Source: Meloidogyne chitwoodi
Lineage: Eukaryota > Nematoda > Chromadorea > Rhabditida > Meloidogynidae
DNA: 64,000 bases
Assembly: GCA_015183035.1 (NCBI GenBank)
Contig: JACZZP010000010.1
Span: 248,001-312,000 of the forward strand
Direction of reading: 5' to 3'
In this document: one piece after another, positions 1 to 64,000 of the stretch
Position numbering within the stretch: the first letter of the stretch is position 1
How the letters are laid out: each line of letters starts with the position of its first letter
Translations under genes and position numbers: made by a program
The notes under the pieces: model-generated
The model's input: the letters and a program-made list of their open reading frames with translations, nothing else
Database searches by the model: none
Told to the model about the DNA's origin: nothing

Positions 1-3000
1 TTATTGGTAGAAGCAGAAGAAGGACGTTTAAAAATCATATCAACACTTTAAAAAAAAATAAATTTTAATTTTAAACAAATTATTAGACAAAATTAAACAT
101 TTTTCACATATTTATTTGTTTTTTTAATTAAAAGTAATTTAATTATTTAGGGTAATAAATGCTTTAAAAATTGATTTAAAAAAATTGAATTATTAAAAGA
201 AAAAAATTCTGTTAAAAAAAAAATATTTAAAAAGGATAAATTGTCTCTTTCACAATTAAAAATGGAAACTTTTTAAAAATTCTATGCTTTGAATTTAGGT
301 TAAATTTATTTATTGTTCTGGGTCAAATTAAGAATCAGGATCTCACAAAGGACTCAAATATTACAAAAAAATAATACATATTGGGCCAGAGCCTTTAAAT
401 AAACAAAAATTTGGCAACAAAGGTCTACTCGTCAACCAATAAAAAAAGTTTCAAAAACAAAAAATAAAAAATAAAATAAACCTAGTATTGGTCGAAGAAT
501 CACAAATATTATTAACATCTTTTGCACCACCATAACGTTGTAAAACAACATTATTATTATTATTTAATAAATTTGTGTTATTTAACCCTTGAGGAAGTAC
601 AAAATTATTATTATTATTAATTTGCTGTGAAACATTAGAAAGAGGACTAAAAGAATTATTTTGTTCTTGAATCTAAAAAAAATAGAAGGAATTTAATTCA
701 AAAAATTAAAAAAAAAACCGTAGAATTAGTTGAAGAAATTTTTCTTTTATTTGAACGGGAAGGAACAACAACAGAATGTGGAGATTTATTATTATTCATT
801 CTTATTGGAATTTGTTGTTGTTGCAGTTGATACATTTGAGAAGAATAAAATGCTGAAAAAAAATTAATTTAAATTTTTTTTAATTATGGCACTGAACTGT
901 CCATCTTTTTTTTTAATTTTCCTATTAAACTTCCCCTTAACTTTTTTATTTTATTTTTCCTATTTAAAATAAAGGGGGAATAACATTTTTAATTTTTACC
1001 CTATTCCACATTCTCTGTACTTACAGAGAATGTTGGGGTTAAAAATAAATTTAAAAGAAATAAAAAATCAAAAAACCTCTCAAACGGATATCCAAAAAAA
1101 ATAATTTTTTCACTCAGAATAAGTTCAAAATTTTATACTAAAAACCTTTAGAAGTTGAAGGATTCGTCATGTGCCATTCAGACAAATTTTGCGCGTGCCA
1201 ATGTGGAAGATCCATAAATTGACGACGTTGGACATCAATAACAGCCTTGTTTGCCATATCAGTTGTAAAAAGAAGAGAAAGTCTGCCAAAAGGAAGCGGG
1301 GGCATTCCTCCATTATTTTTATTATTTGGTGGTTGTATCATTTGAAAAGGAGGGGGCTAAAAAATTGAAAAATTTTTAAAAATTTGAAATAGGATTCCGC
1401 GAGACTAATCCCGCAATTCCAAAGAAGTGCGGGAGCAGTAGACCCCAAAACCCCGCGCTGAATCCCTTCAATTATTTTTTGGACCAAATGTCACTTTACC
1501 CTTTTAATATTTTAAAATTAAAAAAACCTCCATTTCACCGCAATTATTTCCTCTAATCTGTTGTGGACAAATTCCATTAGATGGTGGTAATGGCATTCTC
1601 AACATTTGTTGTGGAGGCATTCCTTGCCAAAGTGAAGGATTATTTTGTTGAGGTATCATCATTTGAGGATTTTGTTGTTGACCAATTAAAGGTGAAGGAA
1701 TGGATTGTTGAACACCTTCAAAAATTTAATTTTAAAAATGTTAAAGTGTATTTTAATTAATTTTGATTTTCTCGAAACTTTAGGCTCCGGATTTTGCAAA
1801 AATAAAATTTAGCTTCAAGTTTGTTTTAAATTGAAGATAAAGGAATATTCGACAACTACACAATTTCGAAAATTTGGAGTTTCCGATAATTTTTGGGTCG
1901 GAAATTCCTTTTCGAAAATCAGCGGGAATTACATTTTTTAGTTGGCAAGATATCCCTTTTTCATACTCTAAAGAATAGATTGTAAAAAAAATTTTTTTAT
2001 AGTTTGTATGAAATTTGGTGTGTGGGGATCGTCTCCTTTTCTTCAAAATATTCTCAAGTTTTAAATAAAAAATAAACCGTTATTATTATTATTAATTTGT
2101 ATAGATTGTCTAAACATTGGAGAATTACAATTTCCACCACCATTCATAAAATTTGCAGGAATATTATTAACAACATCTCCATTATTATTATTAGATTGTT
2201 GAGGATCAAACATCATTCCGTTCTGCTGCATTTGTTGAAAACATAGCTGCTGCTGTTGTTGAAAATTTTGCTTAAAAATTTTGAAAATTAGAAAAAAATT
2301 AGAAAAAAATTTAAAAAAAATTTGCTTCTTCAAGAAAAGAAGAAAAATATTAAAAAACAAAATTTCCAAACGTGGACATTTCATCACAAAATTTTTGTTC
2401 CAATATTTTCTCAAAAAAAAAAAATTAATTTTGTTTTCCCAAGTTTTCCAAAAATTTTTAAAGTGTTTAAAAAAACCTGAATATTTCCTTGTCCTGAAGC
2501 AGCCAAAAGATCAGCAGTAGAAGTAACTGAAGGTGAACTTATTTGTTGTTGAATTTTTTGTTGAATTTGTTCAAACTGTCCGGGAGAAGAAAAATTACTT
2601 TCTGGACGTTGAAATTCTTGATTAAAAATAATATTATTATTATTTGGTCCTCCAATTCCTCCGTTTTTTCTTTGAGAATCTTGAAATTGTTTTACCATTT
2701 GTTGTTGTTGCTGTTGTGAAATATTAAAATAAGGAGAGGGGGGTATTATTGGTGAACGACCTTCGGTGTTAAATTGGGGAAATTGTTGTTGTTGTCCAAT
2801 AATATCTTTTTTTTTAATTTTAAAAATTATTTTGATATACTAAATTGGATAAAATTGGAGAAAAATCGACATTTGAAAATTTTTAAAATTGGACATTTGA
2901 TCCCAATTTTCTTGTTAAATTGACAATAAATTGATGCTATAAACCAGAGAACGGTAAAATTGCCTTCCCGGGATCACAATTCGGGATTTTTTTGAAAAAA

Positions 3001-3401
3001 AGAAGAGATTTGGTCCAGACCCTGTTCTCTCCCGTTCCATGGACATTCTAATGATTTTTAACTAGTTTTTCTTATCATTTAGACAAGCCGGGATCTTTTT
3101 AAAGTAATTCTTCCTCTTAAATGATAGTTTACCTTTTGAACAATTTAATCAAATTTTACCCGGGAAATTTCCGAATTTTCAAAATTTAAAATTAAAAAAT
3201 ACCAAAATTAGCATTTTGTGAAGTTGTAGGAGTATCAAAAAGTTGTTGATTTCTTTGGATATTAGCACCACCACTATTATTATTAGGTGTCATTTGAGTG
3301 TTCCAAAACGGAGAATTATTTATCAATTGTCTTTCATAAGAAGGTGGTGGAGGTAAAGAAGAAATGCAGTCACCATTTAATGAACCAACATATTCATTCA
3401 T
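1..3401 (-). CDS. Q/N-rich protein with BCL9/Legless HD1-like motif (3' end beyond window)
   Basis: Exons 3401-3203, 2805-2477, 2270-2078, 1715-1528, 1356-1146, 852-719, 672-482 and 45-1 join in a consistent frame; the last runs off the window. Most of the protein is low-complexity Gln/Asn/Pro (CAA and AAT runs). The exon at 1356-1146 holds one conserved-looking stretch, LLFTTDMANKAVIDV followed by HWHAQN. It resembles homology domain 1 of BCL9/Legless (FSTEMANKA...HIQN), which binds the PHD finger of Pygopus in Wnt/beta-catenin transcription. The match is from memory, not a search. The start is the ATG at 3401. A possible extra upstream exon near 3457-3500 ends in a splice-like CAG but does not join in frame, so the first exon may lack something. 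The beta-catenin-binding HD2, if present, would lie outside the window. Confidence 0.6.
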
Positions 3402-5475
3402 TTTATTTTTTTGAAGAAACTTTTTTATACAAAAATTGCAAAATATTTAAAAAAACCTGAAAGAGAACTATATTTAGTCAAATCAAAACCCAAAAGATCA
3501 AAATTTTGATTTATCAAAATTAAAAAGTTTCAATGTTTCCTTTTTATTCGATCTTATGGGTAAATAAATAAATGAAACTCATTAAACCCAAAAAGTAAAG
3601 AAAATAAAATCAATAAATCTTTTCAAATTTGTCAACGTAATAAAATTCGATATATTAAAGTCAAAGAAAAACACTTTTCAAATAAAGTGGTACAAGTATT
3701 ATTAGATTTTTTGGCGCAAACACGATTTGGGCGTTTAAAGTTGCAAGTTGTTTTTTGAATAAAACAAACAAAACAAAAAGATGTTTTTAGGCGCCATTTT
3801 TTATTCAACGCCTAAATAACATGTAAATACAAATTTTTCTTTATAAAAAATGATAAAAAAATTGATAAAAATTAAAATGTTAAAATTTTAATTTTTAATA
3901 GACAAAAAAATATTTTGACTGGCCAAAGCTTTAAATATATATAAATATATTTATATATATTCTTTTAAATAATAAAGACGAGTTGGCATCATTATATACA
4001 CAAGTGAAAAAAAGAAGAAAAGAAGGAGAAAACTGCTTTTTTCATAGAGGAGTCGCATATAAAAAGGAAAGAGAAAGGACGTTGTTCCTCGCTCAACCGG
4101 GTGAGCGACGAGCATAGCGCTATAAGAAAATTTTGGTGGTTAGTGCACTTATTGCCTGCAGGGGAGGAGAAAACTCCTTTAACCATTGTTAGGTCGTTTG
4201 GGCGCGAAAATGTTTTTGGCGTGTGTTTATAGTTGATTTTTTTGTTCGCGCCGAAAGTTTGCGCCTAAACGTCTCCCACTCGCTTCCAGCGCTTCTCTAT
4301 TACTATCAATACATTTAACTATTAATAAAGAGAAAGAAAGAAAAATAAATGAATAGAGTAGCACATTAAAAAAAATTGGGGAAAAAGAGAATTGAGATGT
4401 GAAAAGTTATATTATATTTGAATAAAAAAAGACTAGAAAGAGATGGAAAAAGTAAATATTTAGTAATATTATTTAGGAAGAGAAATTCTGCTAGAAGAAG
4501 AGGAGGGAACTGATTCTGCACCTAATATTGGGCATTAAAGGGCTGAAACATGAAATAGGTCATAAACCTAAACATCAACAAGTGGTATATTTTTGGCACC
4601 CCGACTTTTGCGCCGCGATTTTTAGGCGCGACATTTTCGGCGCCATTTTCTTTAAAAAAATAAAATAATGAAAATTGGTCCCCTTATGGTTTTTCAAATT
4701 TAAGGACATATATCCCGAGGTATTTCCGCACTATAAGAATGGTACCATTCGACTCATTCCGTCGAGATACCAACCCTAATCTTTAAATTAGAGAATGACG
4801 CCAAAAATGTCGCGCCTAAAAATCACGACGAAATATTTGCGGTGCAAGTTTTTGAACCAAATTTTTGATCTGGAAATTTAAAAAAAAACTAGACTACAAG
4901 GTGGGAGATATTCTGTCTTGCTATTTATTCAGACTCTAAGTAGTCGGTAATGTTTCAATATGAGACTCAAGAGTGCTAAATTTCTAATACTCCAGATAGG
5001 CTCTAATGGTTTGAACTAGGCTATTAACGATTTCAGACTCTAACAGGTCTTTTTTGTAACAGACTCTAATGACTTGCATCGCTTTAATGTCTCGTATGAT
5101 CTGATAGAGCAGACTCTAATGGCTTATATAAAGACTCTAATTGGTCGATTTTTATGAGTATACAAGAGAGAGTGAATAATTCTCCAATGCTGTTGTGCTC
5201 ATTTTCAATTGTTGAGTAACTTTCTCTGTCTTCTAATATGTCTAATATTTGAGTAAACAGTTAAAGTAACTATAACCCATTTGGTCACCACTAACAAACA
5301 TTGTCTACTAGTTTCTCTTTTGTTGTAGTTTAGTTATTTTGGATATATATTTTTGTCTTTTTGAAGGTCAACCCAAAAGATCGATGACTCTAAAATAGTT
5401 TTTTTGTGTGTACAGAACTGTAAAATTTAAATTGCTTTTTCAAATATTTATTTATTTAAAAAATTAAAATATTTT
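3402..5475. other. intergenic, repeat-rich
   Basis: No convincing coding exon. It contains GGCGC-rich inverted repeats (about 3710-4275 and 4595-4850), the TA-rich stretch at 3936-3961, and a cluster of the motif AGACTCTAAT or close variants between about 4925 and 5145. Short ORFs here look random. Confidence 0.6.
4595..4850. mobile_element. foldback element with GGCGC-rich terminal inverted repeats
   Basis: The left arm (4595-4650) and the reverse complement of the right arm (about 4797-4850) share the core GATTTTTAGGCGCGACATTT over some 45-50 bp. The middle has no coding potential. The arms resemble the CTTTTGCGCCG units of the element at 63215-63974, suggesting related non-autonomous DNA transposons. 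Ends and target duplication were not resolved. Confidence 0.55.
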
Positions 5476-6031
5476 TCAAGGTTTCTCCAATTGACCACCC
5501 TTCTTTTGTACATTAGCATCACCTAAATAAAATAAAAAATAAAAAAAATTTAAAAAAATTAATTACATGCAACAAATTTGACTCTATCAATAGTCCCTTC
5601 TATTGGCCTTTGAGCATCACGAAATTCAACATTTTCCATCATAAAAGTCCATACATTGTCGCAAAAACGATAAGCACGGAGTTTCTCAGCCTTTAAAGAA
5701 AATTTATTTTTCTAAATAAATTTTTTAGAAAAATAATTTAACACAGAAAATTCTGAAAATTTGACCGAAGAATTTAAACAATTTAAAAATAAATAAAAAT
5801 TAAATTTCCTAACCTTAAAATTAACTTTATTTCTAGCTCTTTCAGACAATGCCTTATTTATGCATTTATCAAAAGTTGTCATTACAGTGCCCGCCAATTG
5901 TTGAGAAATTAAACCTTCAGCAATGAGATCGTCTAATGAAGCTTTAAAAAATAAAATTTAAAAAAATAAAATTTAAATATACTCTGTAATGCAACCCCAA
6001 TAGTCGTTGAACGATACATTTGATAAGTCAT
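5476..6031 (-). CDS. transcription initiation factor IIA gamma (small) subunit
   Basis: Four exons (6031-5983, 5941-5814, 5690-5567, 5522-5476) encode 115 aa, normal for TFIIA gamma. Recognisable blocks in order are MTYQMYRSTTIGVALQ at the start, SLDDLIAEG, a QLAGTVMTTFDKCINKAL helix, ARNKVNFK, YRFCDNVWTFMM and VEFRD. The subunit pairs with TFIIA alpha/beta and stabilises TBP on the TATA box in RNA polymerase II initiation. All introns are GT-AG and about 40-125 nt long. The gene lies 138 nt downstream of the AAMP-like gene on the same strand, close enough for the two to share an operon-type transcript (inference). Confidence 0.93.
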
Positions 6032-6169
6032 TTTTATTTAAAAAAATATTAAAAATTTTTTTTGCTGTAAAAAAATTTTTTAAAAATAAAAAAATAATAA
6101 AATATAAAATGATTAAAAATCATTGAAAAATTAAAAAAAATTTAACGAAAAAAATTTAATATAATTTGT

Positions 6170-9100
6170 TTAATTTTCAAAAATGTTAATTAAGCCTCCT
6201 TCACATCCTGTCAACAAGCCTTCAACACCTTCAGTATTCAAAAATGTTGTAGCAGAGAAAACTTGGTCGCCACCACCTTCCATTTTCTAAAAAACAACAA
6301 ATTAAATTCTTTATTAAATAAAAAAAATAATAATTTAATTATAATTAATAATAGAAAAAGGAAAGGAGAGATTCGAGGAATAAATTCGAACAATTCGAGG
6401 TGAATATAAATAAAATTAATATAGGCAAAATAAATATACTCTAAATATACTCTTATAAAAGAAGAGTTTATAAAAAGAGATACATTTAAAGGAAAAAAAA
6501 TTCGTACAATTTTCCCAGGGATTCAAAAATTTATCCCTCTCGAATCGTCTTTTTTATAAAATTTATAGAAAATAAAAATTTAGAATAAAAATATTAAAGA
6601 AATATAATTTTGGTATTCTAGCAAAAATAAGAAAGGTAAAAGCAACGATTCCAAAATTTCTTAAAATTTTTAAAAGTAAAAATATAAATTAAATAATAAA
6701 AGAAGATGACATATGAATTTTCAGAAAAAAATTCGGATAATTCTGGGGATAAAATTAAAAAAACAAACAAAAAAACCTTTATTAATTGTCCATTCAAAGC
6801 ATTCCAAATTCGAATTGTTCCATCAACACAAATAGAAATTAAAGAAATATTATTATTTGTTGTGTTGGCATCACTCAAATTATTAATTTTCCAAATACAA
6901 TCAACTACTGCCGTTTCATCTAAAATTAATGTTTAAAATATTTTATTTACACAGCCCTCAACACTTTTTACCTTCATTTAAAAATTCATAACGTATAGCT
7001 GGATGTTCCCAATTAAATATTGTCAAAATACCATTTGCTTTACCTACAGCTAACCAAGGAAGATTGCTGCTTGGACCAAAACGGATGCATTCAACACTTT
7101 TATTTTCTTCTTCTTCATCTTGATTAATTTCAGAAAATGTTTCTTTATTTGTTGAAGTAAAAACGTGGATTAACTTAAGTTTTTGATCAGATAAATTAAT
7201 GCTGACTAAAGCAGTAAGGCCATTTGAACAGCCTAAAGAAGGGAAAATGAGATTTTTGGAAATTCAATTTTTTTTGAAATTATTGAGACAGAAATATTCC
7301 CTTAAATCCCGTCCTTAAAACAAAAAAAAATATACCAATAGCTGCTATATTTCCAGGCAAATATAAATCCATTGTACCAGTACAAGTTCCAGGAAGATTA
7401 ATTTCACTTGTACAAATTGCATTTTTCAAATTCCAAATTTTCACTACAGCATTTTCATAAACGGATAAAAAATGTTTTGCTCCATCAAGAAATTGTCCTG
7501 CCACACAGGGAGAATTTGAAGAGTTTGGAAAGACCCAAAAATTGATAAAATCAATTTTTAATAGTTTAAAAAAACCTTGAATTGTTGAAGAGAAATGGAA
7601 GAAATATTATTGTCAGAAACAGTTACAAGCCACATCCATAAAGAACCGTCTCCTGAACCACCAAAAAGAATTCCATTGGCAGAAGGATGCCATAAAAGCC
7701 ATCTAATTTGTTCAAAACATTCTTCCTTTTCTTCTTCAAGTATTTGCTTTTCACAAGTTTGACAATCTTCAATCTGATTGTGAGACAATTAAATTGTTAT
7801 AAAATAAAAATGAATCGAATCGGTAATTATTAATTCAGTATCCCTTTCTCATCAATTAATATACAAAATGGTCAAAGGACAAAATGGTCATACAGTGTAT
7901 TTTTTACACAAGTATACCCAACCAGTTGTTCAATGTTTAAATCATTTCAATTTAATCCTTTTTTATGATCTGACCATTATGTCTCGCTGACCATTTGTAG
8001 GTTAATGTCCCTTGACTATTTATATGCGAAGGAGTAAAGATGAGTTAATAAAAATAAAACGAACTATTAAAGTAACCGGCTCACAATCAGCTTCGCTCGA
8101 ATCTCTAACAAGAGTACATACTATTCTTCCTGACATATCTCCACTGGCTTTTAACAAAAATGTTTAAACTTTAAAAAAATTAAATTTATTAAAATAAAAC
8201 CGAGTAAATCACTGCTACAATTCCAAGCTAAACAATGAACAGAATCAACATGTTTGCCAGCAAGACGGAAATGCTGACGTATAGCTTAATTGAAAAAATA
8301 AAAGTACTTTTATAAGTGGAAAGCTTTGAAATGATTTGCGGATTTTTTAAGAAAAATAAAATTTTGAAAAACTAAAAATTTAGAATATAAAGAAAAGGAA
8401 TATAGTAAAATAGCTAGAGTCTAAATCTAACATTATAAAAGAAGAGAGTATAAAAGTTCAGGATGATTCGAGGGAAAAAAATTATGAAAAACTAAAAATA
8501 TAGAATATAAAGAAAATGAATATAGGCAAAATACCGAAAAAAGACAATCTGGAATTAATAAAAAAAGAAAAAGAGATTTCAATAAGAACTATTCGGAAAA
8601 TTGGATAATTAACAAATATTACAAGAAAAATTATTTGTATAAATAAAGATAAAAAAGTAGAAAATTAAAAAAAAAAGAAAATAATTAAATGTGTGGAAAG
8701 CCTCTCTTCAATTATCTGATGCCCATTTTGATGTCAATAAATCAAATCTTTTTTTATTTGAATCCATAATTCCGAATGCATTGAATTATTCCTCTTCGAG
8801 ATTTTTATTCAATTTTAAATAAAGTTATATGTGTATTAAAAAAGAGAAGAAAAAATAAATACATCAAATAAAATATATATTTAAAAAAAGAAATAATTAG
8901 ATGAGTTCTGATTAGGTTAAAAATAATCTTTTTAATGAGAGTCATTAATCATAAATAAGATAATTCAAAATAAAACTAGATAAATACTAAAACCAAAAAA
9001 ATACTCTAATAAAAGCAATAAATTGGAGATTATTAAATATTAGAGACCAAATACATAAAAGGCAGAATAATTAAAACCTGACACTGAAGTTTATAAAAAC

Positions 9101-9427
9101 CATTAGCATGACCTTATAAATTGCAGAAAACACTCACGTTTTTGACTCATGTCCCAAATTGCTGCTGTGTCATCCTAAAAATAATTAAAGTATTTAAATT
9201 CTCATAAAAAAAAAGAAGAAAACCTGAGAACCACTGGCTAACCATCTTCCATTTTTTGATAGAGATAAACAAAAAACATCTTGTTCATGTGCTTCTATTA
9301 TTGCTAATGAATTGTCGTTGATTGAATGTTCTTCAACTTCATCATGTATGGAAGATGTGCCCTCTTCTCCATCCAAAAATAGCACTTCAGGCTGTTCACA
9401 GTTTTCGGTATGTTCATCATTTTCCAT
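6170..9427 (-). CDS. AAMP-like WD40-repeat protein
   Basis: Nine exons (9427-9224, 9174-9138, 8284-8201, 8147-8077, 7773-7576, 7534-7336, 7232-6972, 6919-6777, 6286-6170) give 437 aa, close to the usual AAMP length of about 434. An acidic N-terminus precedes WD-type repeats with cores such as DDTAAIWDM, GDGSLWMWL, NAVVKIWNL and DGTIRIWNA. The segment IRWLLWHPSANGILFGGSGD matches the AAMP block EWHP...GTADGNTWMW. AAMP proteins are cytosolic beta-propellers linked to cell migration and ribosome biogenesis. Intron 5 (7575-7535) starts GT but appears to end GG, not AG; frame and homology require that join. Introns 2 and 8 are long and share short repeats. Confidence 0.88.
7868..8025. repeat. degenerate inverted-repeat element (GGTCAAAGGACA family) in AAMP intron
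   Basis: The left end GGTCAAAGGACAAAATGGTC and right-end sequence around 7972-8025 (GACCATTATGTC, then TGTCCCTTGACTA) are imperfect complements. Related copies are at 12365-12500 and, as fragments, near 28870-28942 and 30632-30672. It lies in the intron between exons 4 and 5. Confidence 0.5.
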
Positions 9428-10333
9428 CTTTTTTTTTTTTTAATTTTACTAGTAATTTAAAATTGAATTTCTTGCTGTTTATAAACTAAAATCAATTAGT
9501 AAAAAAAATAAATCAAAATGTAATAAAAGTACATTCCAAAAAATAAATAAAAGTTAACGTTTATGAGGTAAATTTTATTTTTCTTCATAATTAAAAAAAG
9601 CTACGAAAATATTAAATTCTTAACTAAATGTGATAAAAGTAAACTTGTCTTAATTTATAAATATTTACGCTAACAAAAAATATAACACAAAAATAAGAGA
9701 CACGACCGGTTAGACGCAAGCATATTTTTAAAAAGTAAACTTTAACTTTCTCTGTATCTATAATGTCTCTCTTTATTTAACTTACTATTTTCGCGAATAA
9801 CTGGGATGTACCCAAATAGCGTTATATAAATTAAGATTCATTTTACAAATGTGTTGTTCCCTTTAAACCAAAAAAAGGATATATAAAAATACCCGTCAAT
9901 ACAATTTAAAAAATTTTTTTTAGATTGAAAGTATCAATTAACCAATATATAATGTGAATTGTATATTAAGAAAATAAATTTATAAAAAAATGTCCTAATA
10001 AAAAACAAAAATTAATTTCTCACATTTTAACAAATTAAGCTCAAATAAAAACAGAGAGCAGTTTCTTTAAAAAATTGCAGTTATAGAAAAAAGGAAAATT
10101 CATAATATCAAAAAAAACACAAATTTTGAAACTAGAGTATATGAATTTAAAATTGCAATTACGAAAATCTGAGACAACAAAAAAATATTTGACATCCATG
10201 GTGTAGTTGTCTCAGATTAAAGAAATGCTTAAAAAAAAATATAAGACTCTAGTTAACAAAAAAAAATTATAAAAATAATTTTCGTGTATCTTCTTTAAAT
10301 ATATCAATCTCCTATATTAATATTATAAAAAAC
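9428..10333. other. intergenic spacer
   Basis: AT-rich sequence between the AAMP-like start codon and the 3' end of the ataxin-7-like gene. It probably holds the promoter of the former and the 3' UTR of the latter. No gene, RNA or clear repeat family was recognised. Confidence 0.5.
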
Positions 10334-13300
10334 CTATTGTGAAGAAGTATTATGATGTACAATTTCACGCAAATCCAAATCAGAAGCAGAGCTTGAACGT
10401 GTCCCAGGATCTTCTTCATTTGAATGATTACTTTTATTTGGTGTAAGATTTGTGGATGATGTTACGGTTTCATTTGAACAAACAACTCCTAATTGTCTAT
10501 TATTGTTATATATAACTGGTTGAAGTATTTCCATTGAAGATAATCTTCCTTCTGCCTCCAAAACTGGAGGAGGATCAATTACTAAAAGTTAAAAAATTTT
10601 TGTTGATTAGTCGCGGGCGCCGATTAAACGCAGGTTAGTCATCACTAATTATCTTTATTTAAAATAATACTAAACGACTAACAAGATAAAAAGAAGGAAG
10701 GCGTGGTACGCATCCCATTTACCCATTTATTCGCAGGAAAATAAACAAAAAGAAAGATAATTAGAAATGAATAATAACCCCATTTATTCGCCAAATATTT
10801 TAATCTAAAAAAGGAAAATATTTTTTTCGAATAAATGGGGCGTGTACCCAAACAGCAGGTCACAGGCCCAAAAAAGTTGTTTTGTGCCAATACCCTTTCA
10901 CAAAATAAAAAATATAAACCGTGTGAGTCAATATCAATTCCTGGCCTATATTCCGTTTGTACAACTCTTTGATGATGATAATGATGATTTTGTTGTTGTT
11001 GTTTTTGAATATTATAATCAATAGAAAGTGGAATATTATTATTATTATTTCGAGTAATTTGTGAAGAAGAAAAACGATTAGATGAAGAAACAAAATTTTG
11101 TTGAAGAGTATTATTATTATTATTAATTAACATTTGTTGCTGAGAATTATTATTATAACCTGCAGAAGAAGATGATGATATTGATGATGGAGGAGGAGGA
11201 TGTCTTCGAATTGTTGGTGGTGTAGTACAAGTTATTAATGATGAAGCATAAGAAAATGGTAATAATGATTGTTGTTGTTGATCTGTTCTACCACTATTAC
11301 TACGAATAATATTAATTCCACCACAAGAATTTTCAGCTAAATTTATTATTATTTTTTAAATATAAAACATTTAAAAGCTCTTTTTAAAAAAAAATATAAA
11401 AAACCTTGTTCATACAAACCACCAGTTGACGAAATTCTTTGTTGTTCAGCAGAAGAAGATGACCCAATTATATATTCATTAAATGGGGGGTCCTCAGTTG
11501 GTGAATTAAACAATGATTGTTGTTGTTGTTTTTCATAATGAAATCTTTGTGTATAATGATGTTGTTGTTGAGGATGTTCTAATGCAAATTGTCCAGAAAG
11601 TGAAGATAAAGATTTTGGAAAATAATTGAAAGTGCTTAAAAATGAAAATATTTTTTAAACAAATGTCCAAAATTGCGATGCCCAGTCTATAAATTATGTG
11701 GACCCTCCGCTTAGTTCGAACCTCTGACCCTATTATTGTGAAACTGCGGCCTAACCCACTCGGCCAACTGAACCACATAAAGTACAGAGAAATTAAATGA
11801 TTTTATATTTCTTCCTTTTCTTAGTTTTACGCTTATTATATGCTAATCATCAACAGAAATTTAAATAATAAAATAAATTTAAAAAAAAACCTTAATCCTC
11901 TATTAATTTGATGATTATTATTACGCATTATTAAATTAGGTTGTTGTCTATAATAATGCTGTTGTTGCCTATTAGGAGCAAAAACTTGTCTATATTGTGG
12001 CGAAGAAAAATGTTGTTGTTGATTTTGTGAACTTAAATGAATTCTTTGTTGATTGATAATTTGATTGTTTTGATTATATTGAAGTTGATTTGAAGTTTGT
12101 TGTTGAGTTTCAGCAACAATTCCAGTAGTAGAAGACCCAGGAATTGGTGAAACACTTTTTAAATTTTTTATTTAAAAATAAAAAATTTTAAAAATAAACC
12201 TAATGTTTGAAGTATTCTGTTTTTGTGGAAATATAGTTCTTACTCTATATGATGGATTAATTCTTGTATCTGGGGAAAATGCATCTATACAAGCTAAAAA
12301 TAAAAATATTTTTAAATTAAAATAAAAAAATAATAATTTCCACAATTTGGTCAAACAACATTATGGTCAAAGGACAAAAGGTCAAAAGACATAATGGTCA
12401 GACAGTCAATAATAATATTGTTAACACACAGAGAAACGGGTTAGAGAAGCCTGTGTAAAAAATCGACTGTTTGACCATTATGTCCTTTGACCCTTTTGTA
12501 ATAAAAGGAAAGAAAAGTCAAAAAAACGGCTGCACGTCACTTGCGGCCGACCATTTGCGGCCCGACATTTGCGGCCCGACATTAGAGTAAAAAAAATTTT
12601 TGAAAAAAAAAATTTAAAAAACACTGAAAATTTATTTTTTTATCAAATATTAATATTTTTACAAATTATAGTTGACTAGTTAAATAAATGGGTGGCGAGA
12701 CATTTAGGGACTGACATTTGGGAACAGATATTTAGGGATCAGTCATTTGGAGACGGACATTTAAGGACGGACTTTTGGGGACCGCATTTGAGGATGGACA
12801 TTTAGGGACGGACATTTAGGGATCGCATTTAAGGATGGACATTTGGGAACGGACTTTTGGGGATTAGACATTTAGGGACGGAATTTTGGGGACGGACATT
12901 TGGGGACGAAAATGAATTAAAAAAATAAATAAATGAAAACAAAAATATAAAATTTTAATAAAACACTTCTAAGGGATAATTATAATTATAAAAATAGGAA
13001 AAATTTTAATCATCCCAATTATTAAATGCATTTTCACCCAATCTGTATTGAACAGCTTTTAAATGGGTTAAGATTTGATCATCATTTGTAGAATATTTAG
13101 GTTCATCGAATTGTAAAACTAATCGCTTTAACGCTGCATCATTGTTTTTATATTTTCGAAAAAAATGCCTCTAGTATTGTCTAATTAATATGCATGAACT
13201 CGATCTTGAATACCTAACTTTTTAATTAGGATTTTCACCAGAAAACTGATTTAAATTAATCACCATTTATACTTTATTGATGTTGTGACCGAAAAATTCC

Positions 13301-16300
13301 CCTCAATTTTTCGGAAAATTTCTCTTCATATGAAAATTCCTCTCCAAACATAAGTATTCTCTCTGTAAAATACCTTTTTTTTAGAAAAAAAATCCTCCTT
13401 AAATAATTATTAAAATGATTTTGGATCACTTAAAAAATTGTACTATGATAGAATAATCTTATTAAAATGATCTAAAATAACCTTAAATTTTCCAAAAAAT
13501 TTTGCTCGGAGAGGAATTTTCCACTAAAAGAGGAATTTTCCAAAAATCTGGAGAGGAATTCTTCGGGAGGAATTTTCCGGAGAGGAATTTTCATTTAATC
13601 ATTGATGTAAATAAAATACATAATTTGTGATAAGTTTTGTATTTATTTTTTTAATTCATTTTCGTCCCCAAATGTCCGTCCCCAAAATTCCGTCCCTAAA
13701 TGTCTAATCCCCAAAAGTCCGTTCCCAAATGTCCATCCTTAAATGCGATCCCTAAATGTCCGTCCCTAAATGTCCATCCTCAAATGCGGTCCCCGAAAGT
13801 CCGTCCTTAAATGTCCGTCCCCAAATGACTGATCCCTAAATATCTGTTCCCAAATGTCAGTCCCTAAATGTCTCGCCACCCATTTATTTAACTAGTCAAC
13901 TATAATTTGTAAAAATATTAATATTTGATAAAAAAATAAATTTTCAGTGTTTTTTAAATTTTTTTTTTCAAAAATTTTTTTTACTCTAATGTCGGGCCGC
14001 AAATGTCGGGCCGCAAGTGTCGGGCCGCAAATGTCGGGCCGCAAATGGTCGGCCGCAAGTGACGCACTGCCAAAAAAACCATATTTCTGATGATCAGTTT
14101 CTTGCGGAACAAATGCCCGAAAACGTTTAGAAGAGTTATGCTGCTGTTGTTGTGCATTAGTCGAAGGTATTATTCGTTGTTGATAACGTGTAGGAGTAGA
14201 AGAAGAATTAATAATAACCTGTGAGGGCAATTCTTCCATAAATTGTCTTTTTCGGAAAAAATTAGAATTATTTAAAATGGTCGTTTGATTATTCGTCGGT
14301 GGTGAAAAATGTTGTTGTTGTTGACGTCTAATGACGTTAATATTATTATTATTTATTGTTTTTGGAGTGCATTGTTGTTGTTGTTCATAATTGCCATCTA
14401 CTAAATTTTCAAAAAAAATTTTTAAAAGAATTTTAAAAATTTTTAAATAAATTAATTCAAAGTAAAAAAGAATTATAAATTATTTTAAAAAAATTATACC
14501 AAAAGAATTATTTTTTTGTTGATTATTTTCTCTTGAAGTCATGACATCGACAACATTTGTTGTTGAATTTATAAGTTCAGAACGAGAAGGAGAATTTGTA
14601 TCTTTTTTAAAAAAATTTAAAGTTTTTAAGAATTTTCCCAAAATTAAATTAATTAGACATTTGGCCCACTCCCAAAAAAATAAACTTTAAAAAAAAGAAA
14701 CTAACAAGAAGCAGGACTTGGAGTTGAAGGAATAGTTGCTGCTATTGGTGAATTTGACTTTGAACTTGTAATAGAATTTGATGCAGAATTCTTTTGTAAA
14801 GTAACTAGACCACGAGGATCAACAGGTACAAAGCGTGTACCGCTCGGAGTTATGTAATGATGACTACGTCCGGAATATGTTGAAGCTGTTGAAATTTTGC
14901 GTTGTTGTGGGGTTGTAAGGGGTGAATTTGATAAATTCTTGAAAAAAAAGATGAAAATTGACAAAATGGAAAAAAGAGACATTTAGTCCAATTGTCAAAA
15001 TAACCCCAAAAAAATATATACCTCTGTTGTTCCTTTCCAATGAATATTTGTTTTTACATTACTTTTCATAATGACAGTTTTTCCATCATTATCATTTTGA
15101 GGAGGGCTACTACGTCTAAACATACGAAACATTGTTGTAGGTGTTTTTTGCAAAGAAGAAGTGTTTTTATCATTTTGAATTTTTGAAGAAGAAAATCTTC
15201 TTTCTTCTACGTCGTGGACGACAAATTTATTTTTTGAATGAAACTGAAAAATTTAAATAAAAATTCTTTAGAATTTAAAAAAAACCTCCTCTTCTGTTTG
15301 TGTAGCAACAACATTATTGGGTGTTAATTTATAAAGATGATGAGAAGAAGAATGACTTGTTAAATCACAAGATTTTTTTGAACCTGTTAAATTATCTTGA
15401 GTATCAGTATAAATATTTGAAGTTGATGAAGATGTATCAGAAGAAGGTGAATGTGAAGGTTGACTATCTGTTGGATTATTTACATCATCTTCGGTAATAA
15501 GAGGAGGTTTTCGATTACTACTACTACTGCTTCGAGGAATTATAGCATCAAAATCTTTAAAAAAAATAAAAAATTTATAAAAAAGGAACAGGGGTTTTAG
15601 GCCTTAGAAATTAAAAAAACTCATAAATTGGACAAAATTCACCCCTAATTATTAATAAAAAAAGAAAAGAAAAAACCTCTAGTAAGAACTCGACGTTTTT
15701 GCATTTGTTGCTGCATTTTTGAAAATTGATTTTGAAGTAAAATTTGATTTTGTGAGTGTTCTTTTTCGCTTTGTTTTTGGTTATAATTTGTGGACATATT
15801 ATTAAAAGAATATTTATTATTATTATACACTTGTTGAAATGAAGAATTCTTTTCTTCATTTCTATGATGTTGTTGTTGTTGTGAAGGAGACATAATTTGT
15901 CCGGGACGCTTGAGAACTGTCAAAATAAAATTTTCTTGAAAAATTCTTGGAAAATCTAACACTTCAAAATGTCTAAAAATTAAAAAATAATTTCACACTT
16001 TGCGTCCTTACTTAATCCAAATTAAATAAAAATAAATATACTTGATGGTCCAGCTATTTTGTCCAAATTAGCATCTTTTTTGCCAATTTCCAAAGTTGTC
16101 GCAAACAAACTACTCGAAGTTGGGCGAACAGACAAATTTAACATTGTTTTCTTAATCGGAACAGAATTAGACGTCAATCTGTTTGTTAAAGGCGTTTTTT
16201 TGAACGTTCCTTTTACAGCATCAGGTCTTCCAGCAGATTCTCTAGGGTCCCAAAAACATGCGGCAGTTGAAGGAGTTAATTGGGTAGGAATTGTTACAAA

Positions 16301-18461
16301 TGAATCATCATTTGAAGGAGTTAATTGTGATGGTATTGTTACAAAAGAAGAATTATCATCATCAAGTTCAGCATCATCAGTAAAAGTATCACATTCTTGG
16401 AGATCATTGATGGCAGGCTGTTTTTAAAAAAAAAAATTAAACTTGTTCAAATCCCAGACAAAAACTTGGTAAAATTCAATCCCGTTTCTCATCAAGTTCA
16501 ACATTTTATTTTTATAAAATTTATTGGAAGAATAAAGGAAATTTTTTAAAATTAATTCACAGTCAGTCCTATGAGTGGCTAACACAATTTAAGTTTTCAA
16601 AGGAAATTGGGGTAAAATCGAGTTTTAGCTAGATCAGTATTTAATTCCCCACACTTGTCAACCCACCCCTAACATTCTAAAAAAATATTAAAAAAAGAAA
16701 ACCTGATAAACTATTCTCTCAGATATAGGAGAATCCTCTTCCTCATTAGCTTCTTGTTCCAAATCTTTTTCTCTTCTATTAGCCTTCTTTTTTCGTTTCT
16801 TTTTTGAACAAACAGCTTTTGATGAAGGTTTTCTTCTAGATTTTTTGAGTAAAACTTGTTCAGGAGGATTTTGTTGTTTTTCCTGTACATTTTGATTTAA
16901 ATGATGATGATTGTTTGCATCTGTATTTTGTTTTGGATCTGTTGAAGGCTGAAAAAGTAAAGAAATTTAAAATAAATCAAGCTGTAAAAACTTAAAAATA
17001 ATTTATAACAATTTTAGAAGAGTCAAATGTGTTAGATTACCCTTGAAATAAAATTAAAAAATCATTTTCCACCGAAAGGATCGAACCTTCCCCATGCACC
17101 TACCAAATTTAGAATTATCCAATTACACCACAGAACCAACATAGTAATTTTTCTTTTTTATTCCTTACCTTTTCTGGCGTTCTTTTCAAAACAAGACGAA
17201 GATCATTCCACTTCTCAACGCCATATAGTCTTGGAGCTTCATTTTTTGGAGGTGGTTGTTGTTTGTTTATTCTTGTAGTATGCTTTTGGGGTGGACTAGA
17301 AACTGATGTTGAGCTGAAAAAAATTTGTTTTTGTTAAATTTAATTTTAAAATAGAAAAAACAGCTCAAAAGAACGCTAAAACCATTTATTTATGCTGTAA
17401 AAGAAATAGCTTATTTAACTAAATGAGACATTTTCACATATTTCAATAGACAGAGACGAAATATAACGAGTTTTGTATAACTGCCTGTCATTATATTTCT
17501 TCTCTGTCAACTGACAATTGTCAAAATGTCGTTTACTGAAATATTTAGAATTTTTTGGTGTTTTTGTATTTTTGGCGTTTTGTCCTAAAAAGCCACAACA
17601 ACGCAATTTTTCGAAAAAATTTAAATTTTTCGGACAGTAATTAAAAAAACACAAACGAAGTCTCTAAAGGATGTGTCATCCTCCACTGATTTTCAAATAT
17701 ACAAGACTCAGATGTCGAAGCAACAGACAAATGATGATGATGATGAGGTGGTGACAAAAGAAAGTCTTGACAATCATCATTTGAATCAGAATTTGAAGAA
17801 TCATCAGCATCTTTTATTGATTGGCGTGTCAGTAGACGGCTTTCTTTGTGCCGAAATTTTCGATGATGTCCAAACCCAACCATTTTGACAACAAGAGAGC
17901 AATCCTTTTTTAAAATAAAAGTTTTAAGATTTATTGGAATGTTTGGTACTAAATAGTTTATAAAAGGCTAAACATTAAATTTTGAAGTCTTATTAACACA
18001 AAATTTTAAGTTGATGACAATTCGTCCCACTTATTGATTTTTTTGAATTTAATAAAAAATAAGGAGTAATAGTTGTCTTTTTTATCTTTTCAATTTTTAA
18101 ATTAAGAAAAATGATACAAAATTAATAAATAAAAGTCAAATATTCTAAGGACTAACACCCACTATTTTTAAAGATATCAAACCTCGCATTTGACCAACTT
18201 TGGAACTTTTGAAACAGTACAAACTCCATAACAAACAGCTTCTAAAAAACAAAAAATTTAACATGTTCTCTTTAAATCTAACTTACTATCGTGTGGCAAA
18301 GTTGCAACACCAGAAAATGCAACTTCTTGTTCTTCTTTTTCTTCAGTTTCAACATCTTCTTCCTCAGTGTTTAAATAAAGTTTATCAACTTGTTCAAAAA
18401 AAGTTTCCCAAGACAAGCCTTCCAAGTTTTCAAAATCTTTTTTTATTGATTCATCATCCAT
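10334..18461 (-). CDS. ataxin-7-like, very Q/N-rich protein (SAGA-type zinc finger)
   Basis: Seventeen exons (18461-18287, 18241-18183, 17904-17657, 17313-17169, 16948-16703, 16417-16042, 15916-15677, 15554-15286, 15243-15022, 14937-14706, 14601-14500, 14400-14080, 12293-12200, 12154-11891, 11634-11405, 11336-10920, 10581-10334) join in frame to 1295 aa. The N-terminus has GLSWETFFEQ (residues about 15-24), then CYGVC, LVKCEDCSLVVK and GFGHHRKFRH. This reproduces the ataxin-7 arrangement: a GQSWxxWVE motif, then a GxC...LVxCxxCxxVVKxxxFxxHxxxxH zinc finger, which anchors the deubiquitinase module in SAGA. The rest is Ser, His, Gln and Asn-rich with a basic KKKRKKK stretch (exon 5). No SCA7 domain was recognised. 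Intron 12 carries a 1.5-kb foldback transposon. Confidence 0.62.
10705..10850. repeat. palindromic MITE, CCATTTATTCGC family, copy 1
   Basis: It carries CCCATTTATTCG motifs on the left and the complement CGAATAAATGGGGCGTGTAC on the right. It lies in the last intron of the ataxin-7-like gene. Other copies are at 19470-19581, 21170-21275, 21672-21888 and 60591-60715. Confidence 0.65.
11692..11779 (-). tRNA. tRNA-like sequence (degenerate, intronic)
   Basis: On the minus strand the ends TTATGTGG and CCACATAA form a perfect 8-bp acceptor-like stem. Inside are an A-box-like CAGTTGGCCGAGTGGGTTAG with a GGCC/GGCC D-stem and a B-box-like GGTTCGAAC. The T-stem does not pair well and no clear anticodon arm was found, so it is probably a pseudo-tRNA or tRNA-derived repeat. 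It lies wholly inside an intron of the ataxin-7-like gene. Confidence 0.4.
12365..12500. repeat. inverted-repeat element, GGTCAAAGGACA family
   Basis: GGTCAAAAGACATAATGGTC (from about 12380) is complemented at about 12467-12495 with one or two mismatches. The hairpin arm is about 28-30 bp and the element about 135 bp. It sits next to the foldback transposon in the same intron. Confidence 0.6.
13005..13174 (-). pseudogene. exon remnant inside the foldback transposon (possible transposase C-terminus)
   Basis: After a CTAG acceptor-like site an open frame reads RHFFRKYKNNDAALKRLV, continues through QFDEPKYSTNDDQILTHLK and ends AFNNWDD-stop, about 55 codons. Codon use and composition look protein-like, unlike the surrounding AT filler. 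It could be the last exon of the parent element's transposase or a captured host exon; the family was not recognised. Confidence 0.45.
13278..13598. repeat. nested inverted repeat within the foldback transposon
   Basis: Repeated units of the type GAAAATTCCTCTCC on the left face complementary GGAGAGGAATTTTC units on the right (about 13507-13598). This suggests a second, smaller foldback element inserted in the centre of the larger one. Confidence 0.5.
17065..17142 (-). tRNA. tRNA-like sequence (glutamine-like, degenerate, intronic)
   Basis: The minus strand reads GGTTCTGTGGTGTAATTGGA at the 5' side, resembling the start of a tRNA-Gln, and carries AAGGTTCGATCCTTTC, a T-arm with a five-pair stem. 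The acceptor and anticodon stems are imperfect, so function is doubtful. It lies inside the intron between exons 4 and 5 of the ataxin-7-like gene. Confidence 0.4.
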
Positions 18462-19257
18462 TTTTTATAAACTAGCAGAAAATTTATAAAATTTCATGTA
18501 CATTATCATTAATCAACAAATTAAAAAAGTGTTTTACAAATAAATATAAAAATGATTTTTAAACAATTTTCAAATATCTTAGTTAAAATATTTATTCTTT
18601 TCCTAAAAATAATCGATTTTAAAAAATTTAAAATAAACATGTATTGAGACAAGTCCAAACCGCGTGGATGAATTTCACTCTTTCGCGGGATACCGCCTCC
18701 GCAATCTTGGTCATTTTTTAAAGTTGCGCGCGGGATTTATCCAGTGGGGAATTCTAAACTTTATTTTTTTAATTTTCTCGATTTTTTTCTTTGAAAATTT
18801 TTTCTCGTAAAGAATATTTTGTTTGTAACTAATCACATTAAATTTAAATAAAATATATTTAAATTTCAAAAGAATTGAAAAAAAAATATTTTAATTAGAA
18901 GAGGTGGTGCTGCGCATAGTTGACACAAACATCATTATTTATTTTTTTATCCAAATTTTTGTTAAATAAAATTGAATTTTAAATTAATGTAGTAATAAAT
19001 ACACTAAACTGTCCACTTTTCAACAGTTGAAAAAAATTTTTTTGAGAAATTAAAAAAATATTTTCTCCTTTTAACTTACCCTCTTTCCTGTACAAAAATT
19101 AAAAAAAATATTAAAAAAAACATATTATTCGTAAATAATAATCAAAAAATAGAAATTTAAATTAACAAAACACCTCAAATATATATTTTATTATTTATTT
19201 ACTGATGAGACTCAAATGATATTCATATTTATATAAACAAAAAATCGAAATTTCCGT

Positions 19258-19374
19258 GTCCAGACATTTAGTCCATAATTATTGCACGACATTTCGTCCC
19301 AACATCAAAAAATCGTGGGCTCGGGTAAACGAAATGTAGTTTTTTGTCGTTGGGACGAAATATCGTCCGGTCCA
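19258..19374. repeat. inverted repeat, GACGAAATGTC family, copy 1
   Basis: CGACATTTCGTCCCAACA on the left is complemented by TGTCGTTGGGACGAAATATC-like sequence on the right. The centre CGGGTAAACGAAATGTAG is shared exactly with the copy at 56694-56850. Confidence 0.65.
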
Positions 19375-19469
19375 AAATTTCTCCTTCCTTATAAATAGGT
19401 CATTTTGAGTCTCTCTTTTGTTTATTAAAAAATTAAAAAACTACACAAGAAAATATGTTACAATAAAAA

Positions 19470-19581
19470 ATTGTCTATTTTTAGATAAACATTCCATTTA
19501 TTCGCAAAAAAATACTTTTTGTTTTTGACTTTAATATTTTTTCTTGCGAATAAATGTTTTACAAAAAATTCTAGACAATTT
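19470..19581. repeat. palindromic MITE, CCATTTATTCGC family, copy 2
   Basis: Outer ends ATTGTCTA and TAGACAAT pair, followed by CCATTTATTCGC on the left and GCGAATAAATG on the right. The element is about 110 bp with no coding content. Confidence 0.65.
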
Positions 19582-19954
19582 CCCAAAATTAAATAAAATA
19601 GAGGTTTTAGAGATGATTATTAATTGCGAATTACTGGCTATACAAAAAAATTGAGAAAATCACAAAAAAAAAGAAAATAATTTAGTAGAAGATATGTAAA
19701 TAATATATAAAATAGAGACGTCGCCAGACAAAAGAAAATATTCAGGTCACACGATTTTTTTAAACAAACAAAAAATTAGAAAATGTAAAAAGTATAAAAT
19801 AACTAAAAGTGAATTCTAAAAAAATAAAAAAAAGTTCGGATCAGACTCAAAAAGTCAAATTTTTTTCCCCACATACTAATTTGAAGATTCAAAAAAAGTC
19901 CCTATAAAACTAAATTTAAATGTTTCATTCTTTCAAAAAATTTTCTCTTTTCTC

Positions 19955-22900
19955 TCAAAAAACTGAATTAGTAATTGAAAGTTGTCGATTTCTAAGTAAA
20001 TGATAACAATTTAAACAAACACGTACAGGGCTATAACTTGATGGTAGCTTAACGCGTCCACTGCTACAAGAATTACAAAATATTTGACCACAATTTCTTT
20101 AAAAAAACTTTAAAAAAATTTTTTATTTTAAATAACCTGCAATGATGCCTTCTTTGAATTACCGAAAATTGAATATCACAAAGTCGACACTAAATAAAAA
20201 ATAATATTTACAAATTGAGCGTAAATAAATTTTGCGGACATCTCAATTCTTCAAAAATTAAAAAAACCTGAACAGCTTCTTTATCTTTTATCCATTTAGC
20301 TTCACTTAAAGGCATAATTTCTTCTTTAAGCTCAACCATCCGCAATTTAGATTCACTTAAAAAGTATAATTTAAATATATAAATATAGAGAAGAAAGAAT
20401 TAAAAGTTTTCCGTCGGAAGGCATCGAACCTGCGACCCACCATTGCTTGTTAGGTTCTAACACAAAGTCGGACACTCTACCGACTGAGCCACCATGTACA
20501 ATTTACATAACCTCTTCTAATATATTTTATTCCCTCGCCTAAGCGTTTTAACTGCTAATAGCGACTCTTACAATAAATATTAATTAATTAAATAAACCTT
20601 AAAGCTTCACTAAATTCTTGTAATGCTTGTTTTGATTCACTCAATTCAAATTTACATTTTCTATATTTTTCTTTTAAAATTTCCAAATCATTTTCAATAA
20701 AATTAAAATTTTCAATTTTTGCGGACAAATGAGCATTTTCGCTTTTTAATGAATTTGTGGCTTCTTTTTCTTCACTTATTTCTTCATTTTTTAATTTTAA
20801 CGTTTGCATCGTTTCAGAATTTAATTCCAACATTTTTACAAATTCTTGACGAAAACATTCTTCTTTTTCCAATTGATCATTTTGCAAATTTTTTGTTAAT
20901 GAAATTAAAGAAGAATTTAAATTTGAAATTTCGGTTGAATTCAATTCTTTCATTTTTTCAATGTCAGATTGGAAACGTTTTATTTTACATTCAGACGATT
21001 TTAATTTTTCATACAAATCTTCTGTGAAACGGCGCGTTCCTTTTAGTAAATCCTGACTTGAAAAAAAAGATTTTTTTTGCGGATAACTTTTGCGGACAGA
21101 TTTTTTAATTTTATTTCTTTTTCTAAATCATAGACGAGGACACTGGATTAATTAACTTACCCGAATCTTCTAGTTTAGGTAGACACCTCATTTATTCGCA
21201 AAAAATAGATTATTTATCAAGTTAATTTTGGGGTGTAAAATATATTTTGCGAATAAATTGGGTTCTAACTAAACCAAAAAATTTATCTAAATTTAATAAA
21301 AAAAATCTATAATGTTCGCAAAAATAATACCAAATAAACATTCTTAATTTTTATAAAAGTTATACCTAACAGCCAAATTATCTTCCTTTTCTGCCAATCT
21401 TGCCCTGAGTATGTCCCTTTCACGCTCCAAATCTTTCAAACGTTCGGTAAAGATTAAGGAAGAGTCGCTTCTATTGAAAGACTAGAAAAGAGAGAATTTT
21501 AAGTAAAAAACCAAACAAAAATACTTTTAAAAAACCTTGAAAAAGCAAAAAAACTTGCCTCACTTGTAGAAGATCCATTAGAAATTTTATCTACTTTAAT
21601 TTTCAATTGTTCAATATTTGTACTTAAAAAAATAATTTTTTATTTCTTTTAAAATCAAAAAATATTGTTTTAAGTAAACACCCATTTATTCGCAAGAAAA
21701 TATTTTACAACAAACATTGATTAGGGAACGGCAAGAGTAGAATTCCGGTTGGGATTTTCCGGGATCTCGGTCCCGAAATCCCGTTTTTTTTTAATCACGA
21801 CACTTAATCCCGGAAATGCAATTTTTCTGGCATCTAAAATTGACTTAACTATATTCTTGCGAATAAATGGGGTGGGTACCCCTAACTAAATAAATTCAAA
21901 AAAACCTTAATTGCCTATTTCTTTCTTCTAAATAATTTTTTTGATCCAAAATTGTTCTCAAGTCTGTGTACTCTTCAGAACCCAAATATTCCTTGTTGTT
22001 CTCCAATTTTTCTGGAAAATGTCCAGGCAAAGTAGGCAAACGAAGATAGGGAGTTAAATCAAAAGAATTTATTTGTTCCTTTAATTTAATTAAATAAATT
22101 TTAAAAAATTTAAAAAAACCAAAAGTTGTTCTTCTTCAACCAGTAAATTGCTATCAAAGACATTAAGCGATAAAAATGCGCCACAAAGAAAACTGCACGC
22201 TTCGCTTCTAATAAGCGCCCATGGCTCGTAGAAAGTGCTAAAATTTGTGAAAAATTTTTTTTTAATTAATTAGAGGATAAAAAAATTTGTGGAAATGCTG
22301 GAAAAGAAGTTCAAAAAATTGAAAAAACTTCAAAAAAAAATTCCTAAAAAATTCTCTTCTTACTCTTTCTTTGGACATTCATAAAGACAAAGAAGATATT
22401 CTGCCAAACGTTTTTGCATCAACGCAAATCGCCAAAAACCACGATATTTACTTAAAGCAGTTCTATAAAATAAAATATAAAAATTTTAAAAATTAAAAAA
22501 AAAACTTTAATGTCGTCATTTCATTCAAACTTGAGTAAAGATCTTCCATATCTTTATTAGATTTACTGGCGAAACCAACAAACTCCCATATTTCTATTTC
22601 TGGTTGTTTTCTTTTGCCAATAAAGGATGAAGCTAGAAAAAATTGAAAAATTAGTCCTCCTAGGGCATTTGTTTAATTTATTGACCTTGACCCAGAGAAC
22701 AAAGATACACAAACCAGAAAAAGTCTAGAACAGAAAAAAATCCAGAAATTTTCATAAAATGTCCTTGCAAGAAACAAATCGATCTCAAGTCATTAATTAG
22801 GAAATTTTGACCTTTTTACGTTTATCTAAGAGAATAATTGAACAACAGGTCCAGGATGACTTGTGACAAATATTTAAAGCTTATAATGATCAAAAACCCA

Positions 22901-23435
22901 TCTACAAGAAACTAAGTTTAAAAAAGAAAAAACCTGGCAATTTAAATCCATGCCAAAGGCATTTTTCAAAAATAATGAAGAAATCAGAAATGACTTGAGA
23001 TTCAACCAAATCAAGAATTCGAGTACCTCGAATTTGATCATCCAAAAGAGAATTGAGCACTAATCTCATCAAAGCAAGAAGATTGCTTCGTTCATTTTCT
23101 GAAAAATTTGAAAGAAAATTTTCTCTAAATTTAAACAAAAAACCGTGACAAATACGTTGAGAACGTCTGGAGAAATTTTTAAGATGTTCATCTACTGAAA
23201 CCGTGTTTGATTGAAATTGTAGCAAATGAAAAGAAGGATGAAGCAGATCCATGCAAAAATTGCGGAAAAAACAAATACTTCCACAACCTGACTTTTGGAT
23301 TTTTGAATAATTAGACAAAATGACAATGTCAAAAAGAGAAAAAAGAACAAAACGTTCGTTAATATAATTGGCAATTGTGAGATAGAGGCCGGGTTTTGCT
23401 CTAACGAAGGGAGAGAGACTGGGCGCTAAGTCCAT
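19955..23435 (-). CDS. RUFY-like protein (RUN domain, coiled coil, FYVE zinc finger)
   Basis: Eleven exons (23435-22934, 22632-22506, 22462-22364, 22237-22120, 22078-21906, 21622-21559, 21481-21366, 21056-20598, 20355-20268, 20189-20137, 20096-19955) encode 646 aa, a usual RUFY length. The RUN domain spans residues about 115-280 and includes [28 protein letters not shown] and [14 protein letters not shown] blocks. A Glu/Lys-rich coiled coil follows (exon 8). The C-terminal FYVE finger has [25 protein letters not shown] and VRVCLNC, the ligands expected for phosphatidylinositol 3-phosphate binding on endosomes. RUFY proteins act as effectors of small GTPases in endosome and lysosome transport. 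Intron 6 begins GC, not GT. The start at 23435 is the only long in-frame option but the first about 60 residues look unusual. The gene is divergent from the membrane glycoprotein gene. Confidence 0.9.
20410..20498 (-). tRNA. tRNA-like sequence (degenerate, intronic)
   Basis: The minus strand has an excellent A box (TGGCTCAGTCGGTAGAGTG, with pairing D-stem) and B box (GCAGGTTCGATGCC), but the acceptor arms do not pair and the anticodon region is over-long. Confidence 0.45.
21170..21275. repeat. palindromic MITE, CCATTTATTCGC family, copy 3
   Basis: The left arm TTTAGGTAGACACCTCATTT pairs with the right arm ending GAATAAATTGGGTTCTAAC. It sits inside the intron between exons 7 and 8 of the RUFY-like gene. 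Confidence 0.65.
21672..21888. repeat. palindromic MITE, CCATTTATTCGC family, copy 4, with nested insertion
   Basis: The ends CACCCATTTATTCGCAAGAA and TTCTTGCGAATAAATGGGGT are complementary, but the interior is about 100 bp longer than in sibling copies. It contains a CGGGATCTCGGTCCCGAAAT hairpin-like repeat also seen near 51215 and 2965. It is in intron 5 of the RUFY-like gene. Confidence 0.6.
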
Positions 23436-23630
23436 GTAGTTCTCAGTCTTGACTGACGGATAGACTGGCTTTTATACTATCATAAGTCTGCCCAACTTAT
23501 ATAGTAACATTCCAACTTGATAATACACAACTATAAAAACCCTGTTATTTTTCTTCATTATTAACAATCTACAAAATCTTCATCAAAACTACACCAACAT
23601 TGTCTACATCAAAACAAACAACAACACTTC
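23436..23630 (+). promoter_or_regulatory. shared upstream region with TATA-like box
   Basis: Only 195 bp separate the divergent RUFY-like and membrane glycoprotein start codons. TATAAAAA at 23532-23539 lies about 92 bp before the glycoprotein ATG, and the same box at the same distance occurs upstream of the second copy (47726-47733). The stretch from about TGACGGATAGACTGGCTTTT inward is conserved between the two copies. Confidence 0.5.
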
Positions 23631-26195
23631 ATGCTCTTCCGCTGCCTGCATCCAATGGAGCTCGACACCGGACCTTGGCCAAAAAAGTCTTCAATTCTGT
23701 GCTCTCTGCTGCTGCTTTCTACGTTCTTTGTGCTTCAAGTAACCGGACTGACTGAAATCGTTGGACTTGGCAATCACACGCTGCTGAAGGACGGTAAAGT
23801 GATTCTCAACACGAGCAAGGACTACAACTATGTTCCCGTCAAGAAGAGCATCGACTTTAACGAGCACAAAATTCTCTTTCCGGGTTCCTGCAATGTTACA
23901 ATCAAAGATGGCTTTATGTAAGAATATTTTGTTTATTTATTTTTAAATTAAATAGTTATTAATTTTTCCAGTGAACTTAAGTACGAAGGCAAATTATGCA
24001 CTGTGGATCTGCTTAGTGACTTCAATGACAAGATAAAGTTCAAGGCCGAAGTGAGAGACAAAGCAGGGCTCAGCAAGTGTCTTGGTGATTACAGAGAAGA
24101 AAGCCATTTGAATCTGTGAGTCATTTTTCTTAATTTATTTTTATGATTTAAATTTGTTTTTTAGTCTGCCCTTCATCTACAGTAAAACCAACAAAGAAAT
24201 CAAAAGATTCAGCAAAAATGGTCCAACTCTGAATGGAACCTGTAAAAAGGAGAAATGTAAAGAGGCAAAAGGCGGCGAATGCTTGAATGGGACGTCTCTT
24301 GAAATTTCATGGCATAAAGAACAAGACGACTATATTGCTTACATCCATTTAAGTATAATACATACCTTTAAATATTGATTCCTATATAATTATTTTAGTT
24401 CGCGAACTAGCGGAAGGCTTGAAGATAAAGGGGGAAGATGTCAAAGACAGGATGATTTTCGATTTGGAGATAAGAGCGAAAGAGGGTTTCACATTAATCA
24501 ATACTACAGAGGATGATACTTACGATACTTTAAAGAATGCTCTTTGTGCTCCAAAAAAGAAAACAATCATCGCCAAAACAACTGCATGGACAATCAACAA
24601 TACACTTCTAAAGGATGAATATTTGCTTGTCTTCAGCATGCTTCCAAATGTTTTTAAAGTATACAATCGATACAGACTCAATGATTCTATACCATCAGGA
24701 CCACCAAAATGTGAGATCTTCATTCAATTTGTAAGTTTTTAAATTTGTAAAATAAATCGACTAATTTTATTTTTATTCAGAATACTAAAGACTATCGTTT
24801 ACTTACTGCCACTCCTCCAACTACAACACCATCAACAACAACTCAAACTATTACAACAGAAGCTTCTTCAACGACAACAATATTCTCTTCTACAGAATCA
24901 GAACAGATCACAACAACGACAAAATCTCCAACGACAAAACTTCAAACGACAACACGTCCAACAGAAAGAACATGCCCAATAGAATCCAATACATTTCTCA
25001 TTGTGATGCTTATAATTGGCTGGCTCCTTGTTGCTGCGTTTCTGTTGTGTGTTGGTGCCTTTTGTATATACCGCTGGATGGAAGAGAAGGAAAGGAAGGA
25101 AAGGAGGAGGAAAGAAAAGGAAGCGTTTGTGCCAAAGCCTGAACAAACAGAGGAACAGGCTGAGGAAGAACATTTACGTACGGTATATGATACGGTATTA
25201 AGAAATAAGGGCATGAAGACTCATGGAAGTTTTGGAACATGGAAAAAAACTGTTAGTTTATTTTTAAAAAATTTATTCATTCAAAATATTTCTTTTTTTT
25301 AAGAGAAACATAAGGTTTAAAGAGAATTTTCACTTAGAAATGAAGCATCCCAAAATATATCAAAAAGAATATGTGCCAGAACTGACTGATAAGGGCTTTG
25401 CAGTTGTTGGGACATTTGAGGAGTGGTTCAACAAGGTAAAAAGTTTTTTTAAAGAATTGAATTATTATTTTATTTTTACAGAACAAGTCTGCCACTGCTA
25501 CATCCACCATGATTGAACAGCCGCCAACGACGACAAAAACGGCTTTGGGAACTGATAAATCTGCGGTCGACAAAGGCAAATCAACAAAAACTGCGCTAGA
25601 CGCCGAGAAGCCCACAACCACGGTCATCGAAATGCCACAGAACGCTGAGGAGTCAAAAGCTGAAGGAGCGGCATTGGGGAAGGCAAAGTCAGATGAGAAC
25701 GGAGAGGTGAAGTCCAAAGCAGAGAATGATGCATAAGATGGGCCAAGTATCTAGAATGAACACAGACAAGAGGGATTAGATGATAATAACAATAAATATA
25801 TTCTCTTATAAAAATATGTAATTGTTGTTCCGTAAATATTGTTAATTATTGTTCCCCTATATTCCCCTAAACTATATATATATTTGTATACTTATTGTTT
25901 CTATTGTATGTATTATATATATTTGTATTTGATTGTATATATGTTGTAAATGTATAATAAATAAATAAATTTGTTGAATGTTTATTTAATAATTTAGGTA
26001 TTAACATTAGATTTTAATTTGTAATAAGTACCACTGATTTTATAAGATATTAATGGTTTTGTAAGCTAAAGAGATTGTTCTGTTTTAAATATATTTTTTT
26101 AGTATTTTTGTTGGACGAAAGTCTGTGTCGTAGTTTTGGTTTTTTTAGTCTTCGACGTTTACACATTTTCTTTGATTCTCATAGATTTAGTCAAG
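23445..26195 (+). repeat. inverted segmental duplication, left copy
   Basis: Similarity to 45275-47870 on the opposite strand covers the proximal promoter, the whole membrane glycoprotein gene and about 450 bp of 3' flank. That flank includes TAAGATGGGCCAAGTATCTA just after the stop and GTCTTCGACGTT near the far edge. Introns are conserved in position. Confidence 0.85.
23631..25736 (+). CDS. type I membrane glycoprotein, copy 1 (unknown family)
   Basis: Seven exons (23631-23917, 23972-24115, 24165-24352, 24399-24730, 24781-25251, 25304-25435, 25482-25736) encode 602 aa. A hydrophobic signal peptide (SILCSLLLLSTFFVLQVTG, residues about 21-39) is followed by a Cys-containing ectodomain with many Asn-X-Ser/Thr sites. 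Then come a Thr/Ser-rich mucin-like stalk, one membrane segment (FLIVMLIIGWLLVAAFLLCV) and a charged cytoplasmic tail. Exon 6 repeats a tail motif ending exon 5 (Y...KG...GTF..W). I do not recognise the family. It is paralogous along its whole length to the gene at 45782-47633 and lies in an inverted duplication. Both copies are open, suggesting both are functional. Confidence 0.85.
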
Positions 26196-27464
26196 AAAGG
26201 TTTAAATAATTAAAATAAATTTTTTAACTCCGAAGATTAGTCAAATACTACTTTCAATATTAAAACAAGATCAAAAGCCTTTGGATGGAAATTATTGAAT
26301 TAATTCTGAATTTTTATTTGGGCTAAAAACTTATTTAAGCCCACCCAATTCAACGAACACGAATATTTACATCCCTTGCTAGTGTTGATATTTTGGTTTT
26401 CGATTAACTGGGTTGATTCCCTTATTTTAATCTTTATGACTAATTTATTTATAAAAGAAAAGAGAAAAAATGGGGGGCACAGCTGACCATGAATTTGTGA
26501 TTGAAGGATTATTGAGCGTTCTGCTTCGCTTGTATATTAAACTAAAAAAATTAGTTTAACTTTTTGACAAGCAACAAAATTTAGTTTTTAATATAACATC
26601 AAAAATTTATTTTTTAATTTTCCCCTTCCCTCTCAATTTTAAATATAGAGAAAAATAACTTATGTTAGACATAATACTCTAATTTAGTTCTTTTTTAATC
26701 TATTAGGTACTACTTGAGTCTAGAAATTTTTTCATTGGGGAATGGGACTGAAATGGTTGTTTTTGCTTGTGGTTTTGTTGATTTCTTTTATGCAACTATT
26801 TATAAATTATTTTCAGAGAAAGAGTGTAGAGTTTTAGTTATTTTGACACTTGAGTCTCTTCTATTTGTTTTTTATTTATTTTTTGATTCAAAATTGAGGA
26901 TAAACAAACAAAAAATACAAAAAGATAAGCAAAGATAAGAAAAAATTAATCCTACTCTAATAGGTCTGTGGTCATTTGGTCACATGCCTTCTATTTTAAT
27001 GAGTCATTCCGCAATATTTTCTCTAATTAAAAATTTTAAAAACTCTTTAAAAACCTTTAAATAAAAAAAAACCTAAAAGCTCTTTTTCTTCTTTTCTTCA
27101 TTCCTATCAATCAATCAGCCTGCGTAACCAATTTACTACTACTATTTTTGCTTTTTGTCGCCACACATATATAACCCGTTTTTTCAACATTTGCGATCAA
27201 TCGCTTCGCATTGATTAAATATATTTTTATTTTTAAATTAAAAAAAATATTTTAATTTTCTTACTCAAGTCCTAAATATTTTAACAAAAAAAAGCAAAAA
27301 CACCCATACCAGTCCCTTTCGGCGCGTACCTTGCACCGAACTGTACCTAATGAATTGGACTTATTTTTTACTTTAAATTTTACGTTTTAAATATTTATTT
27401 TTCTCATAATTTTTCTTTTATTAAAATTTAATTTTAGGTGTATAATTTATTTAAATAAACACTC
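25737..27464. other. intergenic: 3' flank of glycoprotein gene, then unique AT-rich DNA
   Basis: Up to about 26195 the sequence is duplicated downstream of the second glycoprotein copy and includes AATAAATAAATAAA, a likely polyadenylation region. Beyond that I see no gene; an ORF at 26714-26938 shows no protein-like features. Promoter elements of the transthyretin-like gene probably lie in the last few hundred bases. Confidence 0.5.
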
Positions 27465-28826
27465 ATGTTTGCCTATATTTGTGTTGTTTTATTTTTATTT
27501 GCTGCGAAAACGAAAGCAACAAATAAATGTGTTTGGGTAAATTAAATCTTTTTTAATTTAAAAATTAAATTTTGTTTAAATAAGTTCATTTTTTGTTTAA
27601 AATTATTAAAAAAAAATTTTTAAAGGTTAGAGGGGCTGTTTTATGCCAAAAAGATGCTTCTAAGCAATTTAATGTTGTAAGTATTTTAATTAAAAAATTT
27701 AATTTTTTAACTTTTTAAGGAGATTAGAGCATACGACAGGGATGGTTATAAAATTTTACAAGCATTTGATCCTGATGACCTTATGGGGTAAACAAATAAA
27801 TTAAAAAAAATAATTTTAAAATTAAAATTATTTTCAAGTGTGACATTTACTGAACCTGATGGAACTTTTCAATTGGATGGGTGTGGTTCAGACTTTAATT
27901 GGTTTCCTGGAATTGTAAATTATTTTTTATATTTTTTAAAGATGAAAAATAAGTTTTTTTTATTAAAACTACAAAAAACAAAAATTTAAAAATGTTGGGA
28001 GTTTGGTGGAGTCGAACCCACACCCTTAACTCCTCCAGGCGAACACACTACCAATTAACCAAGCTTTAACTTAAAATAAACCTTCTTTTATTAGCTATAT
28101 TTTAATATTTTTATTTCTTTTTTTAAAGCCAAACAACCCTGATCCTTACATTACAATTCGCCATTATTGTAACAGTGAGAAAGGAGAGACTCTAGTGCTC
28201 CCTGAGTTCAATACTTTTGTGGTATGAATTTAAATAAATTTAGAAATATTTTAAAAATATTTTTAAATTTATTAAATAATTTTAAATAGTAAAAAAAAAT
28301 TTTTTTTTTTAGCCAAAAACCCACGATGTTGGTATAATTGTTTTGGACTCTAAAAAGACTCCAAATGTCCCAGTCACTTTTCCAACTTTGAACAAACCAA
28401 GGCATAAACTAGCTGAATCTAGTGAAAAAAGAGAAGGAGAAAATTTGGTAAAAAAATAAAATTAATTTTCAGACTCAAATGTCATTTTTTCAAATTTTTA
28501 ATTTTTTCAATTTACAGTCGCTCAATCATTTGCTTATTAAAGAGGATATTTCTACTAAAAATAGTTCGAATCCGTCTGTTTTGTGGGACTCTTCTTCTAT
28601 TGAATTGAGCGATTCTGACTCTAATGGTATTTTTTAAAATTATTTTTTTAATTAAAAATTGTCAAAATGGTAAATTTCAAAACGTTAAAAATTTATTTTT
28701 TATTAAAAAAAACTTTTTTTAATTTAAGAAAATAAAACATCTACTTATGAGGAACGCCTGCCTAATTTGACAAAAGCAAAAAAATTTGATAAATCAATAG
28801 AAGTTTTGCCTACTGATGACAACTAA
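27465..28826 (+). CDS. transthyretin-like secreted protein with long C-terminal extension
   Basis: Eight exons (27465-27536, 27626-27676, 27720-27787, 27839-27914, 28129-28221, 28313-28447, 28518-28626, 28729-28826) give 233 aa. A signal peptide (MFAYICVVLFLFAAKTKA) precedes the nematode transthyretin-like domain: VRGAVLCQKDA, VEIRAYDRDG, FDPDDLMG, PDGTFQLDGCGSDFNW, then DPYITIRHYC. This family is nematode-specific and extracellular, with members studied in apoptotic-cell recognition and in host interaction. Typical members are about 130-150 aa. Here some 75-80 extra residues, Ser/Glu/Lys-rich, follow the domain. Intron 4 contains a tRNA-like sequence. The start ATG directly precedes the signal peptide. 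Confidence 0.93.
27994..28072 (-). tRNA. tRNA-like sequence (degenerate, intronic)
   Basis: The minus strand reads TTGGTTAATTGGTAGTG (A box) and GGGTTCGACTCCAC (B box). GTGG/CCAC form a short T-stem, but the stem lacks one C relative to a normal tRNA. It lies in an intron of the transthyretin-like gene, on the opposite strand. Confidence 0.4.
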
Positions 28827-30917
28827 ATTTTAATTTAAATTTTATAAAAGGTCGATTTAAAAAAAATTGGAAAAAATTTCAAAAAGGTCAAAATTAAAAA
28901 TGGTCAAAATTAAAAATGGTCAAATTTCAAAATGGTCAGAACTTAAAAATATTTTTATTTGTATCGACCTTATATATTTATATACATTTTTCTTTTAAAT
29001 TTTATTTTAAAAGCATTTAACTTTAATTTTTCTGTATTTTAACATTTACTTATACCTATATTTAAATTTAATTTTTTTTAAATATTTATTTTATGTGTAA
29101 AAATATTTAAATAAATAAAATAAATTATAATTTCTTTAATTTTATTTTTTTTAAATTTAATTTTAATTTTTTTCTATTATATGACTTGCGCAATATTTAA
29201 CATTTTTAGTGAAAAAATCCTGCTGATTTACAAAAAATATATTTTTTAAACAAATAAACTTAATGGCCAAAATAACAATAATATTTTTTACATTAACAAA
29301 AATATAACAACAAAAAAATTTAAAAAAAAAATTTTTTTTTAAGGTTTAAGCAAATAAAAGTTGATTTAAACAATGTCTCTCTTAATATTGCATACTCTTT
29401 TTCTTTTCTCTATTCCACTTAATTTATTTTTAAACAAGAGAGACAATGTTCTCTTCCGGAAAAAAGGTGTGAATATATTTTTGTATTATACTTGGAAAAA
29501 TGTAAATATTTTTGTTTGTTCCTTTAAATTTATTATGCAAATTAAATAAAGTTGAGTAAATTGAGCAAAAATAAAATTTATTAAATCAGATTTTTTGGGA
29601 CGTTTTAACGCGAACAAATTAGACAAGTTTAAATGCCCATAAAATTGCCAAATGGGCACTTTGAACAGTGAAAATTTGCATAATTATTTTTAATAGTATT
29701 AAATAAATTCTCTATAAATTTTAGAATTTTTGGTTAAGTAGAACTAAAGTTATGGTTAAAAAAGCAAAAATATCAACTAAAATTCTGATTTTTTGACTAT
29801 AAATTCTGAAATATTTAATCAAAAATTCTGAAATTTTTATTAATCTTAGCTAAAATATTTAAAAATATTTTTGCAAAATTTCAAGTTTTTAGAGACATTT
29901 AGGGCTGTTTTATAGACCTCGCGACAAAACGTCCACTTTTCTGTGCTTTCAGAATTTCACTTTTTTCACAGCTTTAATTTTAGGAAATTTAATATATTAT
30001 TTTTAAAAATTTCCCTTTATTTTTAAATTAATCTTAAATAATTTATTTACAAAAAAGGGCAATCCTACTTAATTTTTTCCAATTATTCTTGACCTTATTA
30101 AACTTTTTTCTTTTTTTCGCGCAAACAAACAAATAAAAAAATTTTTTTTGCCAATGCTTAAAGTATATTTTTTTATTTTTTAATCTACCTATTTTATTTA
30201 TTTTATTCTTGAGAAAAAGAGGAAAAAAATTTTTTAGAAAAATCGCGCACTCCCCCCACTTTTTATTTCTTCTCTTCTTCCATATTTTGAAGAGGGAGAA
30301 GAACATTATTAAGTAGAGGTAAAGGAATTATTTTAATAATAAAAGAAAAAATGAACGGAAAAATTGAAAAAAAAATTTTTATAATAATTTTTTTCTTCTC
30401 TATTTGTTTTTGGTCAACAAATACTTAATTTTTATTTATTTATTTATTTTAGTCAAGTTCGATACTACGAGAATTTTTTTCTTTTTTTTCCTTTTCAGGT
30501 ATGGCAAACAGAAAAAGAATCTTTCCGTTCTCTTTTTCCTCTTTTATTAAATTATATTTTAACAAATAAATAATTTTTAATAAATAAATACCTGTGTATA
30601 CGGTTTTAGTCAAAAGTATAAAATTTTTCAAAATGGTCAAAGTACAAAATGGTCACTGGACGAAATGGTCAGAAATAAAAATTTTATTTTTTTTGGCGAA
30701 ATGAGTATTTTGTTACGAATTTTAAATTTATCTAAAAAACATTTTATGAAAATAATAAAAAAAATTGGTAAAATATATAGCCTCTAAGAAAAGGTAAATG
30801 AGATGAAATTTTTTATTATAAAAAATGCCAAAAAAATTTAACAAAATTATTTTTTAATATAAATTCTGGAATTTGTTGGAAAAAGATATGATAAAAAATT
30901 AAAAATATTTATAAAAA
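28827..30917. other. convergent intergenic region with repeats
   Basis: It separates the 3' ends of the transthyretin-like and zinc-finger genes. It contains ATGGTCAAA-type fragments (28870-28942, 30632-30672), a copy of the GGACGTTTTAACGCG repeat (29598-29934) and long poly-A/T tracts. No gene was seen. Confidence 0.55.
29598..29934. mobile_element. GGACGTTTTAACGCG element, copy 1
   Basis: The 337-bp unit starts GGACGTTTTAACGCG and ends CGCGACAAAACGTCC, so the termini are short inverted repeats. A near-identical copy lies at 31120-31454 and a 5'-truncated one at about 31916-32103. Similarity to copy 2 continues for some tens of bases beyond the right end. Confidence 0.65.
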
Positions 30918-33900
30918 TCAATTTGCGGCTCCATTTTTATTTAATAATAAAATTTGATTATTTGAAGTTCTTTCTTCTGTTAAATTTTTATTATTTTGTT
31001 GAAAAACGTCGTTTTTAACACCCAACATAACGCCAAAGCGTAGAAAAAGACCTGAAAATGATGAAAAGTAAATTTTTAAAAATTTTTTAATTTTTTTAAG
31101 CTCAAAAAATATTTTTTGAGGACGTTTAACGCGAACAAATTAGACAAGTTTAAATGCCCATAAAATTGCCAAATGGGCACTTTGAACAGTGAAAATTTGT
31201 ATAATTATTTTTAATAGTATTAAATAAATTCTCTATAAATTTCAGAATTTTTGGTTAAGTAGAACAAAAGTTATGGTTAAAAAAGCAAAAATATCAACTA
31301 AAATTCTGATTTTTTGACTATAAATTCTGAAATATTTAACCAAAAATTCTGAAATTTTTATTATCTTAGCTAAAATATTGTAAAATATTTTTGCAAAATT
31401 TCAAGTTTTTAGAGACATTTAGGACTGTTTTATAGACCTCGCGACAAAACGTCCACTTTTCTGTGCTTTCAGAATTTCAAACTTTTTTCAGCTTTAATTT
31501 TAGTAAATTTAATATATTATTTTTTTTAAATATATTTAATTAAAATAAAATTTAAAATAAACCTCTAAACCGTTCAAGTTCAGAACGTGTTTCAATTAAT
31601 TCTCTTTCTTTTTCTAATAATCGTTGTTTTTCTAATAAACAATTTTGACAGTTAAATAATGAAAATTGGGGAAGAAATATATTATTATTATTTATTTGTT
31701 GTTGCAAAGGAGAAATTGTAGAAGAAGAAATATGTTCTGGAATTAATGAATTTTGGGAGAAATCAACGGATGTAGAGGTTGAGGAACACGCTGAGGCTGA
31801 AGAGGAACATAATGAAGAAGAAGTGGAAGGACAAATTGGTGATGGTTTTTGTGGGCTTAAAAATAGAAAAAATGGGTAATATTATTTTTTTTAATTTTTG
31901 ATTAGACTAAAGATAAGATTTTATAAAAAACAAAAATATCAACTAAAATTATGATTTTTTTTGACTATAAATTCTAAAATAATTAACCAAAAATTCTGAA
32001 ATTTTTATTAGGGTTAGCTAAAATATTTAAAAATATTTTTGCAAAATTTCAAGTTTTTAGAGTCATTTAGGACTGTTTTATGAGCCTCGCGACAAAACGT
32101 CCACTTTTCAATACGACCAAAAAAATCATTAATTTACCTAGCTGATGAATTAAAATAATTATCAGTAGCGAGTAATTGTAAAATTTTATGTTGTTGAGAA
32201 AAATCATTATTAAAAGTATCAAAAATAGGCGGTGGTTGTGGAGGTTTTTCCTCTACCTCAGTTTTTGTTGTATTACTGTCTCTTAAATGCATTAATGTCC
32301 AATGATAGAGATAGGCACTCTAAAAATAAGGGGAAAATTAATAAAACTAAGAACAAATCAGAATAAATTCAGAATAAATAAGAAAAAAATATCAGAATAA
32401 ATAAGAAAAAAATATCAGAATAAATAAGAAAAAAATCAGAATAAATAAGAAAAAAATATCAGAATAAATAAGAAAAAAATCAGAATAAATAAGAAAAAAA
32501 TATCAGAATAAATAAGAAAATAATCAGAAAAAATTTTAAAAAATCAGAAAAGTTCAGAAAAAATTTAAAAAAAATCAGAATAAATAAAAATAAAATTACA
32601 AACTTGATTTGCAAACTTTTTTGGACAGAGAAGACAAGGAAAAAGTTGTTGTTGTACTTGTTCATTATTATTTTGACAAATTCCTCCACCAATATTAGAA
32701 ATAAAAGAAGAAAAAATATTTTGTTTAGATATTGCTATTAAATTATTTAAACGATTTAAATTTATTTGTTGTTGGGATATTTGTGGTAAAGGAAGTGAAG
32801 ATAGTTGTGGATTTATGGCTTTAATTTGATGGCAAATTGTTGGAGAAGTGTTTAATTGTTGCAATTCTTTTGAAGAAGATGAAGATATTGAAACGTTTAA
32901 AGCCTTTAAAAATGAAAATTTAAAAAATTTAATTTTCAAAAATTAATTTAAAAAATTTAATTCTAAGGGTGGACGTTACGGCGCTGACTTGTAAAAATGT
33001 TAAAAGTCAACATAGAAAAGTCTACTTTTGCAGAGATATTCTTAAAAGTGAAAACTAACTTGACTAAAAATTTCATATTTTTTGGTTTGATATTACGGGA
33101 GTTATAAACGAAAATTTGATGAGAGGTTTTTGAAGGTGTACTTCGATATTTTTAATCATAACTTTTGCAATAGAAGATATAAAATTCTGAAATTTATAAA
33201 ATAGTTAGAAAACACTTAGATGAATATCTAATAAAAATTTTTAAATTTATGCTAAAAAATAAATATTTTATAAGCCAGCACCGAAACATCCATTTCCCAA
33301 CTTACTTGCTCATTTTGTTTAGAAAATTCCAGGTTTTGTTCATTATTATTTTCATCACCAGTTTTATTAGAATAAGTCATCATTTTTGTTGCAATTTGAT
33401 CATCCACAAGTGTTGAACTATTTGAAGAATTATTTTGAGAAAATAAAGAATCTTTACGTTTTGAATACCTATTGAAAATTAAAAAATTAAAAAATTTATT
33501 TGTCTATTTTTATACCGTTTATTTCGTCTGACAACATTTTCTGAAGAATTTTTGCAATTTAGAATGTGTCCTTTCAGTTCAACTTCGTGTTGAAAACATT
33601 TTGAACATCTTCCACAAACAAAACTTCTGTCAGAGTGAATTTTTAAGTGACGATTCAAATCTAAAAAATATTTAAATAATTTTAAAAAAATTATAAAAAT
33701 AATACCAAATTTAAAAATAAAAGTTTTTGAACAAAGAGAGCATTTATGAGGTCTTCCACCTTTATGTATCATTAAATGTTGTGTCAAATGTCCTTTTTGA
33801 AAAAATGCCTGAAAAGAAAAAAGCTGCAAGAGTCAAAAAAGTTGAATAAAAGGAAAAATAAAGAGTTGATTAAATAGTGAGTGTGGCTCAGTTGGTAGTG

Positions 33901-34955
33901 ATTTCCACTACAGGGGAAGGGTTGTGGGTTCGAATCCTATGCGTGTCAATTGATTTTATTGGTCAAGTAAAAATTAGTTGTTTGCTCAAACTTGTGTTCT
34001 TCCATAAGAAAAAATAATCGTGTACATAAATGTCAGTTTTAAACTTTATTTTCTTTAAATATACCTTTGCACAAACAGGGCAAACATGTGAACGTTCTCC
34101 ATTATGCCACAAATAATGTTTCTTTAATAATTGCCTTGTCCCAAATTCTTTACCACATTTTTCTAAAAAATAATAATCTTACATAAATAAAAATAAATTA
34201 ATTTACCGCATTGATGTGGCTGTTCCCCCGAATGAATACGTAAATGAGTTGCCAACTCTCTTTTAACACTAAATTTAGCTGAACATTGATTACAACAATA
34301 TTGAGGCCTATCTCTGTGGGTATTTGTATTGTGCAATTCTAAATGTTCTCGGCTATTAAAAATACGACCACCGGGACATTTTTTACAGGTTAAATCTGAC
34401 AAATTAATTAAAAGTTGATGGTGATTTTGTGGGGGAAAAAAGGCGCTTGAAGGAGATATGGGTAGATTAGATGAAGAAGAGATTGTTGGTTGTTCAATTT
34501 CCATTGTTTCTTGCTGTTCTGACTGTTTAAAGAAAAAAATTTTTAATTTAAAAAATTTGTAATTAAAAAATTCCAGTTCCGGACGGTTCAGTGCCAACAC
34601 TAGAGGTGCTGGCACTGAAGTGTCCATCTTCTTTTAGAGGAAAAACAGAATTTTTAAGAAAATCAGAATTCTTTAAAAAAATATCAGAATTTTCTAAAAA
34701 AAAATTCTGATTTTTCTTGTATTAAATTAATTTTAAACAAACCTTTAAATAATTTTCCTCTTCATTTTCTTTTAAACTTTTAATCTTTCCATTCCCGTTT
34801 TGTTGGTGTTCTTCAATCATATGTTGCTCCAATAAGTCCATTGAATGAAAAGAAGTTCTTGGGCATAAATTACATAAATAGGCACAACAACAATCAAGTT
34901 TTAAAGTTGGAGGAAGCAAAGAAATTGTTTCGGTCGTTTCGGTGCCGTCGCTCAT
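30918..34955 (-). CDS. C2H2 zinc-finger protein with eight fingers
   Basis: Ten exons (34955-34743, 34522-34207, 34162-34065, 33808-33706, 33660-33516, 33468-33306, 32903-32604, 32319-32138, 31855-31563, 31051-30918) encode 648 aa. Two N-terminal fingers (CNLCPRTSF, CKKCPGGRIF) precede four linked canonical ones: CCNQCSAKF...HLRIHSGEQPHQ, CEKCGKEF, CPVCAKAF...HLMIHKGGRPHK and CSLCSKTF...HLKIHSD. A C2HC-like CGRCSKCF finger follows, and a lone finger CLLCPKKF...HWTLMH about 140 residues on. The linked block suggests sequence-specific DNA binding in the nucleus. A Ser/Gln-rich region and a short coiled coil (LLEKERELIETRSELERF) end the protein. I cannot name an orthologue. Introns carry a tRNA-like sequence, two repeat elements and a minisatellite. 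Confidence 0.87.
31120..31454. mobile_element. GGACGTTTTAACGCG element, copy 2
   Basis: Near-identical to 29598-29934 and in direct orientation, about 1.5 kb away. It lies in the last intron of the zinc-finger gene. Confidence 0.65.
31916..32103. repeat. GGACGTTTTAACGCG element, 5'-truncated copy 3
   Basis: Only the right half is present, from CAAAAATATCAACTAAAATT to GCGACAAAACGTCC. It lies in intron 8 of the zinc-finger gene. Confidence 0.6.
32340..32520. repeat. intronic minisatellite, unit AATAAATAAGAAAAAAATAT + CAG
   Basis: About seven tandem copies of a 21-23 bp unit alternate between a long form and one lacking two bases. It lies in intron 7 of the zinc-finger gene and decays into CAGAAAAA-type sequence toward 32600. 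Confidence 0.75.
32971..33291. mobile_element. TIR element in zinc-finger gene intron (GGACGTTACGGCGCTG end)
   Basis: The left end GGACGTTACGGCGCTGACTT pairs with the right end AAGCCAGCACCGAAACATCC, an imperfect inverted repeat of about 20 bp. The 321-bp body is non-coding. It belongs to the wider group whose ends read GGACGTTTCGGTGC. Confidence 0.65.
33881..33953 (+). tRNA. tRNA-like sequence (degenerate, intronic)
   Basis: The plus strand has A box TGGCTCAGTTGGTAGTG and B box GGGTTCGAATCC, with an anticodon-like stem TTTCC/GGGAA. The acceptor arms do not pair. It is antisense within intron 3 of the zinc-finger gene. Confidence 0.45.
34573..34628. repeat. short hairpin with GGACGGTTCAGTGCC ends
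   Basis: GGACGGTTCAGTGCCAACAC is followed after a small loop by TGCTGGCACTGAAGTGTCC, a compact near-palindrome in intron 1 of the zinc-finger gene. It shares its end with the GGACGTTTCGGTGC group and may be two element ends joined. Confidence 0.55.
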
Positions 34956-37900
34956 TCAATCTTATTTTTAATAAAAAATATTTTTTTACCTAAAATATAA
35001 AATTTTTAATTTATCAAAAAATAAAAGAGCGAAAAAAATTAATTGTTAGACATAATTAAATACATTTGAGTCTGGGTTAACTTTAAAATGGCTTAATTGG
35101 GTAAATGTCTACAAAAAAATTTTTTTTTCAGAAATAAAATTTTTTGACAATTTTAAATCTTTTATAGGTTTATTTTAATAAAAACGATTTGTTTTTCCAA
35201 GAATTTTTTAAAAAATATTTTTGCTGATTTTGTTAAATCACTCCCCTTATTTTAAAGGAGAGGGCATGCTAAACAAGTGTAAATTATAAAAATTTGTAAG
35301 GGAAGGCCGGTAGTGCTTGGATTGAGAAAGACAAAAAGCAAAATAAATTAAAAAAGGCGTTTGGCCAAAGCTTGGATTGAAAAAAGGCGAGAAAAAAGTG
35401 AAGAGGTTAAACAGTGGTTGTTGGACAAAGCTTTTCCCTTCCCCGTCTCTTTGCCATTAAAAACACTAAAAACAGCAGCAGACTTTAAATCTCATTTTAA
35501 CTAAGAGACTGGCAGTGGCGATCAAGCATTGATCATGATCTGTGTTGTTTTTGTTTTGTTTTGCCGTTCATCACCATGAAAATGTGAGATTTTGGCCAAG
35601 CACAACCGGGTACAGACAAGCACTTTTTGATATTTATTTTAAGATGAAAGAAGAGAGGATATAAATGTTTGGAATGACCATAAAAAATTAAAACCCAGAA
35701 GATCATAAATCCTTTAAAAAAATAAAAAAAAAGTTTATTAAAATTAATAATTTAACACTCTGTCTCTCTCCTCAAATTTACTTTACACTCATTTTGTTAG
35801 ACACAAGAAAATTTATGTGTTAATTAGAGAAAATGATTATAATAAATAGGAACGCTAAAAATAAAAAAATAATTTATCGTTTCTCTAATTAACACACTAA
35901 CATTTTTCTTTGTGTCTAACAAAATGAGTGAGTGTTAAGTTAATTTGTGGAGAGACAAAATGGTCAATTTAGGTCAGTTGAGACTTTTATTGAAAAATAA
36001 AATCTGTAATTTTTTAGAAAAATTTAATTTGTTCCCCTTCCCGTCCCCGCGGGGAAAATTTCCCAACTCAAACAATTTTTCAAACTTTTACCAAAAAAGT
36101 GACCGATATTTTGGGTAATTTAGTTATAGTAGAAAGACAGCTGCCCAGTAATAAAATTATGGTAAAAAACGGCAAAAGTTGAGGATGGATGATGACAATT
36201 TTTTTTGCTTATTTTTTGCTTTAGGATGACAGGAAAAAATAAAAAATGAATGGATCGCCAGTTGAAGAAAAAAAAAGAAAATGGACAGAAGAAGATGGCG
36301 ACGGGAACGGCCAGGCCTTTTAACGAGCATTAAATAAAATAAAAAATAACCAAGTGCCATTGGCCACACAAAATTTTGGGGGTCTTTTTAGAAAAATTTA
36401 TGACACTCTGAAACTTTTATTATTCCCAAAGAAACGAAAAAAATTTAATTTGGCCTTTAATTTTCAAATTTTTTAATACCCACCCATTTGAGTCTCAAAA
36501 AATGTTTTCAGAATTTATGAGATTATTAATTTTAAAAAATCAAAAAAAATGTTAAAATAAAAAAAATTAAATTTTCATGTTTATTAAGTATTTTTAATTA
36601 AATTAAATAAGGTATATTAGAGTCTTGATTTTAAATAAACGAAAAAATAATTTAAAAAATTGTCAAAATTTTGTAAAAAATAAAAAAAATAAATTTTATT
36701 CTCAAAATGTATTTTATAGAGATCCCCTAAAAATAAAAAATAAAAAAAAAATTTATAAAAAAAATGCCAATGAAAAACAAGCAAAAATGAAAGGCAACAA
36801 GCAGAAGAAAAGGCTTGAGACTCCGCCCTAAGAAAAGAATGGAGTCAGGGAATGGGCGGATATATTTATCAGTGTCTCTTGAATGTACCATACATGGACA
36901 AACAAAAAATAGGAAAAAGAAGAGAATTACTGCAAAAACATGAAAAAGGACGTTTCGGTGCGAGACCATAAAAAGGTCAATTTTGAAAATAAAATGACCA
37001 AAATTTATAGATAAAAAGGAAAGGACGTTTCGGTGCGATCATGAAAAAAGTGAAGAATTTGTATATAAAAAGGACGTTTCGGTACGGGCCTATAAAAAGG
37101 CCAATTTTGAAGATAAAATTTTGAAAATTTGTAAAAATATACTTTATAGAATGATTTATTTCTATTAAAAAGAAAAAGCTTTTATTTAAAATATCAAGCA
37201 TAATAAAAAAGTTTAAAGATTAGAGAACAAAAATAAATTTAAAAAAAGGAGAAAAGTGCACATTTAAAATAGAAAAAAAATTAAAAAAAGGTGTGTTTCT
37301 ATAAAAAGAGTATTTTAAAATATAACGGATATCCGACTTGCACTTTTTTAATTTTTTATTCTCAAGGAATGCGAGATGTAGTGAAATTGGACGTTTTGGC
37401 GCGAGCCTATAAAATAGCCAATTTTAAACCTAGAAGGTTGAAATTTTGTATAAAAATCAATTTTTTAGTTATCTAAAGTTTGTAAAAATTTCAAAATTTT
37501 TTGATAAAAAAATTTCAAAAATTAATTAATTTTTTGAAAATTTGGCATCAAATGTCTCTAATCAGTGAAAATTAAAAAAATTAAAAATGTAAGAATAAAA
37601 AAAGCAAATAACTAAAATAATATTAATTACCCATTTAAACACATTTTATTGTGTTTTGAAAAAAGTAAAACACAAAAAATTAATTGGGGGATGACGAAGA
37701 GTTTGAGACACTTTTTGGACATTTTTTAACGTTTAAAGAAGTGATTAACTTTGAAAAAAAATATTTTTGCTATTTTTTAATTTAAAAAACAATTAATTAT
37801 GTTTAACAGGTGACAAAATATACCAAAAATAAATTTTGGGATTTTTTGGATTTTTTTTTTAATTTTTAAGATTAGTGATCAAAATAGTTAATTTTTAATT

Positions 37901-39143
37901 AATTAAATATTAGGTAAAAAGAGTAAAAATTGAAAAAAAAATTTTTGCTATCTGTGCTTTTTTTTTTACTTTCCCGTGTGAATCACACGCTTTGTGATCA
38001 AGTGCCAGCTAAAAAAATATTATTATTTATTTTTAAATTATTATTATCTAATTAATTAGTGGATAAATATTGACAAGACAGTAGAGTCTGAAAATTATTT
38101 TTATATTTTATTAGTTGGGTATGGTCATTAGAGTCTGAAAGGGTAAAATTATTTAAAACTAGTTTTAAGTTTTGAGTGATATAACTTAAGGTTGGAATAA
38201 GTCAGAATGTGTGGTATTTAAATGATAGATAATAGAGACTCTAATATACTCGAATATTTTGATTTCACAATTTTACTCAGTAATTTAAGCACTTATTTTC
38301 TCTAAAAATAATAAATTTTGTCTCAGACTCTAATAACCCCTCAACACACTTTTTAATTCATTGTTTCTTTTTTTGTTTATTTCTTTTTTTAAATGTTCAT
38401 TTTTAGCAAAAAGAATGGATATATTTATAAAAAAGAGGATGATCACATTCCAATCTCTTCTATATTTATCTCTCGCTTAAATAACACGCCTATCAATCTT
38501 CATCTGCCCTTTTGTTTTATTTTCTTTTTCTCTAACCTTTTAAATATAAACTTTTTTTCTCTTACAAAAACTTTTTTCTATTAACTTTTCTCTTCTTTAA
38601 ATAAACTTTTTTTCTATTTTCTCTAACCTTTTACAACTTTTTTCTCTTACAACTTTTCTCTTCTCTTCCAAACTTTTTTCTCTCTCTTCTTTTTAAATAA
38701 ACTTTGTGTCTTTTCTTGCAAAAATAATTAATCCAACTTTGTTTGAAAACAAAGTTTATTTTGCTTCTCTAATTATTTAAAAGACCAATACACACAATAA
38801 AAAAAGTTAATGAACAAAGGGCTTTTTAAAATTAAATGGTAACAAATCAATTTAATTAATTTAAAAAAAAATTTTTTTAATTAAAAAAAAATTTTTTTTA
38901 ATTAAAAAATGGGATCAAATGTCTTAAATTAATTTAACAAAATTAAAAAAAATTATTATTAAAAGCAATCCCTTCCCTTCCCCCCTGTTTGGCTAGCTAC
39001 ACCATAACTTTAGTCAATGACTCATTGGCTAAAATTATATATTTTTTTCTTTTTATAGTAACTAGCCTTTACCCATTGGAATGCGTCAAACAGTAAAAAA
39101 CAGGTAAATAATATTATAATGAATATAAAAAAAATAATTTTTT
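34956..39143. other. gene-free, repeat-rich region (part 1)
   Basis: No exon with family resemblance was seen. Contents include a 197-bp hairpin element (35761-35957), several solo GGACGTTTCGGTGCG ends (near 36950, 37022, 37073, 37390), AGACTCTAAT motifs near 38070-38330, and CT-rich simple sequence at 38500-38760. Confidence 0.5.
35761..35957. mobile_element. MITE-like hairpin with TGTCTCTC ends
   Basis: TGTCTCTCTCCTCAAATTTA on the left pairs imperfectly with the right end GTTAATTTGTGGAGAGACA. Inner arms containing ACACTCATTTTGTTAGACAC and TGTTAATTAGAGAAA also pair. Arms are about 80 bp around a 40-bp loop. Confidence 0.7.
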
Positions 39144-39185
39144 ATGAAAGAAAGGACACTAGAGTCTTGGATAATTAATTTGAAA

Positions 39186-39851
39186 ATGTCCTTTTTATTA
39201 GAGAGAATGTCCTTTTTATTAGAGAGAATGTCCTTTTTATTAGAGAGAATGTCCTTTTTATTAGAGAGAATGTCCTTTCTATTAGAGAGAATGTCCTTTC
39301 TATTAGAGAGAATGTCCTTTCTATTAGAGAGAATGTCCTTTCTATTAGAGAGAATGTCCTTTTTATTAGAGAGAATGTCCTTTTTATTAGAGAGAATGTC
39401 CTTTTTATTAGAGAGAATGTCCTTTCTATTAGAGAGAATGTCCTTTCTATTAGAGAGAATGTCCTTTCTATTAGAGAGAATGTCCTTTTTATTAGAGAGA
39501 ATGTCCTTTCTATTAGAGAGAATGTCCTTTCTATTAGAGAGAATGTCCTTTCTATTAGAGAGAATGTCCTTTCTATTAGAGAGAATGTCCTTTCTATTAG
39601 AGAGAATGTCCTTTCTATTAGAGAGAATGTCCTTTCTATTAGAGAGAATGTCCTTTCTATTAGAGAGAATGTCCTTTTTATTAGAGAGAATGTCCTTTCT
39701 ATTAGAGAGAATGTCCTTTCTATTAGAGAGAATGTCCTTTCTATTAGAGAGAATGTCCTTTCTATTAGAGAGAATGTCCTTTCTATTAGAGAGAATGTCC
39801 TTTCTATTAGAGAGAATGTCCTTTTTATTAGAGAGAATGTCCTTTTTATTA
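39186..39851. repeat. 21-bp minisatellite, about 32 units
   Basis: A tandem array of ATGTCCTTTCTATTAGAGAG + A, with a second form differing at one base (CTTTTTATT). The unit is a multiple of three and free of stops, so it is open on both strands (MSFLLER on plus, RTFSLIE on minus). I treat these reading frames as by-products: there is no splice context or signal, and the composition is that of a pure repeat. The two variants occur in blocks, pointing to slippage or unequal exchange. Confidence 0.92.
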
Positions 39852-41429
39852 GAATAATCACAGTATCCAAATTTAATAATTAATTTCAGAAGTTAGGACG
39901 TTTCATTGCGGACGTTAAAATTAATTAAAACACTCGCGCATAAATTACTGTAGAATGGAACATTAGAGTATTAAATTTTTATATAATTTGTAAAATTCAG
40001 GAATTTTCAAATAAATCGAAAGAAAATGAATGAACACAAGGACAATATTTTTTAAACAAAAAAATAAAGAAAATGATTTGGCCGTAAAATAAAATGTCTT
40101 CTTTTATTTTACCCATTATTTGAATGTTAATTTATGCGTGTTTTTCGCTTCTTTTTTATTTTGTTGGACATTTTTTGTTGTTATTTAGCCTTTAAATAAT
40201 TTTTTTATTTTTTTTCTTCTTCTCAAAAATGCATTTTCACATTTATTTTATTTTTTTTTTAATGCTTCTTTTTATTTTATTTTTATTAAACTAAATATAC
40301 GGTCAAAAAAGAATTTTTTTTTTGAAACAATTTTTTTATTTTTTTAGAAATTAAATTAAAAAAATTTTTTTTGTTCAGAATTTAAAGTTATCTCAGAATC
40401 AAATAGTCTAATTTAAATAATTTATTAATTCTAATAAATAATTATTAAAGGACGCTTCGGTGCGGACATGCAAAAAAATAAAAAAATCAGAATTAAATTT
40501 AGGGACGTTTCGGTGCGGGATTATATTTTTAAAATATTTTATTTAAAAAAAGTTTAAAAGCATTATAAAAAAAAAAAATAACATTTTTCTTCCAAACAAA
40601 TTCACGTAAAATAAAAAAAAGTATTAAATAAACACATTTAAAAAAAAAAATTTTTGAGCTAAATATAAAATGGACAGAATAAAAAAAAATAAAAAAAGAA
40701 ATATTTAAAAAAGCTAAAAACATTTTATTAAAAAAATAAAAATACAAGAAAAATAAAAAAAGTAAAGGGGGGAGTAAGCTCCAAAATGAAAGCAAAGGGG
40801 GGAGTAAGCTCAAAGATGCAAAAGGCATTAAATTGTTTAAAAAAATTTATTTAATTTTTTTTTCTTAAAAAGTTGATTAAAAAGGGTGTGAATTTGTTTG
40901 GCAAAGACCCAAAAAAATTACATTTTTAAAATAAAAAAATAAAAAAAATATTTGAAATAGTTATAGGACAAAATGTCAAATTAAATAATGGACACGAGTA
41001 TGTCAGGGAAAAAAATCAAAAGAAAAAGAAAAAAATTTTTTTGTGTTGTCTGATCATTTGTTTTAATAAATAAAGCTTTGAAAAATGATTATTTAAAAAA
41101 GAAAAGAAAAAAAATAAAAAAGGGAGCAATAAAAGGTGAATAATTGGGGTAAAGCTTCTAAAAAGACTAGACAAAAAATTTAAAAAAGCGTGATTTGTGT
41201 GAAAAGAAGAATGTGAATAAAATAAAAATATAATTAAAATGATCACTATTTAGTCATAAGAAAATTACTGGGAAAAAAGAAAAGTGGTCGTTTCAGTGCC
41301 GACGTTTAAAAAGAAAGATGAATCAGATAAAAAATTTCAGAATTTAAAAAAAATGGAGGTAATATTAAAAATCAGAATATTCTGATTTTTTTAATTCTGA
41401 AAGTTTTAAATAATTTAAATTAAATAAAA

Positions 41430-41760
41430 GGATGTTTCAGTGCAGAGGTTGTATCTCTGAGATGGATGAATCATTTTTGACAAGATTTATACCATTCGAT
41501 AGAGCAGAAAATTTGCTACAAGCTAAAAAAGTTGCTAAAAATTGTGACGAAAACGAAAAAGTAGGACCTAAAAATAGCATTATTAGTATGTAAAAATAGA
41601 CTTTTTGAGAGATTTTTTAATTTTAAAATTTTTCTCAAGAAGCTAAAATTTTTTATTTAATTTTTATTTTATAGAAAATTAAATTCTCTATCGAATGATA
41701 GCAAAAATAAAAAAAAAAGTTCATCGTAAAGTGAGTTATAGGCCTCACACTGAACTGGCC
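41430..41760. mobile_element. TIR element, GGATGTTTCAGTGC end, copy 1
   Basis: The left end GGATGTTTCAGTGCAGAGG and right end CCTCACACTGAACTGGCC are imperfect inverted repeats. Inside, ATCATTCGATAGAG-like and CTCTATCGAATGAT-like sequences form a second inner palindrome also found in the element at 43433-43925. Confidence 0.6.
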
Positions 41761-42104
41761 AAGTAATTCCTTTTTATGAGAAATTCAAAAAAATTTAAAT
41801 AAAACAAATTAAATAAATTTAAAAAATTAAAAATGCTTTAAAATAAAAGAAAAAAAGTCAAGTTTGAGAAAATTGAAAAAAATAAGAATACACGCATTTT
41901 AAGAGACTTTCCCCAACAAAATTTAACGTTGTTATTCACTTAAAAAAAAGAAAAATAATATTTTAGCGTTCAAAAAATCATTTTTGTTTTATTATTTGCG
42001 CAAATAAACAAAGTAAAAGTCTGTGCTTGATTTTTCATTTTCCGCCTTTTTATCTCTTAGAAAAGTCGGAAAACAGATGGGAAAAGAGACTAAAAAGTAG
42101 GGGC

Positions 42105-42455
42105 GCTAAGGCGCAAGTTGTTAGGCGCGAGTAATAAAATTGATGTAAAACTTCAATTTAGAACCGAAAAATTTTGTAAGGATATCCAAAATGTGGGTTA
42201 CTACAATCTCCAAAAATTTCAAAATTTTAAGTTTATTATTTCCACAGTTATGGACAAAAATATCAAATTTAATGAAAATACGCGAATTTCTCGCGTTTTT
42301 CGCCCACAACTTTTTTGCTAATAAATAAAAAATTCTAAAATTCATAAAGAACATGGATAAGTCTAATAGGGATATTTATACAAAATTTCAGAATTTTAGC
42401 TAATTTATTCCGGTACTTAATTAAGCGCGCGCCAAAACAATTTGCGCCTAAACAA
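42105..42455. mobile_element. GGCGC-rich TIR element
   Basis: The left CTAAGGCGCAAGTTGTTAGG pairs with the right-end sequence CCAAAACAATTTGCGCCTAA over about 25 bp. The 350-bp body is non-coding. It is related in composition to the elements at 4595-4850 and 63215-63974. Confidence 0.55.
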
Positions 42456-43432
42456 CTATACTCCCCTTAAAAAAGCTCAGGTTTTTTGCCATTTTAAATA
42501 TTTTTTTCTTTTTTTTTTTATTCTCGCGCAGTCCAATAATCTCTTTCTCTTTTAAAACTCTTCTTTTAAGCCTTAAACAAATGCTCGAGAGTCTTTTAAC
42601 CTTCGACACCGACAAAAAAAATAAAAAAAATGATTTAACGGTAAGGCATGGAAATATAAATAGAAAGAAAAAATTGAAAAAAATCAAACAAGTAAAGTAA
42701 ATAAAAAAGACAAAAATTATGTGATAGAAAAATGATGATTTTTATGAATAAAAAATAAAAAAATTTGAAAAAAAAAATTTTAAAAGAAAAAAAGGCCAAA
42801 GAGCAGCGCAGTGATTTCCCCCTTGTTTTAAGGGTAAAATAAAGGAAAAATGGAGAATATTTAATTAAATTATTTAAATAAAAATTATTTTAATTTGTTT
42901 AAATGACTAGACATTTTTAGTGAAAAAAATAAAAATAATGGTGACAGGACGTTTCAGTGCCAAATGCTTAAATTGACTAGGAAGATGGTTTAAAGCTTTG
43001 TTAAATTAAATAAAATAATTTTTGGGAACAAAATCAATTAAAAAAATTAAAAAACAAATAATTTTGGGAGAATTAAACCGTAAATTTACGAAAAAAAATT
43101 TTTGTCCAATTTTCTCATCTTAAACTCCGCCCATCTAAAAAAAAATTTTTCACCAGATGCGCATTTTTTATTTTAAAGGAATTCTCTTCTCTCTTTTTAG
43201 TCTAAATATAATATTTTTGGTGTTATTTATTTATTTTTATTTTTAAATAAAGTAAGGGAAGGGAAATACTTGGATAAATTGTCGGCGGAAAAATTGTCTT
43301 TTTTTATTAAAAAAGACAATTTTTCCGATTTTTTAGTCAATATAATCTGTTGATTATGCAAGAAACATTTTTTTAAATATTTGTTAATAAATAAAAACAA
43401 AAAATTAAAAAAAATCCAAAAAAAAAGTGAAA

Positions 43433-43925
43433 GGATGTTTCAGTGCTAGCGCTATAACTAAAGAAGGAATGGACCTAAAAAATTGATTTTGATATCATTC
43501 GATAGAGAATTAAATTTGCTATAAATTAGTAAAAAGTAAGAAATTTTAACTTAAAAAAGTTAGCGTCAAAAAATTTTAAATTGGAATATTTGCATTTTTG
43601 GATTAAATTTGTTTTTTGAGGTTGAAATTTTTTTTAATTTTTTAAATAATTTAATGTAAATAATTAATTTTTCTATATTTATCAAATTATATCTACTAAT
43701 TATTTTTTTAATTATTTATGCGTTAATAATTTATAAGGCGCCAAGAGTTGGGGCTTTACGCATACTTCCAGGCATTTTTTAAAAAAATTTGTTAATTTTT
43801 TTTAATTTAAAAATTTTCTTTTTATATCATTTTATAGAAAATTTCATCCTCTATCGATTGGTCAAAGTCTAATTTAAAAATATCCATCCGTTGTTGAGTT
43901 ATGCTTTCTGCAATGAAACGACAAC
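43433..43925. mobile_element. TIR element, GGATGTTTCAGTGC end, copy 2
   Basis: It starts GGATGTTTCAGTGCTAGCGC and ends near CTGCAATGAAACGACAAC. It shares the TCATTCGATAGAG motif and its partner CTCTATCGATTGG with copy 1 but has a longer interior. Right edge approximate. Confidence 0.5.
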
Positions 43926-44581
43926 GTTAAGGAATAAACCAAAACTTGTAAAATTAAAAAAAATTTTTTTTGTACTCACTTCTGGCATAAATAATAAATT
44001 CATTTCCCAATTTTTTCTTTTTCTTTTCAAACGAAAATAATTTAGTTAATCCATTCCAAGCAAGTTATGAGAGGAAATAGGGAAAGAGTGTCATGAATAA
44101 AAAAATAAAATAAATAAATATTTTTAAAAATTGTAAAAAAAAGAAAATCAAGGAGAGGATAATAAAGAAGAAAAAAAAATAAAAAATAAAATTTTGTGTT
44201 AGCACCAGAAGTCCAAAAAAAAATTAACAAATAAGAGAGAGACACAAATAAACAAAAGAAGAAGAAAAGAAGGGGAAAGTAATGTAATATATTTATTTAT
44301 ATTTTTAAAGCTCTTCTTTTGGGAAAAAAGTTTTTTTTTTATTTTACACAAATTTATGATTATAAAATAAAAATAATAAATTAAGAGTGGAAAATGAATG
44401 AATCAGAAAAAAATTTCTTTATGGACATTTTGAAATTTTTTTTGATGAATTGTAAAGTGTGGAGAGTACTGTATTTTATCCCCTGGCTATTTATTTTTTT
44501 TAATATTTTGACACTTTTTTTAGACTTTTTTTGTTTAAATTTTGATTTTATAAATTTATTTAAATATTTTTAAAATCAAAT

Positions 44582-44727
44582 CGGTCGGTTCAGTGCCAAA
44601 ATGTTTGTCAATTGATTTAAAAAATTCCAAAAATTGTTTTTTAGAATTATTAAACATCTTGAAAAAAATATTCTGACATTTTTTCTCGTAAAGGTAATTT
44701 AAATTTAATTTTGGCACTGAACCGACC
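44582..44727. mobile_element. 146-bp MITE with CGGTCGGTTCAGTGCC ends
   Basis: Left CGGTCGGTTCAGTGCCAAAA and right TTTTGGCACTGAACCGACCC are almost perfect inverted repeats of about 20 bp. Confidence 0.7.
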
Positions 44728-45274
44728 CAAATATTTATTCACTTAAATAAATATTTTTCTTTCTTTAAAAATTCTTCAAGTCAAAAAAAATTTATTTTGA
44801 AAGAGGAACTCTCCAAATAAATAAATAAAATAAATAAATAAAATAAATAAATTAACAAAAATGCCAAAGATTAATTTACAGAGAAATTAGCCGACCACTT
44901 TTTTAGTATAAAAGGAAATAAAAGGGTACCCCCTTCTCTCTTTCAAAGGGTACCCCCTTTTCCTCTTTCAAGCACTTTCTTCTTTGAATATTTTTTTTGA
45001 TAGGTCAAAAAAAGGCCAATCAGCGACGAAACGTCACTTTTGAGAACATTATATTTTGAGGAGTTGATGAATTGCCGAAAAAAAAATATAATATTACAAA
45101 AGAAAAATTAGCCGAAAAAAAAATTTTTAAAAAAGATGGACTAAATGAGAAATTAAATATCTAAAAAAATATATTTATCAGAAATATAAATGTTTTAATT
45201 TTGAAATTAATATTTGGCTAATCTAGAGTTAAAAAAAATTATTTTTATTTAAACATATCTAAACTAGAAATTGA

Positions 45275-47870
45275 CTAAATCTAAAGGAGCTAAAGAAAAT
45301 GTGTCAACGTCGAAGACTTCAAAAATTAAAAACGAAAATACGGACTTTCGTCCAACTAAAAATATTAAAAAAAATGTATTTAAAACATAGAACAATCTCT
45401 TTAACATACAAAACCATTAATCCTATAAAATCAGAAGTAATTATTACAAATTAAAATCTAATGTTAATACCTAAATTATAAAATAAAACATTCAACATAC
45501 ATATTTATTTATTTATTATACATTTACAACATATATATACAATCAAATACAAATATATATACAATCAAATACAACATATATACAATCAAATACAAATATA
45601 TGTAATACATACAATAGGAACAATAGGCATACAAATATATTTATATAGTTTAGGGAAATATAGGGGAACAATAATTAACAATATTTACGGAACAACAATT
45701 ACATATTTTTATAAGAGAATATATTTATTTATTATTATCATCTATCTCCCTCTTTTGTCCATTCTAGATACTTGGCCCATCTTATGCCTCATTCTCTGCT
45801 TTGGACTTCACCTCTCCGTTCTCATCTGGCTTTGCCTCCTCCAATGCCGCTCCTTCAGCTTTTGACTCCTCCGCGTTCTGTGGAATTTCGATGACTGTGG
45901 GCTTCTCGGCGTCTGTTTTCGATGATTTCCCTTTGTCGACTGCAGATTTATCATTGCCCAACGCTGATTTTGTCATTGACGGCTGCTCACCCTCTGCAGC
46001 TCCTTTTTCGTTCTTCTTTCGCTGAAAAAAAAGAAAATAACATTTTTATTAAAAATTATTTTTAAAATAATCTTACATCTTCTTTCCATTTGTCAAAAGT
46101 CCCAACAGCAGCAGGGCCCTTTTTCTTTACCTCAGAATCATAAAGAGCACGCAAGCTTTTGTCTTTGTCCACTGCTTGTTCAGGCTTCTGCATTTCTTTT
46201 AATTTATTCGTCTTTTGCACCAAGAAGAATGCCAAAATTCCGACAACACACAACAGAAACATAACAATAATTCCAAACACCACATAAAGACCAGTGTTGG
46301 ACTCTTCCTCGATTTTTGTTGTTGAAGATTTTGTCGTTGTTGTGACCGGTTCTGATTTCAATGTAGGACAGGATATTGCAATCCCTGAAGGAGCCTCAGT
46401 TGTGGTAGTCGTTGTTGTTGTCGATGGTGTTGTACAAGTTGGAGTTGGAGTAGGAATGGCAGTAAGTAAACGATAGTACGTAGTATCCTGAATAAAAATA
46501 AAATTAATGGATTTCTTTTGTAATAAAAACTTACAAATTGAATGAAGAGCTCACATTTCGGTCCTGATGGTGGATCATTTTTGAGTACATTTCCAGTAAA
46601 TACTTTAGTTGCATTTAACGAAAGCAAGCTGAAGATAAGCAAATATTCATCCTTTAGAAGTGTATTGTTGATTGTCCATGCAACTGGTTTGACGATGATT
46701 GGATTGTTCTCTAGAGCACAAACAGCCTCATTTGAAGGATTGTAAGTATTTTTCTTTGAAGAATTGATCATCGTAAAATTGTCTTCCGCTCTTATCTCCA
46801 AATCAAAAATCTTCTCTTTCTTATTGCCATCGTTCTTTACCTCCAAACCCTTATCCAATTCCTGAACTAAAATAAATCTAAGATATAAATATTTAAATAT
46901 ATTATACTTAAATGGACGTAAGCAATATAGTGGACTTCTTCTTCTTTATGCCATGAAATTTCAAGAGACGTCTCATTCAAGCATTCGCCGCCTTTTTCTT
47001 CTTTACATTTATTCTTGTCACAAGTTCCCTTCAGAGTTGGACCATCTTTGCTGAATCTTTTGATTTCTTTGTTGTCTTTGCTGTAGATGAAAGGTAGACT
47101 AAAAAATAAATTTTTAATCATAAAAATAAATTAAGAAAACGACTCACAGATTCCAATGGCTTTCTTCTCTATTTGTACCAAGACAACTGCTGAGACCTTT
47201 GCCATTTCTCACTCCAGCCTTGAACTTGATCTTGTCATTGAAGTCACTAAGCAGATCCACAGTGCATAATTTGCCTTCGTACTTAAGTTCACTGGAAAAA
47301 TTAATAAATATTTATTTAATTTAAAAATAAATAAACAAAATATTCTTACATGAAGCCATTTTTGATTGTAACATTGCAGGCACCCGCAAGTTTTTTGTAT
47401 TCGGTATAGCTGATGTTCTTCCTGAGGCCAATATAGTTGTCGTACTCTTCCGTGTTGAGATTCACTTTACCATCCTTCAGAAGCGTGTGTTTGCCAAGTC
47501 CAACGGTTTCGTCCTGTCCGGTTACTTGAAGCACAGAGAACGTAGCAAGCAACAGTAGAGAGCACAGAATCGAAGACTTTCTTGTCCAAGGTCCTGTGTC
47601 AAGCTCCATTGGATGCAGGCAGCGGAAGAGCATGAAGTGTTGTTGTTTGTTTTGATGTAGACGATGTTGGTGTAGTTTTGATGAAGAGTTTGTAGATTGT
47701 TAATAATGAAGAAAAATAACAGGGTTTTTATAGTAAAAAGTTTATAATTTTTATTTTTCAAAGAATAATGATCAAGTTGAAATGTTACTATATAAGCTGG
47801 CAGATTTATTATAATATAAAAGCCAGTCTATCCGTCAAAATTGAGAGAGACATATGTACTAAGACTTGTC
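45275..47870 (-). repeat. inverted segmental duplication, right copy
   Basis: Reverse-complement counterpart of 23445-26195. The 3' flank (45500-45600) has gained extra tandem copies of ATTTGATTGTATATA-like sequence compared with the left copy. Confidence 0.85.
45782..47633 (-). CDS. type I membrane glycoprotein, copy 2 (unknown family)
   Basis: Six exons (47633-47350, 47291-47148, 47098-46908, 46866-46535, 46487-46077, 46021-45782) encode 533 aa. Architecture matches copy 1: signal peptide (SILCSLLLLATFSVLQVTG), N-glycosylation-rich ectodomain, Thr-rich stalk, membrane segment (LYVVFGIIVMFLLCVVGILA) and charged tail ending KAENEA. Exons 2 and 4 have exactly the lengths of their copy-1 partners. 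Compared with copy 1, the stalk and transmembrane region have diverged strongly and the extra tail exon is absent. Ectodomain and extreme C-terminus are better conserved. I cannot assign a function. The bHLH gene lies upstream in divergent orientation. Confidence 0.85.
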
Positions 47871-48356
47871 TTTGTTCTTCCTTCTCAGAATAAGCTCCCG
47901 CCTTATTCCTCTGTTAAATTGACGATTTTCATATTTGACGTTTTGTCCTTTTCCATTTTGGAATTTTATTAAATTGTTTAATTTAATAATTTCAAAAATC
48001 AGTACTAGAAAACTGACAAAATAGTCTAATTTCACAGTAAGGGTGGTGGTTAAGTGGTTTAGTTTCGCTGAAAAATTAAATCATTCCGAATCGATTAAGT
48101 TTGTTATCTTTTTTTTCTCTAATTCCATTAAAAAAATAAATTTTTTTTCTTCTTTTAGTCAATTTAAAATGGCATTTTTAATTTATTATTGGAAAATAAT
48201 TAAAAAAAAATAAATAAAAATAAATTTTATTGGTAAAATGGGCACACACACACACCTGTAAAATAAAAAAGACAAAATAAAAAAGTTTTTTTTATAAATA
48301 TTAAATAAATTATTAAATAATTAATTATATTTACCTTTACAAAAAATAAAAATTAA
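47634..48356. promoter_or_regulatory. divergent intergenic region between glycoprotein copy 2 and the bHLH gene
   Basis: The part next to the glycoprotein start is the duplicated promoter, with a TATAAAAA box (minus strand) at 47726-47733. Similarity to copy 1 fades after about 47840. The remainder is AT-rich; a short AC repeat occurs near 48241-48255. No gene was seen. Confidence 0.5.
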
Positions 48357-48621
48357 ATGAAAATTAGTGAACAACGCAAACTAAGAAGAGCCCAATTAAA
48401 AAATATACGAGAAAGAGAACGTGTTGTGTATGTTAATAAGGTAATTATTTAATTTTAAAATTTAAAGAAAAAATTAAAAAAAATTTTTTTAATTTTTCAA
48501 GGCGTTTTTAATGCTTCGCACATGTCTACCCCAAATGCGTGGAAGAAAAAGACGTGTTTCAAAATTAAAATTGCTTTTAGCAGCTATAGAGTATATAAAA
48601 AGATTGGAGAATTTGCTTTAA
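48357..48621 (+). CDS. small bHLH transcription factor, achaete-scute-like
   Basis: Two exons (48357-48440, 48502-48621) encode just 67 aa, almost entirely a bHLH domain. The basic region contains [15 protein letters not shown], matching the group A pattern RERxR..xVNxxF. Helix 1 is FLMLRTCLP, the loop MRGRKRRV, and helix 2 [20 protein letters not shown], resembling achaete-scute family proteins (SKVETLRxAVEYI). Such factors dimerise with an E/daughterless partner and bind E-boxes, usually in neural fate decisions. The protein ends right after helix 2, with no further domain. The start is the only ATG that includes the full basic region. Confidence 0.85.
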
Positions 48622-49057
48622 AAAATAAAGAAAAATTTTAAATTTCAAAAAAAAAATTAATTAATTAACTTAAATTTACCAAAAAAATAACAAAAAAAAT
48701 TAAAAAAAAATTTAAATAATAAGACTTTTTCTTTTTTTCTTTTTCAAACCTTGATGATGTTTCCTTTTATTCTTCTCAATTATCTTATTTTTTAATTTAT
48801 TCTCCTTTTTTATTTTTAATTTTTATTTTGCTTCTCTTCTTTGTTTAAATCATTATATTCTTCTTCTTTTATATTTTTTAAATTAAATTCTTTTTTATTT
48901 TTGTAAATCTTCTCATCTTTTTTATCAAATTTTCCTCTTTTTAAGACCATAAAACTGAAAAATTAAAATTAAAAAATTTTAATTTTGTAAATTTTAATTT
49001 TTCTCATTAAATTTACTAAAATAACCTCAAATTAAATTTTAAAAAAATTAAAAAAAT
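48622..49057. other. convergent spacer
   Basis: Poly-T/C-rich and AT-rich sequence between the bHLH stop codon and the 3' end of the RBM34-like gene. It probably holds both 3' UTRs; no other feature was seen. Confidence 0.5.
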
Positions 49058-51143
49058 TTACTGTTCAGCTCCCTTAGGTATTTTTGGCAATTTTCTTTTT
49101 AAATTATCCTCTTTAGCCGTCATTTTCATCAACTAAAAAAATTATTTTTTAAAAAATTTGGTATTTTCTGTACGCGCACAAAAGTCCGCAAGTTTTGTCC
49201 GCAACTTTGTTTTTTTTGCTTATTTTCTCAAGGGGATTATTTTAAAAAATAAAAATATGTATATTTATATATTGGTTTATTTTCCACAAGTATTATTAAA
49301 AGAATTTTAAAAAAAATTAATAAAAAAAATTTTGCGGACAAAACTTGCGGACATTTTGTGCCCAAAATACCCAAAAAAATAATTAAAAAAACCTTGTTCT
49401 TTTTAAAAGCTTTAGTAATTCTCAATTTTCTCCCTTCAAATAAAGCATTATTTAATCCAATAGCTTCAATTATTGAATTTGAATCAGAAAATTCAACATA
49501 ACCAAAACCTTTGGTTAATCCAGTCTGTTTGTCTCGAAGTAATCTTACACCACTAATTTTGCCACATTGCCTAAAATGTGCTCTAAGAGAGTCGTCTAAA
49601 GCTGTGTAAGGAAGATTTCCAATAAAAATTGTTCTAAAATTTAAAAAAAAATTTTTTTAATTTAAAAAAAAAAACCTTTTGCAGTCAAATTCGCGTTTTG
49701 CTCCCATAGTAACTCGAAGAACGTGTTTATTTAATTTTGTTCCATTCCTGAAATTAAAAAAAATATTAAAATGTTTAAAAAATATATTTAAATAAAAAAA
49801 TTTTTTACATAGAAAAACCCAATTTTTGAAGAAAATATAATTAAATTTTTAACAACTAATTTTGAGGAAATTAGTAAAATGATTTTTATTTGTTTAGGAA
49901 ATTTTTTTTGACTCAAAAAATGTCAAAATAAAATTCAAAAAATTCAAAAAAATCTAATTTAAAAATACATTGATTTAACAGCTTTTTCAGCATCTTCTTC
50001 TTTATTGAAACGAATATAAAAATTTGTAGACGTTAAACGATCAGATAATTCTTTGTTTTTGCTTAACATCATTTTGGTTAATTTGTCTGTCATTTGAAGA
50101 TGTGTTCTTTGATAAACAGCTTCAATATCGCCAAAAACTCTTTAAAAATAAATTTTAAAAATATAAAAAATAGAGAATTTTTAAAAAGAATTTTCTTTAT
50201 CCAACCCCCATTAATCTAAAATTTTTTATAAATAATTTTTGATCATAAAATTGAGTAGTATTCCAGTTTGTGGTCCCCTTTTTTAACTTGTTCATATTTT
50301 CCCTTATTTTTGCACCTCTGTTGATTAAATTTATTTGACAAAAACAAAAAAAAAGAATTAAAAATGGGGACTACAAACTGGAATATTTTACAAAGATTCA
50401 AATTCTTTTATTTTTTTTAAATTCTCTGTTTTTTCTTCTCCTAAATCCTTAATAAAATTTAATAAACCTGAACAACTTGCGAATTTCTCTACGTCTAGTA
50501 CTTGAAGGAACATTTCCAACAAAAACAGTTCTTGACTCAGACGCCTTTATTTGTGCTTTTCTATGTTTAACAGTTTCTCTTAAAATTTTAAATTAGAAAA
50601 TTAATTTAATAAAATTAAAAGAAACCTTCTCGATTGCTTCAACGGATCGTTTTCCTCGTCATTAGAAGAATGGATGTCTTCATCATTTTCAACTTCGTCA
50701 TCGTTAGACTCTTCGCTTTCATCTTCATTTTTAGAAAAAACAACTTCATTAGTCGAACTTTCATCAGAACAATCCTCCTCTTCGTCTTCAAATTCTTCTT
50801 CAGATTTATCTTCGTTTTCTTCCTCTTCTTCGTTTTCTTCTAATTCTTCGTTCTCATCGTCGTCTTCTTCGTATTCCTCTTCTCCTTTTTCTTCAAATTT
50901 ATGTTTAATTCTATTTTCTTCATTTTCTTCTTCATCATCTTCAAAAGATTCATCTTCAAAACTATCAATAACACTCTCATCATCAGAATTCATATCTTGT
51001 TCACTCAAATCATCCAAAACCGGTGCATTCCTGCCAAACTTTTTATTATTAAATTTGTTTTTATTTGTTTTTTGATTCTTCTTGATCTTTTCAGAAGTTG
51101 AAATTACTTTCTTTTTGGATTTTTCAGTAGAGAATTTAACCAT
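49058..51143 (-). CDS. RBM34/Nop12-like nucleolar RNA-binding protein
   Basis: Six exons (51143-50626, 50578-50468, 50139-49969, 49747-49676, 49633-49393, 49132-49058) encode 395 aa. A basic start is followed by a long acidic Glu/Asp/Ser tract (residues about 45-170). Two RRMs follow: RRM1 with TVFVGNVPSSTSRREI and NFYIRF, RRM2 with TIFIGNLPYTALDDSLRAHF and KGFGYVEF, both good RNP2/RNP1 motifs. A Lys-rich tail ends the protein. This layout fits RBM34/Nop12, which acts in the nucleolus in large ribosomal subunit maturation. The last intron contains a 190-bp hairpin element. The gene is divergent from the acidic protein gene at 51512. Confidence 0.88.
49174..49363. mobile_element. MITE-like hairpin with GTCCGCAAG arms
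   Basis: Left CACAAAAGTCCGCAAGTTTT and right AAAACTTGCGGACATTTTGT are complementary over about 30 bp. The 190-bp element is in the last intron of the RBM34-like gene. The GCGGACAAA core recurs in the terminal repeats of the element at 54785-55504. Confidence 0.65.
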
Positions 51144-51511
51144 TTTTTACTAAATGAAAGAAAAAATTTTAAAAAAATATAAGAGATCATCGCGGGAGAG
51201 CCCCAAGCGGGAGTTTGCGGGATCCCGTTCCCGAAATCCCAACTTTTTTGATTTTCTAGATTATTGGTTTTACGGGATTAGAAATTTTATGATTTCCGGG
51301 GTTTTCAGAGTTGGGATTTTGCTGGATTTTTCCGTGGGATCCCGTCCCGTCTTTCATCGGTTTTTAAAAATAATCTCACAAACACTCGAAATCCGTAAAG
51401 ATATGATTTTTCCCTCTATAAAAGCAACAAATTTAATTCATTTAATTTAACTGGCTCACTACTTCCCGCTCTGTTGGTTGATTATTCTCACGCAGCACTA
51501 TTACTACTACT
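51144..51511. promoter_or_regulatory. divergent intergenic region with CGGGATCCCG repeat
   Basis: This 368-bp spacer separates two divergent start codons. Much of it (about 51190-51352) is a GC-richer repeat with GCGGGATCCCGTTCCCGAAA on one side and GTGGGATCCCGTCCCG on the other, related to sequences near 2965 and 21740. Confidence 0.45.
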
Positions 51512-53287
51512 ATGAGACTTTCCCGTTTTGGACGACCAATCGCAAATAGATGTAAATATCTACTCGACAGACATATTTTGAATTTTCCACCAAGGACAAC
51601 TTCGTCATGGATCACTGTTTGCGTTGACAACGATGAGAATAAGACAAAGGAAAGTTTAAGGCGACGAGAACTGTTGTCAGTGGAGTCAACGCAAACACTT
51701 GGTATGAAATTTTTAGTTTTTTTATTAAATTTCAAAAATTTCTTTCCCCTTTTTTAGACGTCGCAATCTATGAGAATATTTCCGTCTATGATCTACCAGA
51801 ACAGCCGTACAGCTTGATGACGCTTAATGATCTTTTTGGTGAAGAGGAGAACAACAACAACAATTTCAGAGACGAAACGTGGACTGTTTATGCAGACTCC
51901 TTTCTTAGTGTGCAAGAATCGTCATCTATGGAATGTGAATACAGTCTATTAGCTCTTGATAAGTTGGACCTTGACGATGCTTTTGAGGAAATGCAACAAC
52001 GACGATCACAACGCTGTAACAACTACTACAATCGAAGGTTACGTTCAGCTGTCTATGGTGTAGTTGTCCCGGCTACCGAAGAAAGTTTGATTGGAATTAG
52101 AGGTAGACATATGCGAGAATATTCTCCGCCTTATGGAGAATTTGGTCCAATTGATGGTGTGCGAGTCCCGTTCTCAGATGAATCTTTCCAATGCTATGGT
52201 GATGAACATTTTGACAATAAAGGTTAATTTTTTGAAATTTTATTTAAAAAGAAAAATTTAGAAATCGGAAAAGACCACAAACGTGTGCAAAAATTAACTG
52301 TTCGCAAAATGGACACTGCTAAAATTGGAAAGGTTCAATTGGTCCGTAAAGCAAAATCTGTTGGGGATTTGCCGAGTTCAACAACTATTTGGAGTTATGA
52401 TGATGAAGAAGATGATTCTGGTAAAATAAATATATTTTTTGTAAAAAATAAAATTTAAAGTTTCAGCTTGCTCTGATTGGGAATCTGAAGATACAATTTC
52501 GGCTGAAACTGAAGAAAGCTTTTCTAGTAGTTCAAATGATGCAGACATATCTTCCTGCGATGAAGACGACCGTTCTTTTTGTAGCTGTTTTAGTGAAGGT
52601 TTTTTAAATAATTAAAAAGAAATCTTTACAAACTTCAAATCTAGACTACTCCTCTTGCTCCGATTCTGTTTCGTATTTGGAAGACTCGGACGGTCTGGCT
52701 AAATTCGATTTTTCGCTTACCGATAAATCCGTGCAAATAATCTCTTCTAAACCATCAAATATGCAATTGAATGTGGAGAAGACAAAGCAACTCAAACATT
52801 TTGATATGATGAACAAACCAACGCAGTACTTGACCAATTCGTCTTCCTCAACTTCATTTTCATCAAAAATGTCAGTCACAGGGTCTTCTTCTGCCTTCAC
52901 ACAAGTTTGAACTGCTTCAATTTATTTTTAAAAAATATTTTTTTAAATTAAGACGATCGATGTGCTTCCAGAATATAATTTATTCAAAGAGCAGCAAGAA
53001 TTGAGAAACTGCGCCATTGAAGCGTGCAATATGGACACATTTCTGCAACTAATTGAAAATTCGTTTCCCTCTGTGTGGTAAGACTAGAAAAATAAATTTA
53101 TTTTAAAATTAATTTTTAAAGTGCTGAACATCTTCTAGACAAAATATTCTTTGACTATCGTCAACTTGTATGTCAAAGAATGTGTGAAGAGGAGCAGCAA
53201 CAAGAAGAAGAGGATGAAGTGAATAAAACAATTGACTCTGAAATTGGCAACTGGGAAGAAGAAAAAGAAGATTATTTTTGGCCATAA
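51512..53287 (+). CDS. acidic, Ser-rich protein of unknown function
   Basis: Seven exons (51512-51701, 51758-52222, 52262-52420, 52467-52598, 52645-52904, 52953-53077, 53122-53287) join in frame to 498 aa. No signal peptide, membrane segment or known domain was recognised. The N-terminus is basic (MRLSRFGRPIANRCKYLLDR). Exons 2-5 are Asp/Glu/Ser-rich with several Cys (SCDEDDRSFCSCFSE, DYSSCSDS). The C-terminal 100 residues look more ordered (EACNMDTFLQLIENSFPSVC, then EHLLDKIFFDYRQL) and end in an acidic tail. Small GT-AG introns and continuous phase support a real gene. A nuclear or adaptor role would be guesswork. Confidence 0.78.
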
Positions 53288-53696
53288 AGAATATATAAAG
53301 ATGGAAGAATATAAAAGTAAAGTTAGTTTGTTTGTTTGCCATTTTTACTCATATAACTATTTAACTGACCTTTTTTTTGTGTAAATATGTAATATTTAGT
53401 AGGTTGATTTTTTGCGTGTATATATTGTTGTAATTGTAAAATAAATATTTATTTAATAGTTTATAATTTAATTTTTTAATAATGTTTTTTTAATCATTTT
53501 TATTATTTTTGTTTATTTTTTTTTTCTTTGGTAAAAGTGAGTCAACGGGGAAATAATCCTAACAATAAACTGAAAATACCGGATATCCTTCCGCTTCCAC
53601 CCAAACGTTAATTGTGAAAAACAAGAAAAGGTGATGGTGTTTTTCAAAAATATTTGGTTCTATATTTTTTAATTTTTATTTTTTACAGATTAAAAA
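53288..53696. other. intergenic spacer
   Basis: 3' flank of the acidic protein gene (AATAAATATTTATT near 53441) and upstream region of the next gene. A TTTTTTACAG acceptor-like site 7 nt before the next ATG could be a trans-splice site or the end of a 5' UTR intron. Confidence 0.45.
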
Positions 53697-56516
53697 ATGT
53701 TTAAAAGATATTCTAAAAGATTAAGGGAAAAAAATAATAACAACAAAATTAGTGATGATAATTCGGTTATTTATGTGTCGGCTAAAGAAGAAATTTCTGA
53801 TGAAAATGACAATGTAACACTGTCATCTGAACATAATCGCAAAGGTTTTAAATTGTACTTTAAATATTTTTGGACCTTTTTTTGTATTTTTGGTGTTACT
53901 TGATGTCCTAAAATCGCTTAATTTTCAATTTAAAATTTCAGAACTTTTGAATGATTTTGAACAAAGTAATATGGGAAAGAACACTTATCGTTGTCTTTAT
54001 TGCAATTTACATTTTATGTTTCGACGTGTTGAGCGACATTTGGAGTCAAAGAGACACGCAGTTTTGAAAAAGGCTCATGAAGGTTTTTAATTTTTATTAG
54101 ATTTTTAAAATATTTTTTGCAATTTTTAAGTATAAAGTTGGGAATTTTGTTTATTTTTCTGATTTTTTCAAGTCTTTTTTTAAATTTTATTCTAGATGCT
54201 TCCAAAAATCCAAAGCTTGACAGCACTTCTCCATACACAATTAACTGCCCTAATGATGGTTGTTATACTTCAAGTGTCCTAGGTAAAAAATACGTCTATT
54301 GCATTGATTGCAAACAAAACTTGATAAACCTAAAAAGAGTTTTATGGCCACATATTTTATCATTATCACATCAAAATGCTAAAGAAGGAGGTTTTTTTAT
54401 TTAAATTTTTAAAATTAAATATTTAAGCCAAAAAGGACAACACTTTATTGAAGAGTTCAAATAGGCATCGTCACTCAAGCAACGATTTAAATAAAAGCTT
54501 AAAAATCGGACTAGTCAAAGTTGTAGATGAGATCTCATCTTCATCGTCTTCTGATGAATGCGAGGATGAGGACATTTGTAAGTATATTTTTTTTAGTGAG
54601 AAATAAAACTAATCGCACCCAGCAGGCATCGAACCTGCTGCTTTATTGGGGAAATATTCTTTTTAACCAACTTAACTATGCAACATGTCATTGTTTTTTC
54701 CTAATTCCTCTATTTCCCCACATTACTATTTTTATAGAAAATTAATTTTTAGCCTCGTCAACAACAAATAATATTAAAAACGACGGTACTTGTCAAGATG
54801 GTATGGTTTTTTTTGCGGACTTTTTTTTAGGACAAATTATTATCATATTTTATTCACACATATGTTATTTGATTTTTACCTCAAGGCAAGTAAGGGTCTA
54901 CATAGACTAATAAATATGTGTAAATGTTTCTGACCTAGTCATTTACATTTTTTAATCAATTATTCTATAAAATGATTCAATCTCTTAAAAATTTTACTTT
55001 ATTACAATTATGCAACAAAATCAGTTTACCAGAGGATGAATTTCAACAATGGCTTACTGATTTAGGTATGCTTCACAAAACAAGAACATGTGTTTGTGGT
55101 TCAGAAATGCGTAAAGAGAAGATGAGGGGATATGGGCTTTGGCGCTGTAAAAAAACATCATGTAGAAAAACAAAAGGGGCTTTGGTTGGCACTTTCTTCA
55201 ATGGTTTTAAGCTAACTTTCAAGCAAGTGATGCAGGTAAATTTTGCCGATTATGTACTTTATACCATGTGGGAAATTTCCTTCTAAGATAATGTATTTTT
55301 GGTCGAGAAGACCAGTTATACATATTAATCAAAAAGAATTTTGCATGAATTTATTTGGAAACGACATTTTGGAGGAGATGATTGTTTTTTTAATTTGATT
55401 TCACAAATTGTAAATAATGAAAAATATATGTGTGAATAAAATATAATAATAATTTGTCCGCAAAAAAAGTCCGCAAAAAAAACCATACCATCTTGACAAG
55501 TGCCAAAACGACTCTTTTACTCGTTATCTTGAACTCAAAAAAACCTTCAAGGATTTGTGTTATTGTATTTATTGTAAACAACATTTTAGACTTGTGGTTC
55601 GTAATAAACACTTAAATCTACAAAAACATGCTTTAAATAAAAAAATTTTTAAAGGTTTTTTTAAATTGTTTTTATTTTTTCTTTTGTTTTTAGAAAGCAA
55701 AAAGAATAAAAAATCTTCTCCTATTATTGATGATTCATCTCTTAGCTTACAATTAACCGATGAAAGCTTCAAGAAAAGCGAAAAAGGAGAAAATTTTGTT
55801 TTTTGTATTTATTGTAAAAGTCATCTTTCTACGAAGCGTAAAAGCAATCTTATTGATCATAAAAAAACTGCAAAACATATCGTTGCGTTGAGATCTGTTA
55901 AACAAGGTTTTTTAATTAATTTTTTCTTGTAAAAAATTAATTTTTATTTAGTCTTGATTTTTAAAAATTTTCTATTTTTGGGGAAGTCTGAAACGTGTTT
56001 TTTAACTATAAACTTTAGATAAACAAGAAAAAATATTTATTAAATAATTTACCAAAATTTGTTTTCTTGCTTATAAAAGTGGATATTTATTTTTTAAAAT
56101 AATAAACTGGGCCTTTTGCTGATGTAAGAGGTCGTCCATCTACAGGGTTTTTTCGTTATAAAAGTTTTATTATAAACAATTTTCCTATTAAAGAAACTTA
56201 AAATAACCAAAAATAGATTTAAAAAATTTAAGATGAATTAAACCAAAAAGATGAAGCTAAAAATGATGAAAGTGTTACCAACGAAAATGAACCAAACGAC
56301 AACAATAATATTGATGAAATGGATCAAGTTTTATCTGATAGTTCTTCCGGAATAATTGGGAGAGAGGATGAAAGTGATTCTTCTAGTAGTAGCACATCAC
56401 TTGATGAACTAGAAAGTGTCTCGTCAAAACTTGCTGCTTATATTACTCGTAAAAGACGACGACGGAAACGAATGAACACTTATGTGGTTAAGTCAGTCAA
56501 ACAAGAATTGTTTTGA
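53697..56516 (+). CDS. protein with four CxxC...HxxxxxH zinc-finger-like modules, interrupted by a transposon
   Basis: Exons are 53697-53844, 53942-54082, 54196-54390, 54428-54577, 54753-54805, 55501-55654, 55694-55906 and 56233-56516. With the transposon treated as an intron they read in frame to 445 aa; with the element and one target duplication removed, the exon is also open and 11 codons shorter. Modules: YRCLYCNLHF...HLESKRH, YCIDCKQNL...HILSLSH, YCIYCKQHF...HLNLQKH and FCIYCKSHL...HKKTAKH. Each is encoded by its own exon or exons with phase-1 junctions, suggesting exon duplication. Spacing (two Cys two apart, His five apart) resembles U1C/BED-like or matrin-type fingers; no named family was recognised. 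The C-terminus is acidic then strongly basic (RKRRRRKRM). Confidence 0.75.
54611..54692 (-). tRNA. tRNA-like sequence (degenerate, intronic)
   Basis: The minus strand has A-box-like TAGTTAAGTTGGTTAAAA and a perfect T-arm GCAGGTTCGATGCCTGC. Acceptor pairing is poor. It is antisense in intron 4 of the zinc-finger-like gene. Confidence 0.4.
54972..55286 (+). pseudogene. transposase N-terminal fragment (Merlin/ISXO2-like zinc ribbon)
   Basis: 104-codon frame: a leading region with WLTDLGMLHK, then a zinc-ribbon-like TCVCGSEM...LWRCKKTSCRKTKGA, then GTFFNGFKLTFKQVMQ. Merlin and ISXO2-like transposases have this order (CxxC, WRC, then a GTFF-like segment). It stops before any DDE catalytic core. 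Confidence 0.65.
55329..55439 (+). pseudogene. transposase C-terminal fragment
   Basis: A short frame reading KRILHEFIWKRHFGGDD then FFNLISQIV and a stop resembles the ESYLxEFxWR end of Merlin/IS1016 transposases. With the N-terminal fragment it shows the element is an internally deleted copy, the catalytic middle being missing. Confidence 0.5.
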
Positions 56517-56985
56517 ACTTTTTTGAGAAGATTAATTTTTTTTAATATATTTGTTAAGTTTTTATATAAAATTTTAATTTTTTATAAAATATTGAATTTT
56601 ATTTTTTGATTTTTATACATTTTGTTTTTGACCAATTTAATATTTTTTTAGTTATTTTGTATTTTTGATGTTTGACATTTTGGAAAAATGTTTGTAAACG
56701 TTTCCAGACATTTCGTCGTCAGAAATTGCAGACATTTCGTCCCAACAGCAAAAAATGTGGCTCGGGTAAACGAAATGTAGTTTTTTTGCCGTAGAGGCGA
56801 AATGTCGTGCAATTTTGTTCGACGAAATGTACAGGTCTAGACGTTTAAAGGTTTTTTCTTTTTTTATAAGTTTATCATAGACCGGGATAAAATCAGAAAC
56901 GGGAATTCCCGGAGTTTTCCAACGTTAAATTAAGAAATTATCTAATTTTGATATTGAAAAATAATTTATAATTTTTTATATTTAG
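56517..56985. other. intergenic spacer
   Basis: Contains the GACGAAATGTC-family inverted repeat (56694-56850) and a small CGGGATAAAATC...GGGAATTCCCGG patch. No gene was seen. Confidence 0.5.
56694..56850. repeat. inverted repeat, GACGAAATGTC family, copy 2
   Basis: Left AAACGTTTCCAGACATTTCG pairs with right CGAAATGTACAGGTCTAGAC-type sequence. The centre GGCTCGGGTAAACGAAATGT is shared with the copy at 19258-19374. Confidence 0.65.
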
Positions 56986-58194
56986 ATGAGTTGTTGTTCT
57001 TCATTTTTCAGACGCAATTTGTTGTCTTTTTCTAATAATTATTTTGGCAAATGCTTTTTGAGTACTTCTGGTTGTAAACATTCAGTTTTTGATCCTAATG
57101 AATGGTGTGATCCAATTGTCAGTATTGAACAGGTTTTTTTTAATTTTAATGATTTTATATGAGAGGTTATCTTATTTGTTGTTTTACCTCTTTAAATTTG
57201 TTGTTTTCTCTGTTTTAAAGATTTCTCTTTTTTTGTTTCAGTTGGTCAATTTAATCTTTCAAAACATTATTTTTAATGTTAAATTTAGCTTAACAAACCT
57301 TTACCTGATGATGATCCAAGACGTTATTTACATCCAAAACAAATGCATTCCAACAAAACGCCTGTGTTTTATAGGTTTTTAATTTTATTATTTTCGACAA
57401 TTTTTTTAAATTGAAACCTTTTACACGATTCCAACAAATTAATTTAAATTAAAAAATTTATTTTTTAGAAATGAGATTGTAGACAGAATGGCCAATATTT
57501 TTATGTTAGAAGGCAAAAAAGAATTAATTCGTGGAGAAATTTATGGAGCATTGGAAATTATTAAGCGAATTCAATACAAGTTTTAAATTATTTTTTTTTT
57601 AATTAATTTAAATTTTTAGAAAATGGCTCGATGAAAAGGACGAAAATAAACGGGCAAAAATAGTTCTTGATCCTCTCGAAGTGACTAATTTGGCTATTTT
57701 GAATTGTAGGCCAATAATGGAACTTAGGCCTGTTGGTCGAAGTAATTTTTAAAAATTAAATTTATTTTTTTATTTTAATTTTTTTAATAAAAAAGCTGGG
57801 ACAATCTATCAAGTGCCTTATCCAATTTCTGAGCATTACTCCATCTTCCGAGCGCTCAAAATGATGAGGACTATTTTGAGGGAGAAATGTAAACATGCTC
57901 AAAATCGAACTAGGGTTTGTTTCTTTTTTTGCTTTTATAATTATTTAATTGATTTTTAATGATTTTGGGCAAGTACTTGAGTCGTTGATTACCTTAAATT
58001 TACTAATTTAAGACCCGGTGTTTTTATTCCAAACAAAAACATTTTTAGCAATATTTCCTCCGTTTTTTTAGACTTTTCTGGCTCATGAACTTATTAATGC
58101 AATGAACAATGAAGGTTTTACTATTCAGGCAAAACAAGAATTACATAGACTTTGTGAAAAGAATAGGGCATATTCAAGTTTTAGGAGATATTGA
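56986..58194 (+). CDS. mrps-7: mitochondrial ribosomal protein S7 (uS7m)
   Basis: Six exons (56986-57132, 57289-57374, 57469-57579, 57620-57741, 57796-57914, 58072-58194) give 235 aa. A Ser/Arg/Phe-rich N-terminus (MSCCSSFFRRNLLSF) looks like a mitochondrial targeting peptide. The uS7 core follows: NEIVDRMANIFMLEGKKELI, then NCRPIMELRPVGRTGTIYQVP, then FLAHELINAMNNEG, the classic small-subunit S7 signature that binds the 3' domain of 12S rRNA. The ATG sits directly after a TTTAG acceptor, suggesting trans-splicing just before the start. The Vti1 gene follows 206 bp downstream on the same strand. Confidence 0.9.
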
Positions 58195-58400
58195 AAAAAT
58201 ATTATTTTTGTTATATTTTGATAAATATATTATTTTAAAAATTAATTTTCTAATTTTTTATATTTGTGAATTTTCTTTGTAATATATTTTTAAATTATAT
58301 TTTTCTTTATTTTAGAATATTTTCTTAATGTATTGGAATATCTTAATTTTTTAATTTTTAAGCTTATTTGATTTATTAACTGCTTATTTTTTTATCAATA

Positions 58401-59572
58401 ATGACTTCAACAATGACAGCTTTACTTAATGATTTTGAGCAACGATATTCTATTAATACTGCAGGTTTTTTTAAAATAATTTTATTTGAAAAATAGAAGA
58501 ATATTTTTTGATTTTTACGGAGAATGAACTCTTTCAAAATAACTCCAATTAACGTTAATTTTCAATTTTAGAAATAACTTCAAAAATTGGTCAGTTACAA
58601 AAGTTAACACCTTCAGAGGTTCCTTCTGCTGCAAATGAAGTTAAAAAACTATTAATGGACGTTGAAGACCTTCTTGAGCAAATGGAGTTGAGTGTAAGAG
58701 AAATTGAACCGAGCAAGTTAGTATTTTAGGTATTTATAATAAAGCAAAAAATAGAAATAAGTATGTTGGATTCGTGGTTAAGTTGGTAGTGTTGTTGATT
58801 GTGATATGGTATGATGAGAGTTCCATCCTCAGTGAGGGACACTGGTGTTTTTTCCCTTTTATATTTATCTATGTTAGAGTTTTCGTTTTTAAATTAAAAA
58901 TTCTTATTTCAAATTATTTTTGTTTTTTAGTCCTGATCGTCAAAAATATGATTTACGCGTAAAAAGCTTTAAAAGTGACAAAAAACAATTAGAAGCAGAA
59001 CTGCGAAAGGCAGTTGATCGAATTCGTAATATTGCTGATAGAGACGAACTTCTTTCTTTTAATGATGCAGCCATAAATGTTGATCAGGTTTCTTTTTAAA
59101 AAATTTATTAGAATAAAGTGTACCTTTTTTCTTAGCAAGACAAATTAATTGCAAATACTGAAAGATTAGATGCAGGAACAAGAAAATTGCAAAATTGTGA
59201 ACGAATTACAATTGAAACTGAACAGGTTTAATAAAATAATTTTGACTAGCTGAGCCTCTTCAATTCGATATAGGAAATTATTTTACTATTTTTAATAAAA
59301 ATAATTTTTTATAATTAAATAGATTGGTGAACAAGTTCTCGGAAATTTAAGTCTTCAAAGAGAAACTTTAACACGTAACCGCGATCGTATGAGAGAGGCA
59401 AATTCTGATTTGGGACGAAGTAATCGAATGCTTTCTCAAATGATTCGAAGGTTTTTTTTAATTATTTTAAAAATTAAAAAATTTTAGAGTGATCCAGAAC
59501 CGTTTGGTTCTTTTGGTGGTTTTTGTTGTGTTGATGTTCTCATTGCTTTATTTGGTATACAAAGCAATTTAA
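58401..59572 (+). CDS. vti-1: Vti1-type SNARE (Qb-SNARE, vesicle transport)
   Basis: Six exons (58401-58464, 58572-58716, 58931-59087, 59136-59225, 59323-59450, 59488-59572) encode 222 aa, usual for Vti1. An N-terminal three-helix domain (LLNDFEQRY, QLQKLTPSE, LLEQMELSVREIEPS) is followed by a SNARE motif from about TERLDAGTRKLQNCERI to LSQMIRR. A C-terminal membrane anchor (LVLLVVFVVLMFSLLYLVY) leaves four residues in the lumen. The zero-layer Gln expected in Qb-SNAREs fits the EQIGEQVLGNL stretch. It functions in Golgi-endosome-lysosome fusion. Intron 2 contains a tRNA-like sequence. Co-directional and close to mrps-7. Confidence 0.93.
58765..58843 (+). tRNA. tRNA-like sequence (degenerate, intronic)
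   Basis: The plus strand has A box GTGGTTAAGTTGGTAGTG and a weak B box (GAGTTCCATCCTC). This is the most decayed of the seven intronic tRNA-like sequences, in intron 2 of the Vti1 gene. Confidence 0.3.
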
Positions 59573-59913
59573 AAAGAAGAAAAATGAAGATGAAACTTAA
59601 AAAGGATTTAATTTTCAAATTGTTTTAAAAATGTTCATTTATACCTAAGTCACTTGAAGGACATTCCCCTTTTCGGTATTTTTTCTTTAAAATTTGACGT
59701 CTTTTTAAAATAATTTGGATGTTTTGTGTACTTTAATAATACTAAAATGTAAAATAAAAATAATTGAAAAATAATTCATATCTATCTGCATTTATCATTA
59801 AAAGGATTTTTTATTTCTTAAATTTTTCAAATTTTATGTGTTTTGAAAATTATTTTAGATAAGAAAACTATTTACCCTATTCTTTTAATTTTTTGAGTTT
59901 ACATTTTTTTAGA
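59573..59913. other. intergenic spacer
   Basis: 3' flank of the Vti1 gene and upstream of the phosphatase; a TTTTTTTTAG acceptor-like site lies 1 nt before the phosphatase ATG, consistent with trans-splicing. Nothing else was seen. Confidence 0.45.
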
Positions 59914-62316
59914 ATGCATTCTTTTTATTTGTATATTATATTTTTAAATTATTTTGTTTTTTCTGAACGTGAAATTGCTTTTCTACAATGCATTTGGAGG
60001 CATGGAGATCGTGTAAATTATTTTACTTTAAAAGCTGTGCGCCAAATTTTTTTATTAGTGGATAAAACGCCAATTTGAGTTCTGGCGTTCTTTACCCCAC
60101 TAAAATAGTCGTGGCGTACAGATTAATTTTTTGACTTCAAAAATTTTTTTGACACTTGAATTTGCTACTAAAATATAAGGCCAAAAATAATTATTTTTTA
60201 ACACCAGAATTATTCAAAAATAAATTTTATTTTTTAGGCGCCGAAAAAACTTCCATACCCAACTGATCCTTATGACGAGAAATATTGGCCTAGAGGATGG
60301 AATCAATTGACAAATGTTTGTTTCAATAAAATTTTATTTTTATGGTTTTGATTCAGTTGGGAATGAGTCAAATGAGTGGACTTGGAAAATTTTTTCGACA
60401 ACGTTATATTGAGGAATTGTCTTTGCTTAGTTCGAGTTATGATCCTGACGAGGTTATTTTTAAGGATTAAAAAATTCTTGAGTTAACTATGTTTGAGTAA
60501 GTTCCATTAGAGTATGAGATCTAATCGGACAATAATCTCAGATTTTTTAAATAAAATTCCAAATAAAAGCGTATTTAAGTACATTAGAGTCTGAACTAGT
60601 CAAGTTTAGGTACCCACCCCATTTAATCGCAAGAAAATATTTTACAACTAAAAGACTGAATAAATAAAATATTTTCTTGCGAATAAATGGGGTGTGTACC
60701 TAAACTTGACTGTGTAGTTCACTAGAGTCTTGTCCTTATATTTGTTAAATCTGGATTTGAACCGACTAACAAATAAATAAAATTAATTAAAAATAAATAT
60801 TAATTTTATTTAAGGTATTTATTCAATCATCAGATTCAAAAAGGGCGTTAGTTTCTGCTCAAGCACTACTTCATGGCTTGTATCCGATTACTGACCCATC
60901 TGAGCAGTTTGATCAAAATTTAAATTGGTTGCCAATTGCTGTCCATTCTACTGGGTCTAACAATGAGGCAAAGATTTTTAATTTTTTTAAATTAAATTTT
61001 TTAACCATTTGAGTCTGAGTGCACTAAAATCTATATTTACTTGCATTCCTTCAAAGGAATAAGTGGGAATGAGGGAAATACAAATAAAGTATGGGATAAC
61101 TGACGATTGTGATAATATAAGATTTTAGTCATTGAGACTCTAATGTCCAAAATTTTTAAAATTAAAAATTTTTTTTAAGCTTTTGAAGCCAACAAGTATT
61201 GAATGCCCTATTTATGATGGAATTAAAAATACAATTAAAAAACAATTGGAAATTGAATTGAGTGATAAATACAAAGATTTGTTTGAGTTTTTACGTGTCA
61301 AAGTTTTTAATTCTACACAGCCTCTTGAATTGCATCAAGTTGCTTCTTTAAATAATTTAAATAGAGAGGTTTGTTTTTTTTTAATTTTTTTTTCAAATTT
61401 TATTAGTGCCAAAAATACTCAAATTTCTCAAAAATTTATTTTTTTCTTTTTAGATTGCCCACAATTTTACGCAGCCTTTGTGGGTGGATCGTAAATGGCC
61501 TCAATATGGCAATTTGAGTACCCTTGCATTAGTATGTTTTAATTAATTTTAAGTCCATTAGAGTCTCAATAAAAATTAAAATTTTTAAATTATTTTCTAC
61601 AAGACTCTAATGTCCAAAATATAAAAAAATATTTTTAAGGTAACTGAGTTAAGACGTTTGGAACGAATAAATGAATTTAAAAGACCTGAATTGGCTTACT
61701 TAATGGGTGGTTTTTTGCTTGGGGATTGGATTAGCAGGGCAGAGAAGGTATAAAAATTTAAAATTTAATTTTATTATTTTTTCCAAAAATAAAGGTAGTA
61801 AATTCAACATCTCCAAACGAAGCAGAAAAGGCAATTTTGTATTCATCACATGATGGAACCTTACAAGTACAAAATTTTTTAAATAAAATTTTTTTAATTT
61901 TTAAGGCACTTTTAAGTTTAATGGGGCATCATAAATTTGATCAATTAGTTCCTTATGCTAGTACAATTTGTATGGAAATTTTTAAAAATAACGGCACTTT
62001 TCATATTGAGGTACTTTAGAATATTTTTAAAATGTCGGAAATTTGAGTCTAAGAATAGACATTTGAGTCTGGGTATTTTTTAAAAATAATAAAATTTTAT
62101 TTCAGATGTTTTATAGACAAACGGGTATTGTCATTCCTTTAAAATTCCCATTTTGCCCTTTTAAATATTGCCCAGCAGACGTTTTACTCAAATCATTAAA
62201 GGGAAGAGCTATTTTTGAAAGGAAAAGACTATTTAAGGTTTTATATTCTACCTATATATTCAACTTATTTTTTGCTTTAGCTTTGTGGAAGTGAAGATAC
62301 TTATTGTAAATTGTGA
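59914..62316 (+). CDS. secreted histidine acid phosphatase
   Basis: Eleven exons (59914-60012, 60238-60315, 60357-60452, 60815-60967, 61180-61368, 61454-61531, 61640-61747, 61795-61866, 61906-62010, 62106-62237, 62281-62316) give 381 aa. A signal peptide (MHSFYLYIIFLNYFVFS) precedes the catalytic motif WRHGDRAP (split across exons 1 and 2; nucleophile His and two Arg). YPTDPY, SSDSKRALVSAQALLHGLYP (third Arg region) and SHDGTL, the proton-donor His-Asp, follow. Four Cys near the C-terminus (CPFKYCP, LCGSEDTYC) could pair. No membrane anchor is present, so it is probably secreted or lysosomal. It hydrolyses phosphomonoesters at acid pH. Exon 4 appears to end at a GC donor (GAG/GCAAAG). Intron 3 carries a palindromic MITE. 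Confidence 0.92.
60591..60715. repeat. palindromic MITE, CCATTTATTCGC family, copy 5 (best preserved)
   Basis: Left GTTTAGGTACCCACCCCATT and right AATGGGGTGTGTACCTAAAC are near-perfect complements, and pairing continues inward through CGCAAGAAAATATTTTA. Arms are about 50 bp with a loop of about 20 bp. It lies in intron 3 of the phosphatase gene. Confidence 0.75.
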
Positions 62317-63073
62317 GTGTAAAAGACAATGTTGTGAAAATAATTTTAGTCTCAAACTTAAATTTTTATGTTTTCATTTTTCTAGTCTAGTATTTCCTTG
62401 TATATAACTTCTAGTTGTTAAATAAATTAAAAACAGAATTTTAAAAATAAAACTTAAGATTACAAATTCTGATTTTTGTATTTTTACTTTAACAAATTCT
62501 GATATTGTTTGTAAAAGAATTCTGATTTTATTTATTTATTTTAGAATAATTCTTATATGCTTGTTTTTACGAGTATTCTGATCGTATTTTTAAGTTTGTA
62601 TTTTTATTAATTATAATTAAAAAGTAATTCTGATTTACCTAACTTAATTTTTAAATTTTTCTAGTAAAATAATCTATGCTCAACAATAAAAATAGTAATA
62701 GTAAAAATCAAATAAGACATTATTTTTTATCATAAATTAATTTTTCTCTTTAGACCACACAAATTGTTAAATAAAAAATTAACACATATACTCAATCTGT
62801 ACTTCTCTTCGCTTTATTTTTTTTTAATTTTAAAAATGTGAAAGAATTAGCTTATTATTTAATCAGCACAGTTATTTTTTAACAGTAATTTAATCCGATA
62901 TTTTTTTTAAATATTAAAAATAATTTGTGATAATATATGAATATTTTAGAGTGAAGCTAAATTTAATTTTTATTTCATTCTGAACAAAAAATATTTATAA
63001 TTAAATATTATCCATTTTTTAAATTCTTTCACTTCCTAGAAAGCAATCAGTCATTAATATTTTATCAAGAAAA
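62317..63073. other. intergenic spacer
   Basis: AT-rich, with several AATTCTGATTT repeats between 62460 and 62640. It is likely the 3' UTR of the phosphatase and the promoter of the aminotransferase. No gene was seen. Confidence 0.5.
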
Positions 63074-64000
63074 ATGGAAAATTTGATACTAAATTCTCCA
63101 ATACCCTCACAATATTATATTGACAAAGAAAAATTATATGGAGCTAATAATTATAAACCCCTTCCTGTTGTTATATCTTATGGAAAAGGTGAAAAAATTA
63201 TCTTATTTTTTTAAGGTTCTGCGACTTTTGCGCCGGGGACTTTTGCGCCGCGACGTTTGCGCCGCGACTTTTGCGCCGGAGACTTTTGCGCCGAAGACTT
63301 TTGCGCCGCGACTTTTGCGCCGGACGACATTTGCGCCGGAGACTTTTGCGCCGGGGACTTTTGCGACGCGACTTTTGCGCCGCTATTAAATTTAAAAAAA
63401 AATAAAATATTTATTAAAAATTAAACGTTAACATTTATTATAAAAATAGTATCAGCTAAGTTTTCATAAGCTAACAGTCTATAAACTAATTACCCCAGTC
63501 ATAAATACCTTTGGTAGTTAACGATAGGATAATGCGTGTAAATGAGATATCCACATCTGATCATTAACATTATTTGGTCTACTCAAAAGATGGCATACTT
63601 AAAGAAGTCCATAGATCACAAAAAATATGCCCAATCTGCTTTTATATTCTCTAACAAACGAAAAACGTCTAGATCTGTTCATTTGTGACAATTAGAAAAT
63701 AATTGAGTTTTTAAATTAAATTAGGTTTATTAAATGTTACAAATAAAAATGTTAAATATAAAATTTATTGTTAGTTTAATTTTAATTTTTAATAAATATT
63801 TTATTTTTTTTTAATTAATAGCGGCGCAAAAGTCGCGTCGCAAAAGTCCCCGGCGCAAATGTCGTCCGGCGCAAAAGTCGCGGCGCAAAAGTCTTCGGCG
63901 CAAAAGTCTCCGGCGCAAAAGTCGCGGCGCAAACGTCGCGGCGCAAAAGTCCCCGGCGCAAAAGTCGGTTTACCTTTTTTAATATCAGAAATATTCAACT
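63074..64000 (+). CDS. ornithine aminotransferase, N-terminal exons (continues beyond window)
   Basis: Exon 1 (63074-63188) encodes 38 residues. QYYIDKEKLYGANNYKPLPV is followed by VISYGK, matching the conserved ornithine aminotransferase start ([23 protein letters not shown]). This PLP enzyme converts ornithine and 2-oxoglutarate to glutamate semialdehyde in mitochondria. An intron from 63189 ends ATATCAG at 63988, and exon 2 begins at 63989 (reading E-I-F-N), of which only 12 bases are in the window. The intron is about 800 nt because of a 760-bp foldback element; without it and one target copy it would be about 32 nt. No clear targeting peptide is visible in exon 1. Confidence 0.85.
63207..63982. 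mobile_element. foldback transposon with tandem-repeat arms in ornithine aminotransferase intron
   Basis: The element is 63215-63974 (760 bp), flanked by TTTTTTAA on each side (63207-63214 and 63975-63982). Both ends start GGT; arms of about 165 bp are arrays of roughly ten CTTTTGCGCCG(G/C)GGA-like units in mirror orientation. The 430-bp centre has no intact ORF. The 8-bp duplication sits in a T-run, so it is less certain than for the element at 54785. The plus-strand frame at 63120-63389 and the minus-strand frame at 63801-63998 are just the arms read as protein. Confidence 0.75.

Follow-up and report, generated by a model that had tools for sequence, protein, structure and literature searches.

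Whether a DNA transposon lodged in a coding exon has become a newborn intron or an interruption of its host gene is the question raised by a zinc-finger-like gene of Meloidogyne chitwoodi, located in the 64,000-nucleotide stretch analyzed here (hereafter, the window). To our knowledge, transposon-born introns are rarely caught at the moment of insertion. An earlier note on this DNA had proposed such a case, in which a Merlin-like element carries splice sites at both ends, in phase with the exon that it splits. Our analysis indicated that the element looks like an ordinary gene-disrupting insertion rather than a demonstrated newborn intron. The explanation that we consider probable is a young non-autonomous Merlin insertion in the finger-3 exon of a conserved gene, either damaging the allele or causing the loss of finger 3 by splicing. 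The host gene and the element comprise the following features:

53697 to 53844, + strand: exon 1 (manual model; gene finder agrees on boundaries)
53942 to 54082, + strand: exon 2, finger 1 (manual model and gene finder)
54196 to 54390, + strand: exon 3, finger 2 (manual model and gene finder)
54428 to 54577, + strand: exon 4, Ser/acid-rich linker (manual model and gene finder)
54753 to 54784, + strand: interrupted exon 5, left part, terminating in the first target-site duplication (TSD) copy (manual model)
54777 to 54784, no strand: TSD copy 1, AAAACGAC, end of the left part of exon 5
54785 to 55504, + strand: non-autonomous Merlin-type transposon, 720 bp (8 copies with such ends)
54785 to 54879, + strand: left terminal inverted repeat
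54972 to 55235, + strand: N-terminal transposase fragment, Cys-rich (no Pfam match)
55410 to 55504, - strand: right terminal inverted repeat
55505 to 55512, no strand: TSD copy 2, AAAACGAC
55513 to 55654, + strand: interrupted exon, right part, finger 3 (manual model, protein alignment and gene finder)
55694 to 55906, + strand: exon with finger 4 (manual model, protein alignment and gene finder)
56233 to 56516, + strand: last exon and stop codon (manual model)

Once the element and one TSD are removed, the eight coding pieces, from 53697 to 56516, form a single open frame of 434 amino acids reading ...NNIKND/SFTRYLELKK... across the site, in agreement with the continuous frame that had been claimed. 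On the empty site, the gene finder returned identical boundaries for the first six of seven exons and an identical start of the last, an agreement that is not independent, the training having been seeded with the host gene and its six introns. It closed the last exon 30 nt earlier than the manual model, fusing the gene to a downstream gene. The neighbor immediately downstream (56986-57900) resembles, by eye, a gene for mitochondrial small-subunit ribosomal protein S7. Pfam gave three sub-threshold matches on the host protein, the best of them a zinc finger (E 0.062). A search of the genome for a paralogue yielded, besides the gene itself, three weak matches on one contig (C26), and proteins of other species were therefore taken as the empty-site control. 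Six relatives were found at E <= 0.001, all from Meloidogyne (M. hapla, 2; M. enterolobii, 2; M. incognita, 1; M. floridensis, 1), with E values of 5.2e-89 or better and 45-56% identity in local alignments. All six, from four species, align past the insertion site without an insertion, indicating that the insertion is derived and the host gene conserved. The site falls in a variable linker just ahead of the block F-x-RYLELKKTFKDLCYCIYCK, which is invariant in the seven alignment rows. Separately, the minus strand of host intron 4 (54610-54690) contains a stretch with A-box- and B-box-like words that, by eye, is presumably tRNA-like; ARAGORN and Rfam made no call there, and a genome search found no second copy.

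The element itself matched its earlier description, as a 720-bp insertion with a perfect 8-bp TSD (zero mismatches) in an exon of the zinc-finger gene, with inverted arms of 95 nt (89% complementary), slightly over the approximately 80 bp claimed. Its N-terminal transposase fragment is followed by an intron-like stretch (55236-55287) and then by C-terminal remnants, and the catalytic core is missing. Pfam assigned no family, including DDE_Tnp_IS1595, to the 124-aa joined reading; with no transposase domain found and the core missing, the element was filed as a non-autonomous relative of Merlin. Lacking a catalytic core, it would depend on a transposase encoded elsewhere. By eye, the N-terminus (54972-55235) shows a CxCG...WRC....C pattern resembling a zinc ribbon, although Pfam finds nothing there; described Merlin elements are said, in PMC8101967, to be without the IS1595 zinc domain. 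The same paper gives terminal inverted repeats of 24-462 bp starting with GG and 8- or 9-bp TSDs as Merlin features. The window element resembles Merlin (IS1016/IS1595-related) in its 8-bp TSDs, GG-starting repeats and repeat length within the published range, whereas the domain PF12762 is present in related copies of the same genome but not in the window copy, which lost its catalytic core. Because of the GG termini, the 8-bp TSDs and the IS1595-type transposase domains of its relatives (PF12762), the element can be placed in the Merlin superfamily, as a non-autonomous member, and the Merlin-like assignment of the earlier note was borne out.

Further copies, which the earlier note had suggested seeking, were searched for in the genome (47,477,280 bases, 30 contigs). 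A 22-base stretch of the repeat gave 16 matches, all exact although two mismatches were permitted, which form 8 pairs. The eight copies sharing these ends, hereafter subfamily A (the window copy, L009-L014 and L015), sit at differing target duplications. Six full-length copies are 0-8 substitutions and 0-2 indel columns apart, with no difference between the window copy and L009; identity over 720 bp to another copy shows that the window copy is very young. L015 is broken up by a 5.8-kb insertion; this foreign DNA (approximately 5.8 kb; 2444-8229, contig C8) has short open frames repeating a QMDVTLGPSALGS-like motif and is perhaps a nested repeat element. A 5S rRNA gene (L013, 5668-5786) was observed approximately 1.9 kb from another subfamily-A copy. 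Relatives at approximately 85% (L016-L024), and others below, have the same layout, their number being a lower bound with 40 of 125 genome-search candidates scored. A perfect 8-bp TSD was present in 22 of 38 rows surveyed, a count from which the perfect 8-mer of L031, a palindrome inside the repeat, was excluded and for which L015 was skipped; L038 has a perfect 9-mer, and the other 14 rows had 7-mers, imperfect matches or unclear ends. GG occurs at both ends in all 24 copies examined for termini. Among four pieces of relatives scanned for PF12762 (DDE_Tnp_IS1595), L032 (40 bits) and L023 (28 bits) passed the cut-off of 27 and the other two gave no match; the genome as a whole has 16 matches, 14 of them over the cut-off. 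In the diverged L032 (3001-4249), much of the transposase survives, although its frames are broken; among the surviving words are IEIDET, TDEWRSY and IESLW, which we take to resemble a DDE triad.

The intron proposal depends on splice sites in the two repeats. The relevant candidates are as follows:

54801 to 54802, + strand: donor GATG/GTATGG, strong, 63rd percentile of predicted introns, phase 1
54806 to 54807, + strand: donor TATG/GTTTTTTTT, strong, 74th percentile, phase 0 (donor of the earlier note)
55499 to 55500, + strand: proposed acceptor AG, scoring -2.31 (0.5th percentile among predicted acceptors)
55692 to 55693, + strand: host acceptor belonging to the following intron, pairs best with donor 54801

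The training set of the gene finder was the window plus 38 genomic loci (296,472 bases, defined elements removed), and the donor and acceptor matrices came from 592 introns predicted on empty-site loci, so that the scores are the model's own predictions and share their bias. Among these introns, GTTTTT donors are frequent (83/592), acceptors are T-rich and short introns dominate (median, 58 nt). The six introns of the host gene have donor scores of 3.2-7.8 and acceptor scores of 5.5-6.4. The donors at 54801 and 54806 score 5.81 and 6.33, both within the top 2% of all GTs, and a donor of at least 6.33 occurs in the first 30 nt of only 1.5% of 4,000 random 720-mers. The element is thus predicted to supply a competent 5′ splice site, and the donor claimed for the left repeat, whose T-run form is shared by most host-gene introns, held up in this model. 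The proposed acceptor fared otherwise. Just 3 of the 592 predicted acceptors are at or below the score of 55500, it lies at the 35th percentile of all AGs, and an AG with at least its score occurs in the last 30 nt of 61% of random segments. Its sequence (CTTGACAAG) has G at -6 (11/592) and C at -4 (35/592); CAAG endings were found in 15 of the 592 predicted acceptors and ACAAG in one. In a stricter set of 172 introns, donors 54801 and 54806 rank 107 and 98 from the bottom, and acceptor 55500 ranks 4. The model therefore predicts no competent 3′ splice site within the element that would keep the exon, contrary to the usable acceptor claimed for the right repeat.

The arithmetic of the proposed join was correct: joining 54805 to 55501 removes 695 nt and keeps the frame, adding 11 codons (GTCQDGMCQND). 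Segments were screened for GT/AG pairs compatible in phase with the insertion, the GT lying within 40 nt of the segment's start and the AG within 40 nt of its end. With 24 copies (all but L015) taken in both orientations, 29 of the 48 cases offered at least one such pair, as did 43% of 4,000 random 720-mers. Since random segments often have such pairs, the in-phase fit is no evidence for an intron. The summed score of the pair 54806-55500 (4.02) was matched or beaten by 12% of random segments, so the two sites taken together stand out only slightly. With a poor acceptor and a chance-level phase, the introner-like intron birth read from two splice-competent, in-phase ends was for the most part not upheld.

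Among outcomes with one intron removed, ten stay in frame and meet no stop codon. The highest score belongs to 54801-55693 (11.70), which would give 392 aa with finger 3 lost, followed by 54786-55693 (7.78) and 54806-55551 (7.68; SFTRYLELKKTFK lost). The originally proposed 54806-55500 comes fourth (4.02; 445 aa) and is the best of the four that retain the whole downstream exon, the next scoring -0.79. Plain retention would yield 222 native residues and 41 element residues before a stop, with fingers 3 and 4 lost. When the element was left in place, the best parse of the gene finder was ...54800 / 55033-55235 / 55552..., in frame and with a transposase exon included. Two further routes were discarded: a direct join of exon 4 to the exon that starts at 55694 creates a TAA at the junction, and donor 54578 contributes none of the ten open outcomes.

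For the family as a whole, introner-like behavior was not supported. Of the 25 copies with defined ends, the gene finder called 2 exonic, 13 intronic and 10 intergenic (among the 38 loci retrieved, 14 had unclear ends and were left unclassed), against 34% exonic for random positions. Matching for TSD A+T content (24 copies, L015 left out) gave 6.31 exonic copies expected (P = 0.023 for two or fewer; P = 0.005 for one or fewer). Such rarity of exonic copies is the usual mark of purging, and the window copy perhaps survives in an exon because it is new. It is the only convincingly exonic copy among the 25, and the only one of eight in subfamily A, since the second exonic candidate, L014, lacked related-protein support: the 45-nt exon that the gene finder placed in an ING-like gene is absent from related proteins. 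Three aligned relatives of that gene (of 49 hits) start at or beside DLYEKC, which is encoded from a start codon approximately 0.58 kb beyond the element. The L014 element (3001-3604), approximately 0.58 kb upstream of this start codon, stands directly ahead of an acceptor-like word, CTCTTTTTAG. The L012 site appeared coding by eye, yet it is intergenic per the gene finder, and Rfam found no RNA gene at the locus. The longest open frame over the empty site was also tried as a test of exon context; in a genome so rich in A+T it did not discriminate (the random median being 67 aa), and the gene finder took its place. The 25 classed copies did not form a family of introns similar in sequence and spread over many genic positions.

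These data are best accommodated by a gene-disrupting insertion. A small Merlin element, mobilized by a transposase encoded elsewhere, would have entered the finger-3 exon with an 8-bp TSD, and the allele would most likely be damaged through read-through to the premature stop. Because the left repeat has strong donors, some transcript may be spliced from 54801 to the host's own acceptor at 55693, in frame and with finger 3 deleted. The perfect TSD and repeats, the eight copies with the same ends, the few substitutions (0-8) between six full-length copies, the six uninterrupted related proteins and the PF12762-bearing relatives all support this explanation, as do the strong donors alongside a poor 55500 in both intron sets, the lead of 54801-55693 among in-frame outcomes (11.70 vs 4.02) and the below-expectation number of exonic copies. 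Several observations weigh on the other side. The remainder of the gene is intact, which splicing-out of the element could account for as well; because the copies have hardly diverged, however, decay had little time to act, and this objection is weak. Eleven extra codons in a variable linker ahead of a conserved block might be tolerated, the splice model was self-trained (approximately 296 kb) and seeded with the host gene's own introns, and the best parse with the element in place was inclusion of the transposase exon, neither retention nor 54801-55693.

Strong terminal donors are a trait of subfamily A. Scores of at least 5.8 occur at both ends in 7 of 7 scored copies, in contrast to a best donor of -0.37 in subfamily B (L016-L024, 9 copies); among eight other copies, donors score 4.88 in L028 (one end), 2.93 in L025, 1.86 in L034, L038 and L040, and -2.08 in L035, L036 and L039. 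This invites a reading, which we regard as rather unlikely, that a Merlin subfamily gained a strong donor in both repeats, making any exonic insertion, in either orientation, a half-made intron; the window copy would then show intron birth at its very outset, with either its own weak end or the host's next acceptor serving as the 3′ partner. Eight subfamily-A copies are too few to show selection for donors.

Removal of 54806-55500 by the spliceosome, with 11 linker residues gained by the protein, is not favored, and we judge it quite unlikely. The strong 54806 donor, the stop-free frame, the lead of this pair among outcomes keeping the whole downstream exon and the occurrence of CAAG acceptor endings are consistent with it, but the acceptor is nearly as low as any predicted, better ones lie further downstream, and the phase agreement is at chance level. 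The splicing of Tc1 is reportedly the subject of a 1996 paper, which appears in reference lists. For a Tc1 element in exon 7 of dpy-19, PMC12405876 describes likely removal by way of a cryptic site, accompanied by a 49-bp deletion that shifts the frame, indicating that exonic transposons can be spliced out in nematodes. The C. elegans case is comparable in that a DNA transposon of a nematode sits in an exon and candidate splice sites lie within or close to it, but Tc1 belongs to another superfamily, and its removal from pre-mRNA is reported in PMC12405876, whereas removal of the window element would be a prediction. Introners of Aureococcus bring a donor and an acceptor of their own, are flanked by an 8-bp TSD and lengthen the transcript by 12 nt (PMC9860276). 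The window element likewise has an 8-bp TSD, two internal candidate sites and added codons; however, its acceptor is poor, no sequence-similar intron family was found, and its splicing is a prediction of a sequence model.

Very unlikely, in our estimate, is the related proposal that the subfamily's repeats bring a donor in either orientation and borrow the acceptor of the host, as reported for some introners. The contrast in donor strength between subfamilies A and B agrees with it, as do Chrysochromulina introners, which bring a 5′ site and co-opt a 3′ site (PMC9860276), but the acceptor borrowed here would delete a conserved zinc finger, and one of eight subfamily copies is convincingly exonic. 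Least probable is exonization, in which the N-terminal transposase exon (approximately 55033-55235) joins the host mRNA to yield a chimeric protein: it matches the gene finder's best parse, and host-transposase fusion is mentioned as a route of gene birth in PMC8101967, but the fragment's coding potential probably accounts for the parse, both of its acceptors are weak (55032, 3.5th percentile; 55551, 3.7th percentile), and the element is apparently too young for selection to have retained a chimera.

Our literature search, with subscription journals mostly outside its coverage, found no introner report for the Merlin superfamily, no report of this case and nothing on exon insertions in Meloidogyne, and a search directed at the splicing-out of Tc1 likewise listed no paper; the main text of a large introner survey (PMC9860276) contains neither "nematod" nor "Merlin". 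If the element is spliced, it would represent a datable nematode case from a superfamily for which no introner report was found. As the evidence stands, the chief lesson of the locus is that chance alone readily produces GT/AG pairs that are in phase. It also offers a conserved Meloidogyne gene that may have been disrupted naturally.
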